Shown here: positions 1-64,000 of the stretch, piece after piece | Numbering within the stretch: the stretch's first letter is position 1 | How the letters are laid out: every line of letters starts with the position of its first letter | Origin: Afipia sp. | Lineage (GTDB): Bacteria > Pseudomonadota > Alphaproteobacteria > Rhizobiales > Xanthobacteraceae | NCBI GenBank assembly: GCA_024508675.1 | Contig: JANINQ010000021.1 | Coordinates: forward strand, 744,001-808,000 | Direction of reading: 5' to 3' | Length of the DNA: 64,000 nucleotides | Made by a program: the position numbers and the translations under genes | The notes under the pieces: generated by a model | Databases searched by the model: none | What the model saw: the letters and a program-made list of their open reading frames with translations, nothing else | What the model was told of the DNA's origin: nothing

Positions 1-691
1 CGAACGCGGCCTGCATCAGCTTGCCGTATTTCACGATCACCACGTCCCAGCCGAAATTACGGAACATGGTCTCGAGCTTTTCCCAAAGGCCTTCGCGGAT
101 CACCGCGTCGAGACTCTGGCGGTTATAGTCGATGATCCACCAGGTGTTGCGCAGGCCCTGCTTCCATCCTTCCAACAGCGCCTCGAAGATATTGCCTTCG
201 TCGAGTTCCGCATCGCCGACCAGCGCGATCATCCGGCCTTCCGGACGGTCCTTCATCCAGCCATGCGACTTCACATAGTCCTGCACCAGCGACGAGAACA
301 GCGTTTGCGCCACGCCGAGACCAACCGAACCGGTGGAGAAATCCACGTCGTCGATGTCCTTGGTGCGCGAAGGATAGGACTGCGCGCCCTTGAAGCCGCG
401 AAAGTTCTCCAGCTTTTCGCGGGTCTGCTGGCCGAGCAGATATTGAATCGCGTGGAACACCGGGCTGGCGTGCGGCTTCACCGCCACGCGGTCCTCAGGC
501 TTGAGCACGCCGAAATACAGCGCCGACATGATCGTCGCCAGTGACGCGCTTGAGGCCTGATGCCCGCCGACTTTCAGTCCATCGGAATCCGGCCGGATGT
601 GATTGGCGTGATGGATGGTCCACGAGGACAGCCACAGCACCTTCCTGGTGAGAGCCGACAGGATTTCCAGACGGGATGGATCGATGGGCAT
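1..691 (-). CDS. Pyruvate dehydrogenase E1 / transketolase-like protein (homodimeric AceE/MdeB type), C-terminus cut by window edge
   Basis: Not in the ORF track because no stop lies in the window. Reverse-strand reading from 691 gives MPIDPSRLEILSALTRKVLWLSSWTIHHANHIRPDSDGLKVGGHQASSASLATIMSALYF...GRMIALVGDAELDEGNIFEALLEGWKQGLRNTWWIIDYNRQSLDAV. The GDAELDEGN-type ThDP motif and WWIIDYNRQSLD are typical of AceE-like E1. Confidence 0.85.
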   Translation of the reverse strand, partial: MPIDPSRLEILSALTRKVLWLSSWTIHHANHIRPDSDGLKVGGHQASSASLATIMSALYFGVLKPEDRVAVKPHASPVFHAIQYLLGQQTREKLENFRGFKGAQSYPSRTKDIDDVDFSTGSVGLGVAQTLFSSLVQDYVKSHGWMKDRPEGRMIALVGDAELDEGNIFEALLEGWKQGLRNTWWIIDYNRQSLDAVIREGLWEKLETMFRNFGWDVVIVKYGKLMQAAF

Positions 692-824
692 GGCGGTCAC
701 CGGATTGGATCAAGCCTCGATGCTAATCCTCCTCGCAAGCGCAAATATCTCAAATAATCTCGACTATCGTTCCGATATTAGGATACTATACCAACGATCT
801 ATAAATTTATGAGACTTTATTCCA

Positions 825-1286
825 ATGACTGATCTCGACGCGATTGACCGCAAAATCCTAACGATTCTGCAGGCCGACAGCCGTGTCACCATGCAGGAAC
901 TGGCGGATCAGGTCGGTCTGTCCGTGTCGCCCTGTCATCGCCGGGTGAAACTGCTGGAGGAGCGCGGGGTGATCACGCGCTATATCGCGATGGTTGACCA
1001 GAAGTCGGTCGGGCTTCCGGTCAGCGTCTTCATTTCGATCAAGCTGGAGCGGCAGAAGGAGGAAGACCTCGACCGCTTCGCCAAGGCGATCTCGAAGTGG
1101 AAGGAAGTGCTGGAATGCTACCTGATGACCGGCAATCGCGACTATCTGCTTCGCGTCGTCACCGCCGACCTGCCCTCCTACGAGAACTTCATCAAGACCA
1201 AGCTGACGCGGCTCGACGGCATTGCCTCGATTGAATCGAGCTTTGCGCTCAGTCAGGTGAAATATTCCATCGCGCTGCCGGTGTAG
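825..1286 (+). CDS. Lrp/AsnC family transcriptional regulator
   Basis: LDAIDRKILTILQADSRVTMQELADQVGLSVSPCHRRVKLLEERGVITRY HTH plus C-terminal RAM domain; divergent from the E1-like gene. Confidence 0.93.
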   Translation: MTDLDAIDRKILTILQADSRVTMQELADQVGLSVSPCHRRVKLLEERGVITRYIAMVDQKSVGLPVSVFISIKLERQKEEDLDRFAKAISKWKEVLECYLMTGNRDYLLRVVTADLPSYENFIKTKLTRLDGIASIESSFALSQVKYSIALPV

Positions 1287-1295
1287 CGTAACGCA

Positions 1296-1934
1296 TCAAT
1301 ACAGATTCCGCTTCGCATCCTGCCCGATCACGAAGTCGATCAGCTTTGCCGGCACGAACGCGCGGCCCTGATTGCGCAACATTTCGCCCCAGGTCGGTAA
1401 CCGCGTTCGCGGTATGCGCTTGTCCGGATTCCACAGATCCGAGCGCTTCAGCGCCTTGCTGCAATGGAGATAGACCTCCACCACATCGACCACGATCACC
1501 GAGCGCGGACGCTTGCCGTCCACCACGAACCTGTCCATCAGGTCGTCGTGAACCGACACCATTGCCGTGCCATTGATACGCAGCGTTTCATCGATCCCCG
1601 GAATAAAGAACAACAAGCCTACTGCAGGCGCGTGCATGATGTTGGTCAGCGTATCCAGCCGGTTGTTGCCGGGCCGGTCCGGAAAAGCCAGTTGCCTCGG
1701 ACCGAGCGCATGCACGAAGCCCGGCTCGCCGCCGCGCGGCGACACATCTGCAAGGCTGTCCGGCCGACTGGTGCCGACACAGAAGAACGGCGACAACGCG
1801 ATGAACTTCAGCGCGAAGTCGTCGAGATAGTCGATGGCCTTGTCGCGGACCGGCTTTGAGACATTCGGATAGACGGTGCGCAGCGCAGCTTCATCCGTCA
1901 CCTTGCTGTCGCCGGGAATGGAGCTGTCGCTCAT
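1296..1934 (-). CDS. Pyridoxamine 5'-phosphate oxidase-family FMN-binding protein
   Basis: FFCVGTSRPDSLADVSPRGGEPGFVHALGPRQLAFPDRPGNNRLDTLTNI is a PPOX-type flavoprotein pattern; start taken at MSDSSIPG. Confidence 0.8.
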   Translation of the reverse strand: MSDSSIPGDSKVTDEAALRTVYPNVSKPVRDKAIDYLDDFALKFIALSPFFCVGTSRPDSLADVSPRGGEPGFVHALGPRQLAFPDRPGNNRLDTLTNIMHAPAVGLLFFIPGIDETLRINGTAMVSVHDDLMDRFVVDGKRPRSVIVVDVVEVYLHCSKALKRSDLWNPDKRIPRTRLPTWGEMLRNQGRAFVPAKLIDFVIGQDAKRNLY

Positions 1935-1950
1935 CGTTATCCCTCTCGCC

Positions 1951-2142
1951 CTAGTCGCGCTTGAGGAAAAAATATCCGCACAACAGAATTGGAATCGCCA
2001 GTGTCGCCCAGGAGACACCATCCCACACACCATCCCCGACCAGCGCCGAGATGAGGCCGACGATGCTCAGCACACCGAGCACGGCGGGGATCGCGAAAAT
2101 CTGGCCATTGGTCTGGCGGCGTGGACGCAAGGCTGGCTTCAT
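1951..2142 (-). CDS. Small hydrophobic membrane protein, unknown function
   Basis: 63 aa with two hydrophobic stretches (IFAIPAVLGVLSIVGLISALVG; SWATLAIPILLCGYFFL); overlaps the PepSY gene start/stop junction by 4 nt. Confidence 0.6.
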   Translation of the reverse strand: MKPALRPRRQTNGQIFAIPAVLGVLSIVGLISALVGDGVWDGVSWATLAIPILLCGYFFLKRD

Positions 2143-3305
2143 GACGGATAAACCGGACGATGATCCGACACCGCAGCATCGACGACGACCCGCTCGACAC
2201 TCACGCCGGACTGCCTTCTACGGAGCCATAGATAAAGCCCCGTGATCAGCACCACGATGGTGATGATATCGAGAATTGCCCAGATGATCTTGAGCGGCAT
2301 GCCGCCATAGTCGCCGAAATGCAGCGGCTGCGAGATCAGCAAAGTGGAGACGTACCACGGCAGATCGCGGCTGTCGGTGAGCACGCCGGTCTCGGCATCG
2401 ATCAATGCCGGCTTGAGTAGCTTGGCGGTCAGCGGCGTATTCCCCTTCATGAAGACCGCATAGTGGCTCTTGCTGCTGAAGATCGTGCCCGGAAACGCGA
2501 CGAAGGCGGGCTTCATATGCGGCTCGGCCTTGATGGCCACCTGCACCGCGGCGTCGATCGACGACGGATGAGCGGGCAGCGGCTTGTCCTTGTATTGCGC
2601 GGTCATCTCCGCAAGCTGACCAAATTGCCAGATCTTGATGACGAGTTCTGCCCAGGTGTTGATCACACCGGTAAAGCCGACCACCAGCATCCACATCACC
2701 AGCACGATGCCGGTGAGATTGTGAATATCGAGCCAGCGCACCACGCGCAGCCGGTCGCGACGATAGGTACCGAACTTCAGCTTCCGCATTGACGGTGCAT
2801 AGACCACGATTCCGGAAATGATCGCGACACAGAACAGAATGCCCATCAGGCCGAGAAACAGTTTTCCGGGCAGACCGGCATACATGTCGGTATGCAGCTT
2901 GAGCATGATGTAGGTGAAGCGGCCGGTGACATCCGGCGCGTCGAGGTACTGCGCGGTGTGCGCGGCTACGCGAACGATCCGGTTGTCGGACGGATTGGCT
3001 TCCAGCGACTTGCCGATGCTGATCATCATCGCATTGGCGTCATCGGGGTCCCAGATCAGGAAATGGGGCACCATTCCCGGGTCTTTGGTCAGGCTGTTCT
3101 TTACCACCAGATCAAGGCTGGCGAGCGGCGCACCTTCCGCCACCTGCTCTGCCTGCACTTCATCATGCAGCAGATGATCGATCTCGTGATGGAAGATCAG
3201 CGGCAAGCCGGTGATGCAGAGCATCAGCATGAACACGGTGCAGATGATGCTGGACCACTTGTGGGTCCAGCCCCATCGGCGCAATGATTTGCTGGTGCCT
3301 GCCAA
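2139..3305 (-). CDS. PepSY-associated transmembrane protein (siderophore/iron-uptake type)
   Basis: N-terminal WTHKWSSIICTVFMLMLCITGLPLIFHHEID plus several TM helices, next to a TonB-dependent receptor. Confidence 0.85.
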   Translation of the reverse strand: MAGTSKSLRRWGWTHKWSSIICTVFMLMLCITGLPLIFHHEIDHLLHDEVQAEQVAEGAPLASLDLVVKNSLTKDPGMVPHFLIWDPDDANAMMISIGKSLEANPSDNRIVRVAAHTAQYLDAPDVTGRFTYIMLKLHTDMYAGLPGKLFLGLMGILFCVAIISGIVVYAPSMRKLKFGTYRRDRLRVVRWLDIHNLTGIVLVMWMLVVGFTGVINTWAELVIKIWQFGQLAEMTAQYKDKPLPAHPSSIDAAVQVAIKAEPHMKPAFVAFPGTIFSSKSHYAVFMKGNTPLTAKLLKPALIDAETGVLTDSRDLPWYVSTLLISQPLHFGDYGGMPLKIIWAILDIITIVVLITGLYLWLRRRQSGVSVERVVVDAAVSDHRPVYPS

Positions 3306-3317
3306 TATTCCGCTCCG

Positions 3318-5615
3318 TTAGTTCCATGAATATTTCAAGGTGCCGAGAACGGTTCGGGCCGTACCAAGACCGCAGTAAGCAAGACCTGTCAGACACGATG
3401 CAACGTAGTACCGGTTTGTGAGGTTCTTCGCGGTCACTTGCGCGGACCAGCCTTTCAGATCCGGCCGCGTGTAGGCGAAATCGTAATTCACACTCGCATC
3501 GAACAACGTGTAGTCGGGAAGAACGAACGTGTTGAACTGATCGCCATAGCTTTCGCCGACGTAGCGAACACCTGCACCCAGGCCCAGGCCGGCCAGCGGA
3601 CCGTCGTACCAGGTATACTTGGCCCACAGCGAAGCCTGATCGATCGGCACGCCGTTGACATACTTTCCCTGAGCACCGAGCACGCTCTTGCTGATCCTGG
3701 CATCCGTGTGCGTGTAACCCGCGATGATCTCAAATTCGCGCGTGATATTGCCGCGAGCTTCCAGCTCCACACCGGTGGAATGAACCCCATCCGTTTGCAC
3801 GCTGAAAAGCGGATTTCCCGGATCTCCCGTCAGCACATTATCCTGCTGGATGTCGAAATAGGCTGCTGTCAGCATGAGGTTGGTGCCAACAGGCTGGAAT
3901 TTCACGCCGACTTCCCAACCTTCTCCGGTTGTCGGCTTGAACGCCTGCCCTGTCTGACTGGCATTCGCATTCGGCACAAATGATGTCGAATAGTTGGCGT
4001 ATGGCGACAAGCCGAAATCGAACAGATAGTTCAGACCAACGCGGCCAGTCCAGGCAGCATCGCTCCGTCCATAGGTGCCCGCAGGCGGATAGCCAAACGG
4101 CGGAGGGGCAGAAGCGATCACTTGCGTGTTCACCCAATCCTGCCGGCCGGTCAGCGACAATGTCCAGCGATCCAGCTTGATCTGGTCTTGAGCGTAAAGA
4201 CCGACCTGATCGATCTTGTTGTTAAGCAGCATACCCGGAGTCAGCGAACTCGCCGGGGGAACGGGGGTTCCGTAAACCGGATTATACGCGTTGATCGGCG
4301 CGATGAATGCAAAGCGGTAATCGGAGCTGCCTGTCTGTTTCAGGTAGTCCAAACCAACGAGAACCTTGTGAGTTAACGCGCCGGTCCGGAAATCGGCCTG
4401 CAACTGATTATCGACAGTGAAGTTCTCAGCCTTTGAACTAATGTAGTTATAGGTTCGATTTACGAGAGTGTTGCTCAGCGGCACCATCCCTTCGGAGCGC
4501 ACGCTCTGCAAATCGTTGCTCACCTCCATGTAGCGGAGGTTCTGGCGGAACTGCAGATTGTTGTCGAAGCGATGCTCGAATGCATAACCAATGGCGGCCT
4601 GCTCAAGCTTGTAGCCGTCCAATCCGGGTTCACCGATATAGCGGCTATACGGGACGTGCCCGTTCGGGTTGGGCAGGAACGAGACCTGCCCCGGCACGTA
4701 CTGCTGATAACCCTTGTTGTCGATCTTCTGGTAGTGCGAGAGGATCGTGAAGCTGGTGTCATTCGTGGGCCGCCATGTAAAGCTAGGCGCAATGAAGACC
4801 TTGTTGTCCTGCATGAAATCGGTCTGTGTGTCGCTCTGACGTGCAAGACCAACAAGCCGATAGAGAAACTCACCATTCTTGTCGATCGGACCGCCGAAAT
4901 CGAACGCGCCCTGAACACGATTGAACGAGCCGAATGTTCCTTCAGCTTCGAAATGCGGCGTCGCCGTCGGACGCTTGCTGATCATGTTGATGAAGCCACC
5001 GGGATCGGTCTGACCGTAAAGACCGGACGACGGCCCCTTGAGAACTTCCAGCCGTTCCAGACCGTAGGTCTCGATCTTCGGCATTGCGAACTGGACGCCA
5101 TCTCTCGGCATACGCAATCCATCCAGGTATTGCGGAGCGTCGAACCCTCGCAGCTTAAAGCCATCGAAGAAGGCATTGGCGCCATAACTCTGAAGCGCCA
5201 CACCGGGCGTATACTGAAGCGCATCCTGCACGGTCTGTGCGCCCTGATCCTTGATCTGATCTTTCGTCACGACCGAGATCGACTGCGGCGTCTCCAGCAG
5301 CGGCGTATCGGTCTTGGTCGCCGTCACACTTTGCCGCGCGGAATAGCCGACCACCGGCCCCGTGCCGCGCTCACCAACCTGAGCCGGAACCGGCTGTGCG
5401 GGAACAGGTGCGGGCGCCACGCGTGCGGCACGACGCGGACGAGCGCGCTGCCCTGCCACCCGGACCTCGGGAAGCGTCGTCGCCGATTGCCTCTCGGACG
5501 GAGGTTCCGTGGACTGGGCGAATGCCGGCGTGGCATAGACGCCTCCCAAAATCGCCACACCCAGCGCGCTTCGCATCGTCACGCGCAAAACATCCTTCGA
5601 CAGCAGCCGCCCCAT
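3318..5615 (-). CDS. TonB-dependent siderophore receptor
   Basis: Signal peptide, plug domain (TPLLETPQSISVVTKDQIKDQGAQTVQDALQYTPGV), FhuA/FpvA-like barrel ending ...YYVASCLTGLAYCGLGTARTVLGTLKYSW(N). Confidence 0.95.
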   Translation of the reverse strand: MGRLLSKDVLRVTMRSALGVAILGGVYATPAFAQSTEPPSERQSATTLPEVRVAGQRARPRRAARVAPAPVPAQPVPAQVGERGTGPVVGYSARQSVTATKTDTPLLETPQSISVVTKDQIKDQGAQTVQDALQYTPGVALQSYGANAFFDGFKLRGFDAPQYLDGLRMPRDGVQFAMPKIETYGLERLEVLKGPSSGLYGQTDPGGFINMISKRPTATPHFEAEGTFGSFNRVQGAFDFGGPIDKNGEFLYRLVGLARQSDTQTDFMQDNKVFIAPSFTWRPTNDTSFTILSHYQKIDNKGYQQYVPGQVSFLPNPNGHVPYSRYIGEPGLDGYKLEQAAIGYAFEHRFDNNLQFRQNLRYMEVSNDLQSVRSEGMVPLSNTLVNRTYNYISSKAENFTVDNQLQADFRTGALTHKVLVGLDYLKQTGSSDYRFAFIAPINAYNPVYGTPVPPASSLTPGMLLNNKIDQVGLYAQDQIKLDRWTLSLTGRQDWVNTQVIASAPPPFGYPPAGTYGRSDAAWTGRVGLNYLFDFGLSPYANYSTSFVPNANASQTGQAFKPTTGEGWEVGVKFQPVGTNLMLTAAYFDIQQDNVLTGDPGNPLFSVQTDGVHSTGVELEARGNITREFEIIAGYTHTDARISKSVLGAQGKYVNGVPIDQASLWAKYTWYDGPLAGLGLGAGVRYVGESYGDQFNTFVLPDYTLFDASVNYDFAYTRPDLKGWSAQVTAKNLTNRYYVASCLTGLAYCGLGTARTVLGTLKYSWN

Positions 5616-5803
5616 CTCACATTCCCCGTTTTGCTGAGCCTTTCAGCCCTCAATCGGAAAAAGCAGATTTGGTCGGCAGACGCCTTTGCGTGCGCGCAAA
5701 AACCCTTTGATCGTATGTTGACCTTCTCAAAGGTAAGGGTGTTGCGCTGCGAGTGCGGCATTTAAGACGCACTGCACTGAGCCGATCGCGGAACTCACGC
5801 TTT

Positions 5804-6775
5804 TCAGGATAGCGACTGGCTGCGGTAGAGGCTCGGAACGGAACCGAAATGCTTGCGGAAGGCCGTCGCAAAGTTCGCGGGATTTGTGTAGCCGACCAGA
5901 TCGGCCGCTTCGGTCACGGTCATGTTCTGATAGACCAGCGCTTCGCGCGCCACTTCCAGCCGCCGCGTCCTGAGATAATCGATGGCGCTGACGCCGTAGG
6001 CTGCGCGGAAACGCAGGTTGAACGATCGGCGGCTGGCGCCTGCCCGGCGCGCAAGCTCCGCAATGCTCCATGGATAGCGCAGGTTCGCATCCATCATCTC
6101 CTTCGTGGCTTGCAGGCGTACGCGCTTGTGGTCGACAGGATTGCTCAATTCCGCGTTCCGACGCAGCGCGAACATTCCCCTCGCCAGAACCTCGGTGGCC
6201 TGCGCGCTCATCAGCAGCTTTGCCGCCTGGCCATCGAGCGCCGGTGAGAGAATCTCCGCGGCAATTGCCTGAATGCGCGGCGGGGCCTGCACCGAGAAAG
6301 CCAGAACAGGCCGCTCCGTTGCCCTGAACAGCTCCAGAAATTCCTTCTCGAAACCCAATGCTGCAATGGACGCGTAAGGAAAGGCGACACCCACAGCCCT
6401 GATCGGTCCACTTGGCGCTTCGCCGCTGCAGGGCGTCGGCTCGCGTATCGCCATCCCCAGCAGCTTGTTCTCGGAATAGCGAATCTTTTCCGGCCCGTCG
6501 CAAGCATAGCTTTCGCCGGTCCCCTCCAGCACGATGGTCATATAGAGACCCGGCTTCATGGTTCCGTGCGTCCGAAGATCCGCGGGCAAGCGGAAATTGC
6601 CCGGCTGAAGAATACAGCCGGGATTATCGAGCCAGACCATGCTCTGAGAGTAGATGTCCTCGACAGGCCGGTTCTCGCGATCGAGAATCCGGAAATCGTC
6701 GATGATCAGGCTGAAAAGTTCTGACATGCGCGGCTGCTTTGCCCGCACTATGACCATCCGCCCGCCCCTCCTCAA
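5804..6775 (-). CDS. AraC-family transcriptional regulator
   Basis: C-terminal double HTH: PWSIAELARRAGASRRSFNLRFRAAYGVSAIDYLRTRRLEVAREALV...VTEAADLVGYTNPANFATAFRKHFGSVPSLYR. Confidence 0.93.
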   Translation of the reverse strand: MRRGGRMVIVRAKQPRMSELFSLIIDDFRILDRENRPVEDIYSQSMVWLDNPGCILQPGNFRLPADLRTHGTMKPGLYMTIVLEGTGESYACDGPEKIRYSENKLLGMAIREPTPCSGEAPSGPIRAVGVAFPYASIAALGFEKEFLELFRATERPVLAFSVQAPPRIQAIAAEILSPALDGQAAKLLMSAQATEVLARGMFALRRNAELSNPVDHKRVRLQATKEMMDANLRYPWSIAELARRAGASRRSFNLRFRAAYGVSAIDYLRTRRLEVAREALVYQNMTVTEAADLVGYTNPANFATAFRKHFGSVPSLYRSQSLS

Positions 6776-6865
6776 CCGGAGGCAAGGGAATTTAGAGCTA
6801 TTTGAATTTAGAGCCGTTTCAAACTAGCGAGGCATACCCATCCGGGCTTATCGTTCACGACAGCC

Positions 6866-7453
6866 CTAAAGGTCGAAGAAGACCGTTTCCTTGTCGCCCT
6901 GCAGATGAACATCGAACCGATATGTCACGGTATCGCCCTGCTCACGCGTTGCGATCAGTGTCGTCCGGCGATCCGCGGGAACGAGCGCAAGAATCGGATC
7001 GGCAGCGTTCGCGGCTTCATCTTCGAAGTAGATTCGCGTCATCGCCTGCTGGGTCATGCCGCGCGCAAAGATGGCCAGAAGGATGTGCGGAGCCTGCGGT
7101 TTGCCGCCGGGTCCGGGCACGGCACCCGGCTTGATGGTGCGGAACTCAAACCCCCCGGTCGCATCCGCGCCGCAGCGGCCGAACCCCTTGAACGCAGCAT
7201 TGGAGACAGCGCGCGCGTCCTGCGGATCGGCAAAGCGCCCCTGCGCGTCGGCCTGCCAGATTTCGAGCATCGAATCCGGAATGACCTTTCCCTCGCCATC
7301 GAACACCTGGCCAACGACGCGGATGCGCTCGCCGGACACATCGGGCGTGACGAGATCGTTGCTGAATGCATCGTTCCACGCATAGTCGTTTCCGGGCGTC
7401 AGGCCGTATTTAAAGTAAGGGCCGACAGTCTGTGAAGGCGTGATGTTGCTCAT
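6866..7453 (-). CDS. pcaG: Protocatechuate 3,4-dioxygenase alpha subunit
   Basis: TPSQTVGPYFKYGLTPG...DSMLEIWQADAQGRF...GGFEFRTIKPGAVPG; adjacent to pcaH. Confidence 0.93.
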   Translation of the reverse strand: MSNITPSQTVGPYFKYGLTPGNDYAWNDAFSNDLVTPDVSGERIRVVGQVFDGEGKVIPDSMLEIWQADAQGRFADPQDARAVSNAAFKGFGRCGADATGGFEFRTIKPGAVPGPGGKPQAPHILLAIFARGMTQQAMTRIYFEDEAANAADPILALVPADRRTTLIATREQGDTVTYRFDVHLQGDKETVFFDL

Positions 7454-8154
7454 CAGTCGTTATCCAGCGGCGTGGCGTTGCGCCCGCGCAATACAATGTC
7501 GAAGCGATAGCACAGCGCCCAGTCGGGCCTGGTGTTCTCGAGATCGAAGCTCGACACCATCCGCATCCGTGCCTTCTCGTCCGTGACCGAATTGAAGATC
7601 GGGTCGAAAGCGAACAGCGGATCGCCGGGAAAATACATCTGCGTCACAATGCGCGAGATGAACGAATATCCGAACACCGAGAAATGGATGTGCGCGGGCC
7701 GCCAGGCGTTGTGATGATTGCCCCAAGGATACGCGCCCGGCTTGATGGTAACGAAGCGATAGTATCCTTGTGCGTCCGTCTGCGCGCGGCCAGCGCCGGT
7801 GAAGTTCGGATCGATCGGCGCGGGATGCTGATCCACGATATGGATATAGCGCCCGCATGCATTGGCCTGCCAGATTTCCACCAATGTGTTCGGCACGCCG
7901 CGGCCATCCTCGTCACGAACATGACCATGAACGATGATGCGCTCGCCGAGCGGCTCGCCCTTGTGCTGGAGAGTGAGATCGTTGTCGTTCTCACGCACGG
8001 CTTCATGGCCATAGACCGGCCCTGTCAGTTCCGACAGCGTATGCGGGACAACAATCAGCGGTCGGGTCGGCGACCGGAGCACAGTGCTCTTGTAGGCCGG
8101 CGACAGGCGCGGCGCGTGGGCTTCGTTGCTTTCTCGCGGATAGATCAGCGTCAT
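7453..8154 (-). CDS. pcaH: Protocatechuate 3,4-dioxygenase beta subunit
   Basis: RIIVHGHVRDEDGRGVPNTLVEIWQANACGRYIHIVDQHPAPIDPNFTGAGRAQTDAQGYYRFVTIKPGAYPWGNHHNAWRPAHIHFSVFG intradiol dioxygenase with Fe-ligand Tyr/His motifs. Confidence 0.95.
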   Translation of the reverse strand: MTLIYPRESNEAHAPRLSPAYKSTVLRSPTRPLIVVPHTLSELTGPVYGHEAVRENDNDLTLQHKGEPLGERIIVHGHVRDEDGRGVPNTLVEIWQANACGRYIHIVDQHPAPIDPNFTGAGRAQTDAQGYYRFVTIKPGAYPWGNHHNAWRPAHIHFSVFGYSFISRIVTQMYFPGDPLFAFDPIFNSVTDEKARMRMVSSFDLENTRPDWALCYRFDIVLRGRNATPLDND

Positions 8155-8196
8155 GGCCGTCTTCTTCTTGTTGACGTCGTTACACTACTCGTCCGG

Positions 8197-8916
8197 TCAG
8201 TGAATTCCCACCCCGAGCAGGCGGTTCACCAGCGTCCGATCCGACTTCAATTCGTCGGACGCACCTTCCCATACTGCACGCCCGCGCTCGACTACCATCA
8301 CGCGATCGGCGAAATTCAGCGCCCGCTCGATCTGCTGTTCGACGAGAATGATGGTCATGTCGCCGCTGGTCGCCAGCCCGGAGATGGTTTCCATCAGTTG
8401 ATCGCAGATCACCGGCGCCAGCCCTTCGAGCGGCTCGTCCAGCAGAAGAATTGACGGCTTGCCAAGCAGCGTCCGCGCCATCGACAGCATCTGCTGCTCG
8501 CCGCCGGACAACTGAAGGCCGAGATGACGCCGCCGTTCCGCAAGCCGGGGAAACATCTGATAGATGCTCTCAAGCCCGCCACGCTCGCGCGTCTTGAAGC
8601 CCGTCGACAAATTCTCTTCAACCGTCAGCGAACCGAAAATGTCGCGAGTCTGCGGCACATATCCCATGCCGCACAGCGCGCGCGCCGAGGTCCGCAGTGT
8701 GCTGATGTCCTTGCCATCCGCAAGAATGCGTCCGTGATGCCGTGTCGACAACCCCATCAGCGTTGCCAGCAGTGTGGTCTTGCCGACGCCATTGCGCCCA
8801 AGTATCGCAAGCCGGCCGCCGGCGGGAACCTCGAACGACATCTCCGACACGATTTGTGTCGGCCCATAGCCCGCGCTCAGGTGTTCGACCTCAAGCCGTG
8901 CGGCTGGCATCGGCAT
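8197..8916 (-). CDS. Branched-chain amino acid-type ABC transporter ATP-binding protein (LivF-like)
   Basis: Walker A GRNGVGKTT, signature LSGGEQQML, Walker B ILLLDEP; LivF-type length. Confidence 0.92.
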   Translation of the reverse strand: MPMPAARLEVEHLSAGYGPTQIVSEMSFEVPAGGRLAILGRNGVGKTTLLATLMGLSTRHHGRILADGKDISTLRTSARALCGMGYVPQTRDIFGSLTVEENLSTGFKTRERGGLESIYQMFPRLAERRRHLGLQLSGGEQQMLSMARTLLGKPSILLLDEPLEGLAPVICDQLMETISGLATSGDMTIILVEQQIERALNFADRVMVVERGRAVWEGASDELKSDRTLVNRLLGVGIH

Positions 8917-9655
8917 AGCTCCCCAGATAGGCGCGGCGCACTTCGTCGTCTCTCGTGACCTCCTCCGGACTCCCCTCGAAGATCAGACAGCCATTGGCCA
9001 GCACCAGCACCCGCTTCGCGAACCTGAACACGAGGTCCATGTCGTGCTCGATCATCAGCACAGCAATATCGGATGGCAGGCGGTTGATCGCTTCCAGAAT
9101 CTTCGGTGCCTCGTCATGCGGAACGCCCGCTGCCGGCTCGTCCAGCAGCAACACCTTCGGCGTCAGCGCAAGGCCAATGGCAAGATCGAGCAGGCGCTGC
9201 TGGCCATAAGCAAGCTTTGCGACAGGAAGCTGCGCGAGATGTGCGATGCCAAGCATGCCCAGAATATGCATCCATTCATCGCGAACACCCGGCGCGAAGG
9301 TCGCGACCGAGAAGAACCGCCGCGTCATCCCTTTTCGCTGCATCACTGCGAGCGCGACGTTCTCCGCCACCGACAGACTTGTGAAAAGGCGCGTAATCTG
9401 GAAAGTCCGCGCCAGCCCCTGCCGCACGCGCCCGGGAATCGACACGCCCGTGACGTCGTTGCCTTCAAAGAAGATACGTCCATCGGATGGCGCAAGATCA
9501 CCGGATATGACATTGACCAGCGTGGTCTTGCCTGCACCATTCGGGCCGATCAACGCCACACGGTCGCCTCTGCCAAGGCTGAACGACACATCGCGGTTGA
9601 CATGAAGCCCGCCGAACGATTTCGAGACGTTCTGCAGTTCGAGCAGCGCGCTCAT
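8891..9655 (-). CDS. Branched-chain amino acid-type ABC transporter ATP-binding protein (LivG-like)
   Basis: MSALLELQNVSKSFGGLHVNRDVSFSLGRGDRVALIGPNGAGKTTLVNVISG; start at MSALL rather than the longer ORF at 9841. Confidence 0.92.
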   Translation of the reverse strand: MSALLELQNVSKSFGGLHVNRDVSFSLGRGDRVALIGPNGAGKTTLVNVISGDLAPSDGRIFFEGNDVTGVSIPGRVRQGLARTFQITRLFTSLSVAENVALAVMQRKGMTRRFFSVATFAPGVRDEWMHILGMLGIAHLAQLPVAKLAYGQQRLLDLAIGLALTPKVLLLDEPAAGVPHDEAPKILEAINRLPSDIAVLMIEHDMDLVFRFAKRVLVLANGCLIFEGSPEEVTRDDEVRRAYLGSYADASRTA

Positions 9656-10653
9656 GACCCGCGTCTCCGCTGCGAGAGCGACGACCAGAGCGAAGCGACG
9701 CCATGCCCGAGCCCGCGCGGCGCAAAGATAACAATCAGGATCAGCAGTAGACCGACCAGCGTCATCCAGTGGAACGGATTTGCTGCCGAGACGATGTGCT
9801 CGAATATCTGGAAGATCACCGCGCCTGCCAATGCCCCCCACAAGGTGCCTGCCCCACCGAGTACCAGCATCACAAGCACTTCGGCGGATCGCTCGAAACT
9901 GACGCTGTCGAGACCGACAACGCCGGTGTTGATCGCCATCAGCGCGCCGCCGATGCCTGCAACAATGCCCGACACACCGTACATGATCACAAGACGCGGA
10001 TAGGCCGATGCGCCGATCATCAGGGCGCGCAAGGAGTCATCCTTGATACCCCGGCACAACAGGCCGAAAGGCGAGCGGACGAAGCGCAACAGCAGCACCA
10101 TGACAATGGCGAGCGTCACCAGCGAGAAGACGTAGGACGTGCGACTATACATATCGAACGCGAACACGCCGAAGATCTTTCCCGGCGTGATGCCGGACAA
10201 ACCATCGCTGCCCCCTGTCCACGATGACAGCTTGTTCGCCAGCGAACTGACAAGCTGGCCGATGGCGATGGACAGCACGAGCTGCGGCAGGCCGTGAAAA
10301 CGCGTGATCAGCGCGCCGGAGATCAAGCCCATCACCGAGCCGGTGAAGGCGCCGATGGCGAGCAGCAGCAATGGATTGGTCACACCTGCGATGCAGGCAT
10401 TGCCGACCGCATAGGCGCTGACACCGAACAGCGCCGCTTGCCCCAGCGTCGCAACCCCGCAATAGCCGGTGACAAGATCGAGCGAGAGAACAAGAAACGT
10501 GATGCTGATAAGGCGCGTCAGAAACGCAAGGTCATCGGGAAACGCGAAGTAGCCGAACGCACCGACCAGCGCGATTGTCAAAAGGCCCAAAGCTTCCTGC
10601 CGGAGCGGAAAGCCCCGACGCGACACCTCGTATCTGATGGTCTGATCGGTCAT
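9652..10653 (-). CDS. Branched-chain amino acid-type ABC transporter permease (LivM-like)
   Basis: MTDQTIRYEVSRRGF...; LDLVTGYCGVATLGQAALFGVSAYAVG permease motif; start overlaps the LivH stop by 4 nt. Confidence 0.92.
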   Translation of the reverse strand: MTDQTIRYEVSRRGFPLRQEALGLLTIALVGAFGYFAFPDDLAFLTRLISITFLVLSLDLVTGYCGVATLGQAALFGVSAYAVGNACIAGVTNPLLLLAIGAFTGSVMGLISGALITRFHGLPQLVLSIAIGQLVSSLANKLSSWTGGSDGLSGITPGKIFGVFAFDMYSRTSYVFSLVTLAIVMVLLLRFVRSPFGLLCRGIKDDSLRALMIGASAYPRLVIMYGVSGIVAGIGGALMAINTGVVGLDSVSFERSAEVLVMLVLGGAGTLWGALAGAVIFQIFEHIVSAANPFHWMTLVGLLLILIVIFAPRGLGHGVASLWSSLSQRRRGS

Positions 10654-11519
10654 CCGTGCGCCCGCCCCAGAAGGCCGCGCGGGAACAGGAACACCGTCAG
10701 GATCACCGCAAGATAGAAGAAGAATTCGCCGAACTCTGGCGCCAGATATTTTCCGGTCGTATCCGCAAGACCGAGAAACAGCGATGCCGCCAGCGCGCCG
10801 GGAATCGAGCCTGCCCCGCCTACAGACACAACGACCAGAAACGTGACCATGTAGCGCAGCGCGTAGAACGGCTCGATGGGCAGCATTTCCGCGCCAAGCA
10901 CGCCGCCGAATGCGGCAAGCGCAACGGCGAGCGCGAAAGTAGCCGAATAAATCCATTGCGTGCGGATACCAAGCGACTCCGCCATGTCGCCGTTATCGAC
11001 AGCCGCGCGCATCCGTACACCAAACTCCGTCTTGTCGATCAGCAGCCACAGCGCCAGCGCCGTGATCAGACCGCACGCGATCACCAGCAACCGGTGTGTC
11101 GAGATCATGCGGAAGCCGAGATCGAACGGACCGCTCAGGACTGCCGGCAGAGGAATCGGCTTGGAGGTCGGACCGAGTGCAAAATTGGCCAAGCCGATAA
11201 TGACGAAGGTGATGCCGATGGTGAGCAGCAGCTGCGTCAGCGCATCCGAGTGGCGATAGATGCGGCGATACAGCAGCACTTCAAACGGAATGGAAATCAA
11301 AACCGTGCCCACCACCGCCAGCACGATGGCGATCGGATAGCTGACGCCGAGCGTCTTCAGCGCATAGGATGCAAGGTAACCGCCGATCATGGCAAATGCG
11401 CCATGGGCAAGGTTCACCACGCGCATAAGCCCCATCATGATCGACAGGCCGATGGAAATCGTGAACAGCACCATGCCGTAGGCAATCGCGTCCAGCAGGA
11501 TGCTCAGGGCGGTCAGCAT
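10650..11519 (-). CDS. Branched-chain amino acid-type ABC transporter permease (LivH-like)
   Basis: GLSIMMGLMRVVNLAHGAFAMIGGYLASYAL LivH motif. Confidence 0.92.
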   Translation of the reverse strand: MLTALSILLDAIAYGMVLFTISIGLSIMMGLMRVVNLAHGAFAMIGGYLASYALKTLGVSYPIAIVLAVVGTVLISIPFEVLLYRRIYRHSDALTQLLLTIGITFVIIGLANFALGPTSKPIPLPAVLSGPFDLGFRMISTHRLLVIACGLITALALWLLIDKTEFGVRMRAAVDNGDMAESLGIRTQWIYSATFALAVALAAFGGVLGAEMLPIEPFYALRYMVTFLVVVSVGGAGSIPGALAASLFLGLADTTGKYLAPEFGEFFFYLAVILTVFLFPRGLLGRAHG

Positions 11520-13150
11520 CAGTGAACCCCTGCCTCCACCATGGTGACCTGCCCCGTCGTCAGCGCGTCATGGCGGACAACGCCGCGCAGGACAGTCATC
11601 AGCACGTTTGTCTTGGCAAGATCGGTGACCGTGTCGAACGGATCGCGATCAACAGCGATAAAGTCCGCCGCCATACCGGGCGTGAGCGTGCCGCGCCAGT
11701 CCTCCTGTTTCATCGCAAACGCGCCGCCATGAATGTAACTGCCCAGTGCCTGACGGCGGGTCAGCGCTTCATCCGGGCCGATCCGCGAACCGAGCGATGC
11801 GCCGCGATCCACTGCATTGGCCATGCCGACCCACGGCGAGACGTGTCCGGTCGGCGCATCGGAACTACCGACCCAGGTCACGCCTGCATCGATCACCGAT
11901 CGTGCGGGATACATCCTGTCCGCTTCCGGCCCGAACGCACCAAGAATCGAACGGCGCATCCGCGCCAGAAAGCTCGGCTGGGTGACAACCAACGCTTCAA
12001 GCGCTTTCATCCGCGCAAGGCCGCCTTCCGGCGGCACAAAATAGTGCTCGATGCGGTGGCGTGGCTTTTGTCCGGGCAGCGCTTTCTCGGCTTTCTCGAA
12101 AGCAGAAATCACACGCGCGGATGCACGATCGCCCACGCAGTGAGTTGCCGTCTGCCAGCCACCGACATGTGCCTCGACAATCACACGCTCAAGGTCGTCT
12201 TCGTCGCGCATGAAGAATCCTGTCGAACCTGTGTCCGCGAACGGTTTGCTCACGGCGGCGGTGCGCGCGCCGACAATGCCGTCGGCAAAGAACTTCAGCG
12301 TCATCCCTTGCCAATCGGGATCGCGGCGTGGCGTGAGGCCGCGCGCGGCGGCCTCTTTCGGATCGAGCTGATACATGAACCCAAGACGGATCGGCGAGAA
12401 CGACGTATCCTGACGAAGCAAATTCCATACCGCGAATTCATCATCGAAGCCGCTGGTGAAACCGACAGCCGCCTCAACCGCCGCGGTCAGACCCATCCGG
12501 ATGCTGTCTTCGATGGCGGCGCGCAGGGATGCAGCCATCGTGGCCGGATCAATCGGAGGGATCGCGCGGAAGATCGCTTCCGCTGCACTTTCCTTGGCGC
12601 TGCCATCGAGCTTTCCCGATCCATCGCGTCCGAACGATCCGCTGGGCGGATCGGAAATCCCATCATCAATGCTCAACAATCTCAAAGCTGAACTGTTGAG
12701 AATCGCGGCGTGACCGCAAAAGCGGCGAATGATAACAGGATGGTTCGGCGCCACCGCATCGATTTCATCCCGCGTGGGATAGCGATGCTCGGCGAGATTG
12801 TTCTCGTCGAAACCCACCGCCCTGATCCATTGCGCAGGTGACGATCTGTGAGCAGCGCCCGAAATCCGATTGAGGACGTCGGCAATGCTGCAGACATCCG
12901 GACCGTTGAGGGAAATCTGCTGACGCTCATTGGCGATGGCAAACAGATGCACATGCGCGTCGGTCAACCCGGGAACAATCGTCGTCCCCTGCATGTCGAT
13001 GACATGATCTGCCTTCGGCGCATCGGCGTCGTCGCCGATCCAGTGAATGACGCCTTTCCGTGTCATCAGCGAACGGGCCGGACGAACATCATCCGCGGAC
13101 CGGTAGACCCGCGCATTGATGAATCGGATGGAGTCCGGGCTATGCCGCAT
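11519..13150 (-). CDS. Amidohydrolase family protein (YtcJ-like metal-dependent hydrolase)
   Basis: VPGLTDAHVHLFAIANERQQ, HRIEHYFVPP, PSDAPTGHVSPW-type amidohydrolase motifs; start taken at MRHSPDSIRF. Confidence 0.88.
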   Translation of the reverse strand: MRHSPDSIRFINARVYRSADDVRPARSLMTRKGVIHWIGDDADAPKADHVIDMQGTTIVPGLTDAHVHLFAIANERQQISLNGPDVCSIADVLNRISGAAHRSSPAQWIRAVGFDENNLAEHRYPTRDEIDAVAPNHPVIIRRFCGHAAILNSSALRLLSIDDGISDPPSGSFGRDGSGKLDGSAKESAAEAIFRAIPPIDPATMAASLRAAIEDSIRMGLTAAVEAAVGFTSGFDDEFAVWNLLRQDTSFSPIRLGFMYQLDPKEAAARGLTPRRDPDWQGMTLKFFADGIVGARTAAVSKPFADTGSTGFFMRDEDDLERVIVEAHVGGWQTATHCVGDRASARVISAFEKAEKALPGQKPRHRIEHYFVPPEGGLARMKALEALVVTQPSFLARMRRSILGAFGPEADRMYPARSVIDAGVTWVGSSDAPTGHVSPWVGMANAVDRGASLGSRIGPDEALTRRQALGSYIHGGAFAMKQEDWRGTLTPGMAADFIAVDRDPFDTVTDLAKTNVLMTVLRGVVRHDALTTGQVTMVEAGVH

Positions 13151-13223
13151 CGCTCTGTCGGTCCGGTATGACGCGATTGGCGCGAGCGGACCCGCGCCAA
13201 TCACGTCACTTCAGATAAGTGGC

Positions 13224-14396
13224 TTACTTGACCAGGGCCCAGTCAGGCTGCGCCTCGAAGGTCTGAAGCTCCTTGTTGATGAGCTTGCCGCCATCCTTCG
13301 CCACTTCGCGCAGATAAACATTCTGCGTGATGTGACGCGTCGCCGGATCGATCGAGACCGGGCCGCGCGGGCTGACCCACTTCATGCCCTTCACCGCCGC
13401 GACAGCCTTCTCCGGATCGCGCTGGCCCTTGGTGGCCTCGATCATCTTGTAGATCACGCGCGCGCCGTCATAGGCCGCGACCGACGTCATGGTGACGTTG
13501 TCGGCGCTGATGCCGACCTTGGCCAGCCGCTCAAGGAACGCCTTGTTTTCGGGCGACGCATGCGACACCGCATAGTGATAGGTCGAGAGAATACCGAGGC
13601 CGTTGTCACCGATGTTCGGAAGGTCAGGCTCGGTCACCACGTCGCCGGTCGAGATCAGCTTGACGCCGCCAGCCTTGAGGCCGTTGTCGATATAGCCCTT
13701 CACAAAACCAAGGGTCGGAGGCCCGGCCGGCAGGAAGGTGAAGATGGTATCGGCGCCCGAGCTCTTGATCCGCTGCATGATCGGGCTGAAATCGGTGGTC
13801 GCAATCGGCATGCGGATGGCTTCGACAATCGTGCCACCCTCGGCCTCGAACGTCTTCTTGAACGCCGCTTCGGCGTCGATGCCGGGGCCGTAGTCGGTCA
13901 CTGCGATGGCGACCTTCTTCGCCCCCTTTGCCTTGGCGACCTTGGCGGCGGGAACAGTGTTCTGCCACATCGTGAACGAGGTGCGGACGATGTACGGGCT
14001 CTTCTCGACAATGGCCGAGGTCGCTGCGTTGAACACGATCATCGGCGTCTTGGCTTCTTCAAGCAAAGGCGCCACAGCCATCGCGTCCGGCGTGAAATAG
14101 AGGCCGGCGATATACTGCACCTTGTCCTTGACGATCAGCTCCTGCGCCAGCGCCTTGGACTTCGCCGGATTTGGCGACTCTTCGTCGCGATAGATGAATT
14201 CGACATCGTGGCCGGCAACCTTGTTGCCGTTCTCGGCAACCCAGGCCTCAATGCCCGCCTTGAAATTCTGACCGAACAGCGCGTACGGCCCGGACATGGT
14301 GCCGATCACGCCGACCTTGATGGTGTCGGCCTGCGCGGCGCCAGACATCAATCCGGCGACGGACAGCGCGCATGCGTATTTGAGTGCCTTGTTCAT
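13224..14396 (-). CDS. ABC transporter substrate-binding protein (LivK/Leu-Ile-Val-binding type)
   Basis: Signal peptide MNKALKYACALSVAGLMSGAAQA then DTIKVGVIGTMSGPYALFGQNFKAGIEAWVAENGNKVAGHDVEFIYRDEE. Confidence 0.93.
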   Translation of the reverse strand: MNKALKYACALSVAGLMSGAAQADTIKVGVIGTMSGPYALFGQNFKAGIEAWVAENGNKVAGHDVEFIYRDEESPNPAKSKALAQELIVKDKVQYIAGLYFTPDAMAVAPLLEEAKTPMIVFNAATSAIVEKSPYIVRTSFTMWQNTVPAAKVAKAKGAKKVAIAVTDYGPGIDAEAAFKKTFEAEGGTIVEAIRMPIATTDFSPIMQRIKSSGADTIFTFLPAGPPTLGFVKGYIDNGLKAGGVKLISTGDVVTEPDLPNIGDNGLGILSTYHYAVSHASPENKAFLERLAKVGISADNVTMTSVAAYDGARVIYKMIEATKGQRDPEKAVAAVKGMKWVSPRGPVSIDPATRHITQNVYLREVAKDGGKLINKELQTFEAQPDWALVK

Positions 14397-14452
14397 TTTG
14401 GTCCCCTGCTCCAGCTTGTTTTGCTTATCGTTATATCACGCACCACGTATCG

Positions 14453-15910
14453 TCAGAACATCTCGAAGTACTCGCGCTGCTCCCATTCGGTGACTTCGGC
14501 CTGAAAGCGCTCGATTTCGGCGTTCTTGATGTGCACGTAGTAATCCACCAGTTCGGCGCCCATTGCATTGCGGAAGAATGGATCGTCGTGCAGCGCAAAA
14601 ACCGCTTCGCGCAGCGACTTCGGCAACAGGCTCGCCTTGGTCTCATAAGGTGTATCGGCTGACGGGCCGGGGTCAATGGCACGGTCCACACCGTCCAGTC
14701 CGGACAGGATTTGCGACGACATATAGAGATAGGGATTGGCGGCGGGCTCGCCGACGCGGTTCTCGAACCGTGTCGCGGGGTCCTTCGGACCACCGAGCAC
14801 GCGGATCATGACGCCCCGATTGTCCCGGCCCCAGATCGCGCGATCCGGCGCCAGCGAATAGGACCGGTAGCGCTTGTAACCATTGATGGTCGGCGTAGTG
14901 AACACGGTCGCCGCACGGGCATGGTCCAGCAAGCCGCCGAGATAGCCCTTGCCGAACGCGGAAAGGAATTCGCCGTCACTTTCAGACATAAAGGCGTTGC
15001 GGCCATCGGCCTTCGACACCAGCGACTGATGCAGATGCCAGCCCGACGACACCACGTTGGGGATACGCGGGCGGCACATGAAGGTCGCGTGATAGCCATG
15101 ACGATGGCATATCTGCTTCACGGCGCTGCGGAACAGCACCATGGTGTCGGCGGGATCAAGTCCGATCGCAGGGGCAAACGTAAACTCGCACTGGCTCGGC
15201 CCGAACTCGACTTCGATGGAGCGCAGCGGCAGGCCGAGCGCGACCACATCGCGCCGGATCAGCTCAAGCACCGGCTCCATCTGATCGTAGCGCTGTTCGG
15301 TCAGATACTGATAGCCGTGTGACAGCAGGCTGACATCCGGCGGCTCGCCCGGCTGGCCCGCATGCGCCGGCTGCATCTTCGGGTCGTTGACCTTGAAGAC
15401 ATGAAACTCGACTTCAAGGCCCGCCTTGAAATCATACCCGCGCGCGGAGAGTTTGCTGAGGACGGACTTGTAAAGACCGCGCGTCGCGAACGGCACCGGC
15501 CGGCCGTCAGCGAAATGAACGTCGCAGAGAACCCAGCCCGTAGTCGGCGCCCAAGGCAACACTCGAAAAGTCGTCGGATCGGGAATCATCAGGACGTCGG
15601 CTGCGCCCTGCATTTCCGTCATCCCGAAACCGCCGCCCGCAGTGAACACCGGAAACACCGTGCGATGCGAGGTGTCCTTCGCCAGCATTGTGGTGGTGAT
15701 GGTGCAGCCATATTCGAGAATGCGCAGCGCTTCATCGGCAACCAGCGTCTTGCCGCGCAGAATGCCGTGCTGGTCAGGAAACGAGAAACGGATCGTATCG
15801 AGCCCCTTCTCTTGGGCGATACGGCGCAGCCGGACCGCCGCCTCGTTCTGCTCCTCCGACCAAAGGCGATGTCGCGCGACAAAACTCAACGCACTTGCTT
15901 TCCCTGACAT
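14453..15910 (-). CDS. Glutamine synthetase family protein (gamma-glutamylamide/anilide synthetase-like)
   Basis: GS catalytic-domain motifs EVEFHVF, SGWHLHQSLV, ATRFENRVGEPAANPYLYMS; operonic with a Rieske oxygenase rather than nitrogen-assimilation genes. Confidence 0.88.
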   Translation of the reverse strand: MSGKASALSFVARHRLWSEEQNEAAVRLRRIAQEKGLDTIRFSFPDQHGILRGKTLVADEALRILEYGCTITTTMLAKDTSHRTVFPVFTAGGGFGMTEMQGAADVLMIPDPTTFRVLPWAPTTGWVLCDVHFADGRPVPFATRGLYKSVLSKLSARGYDFKAGLEVEFHVFKVNDPKMQPAHAGQPGEPPDVSLLSHGYQYLTEQRYDQMEPVLELIRRDVVALGLPLRSIEVEFGPSQCEFTFAPAIGLDPADTMVLFRSAVKQICHRHGYHATFMCRPRIPNVVSSGWHLHQSLVSKADGRNAFMSESDGEFLSAFGKGYLGGLLDHARAATVFTTPTINGYKRYRSYSLAPDRAIWGRDNRGVMIRVLGGPKDPATRFENRVGEPAANPYLYMSSQILSGLDGVDRAIDPGPSADTPYETKASLLPKSLREAVFALHDDPFFRNAMGAELVDYYVHIKNAEIERFQAEVTEWEQREYFEMF

Positions 15911-15925
15911 GGGCCTGACCGCACC

Positions 15926-17284
15926 TTATTCAGCTGCAGTGAGATGCGGCACCTTCTCCGCAATCTCCGCAGGCACCGGCGCAGCCCACGGCGCGCCACG
16001 ACGCCGCTTCACATCGACTTCCATCCAGTAGATTTCCCAGCCGCGCGTCGGCCCGATACCGTCCATCGTGGCCGGCCCCTGAATGGCGCGTGCATGCGCT
16101 TCATCGAGAAATAGCAGCGGCTTGGTGCCTCCGGCGGCCTTCTCGATTTCCTGACGCAGCAGGCGGCGATACTGCACGATGGCCTTATCGGACTGGCCGA
16201 GATGTTCGCGGGTGCGATCCTGAATCGCGCCCATGGATTCCACGGCCCACTGGTCATGCACATTGATGTCGAGGCCCATGCCCGTATAGGTCTCGGTGGC
16301 CTGCTCGTGCGGATCAAAACCGTAATCGTTGGTCTTGTTCTTGCGCGAGACATAATCCGGCAGCTCGTACAGTTCGAGACGCTGCTCGCGCATCTTCTTC
16401 TTGTCCACCGGCGTCGAATAGCTGGTGAAAATCGCATACCAATAGCAGTGCGTGTCATCCACCGGCACATGCCACTGCGTGATGGTCATTTCCTGGCTCA
16501 TCGGAATGACGAAGCCGTGTGGAAAGAGCTGATTGGTGACGCGCACATGGGTGCGCTCGTCGTCGATCTGGCGCAGCGCCACCAAACGCAGCCCGTACTC
16601 GGTCTTCTCGACATTGATGATCGGGCGGTCGTATTCGCGCAGGATCTTGGTCATCGGCAGGTCGGTGCCCGCAGACGCGCCGCGGAACTGCTTGCCGTAG
16701 GATTTTTCCAGATCCTCGTCCTCGAAGAAGCGATGCAGGAACGACGCATGCGCCGGATCGATGCCGACCTCCAGCGCCTGCAGCCAGTTGCATTCGATCA
16801 GACCCTTGAACGCGAACGTATAGGCATCCGGCGCAACGAAGCAGTCGATCTCCGGAAACGCCGGTGGCTCGCCTTCACCGAGATAGGCCCACAGGATGCC
16901 GCCCTTCTCCACGACGGGATAGGCGCGCTGCTTGATATTCTTGCAGAGCACCGAGCCGACCGGCTCCGCCGGTGTCTCAAGGCAGTTTCCCTGCACATCG
17001 AACAGCCAGCCGTGAAATGCGCACCGCAGTCCACCATTTTCCAGACGACCGAAAGCGAGGTCGGCGCCGCGATGCGGGCAATCGCGGTCCATGAGCCCGT
17101 AACGGCCCTGCTCGTCGCGAAACAGGACAAAATTTTCGCCAAGTAGCCTCACCGCCCGAACAGGACGCGGGCCTTCGAGCTCATCGACCAGCGCCGCGGG
17201 CTGCCAATACATCCGCATCAGCTTGCCGGCAGGATCGTTGCGCCCGGTGCGGGTGATCAGATCGTTCTGCTCTTGGCTCATCAT
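15926..17284 (-). CDS. Rieske [2Fe-2S] aromatic ring-hydroxylating oxygenase, alpha subunit (phthalate-dioxygenase-like)
   Basis: Rieske motif CPHRGADLAFGRLENGGLRCAFHGW; mononuclear Fe site region GIDPAHASFLHRFFEDED. Confidence 0.93.
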   Translation of the reverse strand: MMSQEQNDLITRTGRNDPAGKLMRMYWQPAALVDELEGPRPVRAVRLLGENFVLFRDEQGRYGLMDRDCPHRGADLAFGRLENGGLRCAFHGWLFDVQGNCLETPAEPVGSVLCKNIKQRAYPVVEKGGILWAYLGEGEPPAFPEIDCFVAPDAYTFAFKGLIECNWLQALEVGIDPAHASFLHRFFEDEDLEKSYGKQFRGASAGTDLPMTKILREYDRPIINVEKTEYGLRLVALRQIDDERTHVRVTNQLFPHGFVIPMSQEMTITQWHVPVDDTHCYWYAIFTSYSTPVDKKKMREQRLELYELPDYVSRKNKTNDYGFDPHEQATETYTGMGLDINVHDQWAVESMGAIQDRTREHLGQSDKAIVQYRRLLRQEIEKAAGGTKPLLFLDEAHARAIQGPATMDGIGPTRGWEIYWMEVDVKRRRGAPWAAPVPAEIAEKVPHLTAAE

Positions 17285-17478
17285 GGCTGTGTCGTCCTTC
17301 CGCTCCCGAGAGGATTATTGCCGAACGCCGATGAAGCGCATCATCGAACATCCGGTTCGCCGACATGCTTCGGCGATTGAAAACCTTTCCACTGCATCGC
17401 GCGAGGCCCGCAGACACAAATCCGCCGGCCGTCGTGATGTCTTTCGTCGCACAACCTGTGTTTTCCGTTGATTTGGAT

Positions 17479-17495
17479 TGTTCGATCAACGAACA
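17479..17495. promoter_or_regulatory. Inverted repeat TGTTCG-atcaa-CGAACA, candidate IclR-type operator in the divergent intergenic region
   Basis: Perfect 6-bp arms; related GTTCGAT half-sites at 17633-17639 and 17652-17658. Confidence 0.45.
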
Positions 17496-17692
17496 TATGT
17501 ACGATAATAATTAGACTGACTCCAAACTGGGAGCCATACAAGCGCATTCTGATAGCTTTCCGTGCCTACTTATGCTGCACGCGCGAAGTTTGATCCCCGA
17601 GCGAGCTTCGCCTGTTGGCGGAGGATTGAATCGTTCGATCACCGCCCGTATGTTCGATAAATGACATTCCTTCTGTCTCAGGCGCGAGATGC

Positions 17693-18940
17693 GTGGTCAT
17701 GAGCGGCCTTGTCGTCATTGGCGCATCCTATGCCGGCGTTCAGGCTGCGCTGACTGCGCGCGAATCCGGATATGCCGGACGCATCACCCTGATTGCCGAC
17801 GAACACCTGCTGCCCTATCAGCGACCGCCGCTGTCCAAGGATTTCCTGCTCGACAAAGTCACGCAGGACGGTCTGGTTCTTCGCGATGAAGCCTTCTTCA
17901 AACTGAAGCAGATCGATCTGATGCTCGAGACGCGTGTCCATGCCATTGACCGGCACGCACGCCGGCTGTCGATCAACGGCAACAACACCACGCTCGGCTT
18001 CGACAAGCTGTTTATTGGCACCGGCTCTCACGCGCGGCACCTGACCGTTCCGGGAGCCAAGCTCGATGGCGTTTGCTATCTGCGGTCGATCCGCGATGCG
18101 CTGGACCTCAAGCAGAGGCTGCAAGGCGCGGCCGAAATTGTTGTCATCGGCGGCGGTTTCATTGGCCTTGAGGTTGCAGCATCCGCCAGCAAGCTTGGGA
18201 AGAAGGTGACGCTGATCGAAAGCGCATCACGCCTGCTCGAGCGCGCAGTGTCGCCCTTTGTCTCGCAATACCTGCTCGATCTGCATACGCGCCACGGCGT
18301 CGATATCAGGCTCAATCAATCGATTGCCTCGATTGGCGGCGAGAACGGCAAGGCCTCGTTTGTGACGACAACAGACGGCACCCGCCTTACCGCAGACCTG
18401 ATTCTTGTCGGAATCGGCGGTGTGCCCAGCGACCAGCTCGCGCGCGATGCGCAACTGGCCTGCACCAACGGGATCGTGGTGGACGATCACGGCATCACCA
18501 GCGATCCGGACATCTATGCCGCCGGGGACTGCGCCAATCACTACAACGCGCATGCAGGCGACTGGGTGCGTCTGGAATCCGTCCAGAACGCACAGGATCA
18601 GGCGAAGGCCGCCGGACTGGCCATTGCGGGTAAGACAGGACCTTACGACAGCGTGCCTCGCTTCTGGTCCGACCAGTACGACGCCAAGTTGCAGACCGTC
18701 GGCATCTCGCGCAACTTCAACAGGCATGCGGTGCGCGGCTCGCGGGAAAGCGGGCAGTTCTCGGTCTTCTATTACAGACAGGACAAACTCTGCGCGGTGG
18801 ACAGCATCAACCGGGCGGGCGACCAGATGGCGGCGCGCCGCCTGATCGGGGGCGGCATGTCGCCGACGCCGGAGCAAGCCGCCGACCTCTCGTTTGATTT
18901 CAAATCGCTTTTGACACCGGTCAAAGCCGCGAGCGACTGA
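17693..18940 (+). CDS. FAD/NAD(P)-dependent ferredoxin reductase (ring-hydroxylating oxygenase reductase type)
   Basis: GLVVIGASYAGVQAALTARESGYAGRITLIADE, YQRPPLSKDFL, VVIGGGFIGLEVAASASKLGKKVTLIE, IYAAGDCA. Confidence 0.93.
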   Translation: MVMSGLVVIGASYAGVQAALTARESGYAGRITLIADEHLLPYQRPPLSKDFLLDKVTQDGLVLRDEAFFKLKQIDLMLETRVHAIDRHARRLSINGNNTTLGFDKLFIGTGSHARHLTVPGAKLDGVCYLRSIRDALDLKQRLQGAAEIVVIGGGFIGLEVAASASKLGKKVTLIESASRLLERAVSPFVSQYLLDLHTRHGVDIRLNQSIASIGGENGKASFVTTTDGTRLTADLILVGIGGVPSDQLARDAQLACTNGIVVDDHGITSDPDIYAAGDCANHYNAHAGDWVRLESVQNAQDQAKAAGLAIAGKTGPYDSVPRFWSDQYDAKLQTVGISRNFNRHAVRGSRESGQFSVFYYRQDKLCAVDSINRAGDQMAARRLIGGGMSPTPEQAADLSFDFKSLLTPVKAASD

Positions 18941-18993
18941 TCGGACAAACTCCGGCCCCGGAAACATCAACCCGAAGGAATGGCCCGGTCGGC

Positions 18994-19791
18994 ATGCCCC
19001 GTGTGAACCGCACTGCAGAGGAAGAAGAAGCCCGACGCGAGAACGGCGAATTCATCGAAAGTCTCGACCGAGGGCTTCGCGTGCTGCAATCGTTCGGCAC
19101 CGAACATCGGCCCATGACCTTGAGCGACATCGCCAAGGCCTCGAACCTGTCGCGGGCGACCGCGCGCCGTATCCTGCTGACGCTTCAGAGGGCAGGCTTC
19201 GTCGCAGGCGATGAGCGGCTGTTCTCGCTGACGCCGCGGGTGCTGGCGCTGGCCTCGGCCTATCTGTCGTCGAACCAGATCGTCGCCGTGATGCAGCCGC
19301 TGATGGATGAAATCTCGACCAGGGCAAGGGAAGTCTGCTCGCTCGCCATTCTCGATGGAGAGGAAGCTGTTTTCATTGCGAGGGCAAGTCCGGCACGGGT
19401 ATTTTCCGCAGGCATCGACATTGGATACCGGCTACCCGCCTACTGCACCTCGGTGGGCCGCGTGCTGCTCGGCCGTCTCTCCAATGATGATCTGACGTCG
19501 GCTATCGCCGCGATGGCGGTCACCGCGCAGACACCGGAAACCGTGACGGACAAATCCATCGTCGCCGCGACAATCATCGCCGACAGAAACAAGGGCTACT
19601 CGCTGGTGGACCGCGAAGCCGAACCGGGCTTCCGCTCCATTTCGGTGCCCATCCGCCGTTATGACGGCGCGGTGGTGGCGGCGGCGAATATTGGCGCGCA
19701 CGTGGATCGCATCACCACCGGCGAGATGATCGATCGCTTTCTGCCCCTGCTGAAGGACATGGCAACCACGGCAAAGCCGCTGCTCGTCTAG
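18994..19791 (+). CDS. IclR-family transcriptional regulator (PcaR/PobR-like)
   Basis: FIESLDRGLRVLQSFG...TLSDIAKASNLSRATARRILLTLQRAGFV, C-terminal IclR effector domain. Confidence 0.92.
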   Translation: MPRVNRTAEEEEARRENGEFIESLDRGLRVLQSFGTEHRPMTLSDIAKASNLSRATARRILLTLQRAGFVAGDERLFSLTPRVLALASAYLSSNQIVAVMQPLMDEISTRAREVCSLAILDGEEAVFIARASPARVFSAGIDIGYRLPAYCTSVGRVLLGRLSNDDLTSAIAAMAVTAQTPETVTDKSIVAATIIADRNKGYSLVDREAEPGFRSISVPIRRYDGAVVAAANIGAHVDRITTGEMIDRFLPLLKDMATTAKPLLV

Positions 19792-20132
19792 CTGTCGAGC
19801 AACCGCTTCTTGTAAGCCTGCGGGTCCATGTCGCGGATGTCGATGCTGATGCTGTGAATGCCGGTCAGGATTCCAGCAAGCGCCGTTCTCAGCGCGGTGC
19901 TGAGATGCTCCTTCCGCTGCGGCGTCCGCCCGGCGAGCAGATAAAGCGAAACGTGAAAGAACGATCGCTGCTCACCCGCGACGAGATAGTCCGTAAACGG
20001 GAGTGCGCGGATCTTGAGGTCTTCGGCTTTCACGACGCCAGTCGAGGCGGCAGCATCGTGAAGCGTTTTCATGACATCAAGAACCGGAGGCATGTCCAGC
20101 GACGCAGAATAGTGGCAGACGATATGGGGCAT
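19788..20132 (-). CDS. 5-carboxymethyl-2-hydroxymuconate delta-isomerase family protein
   Basis: MPHIVCHYSASLDMPPVLDVMKTLHDAAASTGVVKAEDLKIRALPFTDYLVAGE...; HVSLYLLAGRTPQRKEHLS. Confidence 0.82.
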   Translation of the reverse strand: MPHIVCHYSASLDMPPVLDVMKTLHDAAASTGVVKAEDLKIRALPFTDYLVAGEQRSFFHVSLYLLAGRTPQRKEHLSTALRTALAGILTGIHSISIDIRDMDPQAYKKRLLDS

Positions 20133-20199
20133 GACATGTCCTGCAATCAGCAGAATCGATCATGCCGCCCTGTATGCCCTGCGTCCAGTTGCCGTGAGA

Positions 20200-20544
20200 T
20201 CAAACGTGCGCCGCGCGGCTATCCTCGGGTGCCTGCTCGCGTTCGGTCATCCCGTAGTCACGCAGGACCGCCGCAACGCGCAGCCGGTAATCGAGAAACA
20301 CGTCCTTGCGGCTGTTCGACTGCACGTTCCGGTGAACGCTCCAGTTCCGGAAGGCATCCACCGCGGCTTCATCACGCCAGATCGACAACGCCAGAAGCTT
20401 GCCCGGGTCCGAGAAACTCTGAAATCTTTCGATTGAAATGAAGCCGTCTATCTTCTCAAGCTGCGGCCCAAGTCTGGCGCCCATATCGAGATAGGTCTGC
20501 ATCTTTCCTGGCGCTGGCCACGATTCGAAAATCACTGCGATCAT
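20200..20544 (-). CDS. Antibiotic biosynthesis monooxygenase (ABM) domain protein
   Basis: MIAVIFESWPAPGKMQTYLDMGARLGPQLEKIDGFISIERFQSFSDPGKLLALSIWRDEAAVDAFRNWSVHR. Confidence 0.8.
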   Translation of the reverse strand: MIAVIFESWPAPGKMQTYLDMGARLGPQLEKIDGFISIERFQSFSDPGKLLALSIWRDEAAVDAFRNWSVHRNVQSNSRKDVFLDYRLRVAAVLRDYGMTEREQAPEDSRAAHV

Positions 20545-20597
20545 GTTGTCGATCCAATCTGTTCGGACGTTGTGCTGAATAAGGTGAGGAGCCGAAA

Positions 20598-21365
20598 CTA
20601 GCGGCGCGACGGCAACCGTCCCTCGTCGAGCAGCATCTGCGCTGCTGCGTCGAAACCTCTCCATGCTGCAGCCGCAAGCGACGCACCGATACTGATCCGG
20701 CGAACGCCGACAGCGGCAAGTTCGGACACGGTGGGGCTCGGTCCCGTGATCATGACGTTCACAGGCTTTGGACTGACAGCCGCCACCACGGCAGCGACCT
20801 CCGACAGATCGGTGATGCCGGGCGCGTACAGACAGTCAGCACCGGCCTCCGAATAGGCGACCAGACGTGCAATCGTTGCGGGAAGATCCGGCTTCCCGAT
20901 GAAGTGCCCCTCGGATCGTCCAATCAGAAGCACGTTCTCACCGGACTGATCGATGGCGCTTCGTGCAGCACGGACTCGCTTCACCGATTCGGAAAAATCG
21001 AGAAGATCGTTGCCTTTACGATCTTCAATCGAAAGGCCTGCGACCCCCGTGTCGATTGCCTTCAGCACATTCGTGAACACGCCGTCAGCATTGTCGGCAT
21101 ATCCCGTCTCGAAATCCGCATTCACCGGCAGCGACGTGGCGCCGCACAACATTCGCAGATGATCGAGAGCTTCGTCCAGCGTCAGTTGCTGATCCTGACG
21201 TCCCAGCGACCACGCATAGCCGGCGCCGGTCGATGCCAACGCCTTGAAGCCCAGTTTTTCCAGCCGCCGTGCGCTACCGATATCCCACGGATTTGGAATG
21301 ACAAAGCATCCATCCTGATGCAGTGCGCGGAAGGCTTTCCGCCTCTCCGCGTATTGACTCGCCAT
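20598..21365 (-). CDS. Isocitrate lyase/PEP mutase family protein
   Basis: FRALHQDGCFVIPNPWDIGSARRLEKLGFKALASTGAGYAWSLG, LPVNADFETGYADN, SIEDRKGNDLLDF. Confidence 0.88.
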   Translation of the reverse strand: MASQYAERRKAFRALHQDGCFVIPNPWDIGSARRLEKLGFKALASTGAGYAWSLGRQDQQLTLDEALDHLRMLCGATSLPVNADFETGYADNADGVFTNVLKAIDTGVAGLSIEDRKGNDLLDFSESVKRVRAARSAIDQSGENVLLIGRSEGHFIGKPDLPATIARLVAYSEAGADCLYAPGITDLSEVAAVVAAVSPKPVNVMITGPSPTVSELAAVGVRRISIGASLAAAAWRGFDAAAQMLLDEGRLPSRR

Positions 21366-21521
21366 GTCGTTTCTCTCCCGACTTGTTCAATCAGGATGCC
21401 GGAAACAGACACGCCGCCGCCTGATCTTGTTGATATGAGGCAAGATTGGATGACGCCGGAAGCGAGGACAAATGAGTAATCCTGTTTCATACCTGAAACA
21501 AACTCATGCACCCTGCAATCA

Positions 21522-22406
21522 TCAGGCTGGATCGGCTGCAACCTCTTCGAGAATCCAGGAGCGAAACGCGATGATCCGGGGATCGTCCGCGCGGCTTTCC
21601 GCACCGACCAGCCAATAAGATGTATTGCTGATAACAGTCTCCCAGACTTCGACCAGATGTCCGGACTCAAGCTCCGAATTGACCAAGGGCTTCCGCCCAA
21701 TGGCCACGCCGAGGCCCTGACCAGCGGCCTCGAACGCCATCTGAATCGTGTCGAACTGCAGCCCTTTCGCGCGGTCCGGCGCTTTCCGTCCACACCCGGC
21801 AGCCCAGGCGGCCCAGTCCTCGCTCACCGTCGTGACGTGAATCAGCGGCGCCTGCTCGATATCCTGCAGTCCTTTCACACGATCGCGGACGGCGGGCGTG
21901 CACACCGGGACCATTTCCTCGCTGAGCAGCTTGTCCGCGATGAAACCCTGCCAGTTGCCGCGCCCCATGCGAATGGCCAGATCGACACCGACATCGGACA
22001 GTTCGCTGCGCTCGTGTGATGTGTCGATCACAACGCGAATGTCGGGATGACGCTCCCGAAACCTGTGAAGCCGCGGCAGCAACCACCTCGCCGCGAAGGT
22101 CGGAGCCATGCTGATGGCGAGCTGTCCCAGACCCTGCTTGTTCGCGATGCTCGCGCTGCCATTGGCGAGCAGTTCCAGCGCCTGCCGGACAATCGGAATG
22201 TAGGCATTACCGGCCTCGGAGAGCACGATTCCCCTGGTCGTCCGCAGAAACAGCGGCGTCCCCAGCCAGTCTTCAAGCGACTGGATGCCGTGACTGACAG
22301 CGCTCGGCGTCAGCAGAAGCTCTTCCGCGGCGTTCTTGAAACTCAGCAAGCGGGCCGATGCCTCGAACAGGCGAAGCGAGTTCAATGGGGGCAACCTCAG
22401 ACGCAT
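21522..22406 (-). CDS. LysR-family transcriptional regulator (GcvA-like)
   Basis: RLPPLNSLRLFEASARLLSFKNAAEELLLTPSAVSHGIQSLEDWLGTPLFLRTTRGIVLSEAG. Confidence 0.92.
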   Translation of the reverse strand: MRLRLPPLNSLRLFEASARLLSFKNAAEELLLTPSAVSHGIQSLEDWLGTPLFLRTTRGIVLSEAGNAYIPIVRQALELLANGSASIANKQGLGQLAISMAPTFAARWLLPRLHRFRERHPDIRVVIDTSHERSELSDVGVDLAIRMGRGNWQGFIADKLLSEEMVPVCTPAVRDRVKGLQDIEQAPLIHVTTVSEDWAAWAAGCGRKAPDRAKGLQFDTIQMAFEAAGQGLGVAIGRKPLVNSELESGHLVEVWETVISNTSYWLVGAESRADDPRIIAFRSWILEEVAADPA

Positions 22407-22557
22407 CACATGCTCCTTTCTTAGTGAGCTTGTAACACGCCGGAATTGCCGTGAACGGCCAAGTTGAAGAATTTTCATGCGCTGGCGAAGATTATCAGTT
22501 TGTTTGAGTTTGTTGACATCGGCAACGTCCGGCCATGCAACTGGCAAGGAGACCGTC

Positions 22558-23352
22558 ATGGCCGCAGAACAATCCGTCTTGATGAGTGTGGACGACAGCA
22601 TCGCGACGCTCACTCTCAATCGTCCCGAGAAACTGAACGCTCTCAATTACGACCTGATCGACACTTTCCAGCAGCATCTCGATGCGATCGAGCGGGACGA
22701 CTCGATCCGGATCGTGATCCTGACCGGCACCGGAAAGGCATTCAGCGCGGGCGCCGACATCGCGGGGTTTTCCTCCAGCGTCAAAGCCGGCGTGACCATC
22801 GCCATGCGCGAATTCGTCGGACGCGGCCAGGCTTTTACCAAACGGGTCGAGAATTTTCCAAAGCCGATTATCGCTGCCGTGAACGGTCTGGCTTTCGGCG
22901 GCGGCTGCGAAGTGGTCGAAGCCTGCCCGCTGGCAATTTCCAGCAATGTTGCCCGCTTCGCCAAGCCTGAAATCAACCTCGGATTTCCGCCGCCGTTCGG
23001 CGGAACCCAGCGCCTTCCGCGCCATATCGGACGCAAGCGGGCCCTGCAGCTTATCCTGACGGGAGACTCGATCTCCGCGGAGGAAGCCGCACGCATCGGA
23101 CTGGTCAACGAAGTCGTACCGGCGTCCGAACTCATGACGCGGGCTCGCGAACTCGCAGCAAGGATCATCGAGAAGCCGCCCGCGGCCGTCCGCGCCAGCC
23201 TCGCGAGCGTCACCCGCGGAATCAATCTCTCGATCGATGAGGGACTCGCCGTTGAAGCCAATCAGTTCGCACAGATGGTTCCCACCCACGACATCCGCGA
23301 GGGCATCAACGCGTTCCTTGAGCGCCGTCCCGCACATTTCAACGGGCAGTAG
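22558..23352 (+). CDS. Enoyl-CoA hydratase/isomerase family protein
   Basis: LTLNRPEKLNALNYDLIDTFQQHLDAIERDDSIRIVILTGTGKAFSAGADI; KPIIAAVNGLAFGGGCEVVEACPLAIS. Confidence 0.92.
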   Translation: MAAEQSVLMSVDDSIATLTLNRPEKLNALNYDLIDTFQQHLDAIERDDSIRIVILTGTGKAFSAGADIAGFSSSVKAGVTIAMREFVGRGQAFTKRVENFPKPIIAAVNGLAFGGGCEVVEACPLAISSNVARFAKPEINLGFPPPFGGTQRLPRHIGRKRALQLILTGDSISAEEAARIGLVNEVVPASELMTRARELAARIIEKPPAAVRASLASVTRGINLSIDEGLAVEANQFAQMVPTHDIREGINAFLERRPAHFNGQ

Positions 23353-23412
23353 CGCATCTTCCCGTTCAATTACCGCCCTATCGACAACACACAAATTACT
23401 GAAAGAAGATGA

Positions 23413-23844
23413 ATGTCGGGACATGTTGATCTGACGAAGGAACGCTTTATCGCGCATCGCGACAATGACCGCGAAGGCGCGGTCCATTTGCTCAACCTGA
23501 TCCGGTTGCGCGAGCGTGCCGATTACCCGGATGGCCGCGCTGCTACCGGTGTCGAGGCTTATCGGACTTACGGACAAATCAGCGAGCCGGTCCTGGCCCG
23601 GCTCGGCGTCAAGATCGTCTGGGAAGGACGGTTTGAAAACATGCTGATCGGACCGGACGAGGAGCAGTGGGATCTGAGTTTCGTCGCGGAATATCCCAGC
23701 CTCGCAGCCTTCAACGACATCCTGCGCGACCCGGTTTACCGGGAAGCCGCCGCGCACCGGAAAGCCGCCGCCGAAGACTCCCGGCTGATCCGGCTGGCTG
23801 CATTGCCGCAGGGCACAAGGTTCGGGCAATTCCTTCAGGGATAA
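23413..23844 (+). CDS. DUF1330-family protein
   Basis: AVHLLNLIRLRERADYPDGR...GVEAYRTYGQISEPVLARLGVKIVWEGRFENMLIGPDEEQWDLSFVAEYPSLAAFNDIL. Confidence 0.7.
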   Translation: MSGHVDLTKERFIAHRDNDREGAVHLLNLIRLRERADYPDGRAATGVEAYRTYGQISEPVLARLGVKIVWEGRFENMLIGPDEEQWDLSFVAEYPSLAAFNDILRDPVYREAAAHRKAAAEDSRLIRLAALPQGTRFGQFLQG

Positions 23845-23886
23845 ATCCAACGCTTGCATCCGCAGGCAGAGTCCAGGTTCAACCGC

Positions 23887-23929
23887 GATGAAAGCGATGG
23901 CGGATATTCATCCTGCCATCGCTTTCATC
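23887..23929. terminator. Long stem-loop between convergent genes, candidate bidirectional terminator
   Basis: Perfect 15-bp arms GATGAAAGCGATGGC / GCCATCGCTTTCATC around a 13-nt loop that itself contains GGAT/ATCC. Confidence 0.55.
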
Positions 23930-23971
23930 ATTGCCGGACGGCACAGCCGCCCGGCCCCTTACATCTTGCGT

Positions 23972-24787
23972 TTACGCAAGCCGCTGCTTGAAGAACGAGA
24001 GGATCTCGTCACGCGCGGCGATGGTCGGTTGCCCCGCCTCATCGATCAGATGCGCAGTCACCACGCTGTGCGGCGTCGTCACATGGGTTGCAAAGAACGG
24101 CGGCAAATCGGTATTGGCTGCGCTGTCCGGAAGAACGCGGGCAACGAAACGATCACCGAGTGCTTCGGAGAAGGCGGCAAACCGCTGAGCCCTGCAGAAT
24201 TTATCGCCTGCAAAACGATAAGCCATCACGGTCAGGTCTTCACGCTCGAGACGCTCGCGAACCGCAGAGAGTTCCTCCGGCGCCATCGCCATGCCGGCGG
24301 GATCATTCAGCGGCAGTGACGGCTGCGATACGACCGGCGCGAGCATCGCGGGCTCGAGCATCATCGACAACGCAAAATTTCCCGTAAAGCACATACCGAT
24401 CGCGCCGACGCCCGGGCCACCGGCTTCCTCATGGGCGAATTTCGCCAGCGCACGAAGCCACACGGTGACGGGGCTGGACTCATTGGCCGCGAACGCGCGG
24501 AACTCGGCGCTGACACAAGCCCGCTGCATCACTGCGACACCCTCTTCCGCGCTGACCAGCGCGCCATCGCGCCCGAACAGCGAAGGCATGTAGACGGTGA
24601 ATCCGGCATCGCGCACCCAGCGGCTGAAGCGCGCGACATGCGGACTGATGCCCGGCATCTCGGTCATCACAATCACAGCGGGGCCGCTTCCGGACACGTG
24701 GACCCGTTTTGTCACGCCGTTGAGCGTGATCTCGCGGGCCGCGAAATCTTCAAGCGCATCGTCCTTGTTCACGGGCCGGGTCGACAT
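23972..24787 (-). CDS. Dienelactone hydrolase family protein
   Basis: PAVIVMTEMPGISPHVARFSRWVRDAGFTVYMPSLFGRDG...GVGAIGMCFTGNFALSMM (nucleophile elbow GMCFTG). Confidence 0.88.
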   Translation of the reverse strand: MSTRPVNKDDALEDFAAREITLNGVTKRVHVSGSGPAVIVMTEMPGISPHVARFSRWVRDAGFTVYMPSLFGRDGALVSAEEGVAVMQRACVSAEFRAFAANESSPVTVWLRALAKFAHEEAGGPGVGAIGMCFTGNFALSMMLEPAMLAPVVSQPSLPLNDPAGMAMAPEELSAVRERLEREDLTVMAYRFAGDKFCRAQRFAAFSEALGDRFVARVLPDSAANTDLPPFFATHVTTPHSVVTAHLIDEAGQPTIAARDEILSFFKQRLA

Positions 24788-24858
24788 CAACTGACTTCCT
24801 TCTGTTTGAATGGAATTTCGCGATCTGCTTCGGAAAAAGCGAAGGCCGGCATCCGCTG

Positions 24859-25314
24859 TCAGCGGGCGGCGACGAGGTGCTGCAGGTGCTTGTAACCGGA
24901 CGCTGCGGCATGCTCCCGCAGACCCCAAAGGGTGCCGCTCACGCCCCACATGCCGTCTTCAATTTCGTTGAACAGAAAAGAGCTGGCGATCCGCCGCTTC
25001 TCTCCCGGCAATGCATCGACAATCGCCTGATGCCCGAGTTGGGCAAACCGCGCGCGGCTTGCATCGCTCAAGACGCCCTTGGCGATCGTGATCGTCACTA
25101 CAAACGACACGAGCATGCCCGACAGGTCATTTCCCCCGAAGGTCCAGTTACCGGCAGCGCCCTCCTCGATCATGACCATGCACAAGGCGCGCTTCTTCGG
25201 ATCGTCCGGAATCTGTTCGCACTCGACGGCGACATTCACGAGATTGCTGGAAAGAGCGGCTTTGGACTCCGCGTTCAAAACGCCGGCCGGAGCCTTGATG
25301 GACATAAGGGGCAT
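24859..25314 (-). CDS. Tautomerase-family protein
   Basis: MPLMSIKAPAGVLNAESKAALSSNLVNVAVECEQIPDDPKKRALCMVMIEEGAAGNWTFGG; 4-OT-like N-terminal region. Confidence 0.55.
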   Translation of the reverse strand: MPLMSIKAPAGVLNAESKAALSSNLVNVAVECEQIPDDPKKRALCMVMIEEGAAGNWTFGGNDLSGMLVSFVVTITIAKGVLSDASRARFAQLGHQAIVDALPGEKRRIASSFLFNEIEDGMWGVSGTLWGLREHAAASGYKHLQHLVAAR

Positions 25315-25327
25315 TCCGTCTCCATTG

Positions 25328-25344
25328 AGTCCAATAATTGGACT
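25328..25344. promoter_or_regulatory. Palindrome AGTCCAA-taa-TTGGACT, candidate HxlR operator
   Basis: Perfect 7-bp arms centred in the divergent 25315-25395 interval. Confidence 0.55.
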
Positions 25345-25395
25345 TAGGCGTTATACTCACCTGAATCCATTTTTGCAACTCAGATAAAGTGTATA

Positions 25396-25896
25396 ATGCC
25401 GCTTATGACCGACACTCCTCCCGTACGCCGCTCGCCCGTCCCGCCATCCGAGTGCAATCTCTGGAAGGCATTCGAACTGATCGGGGACCGCTGGATTCTC
25501 GTGATCCTGCGGTCCGCGCTGTATGGCCTGCGGCGGTTCGATGATTTCCAGAGCGAACTGGACATTCCCCGGAGCGTTCTGAGCAATCGGCTTGCGCGCC
25601 TGGTTGAGAGCGGTCTGATGGAGCGGCGGGAGTATCGCGAAGACGGGCAACGCACGCGGATCGAATATCCGCTGACCAGAATGGGACAGTCGCTTGGCCT
25701 GTCATTCACCGCACTGACGGAATGGAGCGATCACTGGATCGGAAAGGGCTCCGGGCCCTTGTCGCTCCGCTCGAAAACAACGGGAGAAAAGCTTGCCGTC
25801 GCCCTGGTCGATGAGCACGGCAAGCCGGTCAGGAAAGACGATGTAGAAACCGTCATCACCCTTCCCCCGCGCGCCGCGAGGCCTTCAGCGAACTGA
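25396..25896 (+). CDS. HxlR-family winged-helix transcriptional regulator
   Basis: SECNLWKAFELIGDRWILVILRSALYGLRRFDDFQSELDIPRSVLSNRLARLVESGLMERREY. Confidence 0.92.
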   Translation: MPLMTDTPPVRRSPVPPSECNLWKAFELIGDRWILVILRSALYGLRRFDDFQSELDIPRSVLSNRLARLVESGLMERREYREDGQRTRIEYPLTRMGQSLGLSFTALTEWSDHWIGKGSGPLSLRSKTTGEKLAVALVDEHGKPVRKDDVETVITLPPRAARPSAN

Positions 25897-26000
25897 GCAC
25901 GCGCATCGGCAATCATATGCCGCGGGGAGCTATGCCATGAACAACGAAAGGCGGAATGCCGCTGCATGTCCAGCGCGTATCAGATCAGCAGACTGTCTGA

Positions 26001-26053
26001 TGGGATGGTGGGATGGTGGGATGGTGGGATGGTGGGATGGTGGGATGGTGGGA

Positions 26054-26060
<7 letters not shown>
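26001..26060. repeat. 8-bp tandem repeat (TGGGATGG)x7.5; reverse complement CCATCCCA
   Basis: Sixty uninterrupted nt of TGGGATGG units, running into the encoded 3' end of tRNA-Lys. Confidence 0.98.
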
Positions 26061-26129
<69 letters not shown>

Positions 26130-26251
26130 GAATGTCCTGCGGAAGACCGCGCGGGACGGCGTCGTTTAGCAAAGCGAATCGGCCATGTCCAGCAAGGTTC
26201 ACAGGTTTTCCGGTGCAGGATGACATCAATTTCCGGCGGCGGCAGATTGCA

Positions 26252-26280
26252 AAAAACCGCCGGAAAAACCGGCGGTTTTT
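26252..26280. terminator. Rho-independent bidirectional terminator
   Basis: AAAAACCGCCGG-AAAAA-CCGGCGGTTTTT, perfect 12-bp stem. Confidence 0.9.
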
Positions 26281-26308
26281 ATCCTTCGTCAGCGCAGTTC
26301 CAGTAGGC

Positions 26309-26896
26309 CTAGAGCCGCTCGGAGCCGCCCTCCCGGCCGGGGCCGCGATCACGGTCGAATCGGTCATCCAGACCGTACTCAAAACCGCGCCCACGCCAGC
26401 CGTGATGACCGCCCATCCGGGTCAGCATCGACAGCCGCCGCTTCTGGCCATCATCGAGGGTCTTGTAGAGCGGATCGGCGGCATCGGCGATTTTCTTCAG
26501 GCCCGTCGCGGTCTCGGCCATCCTGTCGGCGCGCTCACGCAGGCGTTCCACCGGATCGCGGGTCTGGTCCGCCGCTACCGGCTTTCCATCCGGTCCCTTC
26601 TGGTCCTGTTCGGCGCGGCGCGCATCGCGCTCGCTGGCGCGAGCATTGGCCTGCGCCATCCGCTGCTTGGCGAAATCCCGCACGGCGGTTTCGACCGGAG
26701 GCCACAGCTTTTCCTGATCGACGGTGAGTTTCAGACCGGCTTTCACGGAGGCAATCTTCGCGTCGAGGAAAGCCGCCCGGTCTTCCGTGCTCATGCGATG
26801 ATGGTGATGATAACGATGCTGCGCGTAAACGGCGGTCGAGCCAAGAATGGCAACAGCCGCTGCACCGGCAATAAGGGCTTTCTTCATTGGGGGCAT
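26309..26896 (-). CDS. Spy/CpxP-like periplasmic protein (LTXXQ-motif family)
   Basis: Signal peptide MKKALIAGAAAVAILGSTAVYAQ; His-rich RYHHHHRMSTEDRAAFLDAKIASVKAGLKLTVDQEKLWPPVE; DPLYKTLDDGQKRRLSML. Confidence 0.85.
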   Translation of the reverse strand: MPPMKKALIAGAAAVAILGSTAVYAQHRYHHHHRMSTEDRAAFLDAKIASVKAGLKLTVDQEKLWPPVETAVRDFAKQRMAQANARASERDARRAEQDQKGPDGKPVAADQTRDPVERLRERADRMAETATGLKKIADAADPLYKTLDDGQKRRLSMLTRMGGHHGWRGRGFEYGLDDRFDRDRGPGREGGSERL

Positions 26897-26976
26897 CTCC
26901 GAGGTGTCAGTCCCTCGAAGATGGCAGCAACCGGCCCGCTTTCAACTTAAGCTTTGGACAGCTAGGTGAACGCGCA

Positions 26977-28305
26977 TTAATTCAGCATGCCCAGCGTGCG
27001 CGGCAGCCAGAGCGACAGTTCCGGAATGAACGTCACCGCCACAAGGAAGCCGAGCATGGTCAGCAGCCACGGCCACACCGCGATAGTGAGTTCGGTGATT
27101 CCCATCTTGGCGATGTTCGACGCCACATAGAGATTCAGCCCCACCGGCGGATGGCACATGCCGACCTCCATGTTCACCACCATCAGGATGCCGAGATGCA
27201 CCGGATGGACGCCGAGCTTCACCGCGATGGGAAACAGGATCGGTGCGGTGATCAGCACGATAGAACTCGCCTCCATCACATTGCCTGCAACCAGCAGCAG
27301 GACGTTGACGAAGATCAGGAACGTGACCCAGTTGACGCCCTTCTCCAGCATCCACGCGGTGAGCTGCTGCGGAATCTGTTCGCTGGTCATCAGGAACGAG
27401 AACAGCACCGCGTTGGTGATGATGTAGAGGATCATCGCGCTCATGCTGGCGGAGCCGAGCAGCACGCGCGGCACATCCTTGAGGGTCAGATCCTTGTAGA
27501 CGAACACCGCAATGATGAAGGCGTAGACCGCGCTCATGGCGGCCGCTTCAGTGGGCGTGAACAGACCGGCGTAGATGCCGCCGAGCACGATGACGATCAG
27601 GAGCAGACCCCAGATGCATTCACGGAAGGCCTTGATCCGTTCTGCCCATGTCGCGCGCGGCAACCGCGGATAGTCGAACTTCCATGCGCGATAGACCGTT
27701 GTGACACCGAGCAGCGACGCCAGCATCAGCCCGGGAATCACGCCCGCCATGAACAACTGCCCGACCGACGCGGATGTGACACGCTCTCCGCCGGGACCCA
27801 AGGCCACACTGCCGCCGGTCGCAACCGCGTAGATCACCATCACGATGGATGGCGGGATCAGGATGCCGAGCGCGCCCGATGTCGTGATGACGCCCGCGCC
27901 GAAGCGCTTCGGAAATCCCTGCGCGATCATCGCCGGCATCAGGATGGAGCCGATCGCAATCACGGTGGCGGGGGAGGAACCTGAAATCGCGGCGAACAAA
28001 GCGCAGGCCATGACGCCCGCGAGGCCGAGGCCGCCATACCAATGCCCGACCATCGAGGTCGCGAAATTGATCATGCGCTTGGCGACACCGCCATGGGTCA
28101 GGAAGTTGCCGGCAAGGATGAAAAACGGGATCGCCATGATCTCGAAATTCTCGATGCCGGTGAACAGCTTCAGTGCCACCGCCTCGATCGGCACGCTGGT
28201 CAGGAAGAACAGGAAGGTCAGCACCGTCAGGCCAAGCGCGATGGAGATCGGCATGCCCGTCAGCATCAGGGCAATGAGAAGTGCGAAGATAATGATGGTT
28301 GTCAT
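26977..28305 (-). CDS. dctM: TRAP transporter large permease subunit (DctM)
   Basis: IFALLIALMLTGMPISIALGLTVLTFLF; IENFEIMAIPFFILAGNFLTHGGVAKRM. Confidence 0.94.
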   Translation of the reverse strand: MTTIIIFALLIALMLTGMPISIALGLTVLTFLFFLTSVPIEAVALKLFTGIENFEIMAIPFFILAGNFLTHGGVAKRMINFATSMVGHWYGGLGLAGVMACALFAAISGSSPATVIAIGSILMPAMIAQGFPKRFGAGVITTSGALGILIPPSIVMVIYAVATGGSVALGPGGERVTSASVGQLFMAGVIPGLMLASLLGVTTVYRAWKFDYPRLPRATWAERIKAFRECIWGLLLIVIVLGGIYAGLFTPTEAAAMSAVYAFIIAVFVYKDLTLKDVPRVLLGSASMSAMILYIITNAVLFSFLMTSEQIPQQLTAWMLEKGVNWVTFLIFVNVLLLVAGNVMEASSIVLITAPILFPIAVKLGVHPVHLGILMVVNMEVGMCHPPVGLNLYVASNIAKMGITELTIAVWPWLLTMLGFLVAVTFIPELSLWLPRTLGMLN

Positions 28306-28934
28306 CGGACGCCCTCCGGCGTCGGACCAACCGCGGTATCGACTTCAATCCCTTCGACATGGGTGTGATCGTGATGAGGCAGATCGCCGGTCTTCCAGTA
28401 GGAATAGGCAACCTGCAGGAAACGGAAGCACATCAGATACGAGCCGAGCGGAATGCAGAGATAGACGATCCAGCTTGGCAGTTCGAGGTCTGGCGACGTC
28501 TGATCGGTGGTGGAAAGCCCGATAACGAAGCTTGCGCCCATGGTGCCGATGATGCCGGTGAACAGCGCACCGCAGAGCAGCCCGAACAGGATCGTCACCT
28601 TCCGCCATCTGTCGTTCAACGCCAGCACCAGCACATCGACGCCGACGTGAATGCCGGTGCGCACGCCATAGGCCGCGCCGAACTTGGCCATCCACACGAA
28701 CATGAAGATGCACAGTTCCTGTGCCCAGGAGAGGTGAATTTTGCTGAGGAAGGCATAAGCCTGCATCGCGCCGGGCCAGCTTCGGTGGCTGACGACGAAA
28801 TCGGTGGTGTAACGATGCGCCACCGCAATAAAAATGACGATCGTTGCCGCGGCTATCAGCGTGGCAATGAGGGTTTCCTCGAGCCGGTCGAGGATGCGCA
28901 TCAATGATCTCAAGTTCGTCCCCACCCGCAGCAC
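28302..28934 (-). CDS. dctQ: TRAP transporter small permease subunit (DctQ)
   Basis: Four-TM protein, AQELCIFMFVWMAKFGAAYGVRTGIHVGVDVL; adjacent to dctM. Confidence 0.9.
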   Translation of the reverse strand: MLRVGTNLRSLMRILDRLEETLIATLIAAATIVIFIAVAHRYTTDFVVSHRSWPGAMQAYAFLSKIHLSWAQELCIFMFVWMAKFGAAYGVRTGIHVGVDVLVLALNDRWRKVTILFGLLCGALFTGIIGTMGASFVIGLSTTDQTSPDLELPSWIVYLCIPLGSYLMCFRFLQVAYSYWKTGDLPHHDHTHVEGIEVDTAVGPTPEGVR

Positions 28935-28985
28935 CGCGTCTTCGCGCGGTTAAAATTGCTGATGCCCCGTGTCAACCTACCAGAC

Positions 28986-29018
28986 GAAAGTGGCCCGGGT
29001 CGATCCCGGACCACTTTC
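28986..29018 (-). terminator. Stem-loop in the dctP-dctQ intergenic gap
   Basis: GAAAGTGG-C-CCGGG-tcgat-CCCGG-A-CCACTTTC, 13 bp with one mismatch, no long U-run. Confidence 0.5.
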
Positions 29019-29036
29019 CAAGTCACGACCAGCGCC

Positions 29037-30038
29037 TCAGTTGGTCTTGGCGTTGGCTTCCTTCTGGAACGCCGTGATCAGATCCTTGCCGACGCGCGAC
29101 GCCATGTCGTTGGTGACCGGCTCAAGCGCCTTCATCCATTCGGCACGCTCTGCAGGGGTCAATTCATAGAAGGTTGTCGTGCCCGCCTTCTTCATGGCTG
29201 CCAGCGCGTCGTCGTTTTCCTTCTGCGAGATGTTGTTGGCAAATTCCGTTGCCTCGGCCATCGCCTTGTCAAGCTGAGACCGCACATCCGCCGGAAGACC
29301 ATCCCAGAACTTCTTGTTCACGATCACGGCGTAACCGATATAACCGTGATTGGAGATGGTGGCGTGCTTCTGCACCTCATGCATCTTCTGGGTGTAGACG
29401 TTCGAGGGCGTGTTCTCGTTGCCATCGACAACGCCGGTCTGCATCGCCTGATAGACTTCCGAGAACGCCAGCACCTGCGGAATGGCGCCGAGCGCGCGCA
29501 TCTCCGCTTCCAGCACCTTCGAGGACTGGATGCGCATCTTCATGCCCTGGAAGTCGGCGACCTTATGCATCGGCTTGTTCGCCGTCATGATCTTGAAGCC
29601 GTTGTCCCAGTAAGCGAGGCCCTTGATGCCCTTCGGCTCGAGCTTGGCAAGAAGGCCCTGCCCGACCGGTCCCTTGGTGACGCGTGCCAGCGCAGCCTTG
29701 TCCGGAAGGATGTAAGGCAGATCGAACACCTCGAATTCCTTCACGCCGAGCGGACCGAACTTGGCAAGCGATGGCGCCAGCATCTGCACGGCGCCAAGCT
29801 GAAGCGCCTCGACCTCTTCCTTGTCCTTGTAGAGCTGCGAGTTCGGATAGACCTCAACCTTCACCTTGCCACTGGTGTATTTCTCGGCAAGTTCCTTGAA
29901 TTTTTCGGCGCCCTGTCCCTTCGGCGTGTTCGGCGCAACGACGTGGCTGAACTTGATGACAATCGGCGATTGCGCCGCGGCGGGTCCGACGAGTGCGAGC
30001 ACCGCGACCGAGGCCGCAGCCAGAATGAGTTTCTTCAT
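29037..30038 (-). CDS. dctP: TRAP transporter substrate-binding protein (DctP)
   Basis: Signal peptide; IVIKFSHVVAPNTPKGQGAEKFKELAEKYTSGKVKVEVYPNSQLYKDKEEVEALQLGAVQM. Confidence 0.94.
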   Translation of the reverse strand: MKKLILAAASVAVLALVGPAAAQSPIVIKFSHVVAPNTPKGQGAEKFKELAEKYTSGKVKVEVYPNSQLYKDKEEVEALQLGAVQMLAPSLAKFGPLGVKEFEVFDLPYILPDKAALARVTKGPVGQGLLAKLEPKGIKGLAYWDNGFKIMTANKPMHKVADFQGMKMRIQSSKVLEAEMRALGAIPQVLAFSEVYQAMQTGVVDGNENTPSNVYTQKMHEVQKHATISNHGYIGYAVIVNKKFWDGLPADVRSQLDKAMAEATEFANNISQKENDDALAAMKKAGTTTFYELTPAERAEWMKALEPVTNDMASRVGKDLITAFQKEANAKTN

Positions 30039-30232
30039 GTTTCCTCCGATGACGATTGAGAGCCGCGCGCATCACCGCGGTTCTGAACCCGTAACGACCG
30101 GATCATTTCAGGCGCAGCGGGTCAAGACTATTGCCCGTTAGCAGGGGGCAACGAGCGTTGCTGCAACGCAAAAGGCGGCGCGTCGTTTCCGACACACCGC
30201 CTTCCGATTTTACCTCCGAAGAAATCGCGCGA

Positions 30233-31795
30233 TTAGTGGCCCGCGACGGCCACCGGCACGTCACGCTGCTTCTTCATGACGATCTTGTTCAGCGCGCCGA
30301 GATAAGCCTTGGCCGATGCCACCAGCGTGTCTGGGTCCGCCGCACGCGAGGTCACCGAACGGCCGTCCTGCGACAGACGTACCGAGACCTCCGCCTGCGC
30401 ATCCGTTCCGGCCGTGACAGCGTGAACCTGATACAGCTCCAGCTTGGCCTCGTGCGGCACCAGCGACTTGATCGCATTGAACACCGCATCGACCGGACCA
30501 TTGCCCTCGGCCTCCTCGATCTTCTGCTGACCGTTGATGTCGAGCTTCATGGTTGCACGCTGCGGGCCGCGCGTTCCGGCAATGACGGACAGGGAGACCA
30601 TGCGGATCTGGTCGTGCGACTGGGCCATCTCTTCATCGACCAGCGCCTCGATGTCCTCGTCGTAGATGTCCTTCTTGCGGTCGGCCAGCGCCTTGAAGCG
30701 CACGAAGGCGTCTTCGAGCTGGTTCTGCGCCAGCTTGTAGCCCATCTCTTCCAGCTTATGGATGAAGGCATGACGGCCGGAGTGCTTGCCCATCACCAGC
30801 GAGGTCTGCTTCACGCCAACCGTCTCCGGCAGCATGATCTCGTAGGTCTGCGCATTCTTCAGCATGCCGTCCTGATGAATGCCGCTCTCATGTGCGAAGG
30901 CATTCCGGCCGACGATGGCCTTGTTGTATTGCACCGGGAACGAGGTCGCGGCAGCGACCGACTTCGATGCGCGAGTCAGCATCGTGGTATCGATATTGTT
31001 CCAGTACGGCAGCTTGTCGTTGCGGACACGCATTGCCATCACGACTTCCTCGAGTGCAGCATTGCCTGCGCGCTCGCCGATGCCGTTGATGGTGCATTCG
31101 ATCTGCCGGGCTCCGGCGCGCACACCGGCCAGCGAATTCGCAACCGCCATGCCGAGGTCGTTGTGGCAATGGACCGAGAACACGGCCTTGTCCGAATTCG
31201 GCACTGTCTCGCGCACGCGCTTGAACAGGTCGTAATATTCCTCCGGCACGCTGTAGCCGACGGTGTCGGGAATATTGATGGTGGTCGCACCGGCCTTGAT
31301 CGCCGATTCCACACAGCGGCACAGGAAATCGAATTCGGTGCGGGTGCCATCCTCGGACGACCACTCGACGTCATCGGTGTGGTTACGCGCGCGGCTGACC
31401 TGCGAGATCACCATCTGATGCACATCTTCCGGCTCCATCTGGAGCTTGTATTTCATGTGCACGGGCGAAGTGGACAGGAAGGTATGGATACGACCGCGGC
31501 GCGCGGGACGGATCGCTTCGGCACAGCGGTCGATGTCCTTGTGGGCCGCGCGGGACAAACCACAGACGACCGCGTTCTTGGTGCGCTTGGCAATTTCACG
31601 GACGGCTTCGAAATCGCCATCGGAGGCGATCGGGAAACCAGCCTCGATAATGTCGACGCCCATATTGTCCAGCATCTCGGCGACTTCGAGCTTTTCCTCG
31701 AAGGTCATGGTCGCGCCGGGGCACTGTTCGCCGTCACGCAATGTGGTGTCGAAAATAACGACGCGGTCCTTGTCGGACTTGTTCGCGGTGGTCAT
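30233..31795 (-). CDS. leuA: 2-isopropylmalate synthase
   Basis: RVVIFDTTLRDGEQCPGATMTFEEKLEVAEMLDNMGVDIIEAGFP; HCHNDLGMAVANSLAGVRAGARQIECTINGIGERAGN; LeuA C-terminal domain. Confidence 0.96.
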   Translation of the reverse strand: MTTANKSDKDRVVIFDTTLRDGEQCPGATMTFEEKLEVAEMLDNMGVDIIEAGFPIASDGDFEAVREIAKRTKNAVVCGLSRAAHKDIDRCAEAIRPARRGRIHTFLSTSPVHMKYKLQMEPEDVHQMVISQVSRARNHTDDVEWSSEDGTRTEFDFLCRCVESAIKAGATTINIPDTVGYSVPEEYYDLFKRVRETVPNSDKAVFSVHCHNDLGMAVANSLAGVRAGARQIECTINGIGERAGNAALEEVVMAMRVRNDKLPYWNNIDTTMLTRASKSVAAATSFPVQYNKAIVGRNAFAHESGIHQDGMLKNAQTYEIMLPETVGVKQTSLVMGKHSGRHAFIHKLEEMGYKLAQNQLEDAFVRFKALADRKKDIYDEDIEALVDEEMAQSHDQIRMVSLSVIAGTRGPQRATMKLDINGQQKIEEAEGNGPVDAVFNAIKSLVPHEAKLELYQVHAVTAGTDAQAEVSVRLSQDGRSVTSRAADPDTLVASAKAYLGALNKIVMKKQRDVPVAVAGH

Positions 31796-31858
31796 GGGAA
31801 AATTCCTCTGGTCATATGCGCCGCTTCGGGGCGCTCGGGTTTCGTTGCTGTCGTCGAA

Positions 31859-31901
31859 CCCCTGAGTGCCCAGGCGCATACGCCCAGACGGCCCTCAGGG
31901 G
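31859..31901 (-). promoter_or_regulatory. Candidate leuA leader stem (attenuator/antiterminator)
   Basis: CCCCTGAG (31859-31866) / CTCAGGGG (31894-31901) perfect inverted repeat right after the Leu run. Confidence 0.45.
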
Positions 31902-32014
31902 CAGCTAAGAAGCAGAAGCCCGCCAAGAAGGGACGAAGCAGCAGCAGGACGCGCGCGGAAGCTGGCGGTCAATGCCACCGTTTCCTGCCATCCCTGAATA
32001 CCGCCGCGAATCAT
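31895..32014 (-). CDS. Putative leu leader peptide: MIRGGIQGWQETVALTASFRARPAAASSLLGGLLLLSCP*
   Basis: Short ORF on the leuA strand 99 nt upstream of leuA; 6 Leu in 8 codons (CTT CTT GGC GGG CTT CTG CTT CTT) near its stop; stop lies in an 8-bp inverted repeat. Confidence 0.6.
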   Translation of the reverse strand: MIRGGIQGWQETVALTASFRARPAAASSLLGGLLLLSCP

Positions 32015-32162
32015 CAATTCAATCCCCGAAGAACGCATGATCGGCCGGAAACCGTTGACGGTTGGTTGCCGAAGCGTCTGGTCCGCTGTTTCTAGACGAG
32101 AACACCAAGCCCCCGCAACGCCAAAAAACGGTCAGGTAGCCTGTCCTATCAGGTGCAGGACA

Positions 32163-32801
32163 TCAAGATGCAGGACGCTGCCGGGAGAGATCGCCGGGAG
32201 GACGCCGCACGCCGGGATCAGAACCCAGCACGGCCTGTTTCAGGTTCTTCACCGTGGCCGTGATTTTCGCCAGCCCGCAGGACAGGGCGTCGTCCTTGCA
32301 GGCGGCTTTCTTGCGTGCCTGCGCCGGCGCTGCCGGAACCACGGACGGCTTGGCCACAGCGACCGCAGGCTGCGGCGGCTTTGAAGCGACGACGGGCTTA
32401 ATTTGGTTGTCGATGGCCGCAAGCGCCTGACCTGCATCCACGGTCTCGGCAGCCGTTTCCGGGTTTGTCTCCAGAAACGCCAGATATTCCTGATCCATCC
32501 GCTTCAACTCCTGCGGCGTCGGCTTCGGACCGGCGATGTCGAAGTGGCGGTTCTGCATGAAATCGAAATACGTGTAGCCGCCACCCGCCTTGCGGCGGCC
32601 GGGGAACCTTGCATCGCATTCCGAGATGATTTTCGCCCTGGCATCGCTCGATAGGCCCGGCTGCTGCGCGCTGGTGGAGCAGTCCTCGAAGTCCTTCGGG
32701 CTATAGATTTTCCACCATTCGGCGCGCGACGGGCCTGTACCCGACACGACACACAGGCCGGTCAGGACAACCAACATCACAAACTTGCGCAGATCAGCCA
32801 C
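32163..32801 (-). CDS. Secreted hypothetical protein
   Basis: Signal peptide FVMLVVLTGLCVVSGTGPSRA; EWWKIYSPKDFEDCSTSAQQPGLSSDARAKIISECDARFPGRRKAGGGYTYFDFMQNRHFDIAGPKPTPQE. Confidence 0.7.
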   Translation of the reverse strand: MADLRKFVMLVVLTGLCVVSGTGPSRAEWWKIYSPKDFEDCSTSAQQPGLSSDARAKIISECDARFPGRRKAGGGYTYFDFMQNRHFDIAGPKPTPQELKRMDQEYLAFLETNPETAAETVDAGQALAAIDNQIKPVVASKPPQPAVAVAKPSVVPAAPAQARKKAACKDDALSCGLAKITATVKNLKQAVLGSDPGVRRPPGDLSRQRPAS

Positions 32802-32917
32802 CAGTCAAAATCCTCGCCCGAGGATGTGGTATGTCCAATCAGGCTGCACCGCAACCGCCTATGCATGCCCCTGTGAATTGTGGGGGCGCACGATCACAAC
32901 CCCGCGCCCTGAAAGTC

Positions 32918-33868
32918 TCAGGATTTGCTTGCCTTCTTCGTTCTCGAAGAACGGGCATCCTCCTGCTCTTCCTTTTCGAGCGCCGCCCTCACCTTCTTCA
33001 GCTCGCCCGCATCGCTCTTGTCGACTTCGGGATAACGCAGATCGAGCTTCTCCATTGCGCTGACGATGGCCGAACTGATCACTACCCGCGCGAACCATTT
33101 GTGATCCGCAGGCACCACAATCCATGGCGCATGCTTGGCCGACGTATGCCGGATCAGATCCTGATAGGCGGCCTGATACTTGTCCCACAACTTGCGCTCG
33201 GCAATATCGCCCAGCGAGAATTTCCAGTTCTTGGCCGGCTCCTCGAGACGATCCAGAAACCGCTTGCGCTGCTCGTCTTTCGAGACATTGAGAAAGAACT
33301 TCAGGATCAGCGTGCCGTTGCGTGCGAGATATTTCTCATATGCCGAGATATCCTCGAAACGCTCCTGCCAGATATTCTTGCTCACCAGTTCGGGCGGGAT
33401 GCGCTGCTTCGCCAGAATTTCCGGATGGACGCGGACCACGAGCAACTCTTCGTAATAGGAGCGGTTGAAAATCCCGATCCGCCCGCGCTCGGGCGCACAC
33501 TTTGTCGTACGCCACATAAAGTCGTGATCGAGTTCCTTGGTCGATGGGGTCTTGAATGAATAAACCTGACAGCCTTGCGGGTTGATGCCCGACATCACAT
33601 GCTCGACGGCACTGTCCTTGCCCGACGCGTCCATGCCCTGAAAGATCAGCAGCACCGACCAGCGGTCATGAGCGTAAAGCTTCTCCTGCAGTTCCCGCAG
33701 CCGCCCCCGATTGACATCGATGATCCGGTTTGCGGATTCCTTATCGAGGCCGCCCTTCTCGTCGGGCTTGTGCGACTTGAGGTGAAACTCCTTCGAGCCA
33801 TCGACCCGGAAGGGATCGACATGGGATTTCAGTTGCTTGGTCTCTGCGGACTTGCCGTTCTTCGCCAT
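32918..33868 (-). CDS. Polyphosphate kinase 2 family protein (PPK2)
   Basis: LYAHDRWSVLLIFQGMDASGKDSAVEHVMSGINPQGCQVYSFKTPSTKELDHDFMWR; GRIGIFNRSYYEELLVVRVHPE. Confidence 0.93.
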   Translation of the reverse strand: MAKNGKSAETKQLKSHVDPFRVDGSKEFHLKSHKPDEKGGLDKESANRIIDVNRGRLRELQEKLYAHDRWSVLLIFQGMDASGKDSAVEHVMSGINPQGCQVYSFKTPSTKELDHDFMWRTTKCAPERGRIGIFNRSYYEELLVVRVHPEILAKQRIPPELVSKNIWQERFEDISAYEKYLARNGTLILKFFLNVSKDEQRKRFLDRLEEPAKNWKFSLGDIAERKLWDKYQAAYQDLIRHTSAKHAPWIVVPADHKWFARVVISSAIVSAMEKLDLRYPEVDKSDAGELKKVRAALEKEEQEDARSSRTKKASKS

Positions 33869-33969
33869 GCCGGGAAATGCTCCGTTGATTGCCGCAAAGC
33901 TACACGCCGCCGCCCTGCCGCGCCAGCACAGAACATCGACACCCAACGACCGATAGGCCATCATGCGGC

Positions 33970-34755
33970 ATGACCAATGCCGCACATGCAATCGCTTATG
34001 AGAATGTCGGCAAGACCTTCGAGCATGGCCGCGTCAAGGCGGTTGACGGTGTCTCGCTCGATGTGGCGGACGGAGAATTCCTCGCCGTCGTCGGTGGCTC
34101 GGGCTCGGGAAAAACCACGCTGCTGCGGCTGGCCAACCGCCTGATCGCAACCGACAGCGGCACCATCCGCATTCACGGCAACGACATCAGCCGCGCCGAT
34201 CCCATCACACTGCGCCGATGCATCGGATACGTCTTTCAAAGCGGCGGACTGTTTCCACATATGACCGTGGCGGACAACATCGGGATCACACCGCGGCTGC
34301 TCGGGACACCGGCAAAGGACATCTCAGCGCGCGTCGATGAGCTGATTGATCTTGTCCGGCTCGACCACGGTCATCGCAACCGGTTTCCGCATGAACTGTC
34401 CGGCGGCCAGCGGCAGCGCGTGGGTGTGGCACGTGCATTGGCGGCAAAGCCGAAGATCGTGCTGATGGACGAGCCGTTCGGCGCGCTCGATCCCCTCACC
34501 CGCGATGCGCTGGGCGAGGATTATCGCGCGCTGCATCGCCGCCTCGGATTAACCACCGTCATGATTACGCATGACATGACGGAAGCGCTGTTGCTGGCGG
34601 ATCGCATTGTGGTGATGCGCGCCGGGCGTCTGATCGCGCAAGGCACGGCGCAGGAATTGTCCAACAGCACCGACGCCTATGTCAGCGAACTGCTCAACAC
34701 GCCCCGTCGGCAGGCTGAACGGCTGCAGGAACTGCTGCCGAAGGGCGCGGCATGA
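33970..34755 (+). CDS. ABC transporter ATP-binding protein, glycine betaine/osmoprotectant type
   Basis: Walker A GGSGSGKTT, signature ELSGGQRQRVGVARAL, Walker B IVLMDEPFGALDPLTRDALGEDY. Confidence 0.9.
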   Translation: MTNAAHAIAYENVGKTFEHGRVKAVDGVSLDVADGEFLAVVGGSGSGKTTLLRLANRLIATDSGTIRIHGNDISRADPITLRRCIGYVFQSGGLFPHMTVADNIGITPRLLGTPAKDISARVDELIDLVRLDHGHRNRFPHELSGGQRQRVGVARALAAKPKIVLMDEPFGALDPLTRDALGEDYRALHRRLGLTTVMITHDMTEALLLADRIVVMRAGRLIAQGTAQELSNSTDAYVSELLNTPRRQAERLQELLPKGAA

Positions 34756-36314
34756 CCTTGTTGTCCGATCCGCGCTGGAGCGACGCGCTAACGCGATTGC
34801 CGGATTATCTTGGCAGCCACGTCCGCGTCAGCCTCACGGCCATCGCGCTCGGCCTCGCGATCAGCTTCCCGCTCGCGCTGATGGTGCGGCGGCAGCCGGT
34901 GCTGCGCGACATCGCGCTCGGCGTCGCCAGTGTCGTGCAGACCGTGCCCGGTCTTGCGCTGCTGGCGCTGTTCTATCCCCTGTTGCTGGCACTTGCGGGC
35001 CTTTCGCTGCAGTGGTTCGGCATCAGTTTTTCGGCTTTCGGCTTCCTGCCCTCGGTGCTGGCGCTGGCGCTCTACAGCATGCTCCCGGTGTTGCGGAACA
35101 CCATCACCGGCCTGCAGGGCATCGATCCTGCAATCATCGAGGCTGCAGAAGGCGTTGGCATGACGCCGCGGCAATCGCTGATGATGGTCGAACTGCCGCT
35201 TGCGCTGCCGGTGATCATGGCGGGCATCCGGACCGCTGCTGTCTGGGTGATCGGCACCGCGACGCTCTCGACGCCGATTGGCCAGACCAGCCTCGGCAAT
35301 TACATCTTTGCGGGACTGCAGACCCAAAACTGGGTGTTCGTTTTGTTCGGCTGCGCCGCTGCTGCGGCGCTGGCTCTCGCGGTGGATCAACTGCTCGCCT
35401 TGATCGAAAACGGGGTCCGCCTGCGCAGCCGCACGCGTATCGCGCTCGGCTGTCTCGGCCTTGTTGCGCTGGTCCTGGCCACGCTGATCCCTTCCATGGC
35501 ACGCGCGAAAGCGAACTATGTCGTCGGCGCCAAGACGTTCACCGAACAATACATCCTCTCGTCGCTGATTGCGCAGCGCCTGCAGGCGGCGGGATTTTCC
35601 ACCTCCACGCGTGAAGGCCTCGGCTCGAACGTGATCTTTGACGCCCTCGCGTCCGGTGAAATTGATGTTTACGTCGATTACTCAGGTACGCTTTGGGCCA
35701 ACCAACTCAGGCGCGCGGGCATCAAGCCGCGCAAGGAACTGCTGGACGATCTGACTACTGTCCTGAAGGACAAATACGGCATCTCCCTGCTCGGCGACCT
35801 CGGCTTTGAGAACGCCTACGCGCTGGTGATGCCGCGTAAGCGGGCCGACGAACTTGGCATCCGCACCATCGCCGATCTCGCGCCGCGCGCCTCGGGGCTC
35901 TCGATTGCTGGCGACTATGAATTTTTCTCCCGGCCCGAATGGGCGGCAATCAGGCAGGCTTACAGTCTGTCGTTCCGCGAGCAGCGCCAGATGCAGCCGG
36001 ACTTCATGTATGCTGCCGTCGCATCCGGCGAGGTCGATGTGATCGCGGGCTACACCAGCGACGGGCTGATCGCGAAGTACGATCTTGTTGTCCTGGACGA
36101 TCCGAAATCCGCGATCCCGCCCTATGATGCCGTTGTGCTGATCTCGCCGAAACGTGCGAACGACACAAAGCTGCGCGACGCATTGCAACCGCTGCTCGGG
36201 AAAATCGACATCGCGACCATGCGCGAGGCCAATCTACGCGCCGCAGGCCGCAACAGCGACAGCTCACCAGATGCGGTTGCGCGGTGGCTATGGGAGCAAA
36301 TCTCGAAGCGCTAG
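34752..36314 (+). CDS. Fused ABC permease plus substrate-binding protein, glycine betaine/choline (OpuC/ProWX) type
   Basis: N-terminal permease (VVQTVPGLALLALFYPLL; EAAEGVGMTPRQSLMMVELPLALPVIMAGIRTAAVWVIGTATL) then OpuAC-type SBP (VVGAKTFTEQYILSSLIAQRLQAAGFSTSTREGLGSNVIFDALASGEIDVYVDYSGTLW). Confidence 0.92.
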   Translation: MTLLSDPRWSDALTRLPDYLGSHVRVSLTAIALGLAISFPLALMVRRQPVLRDIALGVASVVQTVPGLALLALFYPLLLALAGLSLQWFGISFSAFGFLPSVLALALYSMLPVLRNTITGLQGIDPAIIEAAEGVGMTPRQSLMMVELPLALPVIMAGIRTAAVWVIGTATLSTPIGQTSLGNYIFAGLQTQNWVFVLFGCAAAAALALAVDQLLALIENGVRLRSRTRIALGCLGLVALVLATLIPSMARAKANYVVGAKTFTEQYILSSLIAQRLQAAGFSTSTREGLGSNVIFDALASGEIDVYVDYSGTLWANQLRRAGIKPRKELLDDLTTVLKDKYGISLLGDLGFENAYALVMPRKRADELGIRTIADLAPRASGLSIAGDYEFFSRPEWAAIRQAYSLSFREQRQMQPDFMYAAVASGEVDVIAGYTSDGLIAKYDLVVLDDPKSAIPPYDAVVLISPKRANDTKLRDALQPLLGKIDIATMREANLRAAGRNSDSSPDAVARWLWEQISKR

Positions 36315-38044
36315 AGGTGTTTCACAAAGCCCGCGTCGATCAGCATGCGATTGAAGCGCCTCGCTTCTGCGCCTTCCTTGCAGGCGTAGAACAGGCCCTT
36401 GCAGCGGAGCATGATCTTTTTCTGCTCGGAAAACGTCGAGTCCAGCGGAACGCCTGCCGCCTCCTGTACCGCGAGCGGCAGATAGGCCGCATCGAGCGTC
36501 TCCAGCGCCAGCGACATGTCCGGCTTGTAGTTGAGCGCATTGATGGCGTAGTAGGTTTTGTAGTAGCGCAGGTCGTGCGTCATGATCCGGTTGGCCAGCG
36601 ACGCCTGAGGCAATTTCGGCTCCAGCAGCTTCTGCGAGATCGCAGGCTGATGATCTCCGAAACGCACCAGCAGGAACGGGTCGTTCGGATGATCCGCCTT
36701 CAGCTTCGCCACGAAACTCTTGTAGTCCGCCGCCGTCATCGCCTGACGGCGGATATATTCGTCTACCTCGGCTGTGTTGCCCGGCGCGATCCAGCCTGCG
36801 GGCGTCAGGTCCGGACGATAGCTTGTCGTCCACGGGAAATGATTTGCGGTGAGATACACCAGCACGAAGAGCGGCTGATCGGCGCTCTTCTCGCGCGAGA
36901 TCAGTTGCAGCGCCTGATCGAAATAGAACCGGTCGGGCTGCATATCCTCGCTGACACCCATGTCGGCCATGTCGACGAATTTCTCGATCCCTGCAGAGGT
37001 CTGAAAGCTGCGTGCGCTGAGGAAGTCGCCATAGGTCGGATACATCGAGAAGGTGCGATAGCCGCAGCGCTGCAGCGCCTGCGGGAGTCCGCGCGAGATC
37101 TTGCCCGCGGCGATCCGCGTCACATAGAACTTGAGCTTGCCGAACGAGCGCGCCGACAGTCCGGTCAGCACGTTGAACTCGGTGTACCATGTCGGACCGC
37201 CGGCGGATTCCGCAACGAACGCGCGCTGCTTGCCATCCGCGGACTTGAAGTAGTCGCGATAATTCGCGGGCACCTTGATGCCCGGCGCGGCGCTGATGTC
37301 GAAGCTGGATTCATCCAGCACCATGATGATGTTCGGCCGCTTCTTGCCGGGCTCGCATTCAGCCAGCGGTGTCGCCTGCGCGGAGCCGATCAGCTTCGGC
37401 GGATCGGCTTCGATCCAGCCGGTCGACGTCAGATGCGATACCGACACGACACCGGAGCGCGCGAGGTTCGAGATATGATTGACGCCCTGGAACGGCTCCC
37501 ATGGCTGTTCAGGATAAATCACCGATAGCCCGGTGATCGCAGCAACGCATGCCACCGCACCGGCCGTCGATACCGCGCGGCGAACACGGAACGGGTCCGT
37601 ACGCCAGATCACCCACATCACCGGCGCGGCAATTGCGGCGAATATCCATGACTGCGTCTTGAGTTGCGGAAAGATCGAATGCAGGAACAAGACCGTGTCG
37701 CGGTCGATGATCAGGAAGTCGAGGAAGGTCAGCGTAAGCTGAGTGATCCCGTACTTGAACTGCGACAGCGTGATCAAAATCGCGACCAGCGCCAGCGACA
37801 GCACGGCGGAGACGCCGGGACGCCGCAGCACGATCAGAAACAGGAAATTCAGCAGGGCCCATGTCAGGAGCGCCACGGTGTTGGCGAATGGTCCGTACTC
37901 GACCGACGCCAGCACACACGCCGCCGCAACATGCGTGGCCACGATCAGCGCGATGCGCAGATTCCAGAGCCAGCCATGAGCGCCCATGCGGGTCCACATG
38001 ATCTGCAGCGGGTTGCGATGGTTCGATGTCGTGACGGGGATCAT
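36311..38044 (-). CDS. Sulfatase/phosphoglycerol-transferase-like membrane protein (LtaS superfamily)
   Basis: N-terminal TM bundle followed by PNIIMVLDESSFDIS...YTEFNVLTGLSARSFG...FVLVYLTANHFPW...FLLVRFGDHQP. Confidence 0.85.
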   Translation of the reverse strand: MIPVTTSNHRNPLQIMWTRMGAHGWLWNLRIALIVATHVAAACVLASVEYGPFANTVALLTWALLNFLFLIVLRRPGVSAVLSLALVAILITLSQFKYGITQLTLTFLDFLIIDRDTVLFLHSIFPQLKTQSWIFAAIAAPVMWVIWRTDPFRVRRAVSTAGAVACVAAITGLSVIYPEQPWEPFQGVNHISNLARSGVVSVSHLTSTGWIEADPPKLIGSAQATPLAECEPGKKRPNIIMVLDESSFDISAAPGIKVPANYRDYFKSADGKQRAFVAESAGGPTWYTEFNVLTGLSARSFGKLKFYVTRIAAGKISRGLPQALQRCGYRTFSMYPTYGDFLSARSFQTSAGIEKFVDMADMGVSEDMQPDRFYFDQALQLISREKSADQPLFVLVYLTANHFPWTTSYRPDLTPAGWIAPGNTAEVDEYIRRQAMTAADYKSFVAKLKADHPNDPFLLVRFGDHQPAISQKLLEPKLPQASLANRIMTHDLRYYKTYYAINALNYKPDMSLALETLDAAYLPLAVQEAAGVPLDSTFSEQKKIMLRCKGLFYACKEGAEARRFNRMLIDAGFVKHL

Positions 38045-38390
38045 GATGCAGCCCCGTCAGAACGAGACGCATCGGCCGCAACACGCGGCATTGGCGAAGG
38101 AAAATATCAGCGGCGGCAACATGGCCTTTGACGCGAATACCAACCCGGCTCTGACGCCCCGCTGGCGAATGCCAGAAGGCAACCGTGCGGCCGGTCACCG
38201 CAACGTGTCACAAAAACGTAATGAAATTGTCACGCAATCGCAATTCGCCCTTTGGCCGCAGGCGTCGTTCAGCGGGCGTTCAAATTGAAACGGGCGTCAG
38301 TGACACGCGGTCACCATGCTGCGTAGCAACATAGCCGGAGTACGGCCGTCAAATTCCAGGCAACGATCCGCACCGGCTGGCGCTCAAACG

Positions 38391-38424
38391 AAAAGCGGGA
38401 CCGCTTGCGCGATCCCGCTCTTTG
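38391..38424 (-). terminator. Terminator downstream of ilvC
   Basis: AGCGGGA (38394-38400) / TCCCGCT (38413-38419); minus-strand reading ends in TTTTCG. Confidence 0.65.
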
Positions 38425-38442
38425 TCAGTGCGGAAAGGACGA

Positions 38443-40222
<1,780 letters not shown>

Positions 40223-40226
40223 GACA

Positions 40227-41099
40227 TCACGCCACTTCAACAAGAGGCGGCGGGCGCCGCGACAACAACATCACACCGATGCCGAACACAACAACGATCA
40301 TGCCGGTCAGGCGCAAGGGACCGAACGTCTCGCCAAACACGATACTCGAAGCGCCAGCTCCGAAGAACGGCACCAGCAACGCGAACGGCACCACCTGCGC
40401 GGCGGAATAGTTTCGCAGCAACCGGCCCCAGATCCAGTAACCCAGCGTCGTGCCGAGCAGCGCCAGGGCCAGCACGCACAGTGCGGCCAGAAGCGACATA
40501 TGGGTCAGCGCGTGCCATGTCACCGCGGGTCCATCGACGGTGAACAGAACCACCAGCAGCGGCGCCATCGCAAAGAGGCCGATCCACGCAAACAGATCGA
40601 CCATCGAAACACCCTGCGCGCGGCGCAGCAGCAGGTTGGACACCGCAAAACTGATGGGCGCAGTCATCGACACAGAGAATGCCCAGACACTGAAATCATA
40701 ACCGACGGTGAAACAGATCATGAGCAGCCCACACATCGAGATCGCGATGCCAAGCACCTGAATCCGCGTCGGCAGTTCGCGCAGGAACAGCGCCGCGAAC
40801 GCCACCGTGAACAGCGCCTGGCTCTGCACGATCACCGCCGTCAATCCCGCAGGAACGCCATGCGCCAGTCCATAGGTCTGCGCCAGAAACTGCGCCACCA
40901 GCAGCCAGCTAATTGCAATGATCAGTCCAAGCGACAGTTTCGGGCGCGGCAGGAACAGGCATGGCAGTGCCGTGATGGCAAAGCGAAGCGCCGTCAGCAG
41001 CGTTGCTGACATTTCGTCAACGGCAAACCGGGTCGCCACAAAGCCAACGCCCCAGATGACGGCGACGGCCACCGCCAGCACGATATCGATCGGTTTCAT
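40227..41099 (-). CDS. EamA/DMT-family transporter
   Basis: AVAVIWGVGFVATRFAVDEMSATLLTALRFAITALPCLF and a second EamA repeat; about 10 TM helices. Confidence 0.92.
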   Translation of the reverse strand: MKPIDIVLAVAVAVIWGVGFVATRFAVDEMSATLLTALRFAITALPCLFLPRPKLSLGLIIAISWLLVAQFLAQTYGLAHGVPAGLTAVIVQSQALFTVAFAALFLRELPTRIQVLGIAISMCGLLMICFTVGYDFSVWAFSVSMTAPISFAVSNLLLRRAQGVSMVDLFAWIGLFAMAPLLVVLFTVDGPAVTWHALTHMSLLAALCVLALALLGTTLGYWIWGRLLRNYSAAQVVPFALLVPFFGAGASSIVFGETFGPLRLTGMIVVVFGIGVMLLSRRPPPLVEVA

Positions 41100-41116
41100 G
41101 GGACGCAGGCGTGCAG

Positions 41117-41674
41117 TTACATCTTCTCCGGTCCGCGCGAGATGGCGGCGACGCCAGTGCGCGACACTTCAACCAGACCGAGCGGAACCATCAGGTTGAC
41201 GAACTGATCGATCTTGGCGGTGCCGCCGGTGATTTCGAACACAAAGCTCTCGGTGGTGGCGTCGATCACACGCGCGCGGAACGCTTCCGACAGGCGAAGC
41301 GCCTCCATGCGAAGATCGCCGGTGCCCTTCACCTTGACCATCGCCAGTTCACGCTCGATGGCGCGGCCGGTCAGCGTCATGTCCACCACGCGATAGACCG
41401 GGATCATGCGATCGAGCTGATGCTTGATCTGCTGGATCACCATTGGCGTGCCGGTCGTCACGATGGTGATGAGCGACATGTGCTTGGCGTGTTCGGTTTC
41501 CGACACCGTGAGACTGTCGATATTGTAGCCGCGGCCGGAGAACAGGCCGATCACGCGCGCAAGCACACCCGGCTCGTTCTGCACAAGCACCGAGAGGGTG
41601 TGCGTCTCGTTCGGATCGTGACGCTCCTCCATGAAGTAGGCGGATGCGGGCTGTTCCATTGTTTCTGCTTTCAT
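41117..41674 (-). CDS. ilvN: Acetolactate synthase small (regulatory) subunit
   Basis: HTLSVLVQNEPGVLARVIGLFSGRGYNIDSLTVSETEHAKHMSLITIVTTG ACT domain; start at MKAETMEQP. Confidence 0.95.
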   Translation of the reverse strand: MKAETMEQPASAYFMEERHDPNETHTLSVLVQNEPGVLARVIGLFSGRGYNIDSLTVSETEHAKHMSLITIVTTGTPMVIQQIKHQLDRMIPVYRVVDMTLTGRAIERELAMVKVKGTGDLRMEALRLSEAFRARVIDATTESFVFEITGGTAKIDQFVNLMVPLGLVEVSRTGVAAISRGPEKM

Positions 41675-41690
41675 GATCACACCAGCGCCT

Positions 41691-43469
41691 TTAAACCAGA
41701 GCCTTGCCGCCGGCGAATGCCGCAGCGGTTGCTTCTTCATTTGCTTCCGCAGGAAGCAGCATTTCGTTATGGGCCTTGCCCGACGGGATCATCGGGAAGC
41801 AGTTTTCCAGCGCCGCGACGCGGCAATCGAACAGGACCGGCCGTTTGATCTTGATCATCTCGTTGATCGCGCCGTCGAGATCGCGCGGCTTCGTCACCTG
41901 AAGCCCGACGCAGCCAAAGGCATCGGCGAGCTTGACGAAATCCGGCAAAGCCTCCGAGTACGAATGCGACAGCCGGTTTCCGTGCAGCAACTGCTGCCAC
42001 TGGCGCACCATGCCCATGTATTGATTGTTCAGGATGAAGATCTTGATCGGCAATTCGTACTGAACCGCGCTCGACATTTCCTGCATGGTCATCTGCACCG
42101 AGGCATCACCCGCGATGTCAATCACCAGCGCATCCGGATGCGCCACCTGCACGCCCAGCGCCGCCGGCAGGCCGTAGCCCATGGTGCCGAGACCACCGGA
42201 CGTCATCCAGTGATGGGGCTGCTCGAAGCCGAAGAACTGTGCCGCCCACATCTGATGCTGACCCACTTCGGTCGTGATGTAGGTGTCCTTGCCCCTGGTC
42301 AGTTCAAACAGCCGCTGGATCGCGTATTGCGGCATGATGACGTCGTCATTCTTCTTGTAGGCTAGCGAATTGCGCGAACGCCAGCGGCCGATCTCGAACC
42401 ACCATGGATCGATCTTCGGCGCCTTCGCCTCGGCCTTGAACACCGTCAGCAGGTCGGCAAGCACATTCGCGACGTCGCCGATGATCGGAACATCGACGCG
42501 GATGTTCTTGTTGATCGACGACGGGTCGATGTCGATGTGGATTTTCTTGGAGTTCGGCGAGAACGCATCGGTACGGCCGGTGATGCGGTCATCGAACCGC
42601 GCACCGATGCACAGCATCACGTCGCAGTCGTGCATCGCCATGTTAGCTTCGTAGGTGCCGTGCATGCCCAGCATGCCCAGCCAGTTCTTGCCCGAAGCGG
42701 GATAGGCGCCGAGGCCCATCAGCGTCGAGGTGATCGGAAAGCCGGTGACCTCGACCAGTTCGCGCAGCAGCTTCGAAGCTTCCGGGCCGGAATTGATCAC
42801 GCCGCCGCCGCTGTAGATCACCGGACGGCGGGCCGAAGCGAGCAGCGCCACAGCCTTGCGGATCTGCACGGCATCGCCCTTCACGCGCGGATTATAGGAA
42901 ATGTGCACGTCGGACTTGCGCGGCGGATGATAAGTGCCGGTGGCGAACTGCACATCCTTCGGCACGTCCACCACCACCGGACCCGGACGGCCCGTGGTCG
43001 CAACGTAGAACGCTTCGTGCAGCACCTTCGCCAGATCATTGACGTCACGCACCAGCCAGTTGTGCTTGGTGCAGGGCCGTGTGATGCCGACGGTGTCGCA
43101 TTCCTGGAACGCGTCATTGCCGATCAGATGCGTCGGCACCTGCCCGGTGATGCAGACCAGCGGGATCGAATCCATCAGTGCGTCGGTCAGCGGCGTGACC
43201 ATGTTGGTCGCGCCGGGACCAGAGGTCACCAGCGCAACACCTGGCAGGCCGGTGGAGCGCGCGTAGCCTTCCGCGGCGTGACCCGCGCCCTGCTCGTGCC
43301 GCACCAGAATGTGCTCGACATCGCTCTGCTGAAAAATCTCGTCGTAGATCGGAAGCACCGCACCGCCCGGATAACCGAAGATGTGCTTGACCCCGTGGTC
43401 CTTGAGCGCGCGCACGATCATCGCCGCGCCGGTCATCTGGTTGGGGTCGTGTGGCTTGCTGTCACTCAT
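41691..43469 (-). CDS. ilvB: Acetolactate synthase large (catalytic) subunit
   Basis: MTGAAMIVRALKDHGVKHIFGYPGGAVLPIYDEIFQQSDVEHILVRHEQGAGHAAEGYARSTG; IDIAGDASVQMTMQEMSSA. Confidence 0.97.
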   Translation of the reverse strand: MSDSKPHDPNQMTGAAMIVRALKDHGVKHIFGYPGGAVLPIYDEIFQQSDVEHILVRHEQGAGHAAEGYARSTGLPGVALVTSGPGATNMVTPLTDALMDSIPLVCITGQVPTHLIGNDAFQECDTVGITRPCTKHNWLVRDVNDLAKVLHEAFYVATTGRPGPVVVDVPKDVQFATGTYHPPRKSDVHISYNPRVKGDAVQIRKAVALLASARRPVIYSGGGVINSGPEASKLLRELVEVTGFPITSTLMGLGAYPASGKNWLGMLGMHGTYEANMAMHDCDVMLCIGARFDDRITGRTDAFSPNSKKIHIDIDPSSINKNIRVDVPIIGDVANVLADLLTVFKAEAKAPKIDPWWFEIGRWRSRNSLAYKKNDDVIMPQYAIQRLFELTRGKDTYITTEVGQHQMWAAQFFGFEQPHHWMTSGGLGTMGYGLPAALGVQVAHPDALVIDIAGDASVQMTMQEMSSAVQYELPIKIFILNNQYMGMVRQWQQLLHGNRLSHSYSEALPDFVKLADAFGCVGLQVTKPRDLDGAINEMIKIKRPVLFDCRVAALENCFPMIPSGKAHNEMLLPAEANEEATAAAFAGGKALV

Positions 43470-43549
43470 GGTTCGCTCCGGGCGCCTGCGGCGCTGTCTA
43501 CGTCCGTCTTTTGCGCATCGCCCTGATGGTCCGGGTCATGCGCGCCAAT

Positions 43550-43573
43550 AAAAAAGGGTCCCGAAAGGACCCT
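43550..43573 (-). terminator. Attenuator terminator in the ilvB leader
   Basis: Minus strand AGGGTCC-TTTCG-GGACCC-TTTTTT, 6-7 bp GC stem followed by U6, upstream of ilvB. Confidence 0.9.
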
Positions 43574-43592
43574 GTGCACACCGCTTTGTCGT

Positions 43593-43611
43593 GGGTAGCC
43601 GTCAGCTACCC
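43593..43611 (-). promoter_or_regulatory. Leader pause-type hairpin overlapping the leader-peptide stop codon
   Basis: GGGTAGC-CGTCA-GCTACCC perfect 7-bp stem, nested inside 10-bp arms GCACACCGCT (43576-43585) / AGCGGTGTGC (43614-43623). Confidence 0.75.
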
Positions 43612-43667
43612 CCAGCGGTGTGCCGGGTTACGACGATAATAAGAAGGTCGGTAACTTTATTGCGCAT
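43602..43667 (-). CDS. ilv leader peptide MRNKVTDLLIIVVTRHTAGGS*
   Basis: 21-codon ORF with consecutive CTT CTT ATT ATC GTC GTA (Leu-Leu-Ile-Ile-Val-Val), followed by alternative stems and a U-tailed terminator before ilvB. Confidence 0.92.
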   Translation of the reverse strand: MRNKVTDLLIIVVTRHTAGGS

Positions 43668-43854
43668 CTTACGCCGTCATTTTCCAAAGGTTGCGCGGGG
43701 TTATACGGCCCGGTCGGGGAAAGTCAAGCCCGTGCTCAGGCCGGAGCTTAGCGGTTTCCGGGCATTTGGCGAGAGCGAAAACTGGCATCGGAACCGATTA
43801 CTGTGCCAGCCTCGTGCCTCTGCCAGGTTCCAATGAAGACAACGGGAGAACTCC

Positions 43855-44283
43855 ATGACCGCGGACCGAGAGCGCAGCATGATTTGGCATGGCATGTTTC
43901 TGTTTCTGGCGGGCCTGCTGACGGGCCTCGCCCAGATGCACTTCGCCAATCCGCGCATGGGACTTGCTGCCCATATCGAAGGCCTGATGAACGGCACATT
44001 CCTCATCGCTCTCGGCGCTGTCTGGCACCACATCAAACTTCCGTCGGGGCAGCTCACCGGCCTTTACTGGAGCGCCCTGTACGGTACCTACCTCAACTGG
44101 GCGGCAACCTGCTTTGCTGCAGCGGCAGGCACGAACAGCATGACACCTCTCGCGGGCGCGGGATTTGGCGCATCGTCCTTAAAGGAAACCGTGGTGACCG
44201 TGGGGTTCGTGTCGGTCGGCATCGCCATGCTGACCGCTGCAGGCCTTGCACTCTGGGGGCTGCGCCGCGTCCCCGCCAGATGA
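43855..44283 (+). CDS. Four-TM membrane protein resembling hydroxylaminobenzene mutase / styrene oxide isomerase-type proteins
   Basis: MIWHGMFLFLAGLLTGLAQMHFANPRMGLAAHIEGLMNGTFLIALGAVWHHIKL; size, topology and HG...NPRMGL.AH.EG.MNG pattern recognised from memory only. Confidence 0.5.
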   Translation: MTADRERSMIWHGMFLFLAGLLTGLAQMHFANPRMGLAAHIEGLMNGTFLIALGAVWHHIKLPSGQLTGLYWSALYGTYLNWAATCFAAAAGTNSMTPLAGAGFGASSLKETVVTVGFVSVGIAMLTAAGLALWGLRRVPAR

Positions 44284-44287
44284 TGCG

Positions 44288-45229
44288 CTATAGCAAGCGC
44301 CATTCCCGCAAGCGGCTGACCGCCTCATCAGGCGCAACCCATTCAAACTCGGGCAACTGGTGCCTGAACCAGGTGAACTGCCGCTTGGCGTAATGGCGGG
44401 TGTCGATCTGGCCGGTGTAAATCGCCTGCTCGAGCGTGATCTCACCCGCGAGATGCCGGATCAATGCCGGAACGCCGTGAGCCTTCATTGCGGGCAGCAT
44501 CGGATCGAGCTTGCGCGCGGCCAGCGCGGCGACCTCATCCAGCGCGCCTGCTTTCATCATGGATTCGAAACGCCGATCGATGCGCGCATAAAGCTCCTTG
44601 CGGTCCGGTGCGAGAAAGATCGCCTTCACGCCGCCCGGCTTGAGCAGCGGCGGCAATCCCTCGCCATGCCAGTCCGGCAGCGCGCGGCCCGTCGCCTCGA
44701 TCACCTCGAGCGCACGGGCAATACGCGCACTATCGCGGGGCTTGAGTTTGGCTCCCGACACGGGATCGCGCCGCGCAAGCTCCGCATGCAGGGCTTCGAC
44801 GCCATCGCGCTCCATGCGCGCACGCACACCTTCACGTACTTCCGGCGGGATCGGCGGTACGGCAGAGAGGCCGCGGGTCAGTGCCTTGAAATACAATCCG
44901 GTGCCGCCGATGAAGATGGGCAAGCGGTCCGCCGCCCGCGCCTCGGCCAGCGCGGCGCGGGCATCCGCCACCCATGACCCTGCGGAACAATTGATCGCGG
45001 CATCGCAGGTGCCATACAGCCGGTGCGGGACCCGCGCTTCTTCCTCCGGCGAGGGGCGCGCCGTGATGATCCGCAAATCCCGATAGACCTGCATGGAATC
45101 GGTATTGATGACGATCCCGCCGGTGGCCTCGGCCAGCGTCAGCGCCAGCGCCGACTTGCCGCTGGCCGTCGGCCCTGCGATAAGCACGGCCTTGGTGCCA
45201 CCCTCCCCGTCTTCGCTATCTTTCAACAT
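44288..45229 (-). CDS. miaA: tRNA dimethylallyltransferase
   Basis: [60 protein letters not shown]; start at [11 protein letters not shown], not the 46099 ORF start. Confidence 0.95.
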
Positions 45230-45238
45230 CGAGCCGTC

Positions 45239-46132
45239 ATGTCTCTCGTCGCCACGCTGATCAGCAATCCCGTCGATCCACAACTCGACACTACTGCGAT
45301 CGACGCAGCCCGCGCTGCGCTGTCCTCGCCATCGCAGGCGGAGTGGCTGTTCGACGAAGTTGCCGCCGACATCCGCTTTAGCAGCACCGAGGACATTCGC
45401 ACAATTTCGGATCGCCTGCGCGCGGCCCTGAGCGAACTTCCCGTCGATATTATGGTGCAGCCGCAGGCCGACCGCCGCAAGAAGTTGCTGCTCGCCGACA
45501 TGGACTCGACCATGATCGGGCAGGAGTGCATCGACGAACTCGCGGACTTCGCGGGCCTCAAGGCTCATGTCGCCGCGATCACCGAGCGCGCCATGCGCGG
45601 CGAGATCGCATTCGAGCCTGCGCTGCGCGAACGCGTGGCACTGCTGAAAGATCTGCCGGTCACTGTGGTCGATGAAACGCTCAAGGAGCGCATCACCCTG
45701 ACGCCAGGCGCGATCGAACTGGTCCGCACCATGCGCGCCAACGGCGCCTATACCTGCCTCGTCTCCGGCGGTTTCACGCTGTTCACGACGCGTGTGGCCG
45801 AGATGATCGGATTTCAGGAAAACCGAGCCAATGAATTGCTGGTCGAGAACGGCAAGCTGACCGGCAAGGTCGCCGAGCCGATTTTGGGCCGCGAAGCGAA
45901 GCTCGCGACGCTGGTTGACCTGCGCGAGTCCTTTGATATCGACAATCTGGATACGATGGTAGTTGGCGACGGCGCCAATGATCTGGCCATGATCGAGCAG
46001 GCCGGCGCGGGTGTCGCCTATCACGCCAAGCCTGCGGTCGCCGCCGCAGCCGGGATGCGGATCGACCATGGCGATCTGACCGCGCTGCTTTACATCCAAG
46101 GCTACAAGCGCAGCGAGTTCGCCAAGAGTTGA
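45239..46132 (+). CDS. serB: Phosphoserine phosphatase
   Basis: [85 protein letters not shown]. Confidence 0.95.
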
Positions 46133-46160
46133 GGTTAGCCTCGCGCGTCATCCGCAAACA

Positions 46161-46188
46161 AAAATGCCCGGCTCACGCCGGGCATTTT
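46161..46188. terminator. Bidirectional rho-independent terminator
   Basis: AAAATGCCCGGC-TCAC-GCCGGGCATTTT perfect 12-bp stem between convergent serB and the degP-like gene. Confidence 0.92.
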
Positions 46189-46210
46189 GCATTCGGAGAT
46201 CGGCGAAAGG

Positions 46211-47728
46211 TCAGTTCACCGCCAGCGCGACGAAGCGCAGCTCGCCGGAACCGTTCGACACCAGAAGCAGCACGGACTTCTTGCCGTCCTTCTTCAACTG
46301 ATCGATCCGCTTCTTCACGTCGGCGGCGTTGGTGACGGATTCCTGCGCGACCTCCACGATCACATCGCCTGCGCTGAGGCGTTTCTCGGCGGCATCCGAA
46401 CCGCTGTCGACGCCAGTGACGATGACACCCTTCACATTGTCCTTGATCTTGAAGCGGGTCCGCAGGTCCTTGGTCAGACCGGCAAGATCGAGGCCGAGCG
46501 CCTTCTGCGTGACCGGCTTTTCGGATTCCACCGGGCTGGTGGTCTTGGCTGACGCTTCGACTGGCTTCTCACCGTCATCGAGGCGGCCGAGGGTAACCTT
46601 GCGGGTTTCTTCCTTGCCCTTACGGATGATGACCACATCCACAGCCTTGCCGACCGGAGAGTCGGCTACGGCACGCGGAAGGTCCTTCATTTCCTTGATG
46701 TCCTTGCCATCGAACTTGATGACGACATCACCCGGCTCGATGCCGGCAGGCTTGGCAGGGCCCTTGTCATCGACACCAGCAATCAGCGCACCGCGTGCGG
46801 GCTTGATGCTGAGGCTGTCGGCGATTTCATCCGTCACCTGCTGGATGCGGACGCCGAGCCAGCCGCGGCGAACTTCCTTGAACTGGCGAAGCTGATCGAC
46901 CACCGCAACAACGGTCTTCGACGGCACAGCGAAGCCGATGCCGATCGAGCCGCCCGACGGCGAGATGATCGCAGTGTTCACACCGACGACCTCGCCATCG
47001 AGATTGAACAGCGGTCCGCCCGAATTGCCGCGATTGATCGCAGCGTCGGTCTGGATGTAGTTGTCGTACGGCCCCGAATTGATGTCGCGGTTACGCGCCG
47101 AGACGATACCCGCGGTCACCGTGCCGCCGAGGCTGAACGGGTTGCCGATCGCGATCACCCATTCGCCGAGACGCAGGGTGTCGGAGTTGCCGAACTTCAC
47201 TGCCGTGAGCTTCTTCTCCGGCGGCTTGAACTTCAGCACCGCGAGATCGCTCTTCTTGTCCTTGCCGATCAGTTCGGCCCTGATCTTGGTGCCGTCATTG
47301 AGAATGACGTTGATCTCGTCCGCGTCGGCAATGACGTGATTGTTGGTCACCACGGTGCCGTCGGTATCGATGATGAAGCCCGACCCGAGCGAGTTCACCT
47401 TGCGCGGCGAGTTGTTGCCGCCGCCGGGACCGCCGCGCCGGTTCTTGAAGAACTCGTCGAAGAATTCGCTGAACGGCGAATCCGGCGGAAGCTGCGGATT
47501 GGCGCCGCGCCGGTTGCCGCGCTCGTCACTGCCCTTGTCGCCGTCGTTATTCTTGGCTTCCACCGTCTGCGAGGTGGAAATGTTGACGACGGCATCGATC
47601 ACCTTCTCTGCAACGTCGGCAATGCCGTCCGGCCCGCGGGCCAGTGCCGGTGTCGCTGCGAGGGCGAAACCGACGGCCGCGGCAAGCGGCAATACGCGAC
47701 GGCTCAATGCTTGAAACGCATCGGACAT
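46211..47728 (-). CDS. Do/DegP-family periplasmic serine protease with PDZ domains
   Basis: SGFIIDTDGTVVTNNHVIADADEI; IQTDAAINRGNSGGPLFNLDGEVVGVNTAI; two PDZ domains. Confidence 0.94.
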   Translation of the reverse strand: MSDAFQALSRRVLPLAAAVGFALAATPALARGPDGIADVAEKVIDAVVNISTSQTVEAKNNDGDKGSDERGNRRGANPQLPPDSPFSEFFDEFFKNRRGGPGGGNNSPRKVNSLGSGFIIDTDGTVVTNNHVIADADEINVILNDGTKIRAELIGKDKKSDLAVLKFKPPEKKLTAVKFGNSDTLRLGEWVIAIGNPFSLGGTVTAGIVSARNRDINSGPYDNYIQTDAAINRGNSGGPLFNLDGEVVGVNTAIISPSGGSIGIGFAVPSKTVVAVVDQLRQFKEVRRGWLGVRIQQVTDEIADSLSIKPARGALIAGVDDKGPAKPAGIEPGDVVIKFDGKDIKEMKDLPRAVADSPVGKAVDVVIIRKGKEETRKVTLGRLDDGEKPVEASAKTTSPVESEKPVTQKALGLDLAGLTKDLRTRFKIKDNVKGVIVTGVDSGSDAAEKRLSAGDVIVEVAQESVTNAADVKKRIDQLKKDGKKSVLLLVSNGSGELRFVALAVN

Positions 47729-47896
47729 GGTCGAAAAATCTCCTGAAAAGGGGCGGATCATTTGCATCTAGATTGCGCCTGAAAGCGATGGGTACGCAAG
47801 CACTGCCATCGCGCGGAATTCCTGCGATCAAGCGGCTGATTGCGGCCAAAACCCGGCCTTGCGTCTCACAACGCTGTCAGCCGGCCGACTTATGCC

Positions 47897-48097
47897 CTAA
47901 TGCCGCACCAGCCAGATCAGGATCAGGCCGACCACCGCGGACACAAGACCGACGGCGCGAAGGATATTGTCCGGCGATGTCAGCGCGCTTTTCATCGCCG
48001 AACGCATCCAGTTCGGGAGTGCCGTGAACAACAGGCCCTCCAGAACCATCATGACCCCGACCCCGACAAGAAGGTCGCCGTATCCAATCGACTTCAT
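47897..48097 (-). CDS. DUF2065-family small membrane protein
   Basis: YGDLLVGVGVMMVLEGLLFTALPNWMRSAMKSALTSPDNILRAVGLVSAVVGLILIWLVR. Confidence 0.82.
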   Translation of the reverse strand: MKSIGYGDLLVGVGVMMVLEGLLFTALPNWMRSAMKSALTSPDNILRAVGLVSAVVGLILIWLVRH

Positions 48098-48139
48098 CCG
48101 GCAACAGCTCCTGCCCAATCCCGCGCCCCGCGCCGCATC

Positions 48140-49039
48140 TTAACGTGCGGAACCGCCAGCTGCCGCTGGCTTGCCTGCCGGATTGGCGAAATACCGGAAG
48201 AATTCCGAATCCGGCCGCAGCAGGAAGCGCGTGTCGTTGCTCTTCAGGCTCGATTCATAGGCGGACATCGAGCGATAGAATGCGAAGAAATCCGCATCCT
48301 TGCCGTAGGCCTCGGCGAACAGGCGGTTGCGTTCGCCGTCGCCCTCACCGCGAACCTGCTCGGCCTGCGAGTTGGCCTCGGCGATGATAACGGTGGCTTC
48401 GCGATCCGCCTTGGAGCGGATTTCCTGCGCCTTCTGGCCGCCCTGCGCGCGGAACTCGGCCGCTTCACGCTGACGTTCCGTCTGCATGCGCTGATAGACC
48501 GCCTGGCTGTTCTGCTCGGGCAGATCGGCGCGGCGAATACGGACGTCGACAACCGAAATGCCGTAGCTCGCGGTCTCGCGATCGAGCTGGGTGCGGATCT
48601 TGGCCATCAGCGCGTCGCGGTCATCCCGGACCACGGTGATGAACGTCACCTCGCCCAGCACACGGCGCAGCGCCGCGTTCAGTAGCGTGGTGAGCTGGAT
48701 GTTGGCGGCCTGGATCGAACCGAGGGTCTGATAGAAGCGCAGCGCATCCTTGATGCGATAACGCGCGAACGCATCGACCACGAGACGCTTCTGATCCGAC
48801 GCAATCACTTCCTGCGCCGGGTTTTCAAGATCGAGAATCCGCTTGTCGATGCTGATCACGGTGTCGATGAACGGCACCTTGAAGTTCAGGCCCGGCGCGG
48901 TCACGACACGCACCGGCTCGCCGAGGCGAACCAGCAGAACCTGCTGCGTCTCGCTCACGGTGAACAGCGAGCTGTAACCGACCACGACGGCGACCAGCAC
49001 AACGAAAAGAGCGACGATACCTGCGATGCCGTTTTTCAT
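48140..49039 (-). CDS. hflC: Protease modulator HflC
   Basis: SLFTVSETQQVLLVRLGEPVRVVTAPGLNFKVPFIDTVISIDKRILDLENPAQEVIASDQKRLVVDAFARYRI SPFH domain; next to hflK. Confidence 0.94.
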   Translation of the reverse strand: MKNGIAGIVALFVVLVAVVVGYSSLFTVSETQQVLLVRLGEPVRVVTAPGLNFKVPFIDTVISIDKRILDLENPAQEVIASDQKRLVVDAFARYRIKDALRFYQTLGSIQAANIQLTTLLNAALRRVLGEVTFITVVRDDRDALMAKIRTQLDRETASYGISVVDVRIRRADLPEQNSQAVYQRMQTERQREAAEFRAQGGQKAQEIRSKADREATVIIAEANSQAEQVRGEGDGERNRLFAEAYGKDADFFAFYRSMSAYESSLKSNDTRFLLRPDSEFFRYFANPAGKPAAAGGSAR

Positions 49040-50178
49040 CGGTTGCTCCCGCCCTGCTGCGGCGCTGCCGGCGTTGCGCGGCGTCCAATCTCGTTCAATG
49101 GCAGATAAGGCACGACGCCCGGCCCCGATCCGTTCACGCCCTGATCGAGCACGAGCTTGTCGGAGTTGCCGAGCACGCGCTCCATGGTTTCAAGATAGAG
49201 GCGCTGCCGCGTGACGTCCGGCGCCTTCTTGTATTCCTCATAGACCTTCAGGAAGCGCGCGCTCTGGCCCTTGGCTTCGGCGACGGCCTGCTCCTTGTAG
49301 CCTTCCGCGACCTGCAGTATCTGCGCGGCGCGGCCACGCGCATCGGGAACGATGCGGTTGGCGTAGGTCTGCGCTTCGTTCTGAAGACGTTCGAAGTCGG
49401 CGCGGGCCGCCTGAACGTCACGGAATGCATCGATGACCTGCTGCGGCGGATCGACCTTCTGCATCTGCACTTGCTGGATCAGGATGCCGGAGCCGTAGCT
49501 GTCGAGCGTCTTCTGCATCAGTTCGAGCACTGCGGCTTCGGTCTGCGTGCGCGCACCGGTGAGGATCGGCTGAATCTGCGAGCGGCCGATCACGTCGCGC
49601 ATCGCGCTTTCAGCGACGGCCTTCACGGTGCCTTCCGGATTCTGGATGTTGAACAGGAAGTCACCCACGCCATCGGGCTTGATGCGCCAGAGCACGGTGA
49701 AGTCCACGTCGACGATGTTTTCGTCGCCGGTCAGCATCAGGCTTTCTTCCGGCACGTCGCGAATGGTGGTGCCACCGCCGCGGCGCGAGTCATCGACCAC
49801 GCGCATGCCGATGCTGAGCGTCGACACGCGCAGCGCCTTCGGCAGCAGCACAGTCTCGATCGGATAAGGCAGATGATAGTTCAGACCCGGCTGAACGGTG
49901 CGGACATGCTTGCCGAAACGCAGCACGACGCCGAGTTCTTCGGACTGCACACGGAAGAAGCCGGACAATCCCCAGACGGCCAGCGCTGCGACCAGCACCA
50001 GCGCAATGCCGACGCCGCTGAAATTTCCTCCCGGCAGCATCGTCTGCAGCTTGTCCTGTCCGCGCCGCAGAAGGTCCTCAAGATCGGGCGGCCTCGGGCC
50101 TGGCGATTGCGGTCCGGAGCCCCAGGGACCCTTCGGACCGGAGCCCCAGGGGCCTCCGCCTTGATTCTTCCACGGCAT
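49036..50178 (-). CDS. hflK: FtsH protease activity modulator HflK
   Basis: Gly/Pro-rich N-terminus then FRVQSEELGVVLRFGKHVRTVQPGLNYHLPYPIETVLLPKALRVSTLSIG. Confidence 0.95.
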   Translation of the reverse strand: MPWKNQGGGPWGSGPKGPWGSGPQSPGPRPPDLEDLLRRGQDKLQTMLPGGNFSGVGIALVLVAALAVWGLSGFFRVQSEELGVVLRFGKHVRTVQPGLNYHLPYPIETVLLPKALRVSTLSIGMRVVDDSRRGGGTTIRDVPEESLMLTGDENIVDVDFTVLWRIKPDGVGDFLFNIQNPEGTVKAVAESAMRDVIGRSQIQPILTGARTQTEAAVLELMQKTLDSYGSGILIQQVQMQKVDPPQQVIDAFRDVQAARADFERLQNEAQTYANRIVPDARGRAAQILQVAEGYKEQAVAEAKGQSARFLKVYEEYKKAPDVTRQRLYLETMERVLGNSDKLVLDQGVNGSGPGVVPYLPLNEIGRRATPAAPQQGGSNR

Positions 50179-50380
50179 CGTCAATCTCCTCCGCGCGAAG
50201 CTTGCGCTCCGCAAACTCCTGGAAACTCATCGAAACTCTTGAGGCCTTATAGGGGACGGGCCCGGTCCTTACAACGCAGGACCGTTGCCTGGGAGAGCTA
50301 TGACCCGGGGCAAATTTGTCAATGCAAACATCGCGAAACGGAGTTAATGCCGCACTCTGCGGCACTTTGCATCGCAGGCC

Positions 50381-50911
50381 CTAATGCCGTCTTTCATATG
50401 TGACGTAGGAGAAATCGACCGTATCTCTTTCGCCCTTTGAATGGCGGGTTCTTGCTGTTTCGCGCCACTCCGCGAGATCAAGCGACTTCAGGAACGTGTC
50501 GCCCTCCGGCGTTGCATGAACTTCGGTGACCTCCAGCCTGTCAGCCTTCGTCAACCATTGCGCAAATATCTCGGCGCCGCCGATCACCATGATCTCAGTG
50601 ACGAAACGCCGCAGCGCGTCGCCCCGCGCAATATCGAGCGCGGCATCGAGCGATGTCGCAACCACGATGCCCGGTGCCTGAAAGGTCTTGTCGCGCGTCA
50701 CGATAATGTTGGTGCGGCCCGGCAAAGGGCGGCCGACGGAGGCGTATGTCTTGCGGCCCATGATGACAGGGTGCCCCAGCGTAATCGCCTTGAGGCGCTT
50801 AAGATCGGAACTGAGATGCCACGGCATCGCATTATTGAGGCCGATGACGCCGTTTTCCGCGACGGCGACGACAAAGACGATACGCAGACGTGTAGCTGCC
50901 GGCGCGTTCAA
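50381..50911 (-). CDS. folA: Dihydrofolate reductase
   Basis: [57 protein letters not shown]. Confidence 0.96.
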
Positions 50912-51702
50912 ACCGCGACCTCGGCCTTGATATGCGGATGCGGGTCGTAATTCTCGAGCACGAAGTCCTCGTAGCGGAACGAGAAAATATCCTTCACATC
51001 CGGATTGATCTTCATCGTCGGCAACGGACGTGTGGGACGCGTCAGTTGCAGCCGCGCCTGATCGAGGTGGTTCAGATAGAGATGCGTGTCACCGAATGAA
51101 TGCACGAAGTCGCCCGGTTTGAGCCCGGTCACCTGCGCCACCATCATGGTGAGCAGCGCATAGGATGCGATGTTGAACGGCACGCCGAGAAACACGTCCG
51201 CTGAGCGCTGATAGAGCTGACACGACAGCTTGCCGTTGGCGACATAGAACTGGAACAGGCAATGGCACGGCGGCAGCGCCATCTTGTCCACTTCCGCAGG
51301 ATTCCACGCGCTGACGATCAGCCGCCGCGAGTCCGGATTTTTCCGGATCATTTCAATCACGTTGGCAATCTGATCGATCGTGCCGCCATCCGGCGCGGGC
51401 CATGAACGCCATTGCGAGCCATAGACCGGGCCGAGATTGCCGTTCTCGTCGGCCCACTCGTCCCAGATGCGCACGCCGTTGTCGTTCAGATATTTGATGT
51501 TGGTGTCGCCCGCCAGAAACCACAGCAATTCGTGGACGATCGATTTCAGATGCAGCTTCTTGGTGGTGAGCATCGGGAAGCCCGACGCCAGATTGAACCG
51601 CATCTGATGCCCGAAGATCGACAGCGTCCCGGTGCCGGTACGGTCCGTTTTCTTGGCGCCGTCGGCGAGAATGCGTTCGAGCAGGTCGTGGTACTGGTTC
51701 AT
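50908..51702 (-). CDS. thyA: Thymidylate synthase
   Basis: [72 protein letters not shown]. Confidence 0.97.
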
Positions 51703-51784
51703 GGGGCCTTTTTAGCCTGACGCGTGGCGCGATTCGATTTCGGCCGGGCAATTATACCCTGAAAAGTAAGTTACGGCGGCCCAA

Positions 51785-51832
51785 GCGCATGATCCGGAAA
51801 AGTGGGAACCGGTTTTCCGAAAGATCATGCGC
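51785..51832. repeat. 48-bp palindromic intergenic repeat (REP/RIME-like)
   Basis: GCGCATGATC-CGGAAAA...TTTTCCG-aaa-GATCATGCGC: 10-bp outer and 7-bp inner arms. Confidence 0.8.
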
Positions 51833-51841
51833 CAAACCACA

Positions 51842-51886
51842 AAAGACAAGGGGCGGAACTCGCGTCCCGCCCCCGTCTAAATATTT
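51842..51886 (-). terminator. Candidate terminator downstream of tctC-like gene
   Basis: Imperfect stem GGGGCGGA...TCCCGCCCC flanked by AGAC/GTCT; minus reading ends GTCTTTTG. Confidence 0.5.
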
Positions 51887-51901
51887 GATTTCAGTCGTAT
51901 C

Positions 51902-52885
51902 TTAGTTGAGCGGCTTCAGCACGCCCGACCACTTGGTGATTTCGCTGTCCACCAGCTTCTTCAGCGATTCCGGTGTGCGCTCGGCCGGCTTCGGAATCAC
52001 GCTGCCGAGTTCGAGCAGGCGCTTCTTGACGCCTTCGTCATCCAGCGCCTTGACCAGCGCGGCATTGAGCTTGGCGACGATCGGAGCCGGGGTGCCCTTC
52101 GGCGCGAAAATCGCGTTCCAGGCCTGGGCCTGATACTCGGGCAAACCAGCCTCGGCGGTGGTCGGAACATCCGGCAGCGACGGGTTACGCTCCGGCGTTG
52201 CCACGGCATACGCCTTGATGGTGCCGCCCTTGATCTGCGGAACGGCGTTGACGATCTGGTCGCACATATAATCGACCTGTCCGCCGACCAGCGCATTCAT
52301 TGCCGGGCCGGTGCCGTTGAACGGAACGCCGGTCGGATTGATCTTCAGCACCGCGTCCAGAAGCTGACACGAAGTATAAGACACCGAGCCGACGCCTGCA
52401 TGGGCTTCGTTCAGCTTGTCGGTGTTGGCCTTGAGGTAAGCCACGAACTCCTTGAGGTCCTTCGGCGGGAAATCCTTGCGCGCCAGGATCAGGATCGGCG
52501 TGCCGGCGATCAGACCGACAGCCTCGAAATCCTTGGACGGATGATAGGCCAGCTTCGGATACAGCGGCACCGATGCGGCGTGGGTGCCCATATGGCCGGT
52601 GATCAGCGTATAGCCATCGGGCGCGGCCTTCGAGGCGCGCGTCGAAGCGGTGGTGCCGCCGGCGCCGACCACGTTTTCAATGATGATCGACTGGCCCAGC
52701 GTCTGCTGCATATGGCCGGTCACGATGCGCGCGATGACGTCGGTCGGTCCGCCCGCCGCGAACGGCACGATCATGGTGATGTTGCGGGTCGGATAGTCCT
52801 GCGCCTGAGCCGCGCCGGTGGCGACACCGACCGCAGCCAGCGCTGAAAACCCGCACGTCGCGAGCATACGCTTAAGCAAATTCAT
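51902..52885 (-). CDS. Tripartite tricarboxylate transporter substrate-binding protein (TctC/Bug family)
   Basis: YPTRNITMIVPFAAGGPTDVIARIVTGHMQQTLGQSIIIENVVGAGGTTASTRASKAAPDGYTL. Confidence 0.94.
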   Translation of the reverse strand: MNLLKRMLATCGFSALAAVGVATGAAQAQDYPTRNITMIVPFAAGGPTDVIARIVTGHMQQTLGQSIIIENVVGAGGTTASTRASKAAPDGYTLITGHMGTHAASVPLYPKLAYHPSKDFEAVGLIAGTPILILARKDFPPKDLKEFVAYLKANTDKLNEAHAGVGSVSYTSCQLLDAVLKINPTGVPFNGTGPAMNALVGGQVDYMCDQIVNAVPQIKGGTIKAYAVATPERNPSLPDVPTTAEAGLPEYQAQAWNAIFAPKGTPAPIVAKLNAALVKALDDEGVKKRLLELGSVIPKPAERTPESLKKLVDSEITKWSGVLKPLN

Positions 52886-53012
52886 TGGGCTCTCCCGAGT
52901 ATTTTGATTAATTCGGCCCGGCAGTCTGAGCACCACCGGGCCGGATGAGTCTATTCAACTTGCAGCCAAGACGAAGAGGCAAGGCGCGGCGCAACGCCGC
53001 ACCTTGTTAACC

Positions 53013-54527
53013 CTAGTTCTCTGACTCGACGAACACCTCGTCGCGCTTCTTGCGCAGTGCCGGCAGCAGCGAGAGGATCAGCAGGAACGCTGCCACCGCC
53101 ATCAGCGTGGCGGACAGCGGCCGCGTCAGGAACACCGACCAGTCGCCGCGCGAGATCAGGAGCGCACGGCGCAGGTTCTCTTCCATCAGCGGTCCGAGCA
53201 CCATGCCGAGCAACATCGGCGCGGGTTCGAAATCATGCTTCACCAGCCAGTAGCCGACAAGGCCGAACGCCGCCGTCAGCACCACGTCCATCGGCGCGTT
53301 GTTCACCGAGTAGATGCCGATGGCGCAGAAGATGACGATGCAGGGGAACAGCAGCCGGTAAGGCACCCGCAGCAGGCGCACCCAGATGCCGACCATCGGC
53401 AGGTTGATGACCAGCAGCATCAGGTTGCCGATCCACATCGAGGCGATCATGCCCCAGACCAGTTCGGGCTGCTTCTGCATCACCTGCGGGCCGGGCACGA
53501 TGCCATGAATGGTCATCGCGCCGACCATCAGCGCCATCACCGCGTTGGGCGGGATGCCGAGCGTCAGCAGCGGAATGAACGAGGTCTGCGCCGCGGCATT
53601 GTTGGCGCTTTCCGGCGCCGCCACGCCCTCGATCGCACCGCGGCCGAAACGCTGCGGATGCTTCGAGATCTTCTTCTCGAACGTGTAGGCCGCGAACGAG
53701 GCAATCACCGCGCCGCCGCCCGGCAGGATGCCGAGGATCGATCCCAGCACCGTGCCGCGCAGAATGGCAGGCGTCGAATCCTTGATGTCCTTCTTGGTCG
53801 GCATCAGGCCGGTGATCTTCTGCTGCACCAGGCTGCGTTCCATCGATGCGCCGGGATCGAGATTGCGGATGATCTCGGCAAAGCCGAACAGGCCCATCGC
53901 GACGGTGGCGAAGCCGAGGCCGTCAGCCAGTTCGGGAATGTTGAACGACATGCGCGACGCACCGGTCTCGATGTCCGAACCGACCATTGAGAGCAACACA
54001 CCGAAGGCGATCATCGCGATAGCCTTGAGCACCGAGCCCTTCGCCAGCACGACTGCGAAGATCAGGCCGAGCACCATCAGCGAGAAATACTCGGCAGGGC
54101 CAAACGCCAGCGCGAGCTTGGTCAGCGGCGCACCGAGCAATGCGATCAGCACGGTGGCAACGCAGCCGGCGAAGAACGAGCCGATGGCGGCGATCGCCAG
54201 CGCCGGACCGGCGCGGCCCTGCTTGGCCATCTGGAAGCCGTCGAGCGCGGTGACCACCGAGCCCGCCTCGCCCGGAATGTTCACCAGGATCGACGTGGTC
54301 GAACCGCCGTACTGCGCGCCGTAATAGATGCCGGCGAGCATGATCAGCGCGCCGACCGGCGGCAGACCGAACGTGATCGGCAGCAGCATCGCCACGGTGG
54401 CGATGGTGCCGATGCCGGGCAGCACGCCGACCAGCGTGCCGACCAGTGCACCGATCAGGCACAGACCGAGATTGACAGGTGAGAACGCAACGCCAAAACC
54501 GAGGGCGAGATTTGCAAAAATATCCAT
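53013..54527 (-). CDS. tctA: Tripartite tricarboxylate transporter large permease (TctA)
   Basis: [87 protein letters not shown]. Confidence 0.96.
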
Positions 54528-54534
54528 GATGCCC

Positions 54535-55038
54535 TCAGCGCAGAATGCGTGGGAACAGATCGAGCGGCAGCCCGAGCGCATAAGGGAACAGCAGTGCGCA
54601 TCCGATCGTCAGGCAGACGCCGACGACGATCGCTTCGACCAGCTTGGTCTCGTCGCTGCCCATCGCCGCGATCATGAAACTCACGAACGCGGACACGATC
54701 AGCCCGAGCGGACGGATCATGACCGAGAAAGCAAGGATCGCCAGCGTGACAAAGAACGGACCGCGAATGCCGTAGCGCTGCAGCGGCGGCCCTTCCATCA
54801 GGAACCCGGTCAGTGCCACGCCCGCCCCGAGCGCCAGCAGCAGATAGGCGAACATCCGCGGCGCCGTACCGGGACCGAACGAGAACCCGCGCATGCCCTG
54901 AAGATCGCTCGACGCCCACAAGGCGAACAGCGCGATCCCCATCAGCACAACACCGCCGTAAAAGTCCTGTGGTCCTTTGATTGGGCCGCGCACGGGTTTC
55001 GCGGCAGCGCTGTCTGGCGCTTCTGTCATTGTTGTCAT
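54535..55038 (-). CDS. tctB: Tripartite tricarboxylate transporter small permease (TctB)
   Basis: DFYGGVVLMGIALFALWASSDLQGMRGFSFGPGTAPRMFAYLLLALGAGVALTGFL. Confidence 0.9.
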   Translation of the reverse strand: MTTMTEAPDSAAAKPVRGPIKGPQDFYGGVVLMGIALFALWASSDLQGMRGFSFGPGTAPRMFAYLLLALGAGVALTGFLMEGPPLQRYGIRGPFFVTLAILAFSVMIRPLGLIVSAFVSFMIAAMGSDETKLVEAIVVGVCLTIGCALLFPYALGLPLDLFPRILR

Positions 55039-55115
55039 CCCCCTCAGTCGCGGGCTTCAGCCCGGTCTGTTCTTGTCGTTCAGGGTCGTCCCCTGCCTTT
55101 GCTTAGCTATTTTCG

Positions 55116-55649
55116 TCAGACGATGCCAGCAAAACCGAGGATGCCGCCCGCAACCAGCACCCAGAGCGGGTTCAGCCGGGTCATTAACGCAACTGCGGCC
55201 GCTCCGATTGTAAGCAGTGCAGCAATCCATGAATGATCGGACGTAAGTGTCAGGATCAATCCGCTGGCGCACATCAGTCCGATGGAGATGGGAACCAGCG
55301 CAGCCTGCAGGATCGCAGGCCAGATCGATTCAGTGGGACGGGCCAGCATGTTGCTGACGAAATAGGCAAAGACCGCCGACGGTCCGCACATGGCGAATGT
55401 CGCCACCAGCGCACCCGCAATGCCTGCAACGTGATAGCCGATCAGCGTCACAATCAGCACGTTGGGCCCGGGAGAGAGCTGCGAGATCGCGAACATGTCC
55501 GCGAACTGCGCATCCGTCATCCAGTGCCTGACCTCAACGGCAACACGATGCATTTCCGGAATGGTGGAATTCGCCCCTCCGATCGCAAGCAAGGACATCA
55601 GCCCGAACGTCCACGCCATCGTAAAGAGTACGTTGACCGGCGAGTTCAC
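55116..55649 (-). CDS. Chromate transporter-family protein, second half (ChrA domain)
   Basis: GTG start VNSPVNVLFTMAWTFGLMSLLAIGGANSTIPEMHRVAVEVRHWMTDAQFADMFAISQLSPGPNVLIVTLIGYHVAG. Confidence 0.88.
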   Translation of the reverse strand: MNSPVNVLFTMAWTFGLMSLLAIGGANSTIPEMHRVAVEVRHWMTDAQFADMFAISQLSPGPNVLIVTLIGYHVAGIAGALVATFAMCGPSAVFAYFVSNMLARPTESIWPAILQAALVPISIGLMCASGLILTLTSDHSWIAALLTIGAAAVALMTRLNPLWVLVAGGILGFAGIV

Positions 55650-56248
55650 GCTGCCGCCTTTCTTCGCGTGGCGAACGTGAGCGCAATGCTGAACGGAATG
55701 GCCGAGAGCAGGACCGGCACCAGCGGGAGCCGCAAAATGCCTATCGCGATGAAAACTGCGGCCAGCAGCGTCAGCGCGACGGGATCGCGCCGCTTCACGA
55801 GCGGCATCATCATGCGCGCGATGACAGCGAGAAACAGGCCGATGGCCGCGCAAGACACGCCGGCCAGAGTGCGCTGCAATGCCGGAATCTCTCCATAGCG
55901 TGCATAGATTGCAGCCAGCACGGTGACGATCACCACTGGCGGCCCGATCAGACCGAGAAACGCCGCGATGCTTCCCGGAATGCCGCGAAAGCGCGCGCCG
56001 AACACCACCGACAGGTTGACGATGTTCGGGCCGGGCAGGAAATGACAGAGCGCGAAGGCCTCGTTGAATTCGTCGGGCGTCATCCAGCGATGCTGATCGA
56101 CAATGGCCCGCCTTGCCCACACCAGCACGCCGCCAAACCCGGCCAATGACATTTTGGCGAACGCGACAAACAGCTCGAGCAATCCCGGACGCTCCGGGAT
56201 TATTGCATCGTCAGGCGGGGAAATGGCTGGAACGCTTTCGGGAGGCAT
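55646..56248 (-). CDS. Chromate transporter-family protein, first half (ChrA domain)
   Basis: LLELFVAFAKMSLAGFGGVLVWARRAIVDQHRWMTPDEFNEAFALCHFLPGPNIVNLSVVFGARFRGIPG; 4-nt overlap with the downstream ChrA half. Confidence 0.9.
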   Translation of the reverse strand: MPPESVPAISPPDDAIIPERPGLLELFVAFAKMSLAGFGGVLVWARRAIVDQHRWMTPDEFNEAFALCHFLPGPNIVNLSVVFGARFRGIPGSIAAFLGLIGPPVVIVTVLAAIYARYGEIPALQRTLAGVSCAAIGLFLAVIARMMMPLVKRRDPVALTLLAAVFIAIGILRLPLVPVLLSAIPFSIALTFATRRKAAA

Positions 56249-56409
56249 GGCCCGATGTAGAATGCCCGTAGGCGCGGGCCAATCGCTATTCCGGTGCGGC
56301 GCGCATGCATGGAACGCAAACCGGAACATTGCGAGGGCTGCGCTCCTGCCGCCCAAAGACGGAAACCGGGGGGCTTTTGCGCGGGCGATTTGCCCCCTAT
56401 ATTGAGCGT

Positions 56410-56760
56410 GCCGGTTCGCCGGCTATGGAAATAAATGGCCGTCGTAATAAACCATTCGGACCCGGGGGCAGCACCCGGCGCCTCCACCAAAACCCGGACT
56501 CTCCGCCACCAATCGGCGGGTTTCGGCGGGGGCGAAACAGGATCGACGAGGGCGTAAAGGACTCGCTTTTTCTCGGTATTGTTCCGCCGTTATCGGGCTA
56601 TTCAATAGTTGCAAACGACAACTATGCTCCGGTTGCTCAGGCTGCGTAACGCAGTTTGAAATACCGACTTAAAGTCCTGATGGATTAAGCCCCGTCAGGC
56701 GGGGTCCGGAGGCACCTGGCAACAGAAGCCTCCACTTTAACCTCACCGGATCACACTGGA
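56410..56760 (+). ncRNA. ssrA: Circularly permuted (two-piece) tmRNA; outer boundaries approximate
   Basis: Acceptor 3' strand CGCCTCC-A-CCA (56479-56489) precedes 5' strand GGGGGCG (56528-56534). These form a 7-bp acceptor stem with G3.U70. Tag ORF GCAAACGACAACTATGCTCCGGTTGCTCAGGCTGCGTAA (56611-56649) encodes ANDNYAPVAQAA*. Confidence 0.95.
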
Positions 56761-56932
56761 TTTATTGGCGTCGTCCGTTGCGGACGGCGAGAATATCTGC
56801 GATCTGCGTTGCGCAGAGGCTGACCTGCGGGCCATGACCGGATAGCATGGATTAAACGGCGAGTCGGGACATGCGCTCCGGCCATCCCGCACCATTCGAA
56901 TTCGACCAGACGACCTTTTACAGGACCAGATA

Positions 56933-57427
56933 ATGGCGACCGATCACATTCGTTATGATGTCCTCGCGCGCGATGCGCTGCGCGGCGTACTCAAGCATGT
57001 GCTCGCGGACGCCGCCGAACACGGCCTGCCCGGTGAACATCATTTCTACATCACGTTCCTGTCCAAGGCCGAGGGCGTGAAGCTCTCCCCGCGGCTGCTA
57101 TCGCAATATCCTCAGGAAATGACCGTGATCCTCCAGCATCAGTTCTGGGATCTGGTCGTTACCGACGATCGCTTCGAGGTTGGACTGTCGTTCAACGGCA
57201 TCCCCGAGCGGCTCGTGATCCCGTTCAGCGCGATCAAGAGCTTCTTCGATCCGTCGGTGCAGTTCGGACTGCAGTTCGAGCCCGTCGATGCTCCCGCAGC
57301 CGAAGCGGAAACACCAGCCGAAGCATTGCCCGCTGCAGTCGCGACGGACACACCGGCTGACGACGAACCAGTCAAGCAGGGCGAAGGCGCCGAGGTTGTG
57401 CGGCTCGACCGCTTCCGCAAGAAATAA
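56933..57427 (+). CDS. sspB: SspB family ClpXP adaptor (alphaproteobacterial stringent starvation protein B-like)
   Basis: MATDHIRYDVLARDALRGVLKHVLADAAEHGLPGEHHFYITFLSKAEGVKLSPRLLSQYPQEMTVILQHQFWDLVVTDDRFEVGLSFNGIPERLVIPFSAIKSFFDPSVQFGLQFE. Confidence 0.88.
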   Translation: MATDHIRYDVLARDALRGVLKHVLADAAEHGLPGEHHFYITFLSKAEGVKLSPRLLSQYPQEMTVILQHQFWDLVVTDDRFEVGLSFNGIPERLVIPFSAIKSFFDPSVQFGLQFEPVDAPAAEAETPAEALPAAVATDTPADDEPVKQGEGAEVVRLDRFRKK

Positions 57428-57566
57428 TCCGCCACAACCGATTTCACTGTTCTCATCTTGAGGCTTTCTAAGCGCGAACGCTGTTTTCGCGCTGCAAGGC
57501 ACGCTGACGCGGTTGCATGCCCTCATAATGAGGTCCAAACTTCGGTGTCCCCACAACGCACCGGAA

Positions 57567-58976
57567 ATGATGATGGCCGCTCAGAAGAAAAACACGCGCA
57601 CCGAAACCGACACGTTCGGACCGATCGAGGTGCCTGCGGATCACTACTGGGGCGCGCAAACCGAGCGATCGAAGCACAATTTCAGGATCGGCAATGAACG
57701 CATGCCGATGCCGATCGTGCGTGCGCTGGCTATCGTCAAGCTCGCCGCAGCCCAGACCAATCTCGAACTCGGACTGCTCGATCAGCGCCGCGCTCGCGCG
57801 ATCATCCGCGCCGCGCGCGAGGTGATCGACGGCGAACTCGACGACAATTTCCCGCTGGTGGTCTGGCAGACCGGCTCGGGCACGCAGTCCAATATGAACC
57901 TCAATGAGGTGATCGCCAACCGCGCCAGCGAGCTGCTCGGCGGCGTCCCGGGCACCAAGAAGCCGGTGCATCCGAACGATCACGTCAACATGAGTCAGTC
58001 GTCGAACGACTCGTTTCCGACGGCCATGCACATCGCCGCCGCCGAGCGCATCGCCAACGATCTGCTGCCGGGACTGACGATTCTGCTGAAGGCACTGCGG
58101 CAGAAGGAAAAGGCGTTCGCGCGGATCGTGAAGATCGGCCGCACGCACACGCAGGACGCGACGCCACTGACCCTGGGCCAGGAATTTTCTGGATACGCAG
58201 CACAGGTCGAAAGCGGCATCGCGCGGATTCGCACGGCGGCAAAAGATCTTTACCCTCTGGCGCAGGGCGGCACCGCGGTCGGCACCGGCCTGAACTCCCA
58301 TCCGCGCTTCGCCAAGCTCTTCGCAAAGAAAGTCGCGGCCCTCACCAGACTGCCCTTCACCACTGCGCCCAACAAGTTCGAAGCGCTGGCTTCGAACGAT
58401 GCCTATGTCTTCGTGCACGGCGCGATCAATTCAACCGCGACCGGACTGTTCAAGATCGCCAACGACATCCGGCTGCTCGGCTCTGGCCCCCGCTCCGGCC
58501 TCGGCGAACTGATCCTGCCCGAAAACGAGCCGGGCTCGTCGATCATGCCGGGCAAGGTCAACCCGACACAATGCGAAGCTATGACCATGGTGTGCTGCCA
58601 GATCTTCGGCAATCAGACTGCTATCACTGTCGCCGGCAGTCAGGGCCATTTCGAACTGAACGTCTACAAGCCGGTGATGGCGCACTGCATGCTGCAATCG
58701 ATTCAGCTCATGGCCGACGTCTCGCGTTCATTTACCGAACATTGCGTTGTCGGGATTCGCGCGGACGAGAAGCGAATCGATGAATTGATGCGGCGCTCGC
58801 TGATGCTGGTGACAGCGCTTGCCCCGAAGATCGGCTACGACAATGCCGCAAAGGTCGCCAAGACTGCTCATGCGAACGGCACCACACTGAAAGAAGAGGC
58901 AGTTCGTCTTGGCTTGGTGTCCGCTGCGGAGTTCGATCGGCTCGTGAAGCCGGAGAAGATGACTCGTCCGGGCTAA
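57567..58976 (+). CDS. fumC: Fumarate hydratase class II
   Basis: [33 protein letters not shown]; fumarase signature [16 protein letters not shown]. Confidence 0.96.
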
Positions 58977-59241
58977 CAGCAGCGCGCGTACATTAACTTA
59001 CGGTAATCTTAGGCGGACATCTCGTCGCACCACCTAAAGTCATACGCCTAATGGCTACCATCTGCTGCGCGACGCATGCTAACTTTTCATCTGCGCCGCG
59101 CTGCATCAGCGCATCGAATAACGAACGACATTCAAAACGGACCGCGTGAGCAATTCGCTCTGACGAGTCCCCAACAGGACAAGCGCACCCGGCGTTCATC
59201 GCGTGCCGTATCCGCATTGTCCCAAAAAATAAGGAGACGTG

Positions 59242-59430
59242 ATGGGTGATTTGGTGAACCTGAAACAGGTTAAAAAACGCATCGCACGCGAAGCGGCGGA
59301 GAAGCAGGCGGAGACCAATCGTGCCCGCTTCGGCCGCACCAAGAACGAACGCAGCCGCGATGAATTCCAGGCCACGCGCGCCAGCGGCATCCTCGATCAG
59401 CATCGCATCGATGATGGAACGCCAGCATGA
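59242..59430 (+). CDS. DUF4169-like small basic protein
   Basis: MGDLVNLKQVKKRIAREAAEKQAETNRARFGRTKNERSRDEFQATRASGILDQHRID; stop overlaps the next start by 4 nt. Confidence 0.75.
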   Translation: MGDLVNLKQVKKRIAREAAEKQAETNRARFGRTKNERSRDEFQATRASGILDQHRIDDGTPA

Positions 59431-59699
59431 AATCTCCTGTCGTCAAACGCTCGATCGTCGTCGCCGGTCACAAGACCAGCGTCAGTCTTGAAGAAGCCTT
59501 CTGGAATGGCATGAAGGAAATCGCCTCGGTGAGAAGTCTCACCCTGTCCGAACTGGTGGGCGAGATCGACGGCGGCCGTCAGCAGGGGAACCTCTCTTCT
59601 GCAATCCGCCTCTTCGTGCTGGATTACTTCCGGTCACGCGCGGCCCACACGACCGGAAACGGCAGCAGCAGATTGCCTGCTGAAGGTCCTCATCCGTAA
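59427..59699 (+). CDS. Ribbon-helix-helix domain protein
   Basis: VKRSIVVAGHKTSVSLEEAFWNGMKEIASVRSLTLSELVGEIDGGRQQGNLSSAIRLFVLDYFRSRA. Confidence 0.82.
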   Translation: MKSPVVKRSIVVAGHKTSVSLEEAFWNGMKEIASVRSLTLSELVGEIDGGRQQGNLSSAIRLFVLDYFRSRAAHTTGNGSSRLPAEGPHP

Positions 59700-59789
59700 T
59701 TCTCCGCATCGTACAGCTACGATCCTGACTCCGCCGTAGGTTTTCGTCCGAATACCGCGGCGGGTCGGCTTCCGTTACTATGTACCTGT

Positions 59790-59816
59790 GTCTCGAAATG
59801 CATACCGTTTCGAGAC
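59790..59816. terminator. Stem-loop between the two RHH genes (terminator or regulatory)
   Basis: GTCTCGAAA-tgcataccg-TTTCGAGAC perfect 9-bp arms. Confidence 0.4.
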
Positions 59817-59945
59817 TGGCTGCGGGGGCGGCTGCAATTCTGATCCGCGCAGCGAGATCATCATCGTGCCAGTACCAGCGCGTCATCAGCCGCGAGATAC
59901 ATTCTCGCTGCATGAGATCGCTTGGCCAGAATGGGGGCAGCTTCG

Positions 59946-60269
59946 ATGCAGAACGACAACCACACGCAGATCATGGACAGCGGCTTCGTCCACAACGTCA
60001 AGGAGTTCGCCGTTGTCAAACGCTCCGTCGTCGTCGGCGGTCACAAGACCAGCGTTAGTCTTGAAGACGCATTCTGGACCAGCCTGAAAGACATCGCGAC
60101 GCGGCGCGGCCTGCCGCTGTCGACCCAGATCGACGCCATCGACCGCACACGCAGGACGGCAAACCTCTCATCCGCGATCCGCCTGTTCGTGCTGGATCAC
60201 TTCCGCACCCGCGCCGTCACGTCGGTCTTCATCGGCGAACGGCAGCCGTCGCATCACGTTATTCGCTAG
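59946..60269 (+). CDS. Ribbon-helix-helix domain protein, paralog of the 59427-59699 product
   Basis: VKRSVVVGGHKTSVSLEDAFWTSLKDIATRRGLPLSTQIDAIDRTRRTANLSSAIRLFVLDHFRTRA. Confidence 0.8.
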   Translation: MQNDNHTQIMDSGFVHNVKEFAVVKRSVVVGGHKTSVSLEDAFWTSLKDIATRRGLPLSTQIDAIDRTRRTANLSSAIRLFVLDHFRTRAVTSVFIGERQPSHHVIR

Positions 60270-60274
60270 AGCCA

Positions 60275-60303
60275 TTCCGGCTTTGATGGGATCAAAGCCG
60301 GAA
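60275..60303. repeat. Palindromic stem-loop with flanking conserved-looking intergenic element
   Basis: TTCCGGCTTTGAT-ggg-ATCAAAGCCGGAA, perfect 13-bp arms, followed by CTTGATATTCTGACGCGTTTTCTTGACTCGAACCGGTACCCGCTTCGCTTC. Confidence 0.75.
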
Positions 60304-60373
60304 CTCCAGCTTGATATTCTGACGCGTTTTCTTGACTCGAACCGGTACCCGCTTCGCTTCAAAACACCATGGA

Positions 60374-63300
60374 TCAGAACGTGCCCGCCGGAGCGGCGGG
60401 CCGTTGTTTCTGCAGTCGCATGGCGCCCGGCGCAGGCCTGATGTCGATGGGCGGAGGCAATGGCTGCACCACTGCATTTCCGTTCGCCGGAGGCGGCGCT
60501 GAAGCTGGCGGCGGCGGGCTGGCCGCCACAGGCGGGCGCGGCGCAGGTGTCTTCGCCGCAGGAGCTTTTCGCCGCGGATCGCGATTGGGCATCTTCACCT
60601 GCGAAGGCGGAATTGGCTCGACCGAGGGCAAATCCTCCTCCCACAATTGCTCATCTGCTTCCGGCGCAGGCGTCACGCCACGTTCGATCTGATCGAGGCG
60701 GCGGGTCTCGCGGTCGATGGCGCGCAGTCCAAGCCATGACGACAACGCCGCGACATCGACCGCGCGCGCCAAACGGTCCGGCGGGCCGTTAAGATCGATC
60801 CGGATTTCGGGACGTCCGTTCAGCGGCCGCGTGGTTACGGGCGACATGATTGCACGGAGGTCGGCCTGATCCGCGAGTAAGTCGTATCCGCCCGCGATCG
60901 CGACACGCGCTCGTCTTGATTCCAGCGTCGCCGTCTCGACACGCAGCCGGCCATCCTTGATGCTGAATGGAATCTGCGCAGACGGCACCGTCAGCGCACC
61001 GGCAGCCAGCACGGGCTCGACAACATCCTTCAACCTGATGTCATCCCTCGCCTGCCCGCCATCGCTGGCACGCATCGCGGCCTCGAAGGCGCGCGGATCA
61101 AGGCCCGCGATACGGGCATCAGACAGTGTGAGTGTACCGGCACCCGACAATGCCCCTGTCAGCCCCGCAGCGCTACGCCCCTGCCCCGAAAGCGTCATCT
61201 GCAGTGCGACCTTGCTCTCGGGAATTGCAAGACCCCGATAGCGAAGCGCCGCGCCATCGACGTTGCTGAGCTGGATGCGCGCGTTGAACGCCGTACCCTG
61301 GTTGCCTGCGCCCTGCCGCGCATCGAGATTGATGGCCGCCTCACCGCCGCCGATCCCGCCTTTGACATCTTCGAGAACCAGCGACTGGCCATCGCCCTTG
61401 AGCGCTCCACCCAACGGCCTCAACTCAGCACCACCCGGAAGAACCGCACTCAATGCCTGAAACGCCAGTCTGCCGCGCCAGCCGCGCAGCCAGCCTCTAT
61501 CAAGGGGCGTTGATGAGTCATGTCCTGCCGCGCCGAATGCGAGACCCGTGACAGCAGCCAGATCCAGCGTATCGAGTCCGATCTCGCCATCGACGCCAGT
61601 TTCTTCGCCGCGTGTCAGTGTCAGCCGCCCGCGGATGCGCGAGCCTGCCACCGTGGCGTCGAGATCGTCGAAGGTGAAGACATTGCCCGACACGCCAAGC
61701 CGCGAGGACAGTGACAGCGGCGAGAGGCTTCCCGGCGCTGCGCTGAGCCAGGCTGAGAGATCCGCGCGACGCACCGCGACATTGAGCGTCGCTTCAGGTT
61801 GTCCGGCCCATGGATTGCCCGCTCCCTGAACCTCGCCATCGACATCCGCGCCGGTCAGCTTAGCCTTCAGTTGCAGCGGCGCACCCCACGCACCGCTCGC
61901 AGATGCCTCGAACTGCGCAGGGCGGTCGCCGGCAGAAACAACACCAGCCAAGCCCAGCGCCTGAACAAGATTGCTTGCGTTGTCGGCGGAAAGCTTCACA
62001 TCGGCGCTCACGTCGGTGCCGTTGAGCGCGGCAAGATTCGATCCGGTTACAATATCGATGGCCGGCGCGGCAGTCAGCGTGATCGCACCTTTCATCTGCG
62101 CGGCATCGATGTCGAGGGCCGCACGGCCATTGGCACGCGAGTGGTCTCTGGCGACGTCCACTGACAGGCGCGTCTTCACTGGGCCAAGACCGGACAAAGC
62201 GTTCAACCTCTCCGCGACGGCGGGAGCAAACGGCGCGACCAGTCCGCCGATCCGCGTCAACGACGGCGCAGCAGCATCCAGTGCAAGTTTACCCTTGCCG
62301 TCGATACGATCGAATGAACCAGTGCCGGTTATCGCGAGATCGCTGCCAGCCTCACCGATCTGAATCCGCTCGAGAGCGATGGTCTTCGGTCCGTAGCCGA
62401 GCGTGAGGCCAACCGGCTTTACATCCTGTCCTGCGATCACGGCACGGCCGGCGGCCAGCGCAATCCGCGCTTCGTCGGGTAGTGTCGCCTGTGGTCCGGC
62501 CAGCACCGCCGCGAGCGATGACATCGCATCCATATCCAGACTCGCGGCTGTCAACGAGGCTTCAAACCGCGTCTTCCCCTCATCGGTCGTCAGCAGCGCG
62601 ACACGCCCATCGATCGCGCCGCCGTTGATCTCGGCTTTCATGCCGTCGAGCCCGATCCGGTCCGCGGCGATGGTGGCTTCACCGCGCAGCCGCAGCGGCT
62701 TCTGATTGCGGTATGTCGCATCGCTGCGGCCCTGCAGCCATGCCGTCAGAACATCTGGATCACTGGATTCGAGACTCACCGGCCCGCTGAAACGTGCCGA
62801 CGGGCCCGGCGAAAAAATCGCACCGCTGGCGATCACCCGCGTCGCACCGGGCGCACGCAGTTCGAATTTTCCGACAGACCACGACGTGTCGTCGCCCTGG
62901 ACTGTCGCAGTCACGTTCTGCAGCGGCCGGCCGCCCAGTCCGATCTGATCGGCACTCAATTCGATCTGCGACGGAAGCGGCAGCGCCGGCAGCGATGTCA
63001 CCAGCGCGCGCAAGGCTGGCAACAGCCGCAGCGGTTCGGCGTTTGCCGCGCCTTTTGCCAGCAGGCGATCTGCATCGAGTTGCCGCGCCGACAGCGCGAG
63101 TTTCAGCAAAGGCGACGCGCCGAAGCGGATGTCGCCACTACCGGTCAGCCGCATCGCGTTGTCGTCGGGGCCGTAGGCAGCTTCGACCTGATCGAACGTG
63201 GCGGATGACGGATTGGCCTTGACCCGCGAGGAGATTTTCCAGGGCTGCCCCTGCTCGGCAGCTTTGACATCCACCGCCCGCGCCAGCACCAGCGCGCCGT

Positions 63301-63994
63301 CGAAGTTCGGCACGGCATTGTCGAATGTCAGCGTGCCGTCGAGATCGGCCAGCAGCGGCCGCTCGCCGGGATCGGCGGTGACATGCACGCGCGTGCCCTT
63401 GCCGTCACCTGTCTGTCCTGACGACATGCGGAACGGCGTCCGCGCGCCGAGCAGCGTGAACGACCCGTCGCCACGCATGCTGCTGGCGAGCGCCCGCACC
63501 TCGCCACTGAATTTGAGGTCGTCAATCCGCACCGTGCCGCCGCTCGAAGCATCATGGAGCATGATCCGACCTGCAATGTTCATGCGGTCGATGGTGAGCG
63601 AGCCAAAATTGGAGCGACCGGCGGCGGACGGCAGTTGGAAGCGGCCCTGCCGATCAAGACCGAGATCGAGCGAGAAATCATTCAACGTCAGTTCGCTGGC
63701 GCGCCATTCACCCCGCATCAGCGACCCGAGGCTGAACTCAACGTCGAGCTTGCCGGCGCTGACCCATGGGGCATTCTTTTCGCCTACGGCGACGTCGTAC
63801 AGCCGCAGCGTCGGCGTCGGCAGCAGCAACGCGTCGAGCTTGCCGGTCACCCTGACCGGCGCGCCGATGACGCGGGACGCTTCCGCCTCGAACTGAGGCC
63901 GGAACTGGTTCCAGTCGACGAAGTACGGCCCGACCAGCGCCGCGATCAGCGCAAGGATAAGGGCAATGGCCAGTCCGAGCAGCGTGGTCTGCAA
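60374..63994 (-). CDS. AsmA-family protein (start at or beyond the right window edge)
   Basis: LLGLAIALILALIAALVGPYFVDWNQFRPQFEAEASRVIGAPVRVTGKLDALLLPTPTLRLYDVAVGE; long repetitive beta domain; Pro-rich C-terminus. The codon at 63994 is TTG and the frame stays open to 64000, so the true start may lie outside. Confidence 0.9.
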   Translation of the reverse strand: MQTTLLGLAIALILALIAALVGPYFVDWNQFRPQFEAEASRVIGAPVRVTGKLDALLLPTPTLRLYDVAVGEKNAPWVSAGKLDVEFSLGSLMRGEWRASELTLNDFSLDLGLDRQGRFQLPSAAGRSNFGSLTIDRMNIAGRIMLHDASSGGTVRIDDLKFSGEVRALASSMRGDGSFTLLGARTPFRMSSGQTGDGKGTRVHVTADPGERPLLADLDGTLTFDNAVPNFDGALVLARAVDVKAAEQGQPWKISSRVKANPSSATFDQVEAAYGPDDNAMRLTGSGDIRFGASPLLKLALSARQLDADRLLAKGAANAEPLRLLPALRALVTSLPALPLPSQIELSADQIGLGGRPLQNVTATVQGDDTSWSVGKFELRAPGATRVIASGAIFSPGPSARFSGPVSLESSDPDVLTAWLQGRSDATYRNQKPLRLRGEATIAADRIGLDGMKAEINGGAIDGRVALLTTDEGKTRFEASLTAASLDMDAMSSLAAVLAGPQATLPDEARIALAAGRAVIAGQDVKPVGLTLGYGPKTIALERIQIGEAGSDLAITGTGSFDRIDGKGKLALDAAAPSLTRIGGLVAPFAPAVAERLNALSGLGPVKTRLSVDVARDHSRANGRAALDIDAAQMKGAITLTAAPAIDIVTGSNLAALNGTDVSADVKLSADNASNLVQALGLAGVVSAGDRPAQFEASASGAWGAPLQLKAKLTGADVDGEVQGAGNPWAGQPEATLNVAVRRADLSAWLSAAPGSLSPLSLSSRLGVSGNVFTFDDLDATVAGSRIRGRLTLTRGEETGVDGEIGLDTLDLAAVTGLAFGAAGHDSSTPLDRGWLRGWRGRLAFQALSAVLPGGAELRPLGGALKGDGQSLVLEDVKGGIGGGEAAINLDARQGAGNQGTAFNARIQLSNVDGAALRYRGLAIPESKVALQMTLSGQGRSAAGLTGALSGAGTLTLSDARIAGLDPRAFEAAMRASDGGQARDDIRLKDVVEPVLAAGALTVPSAQIPFSIKDGRLRVETATLESRRARVAIAGGYDLLADQADLRAIMSPVTTRPLNGRPEIRIDLNGPPDRLARAVDVAALSSWLGLRAIDRETRRLDQIERGVTPAPEADEQLWEEDLPSVEPIPPSQVKMPNRDPRRKAPAAKTPAPRPPVAASPPPPASAPPPANGNAVVQPLPPPIDIRPAPGAMRLQKQRPAAPAGTF

Positions 63995-64000
63995 GGTCTT

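Follow-up and report, generated by a model that had tools for sequence, protein, structure and literature searches.

The stretch of DNA analysed here, referred to as the window, comprises 64,000 nucleotides of an Afipia sp. genome, and holds on its minus strand the genes for both subunits of acetolactate synthase, the enzyme of the first step shared by the branched-chain amino acid pathways. The large-subunit gene ilvB (or ilvI), the putative regulated gene, is followed by the small-subunit gene ilvN (or ilvH), the true start of which probably lies inside the open reading frame (ORF) listed in Table 1. A preliminary description of this sequence had proposed an attenuator with a leader peptide upstream of ilvB. 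Its account of the leader matches the minus strand base for base, and the placement is borne out by the matches of the genes behind the leader to NF006581, TIGR00118 and TIGR00119. Elsewhere in the window, positions 56371-56736 of the plus strand hold a permuted tmRNA gene of the alphaproteobacterial type (RF01849, 300.6 bits).

Table 1. Features of the ilvB leader and of the operon behind it, in window coordinates
Feature	Position	Strand	Evidence
-35 element TTGACT of putative leader promoter	43722..43727	-	sequence
-10 element TATAAC, 16 nt past the -35 element	43700..43705	-	sequence, aligned in relatives
Conserved 5' motif GCGCAACCTTTGGAAA, at and just past the expected transcription start	43681..43696	-	nearly invariant in Bradyrhizobiaceae leaders
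Leader peptide ORF MRNKVTDLLIIVVTRHTAGGS, ATG to TGA, 21 codons	43602..43667	-	sequence; counterpart in 139/139 ilvB loci
Control codons CTT CTT ATT ATC GTC GTA (Leu-Leu-Ile-Ile-Val-Val), codons 8-13	43629..43646	-	sequence
ACCC segment, candidate weak antiterminator, between control codons and outer arm	43625..43628	-	pairs with GGGT of terminator 5' arm
Outer helix 5' arm GCACACCGCT, 10 bp	43614..43623	-	98.8% of cells paired over 43 leaders
Inner hairpin 5' arm GGGTAGC, 7 bp	43605..43611	-	98.0% of cells paired
Inner hairpin 3' arm GCTACCC; 5-nt loop contains leader stop TGA	43593..43599	-	pairing as for 5' arm
Outer helix 3' arm AGCGGTGTGC	43576..43585	-	pairing as for outer 5' arm
Intrinsic terminator AGGGTCCTTTCGGGACCCT and U6 tail	43550..43573	-	terminator scan; fold; retained in 139/139 loci
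ilvB/ilvI, acetolactate synthase large subunit, putative regulated gene	41691..43469	-	NCBIfam NF006581 1192 bits; TIGR00118 above cut-off; Pfam TPP_enzyme N, M, C
ilvN/ilvH, acetolactate synthase small subunit, next gene	41117..41740	-	TIGR00119 168.8 bits; Pfam ALS_ss_C

The 21-codon ORF with its consecutive LLIIVV codons is present exactly as first described, its ATG beginning at 43667 and its TGA occupying 43604-43602 of the minus strand. No Val codon is rarer in the window than GTA (4.5%), which closes the run of control codons. Across relatives the leader reading frame is preserved, with the Leu/Ile/Val run retained in differing codons and the peptide variable outside it. A three-codon ORF (ATG ACG GCG TAA; 43669-43680, minus strand) stops one base before the leader ATG. 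It is common to the window and its nearest relative, has an altered stop codon in locus L083, and is probably incidental.

The remaining elements of the preliminary description, namely a 7-bp hairpin whose loop contains the stop codon, outer arms of 10 bp enclosing this hairpin and a U6-tailed terminator, were all recovered. The terminator (AGGGTCC-TTTCG-GGACCCT, with T6 finishing at 43550) is the sole site detected by a terminator scan of 600 bases, and ilvB starts 80 nt past its U tail. The leader folds at -50.6 kcal/mol, against -35.0 +/- 3.8 kcal/mol for shuffled sequences (z -4.2), a value reached by none of 200 shuffles. Over 43 Bradyrhizobiaceae leaders, 98.5% of cells pair when both helices are taken jointly. 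Double changes affect 7 of the 17 pairs, comprising three of the ten in the outer helix and four of the seven in the inner hairpin, and none of 500 shuffles matched this degree of covariation. When the partner was slid by 1-3 columns as a control for covariation, helix pairing was destroyed. Judged from these alignments, the leader helices appear to be under selection. The Rhizobium-type leaders likewise hold the stop codon within a loop.

The conservation of the element was assessed by scanning the ilvB protein against 84,980 species genomes, which yielded 80 named loci, with relatives added by genome searches. The closest named ilvB is from an Afipia sp. MAG (94%). In total 139 ilvB loci could be oriented, the window's own included; a few of these are identical sequence from two collections, and the distinct leaders number 130. 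In all 139, ilvB is directly preceded by a leader ORF that contains a Leu/Ile/Val run and, behind this ORF, a terminator. Of these loci, 138 were recognised by script and one by eye (L017, where the run reads LLTAVV and falls under the script's threshold). The loci span Bradyrhizobium, Rhodopseudomonas, Nitrobacter, Afipia, Mesorhizobium, Rhizobium, Sinorhizobium and more distant families of the order. Hence the conservation of the run and terminator in relatives, which the preliminary description had put forward as a check, is found throughout this set. A covariance model built from Bradyrhizobiaceae leaders detected exactly one copy each in 91 of the 120 family genomes searched, and all 19 of the matching loci fetched besides the window's own sit before ilvB. 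In a class-wide search of 240 genomes this model found the window's own genome only, being family-specific and uninformative on absence elsewhere.

The expected frequency of such an arrangement by chance was estimated by searching for a small ORF in which five or more consecutive Leu/Ile/Val codons end no further than 60 nt before a strong terminator. This constellation was absent from both strands of 60 first-order Markov windows that matched the real one in dinucleotide content. Besides the leader, the real window contains one match, plainly incidental, within the last part of a protease-like ORF at 46318.

Ahead of the leader ORF lies a putative promoter absent from the preliminary description (TTGACT-16 nt-TATAAC, 43727-43700). 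A promoter scan overlooked its -10 element, as the scan requires T at the sixth place, where this element has C. Across the Bradyrhizobiaceae, the nearly invariant CGCGCAACCTTTGGRAA comes after the -10 box. This 5' motif (GCGCAACCTTTGGRAA) has no evident Shine-Dalgarno role. The possibility that GCGCAACCTTTGG is a shared regulatory site was rejected, as it has a single exact copy genome-wide, and other matches were no better than those of a reversed control.

The position of the promoter divides the leaders into two types. Among the Bradyrhizobiaceae, a TTGA[C/A] box begins 59-60 nt ahead of the leader ATG in 53 of 61 leaders, and from this promoter position the leader ORFs of the family, including that of the window, are predicted to have a 5' UTR some 25 nt long. 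In 46 of 51 leaders of the Rhizobium, Sinorhizobium and Mesorhizobium type, the -35 box begins 37 or 38 nt ahead of the ATG. This spacing would place the transcription start at or beside the ATG, and therefore the ilvB leader ORFs of this type (L038-L081, L111-L118) look to be leaderless. The trp attenuator of S. meliloti, rnTrpL/peTrpL, offers a parallel, as its trpL is known to be leaderless like the Rhizobium-type ilvB leaders, whereas the leader in the window has a predicted 5' UTR.

The element had been described as unannotated, which holds in the sense that no Rfam family attains its own cut-off on the leader. However, the family RF02502, "Rhizobiales sRNA Atu_C8", does cover it, though below that cut-off and labelled as an sRNA. 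The match runs from end to end of the leader (positions 1-122; 32.0 bits, E 7.7e-5), and as the curated cut-off of RF02502 is 50 bits, the leader in the window is not a member by Rfam's rule. By its position and its gene, it nevertheless appears to be homologous to the family, sharing with it the locus before ilvB, the nested helices and the terminator. RF02502 has matches in 77 of 150 genomes of the order, usually once each. When 30 of these Atu_C8 loci were fetched (L111-L140), 29 directly preceded ilvB in the same orientation. In every one of the 30, the match opens with an ORF that contains a Leu/Ile/Val run, the ORF of L118 being MNTILVVGPRSAGEA. Hence the catalogued sRNA would be, or at least begin as, the terminated product of the attenuator. 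Although the Rfam label is that of an sRNA, the evidence favours a cis attenuator with a coding ORF, and on the basis of synteny and coding content Atu_C8 is the ilvB attenuator element. No paper among those searched equates the two.

One genome carries an extra leader of the Atu_C8 type (L115:1470-1640; G185:C2:433710-433880), with a Val-Val-Val ORF and a terminator. It precedes a Bcr/CflA-type efflux transporter gene (TIGR00710), not ilvB, and scores 85 bits, above the other copy in the same genome. This extra copy at the efflux gene is absent from 12 other genomes of that genus.

The preliminary description had also recognised in these parts the architecture of ribosome-mediated attenuation. 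The parts that it lists are indeed in place. It names no antiterminator, which the classical mechanism requires, and none was found by folding with the ribosome modelled as a mask ending 6-14 nt beyond the A-site codon. Full-length equilibrium folding of the leader gave a terminator probability of about 0.95 with the ribosome at any codon, and this readout was dropped, as values of at least 0.96 were also obtained for the proven thr, leu, trp and his leaders of E. coli. Two other readouts were employed. One, obtained by nascent-strand folding, was the extent to which the terminator 5' arm pairs with upstream sequence while the 3' arm is yet to be made; it recovers the switch for the trp, leu and thr leaders of E. 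coli. The other was the free-energy cost of forbidding the terminator, taken as the value at the stop codon minus the control-codon mean, with a threshold of 5 kcal/mol. With a 10-nt footprint, this recovers the switch in five of six E. coli leaders (trp, leu, thr, ilvL and ivbL), missing that of his. By this readout, a classical antiterminator was detected in none of the 130 distinct leaders, with no value above 5 kcal/mol at any mask length tested. The model leaves out pseudoknots, proteins and kinetics, and the 130 leaders, coming from one order, are not independent. The folding result is a caution, not a refutation of attenuation.

What the nascent strand of the window leader does show, in this model, is a different order of events. 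As long as the ribosome has not moved beyond Ile10, the terminator 5' arm is half held upstream; the arm is free with the ribosome at Ile11-Val13 and partly held with it at the stop codon, which as modelled is not the order of a classical attenuator. In the Bradyrhizobiaceae, the early hold is due to the ACCC-GGGT pairing, which extends the outer helix and forms only with the ribosome at or before codon 10. Measured against swapped-arm controls, complementarity to the terminator 5' arm is present in the Bradyrhizobiaceae only, around ACCC and the inner 3' arm. The inner 3' arm was rejected as a classical antiterminator, as it is not exposed by a ribosome positioned at the control codons.

Attenuators of this type are already known. 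Attenuation through a leader coding sequence has been attributed to the Caulobacter ilv operon, ilvBN (Tarleton 1994, as cited in PMC4117421), an alphaproteobacterial ilvB leader peptide has been described (Vitreschak 2004, as cited in PMC1273637), and a cis-regulatory element of S. meliloti ilvIH is listed in PMC2573895, from Vitreschak 2004. As represented in these citing papers, the Caulobacter and alphaproteobacterial attenuators share with the window the gene, the place, an Ile/Val-rich leader ORF and a terminator; they belong to other species. The ivbL, ilvL, leuL and trpL leaders of E. coli likewise have control codons, a leader ORF and a terminator before biosynthetic genes, but form a strong competing antiterminator with the ribosome at the control codons, of which none was detected here. 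The S. meliloti rnTrpL/peTrpL is, like the window's element, an alphaproteobacterial leader-peptide attenuator, but senses Trp, and has demonstrated roles in trans (PMC7298713).

The ilvB leader combines a run of end-product codons (LLIIVV), a terminator between the ORF and the gene, and a gene in the same pathway. A leader ORF of Ile/Val/Leu codons directly before ilvB/ilvI is also the pattern that the citing papers associate with Vitreschak 2004. These parts and their strict order point to a leader-peptide transcription attenuator, as the preliminary description had proposed. We consider it very probable that the element is a ribosome-mediated transcription attenuator of the ilvB-ilvN operon, and no other reading appears to fit as well with the order and position of the parts, the covariation of the helices, the conservation of the Leu/Ile/Val run and the presence of the terminator before the ilvB target.

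From this arrangement, we infer that the leader is transcribed, translated, terminated and responsive to amino acids. Transcription would begin about 25 nt ahead of the leader ORF, and a ribosome would translate the 21-codon peptide. With charged Leu-, Ile- and Val-tRNAs plentiful, the ribosome would reach the stop codon in the inner hairpin and the terminator would form, yielding a leader RNA of about 140 nt. With these tRNAs scarce, the ribosome would stall in the LLIIVV run, masking the outer 5' arm and altering the folding downstream, such that the polymerase would continue into ilvB.

Other readings of the locus were weighed against attenuation. Intergenic terminators are common, and the element might be an ordinary one accompanied by a chance intergenic ORF, with no regulation at all. 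This is scarcely credible given the conservation in 139 of 139 loci, the covariation, the same-strand site between promoter and ilvB, and the absence of the constellation in simulations. A more specific suggestion is that read-through is the default in the Bradyrhizobiaceae, with the outer helix, extended by ACCC-GGGT, acting as an antiterminator when the ribosome is absent or delayed at the Leu codons, and a ribosome that moves past the Ile/Val codons opening this helix, so that the terminator can form. This would agree with the nascent terminator 5' arm being held upstream up to codon 10 and freed at Ile11-Val13, with a mean gain in this family of -7.4 kcal/mol early and -0.8 kcal/mol mid-run, and with the advantage of a leader's own arm over arms swapped from other families (-8.0 vs -5.0). 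However, it is quite unlikely, as the pairing comprises only about four pairs, the complete terminator is still ahead by about 7 kcal/mol in the window, ACCC-type pairing is not seen in the Rhizobium-type leaders, and a valine shortage would go unsensed.

The element might also be primarily a trans-acting small RNA, with its ORF and its position before ilvB secondary. The family that matches it here is catalogued as an sRNA, and is included in a benchmark whose Rfam sRNA families are described as supported by published transcription evidence (PMC5913331); in addition, the RNA terminated at the S. meliloti trp attenuator acts in trans (PMC7298713). Yet the Atu_C8 loci precede ilvB on the same strand in all but one of those fetched, each with an ORF, and such strict synteny is expected of a cis element, making a primarily trans-acting function very unlikely. 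An additional role in trans could exist beside cis attenuation. A broader conjecture is that the order's ilvB attenuators switch without a classical 2:3 antiterminator. The decision would instead lie with the nested helices around the stop codon, together with the Bradyrhizobiaceae extension of the outer helix into the base of the terminator, such that the progress of the ribosome, rather than its stalling, sets termination; the terminated leader RNA may also act in trans, like the trp leader. This is offered tentatively, as a rather unlikely account.

The contributions of this work to a known type of attenuator are therefore the identity with Atu_C8, the split between leaderless leaders and those with a 5' UTR, and the antiterminator not being found. 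The last of these makes the textbook mechanism directly testable in a group in which it has hardly been examined. The identity with Atu_C8 has a practical consequence, as RF02502 is labelled an sRNA but appears to be a cis attenuator that encodes a peptide, meaning annotation pipelines now assign it the wrong role. Ribosome-mediated attenuation through this leader would account for the probable control of a central biosynthetic operon throughout a large bacterial group with soil-dwelling and symbiotic members.
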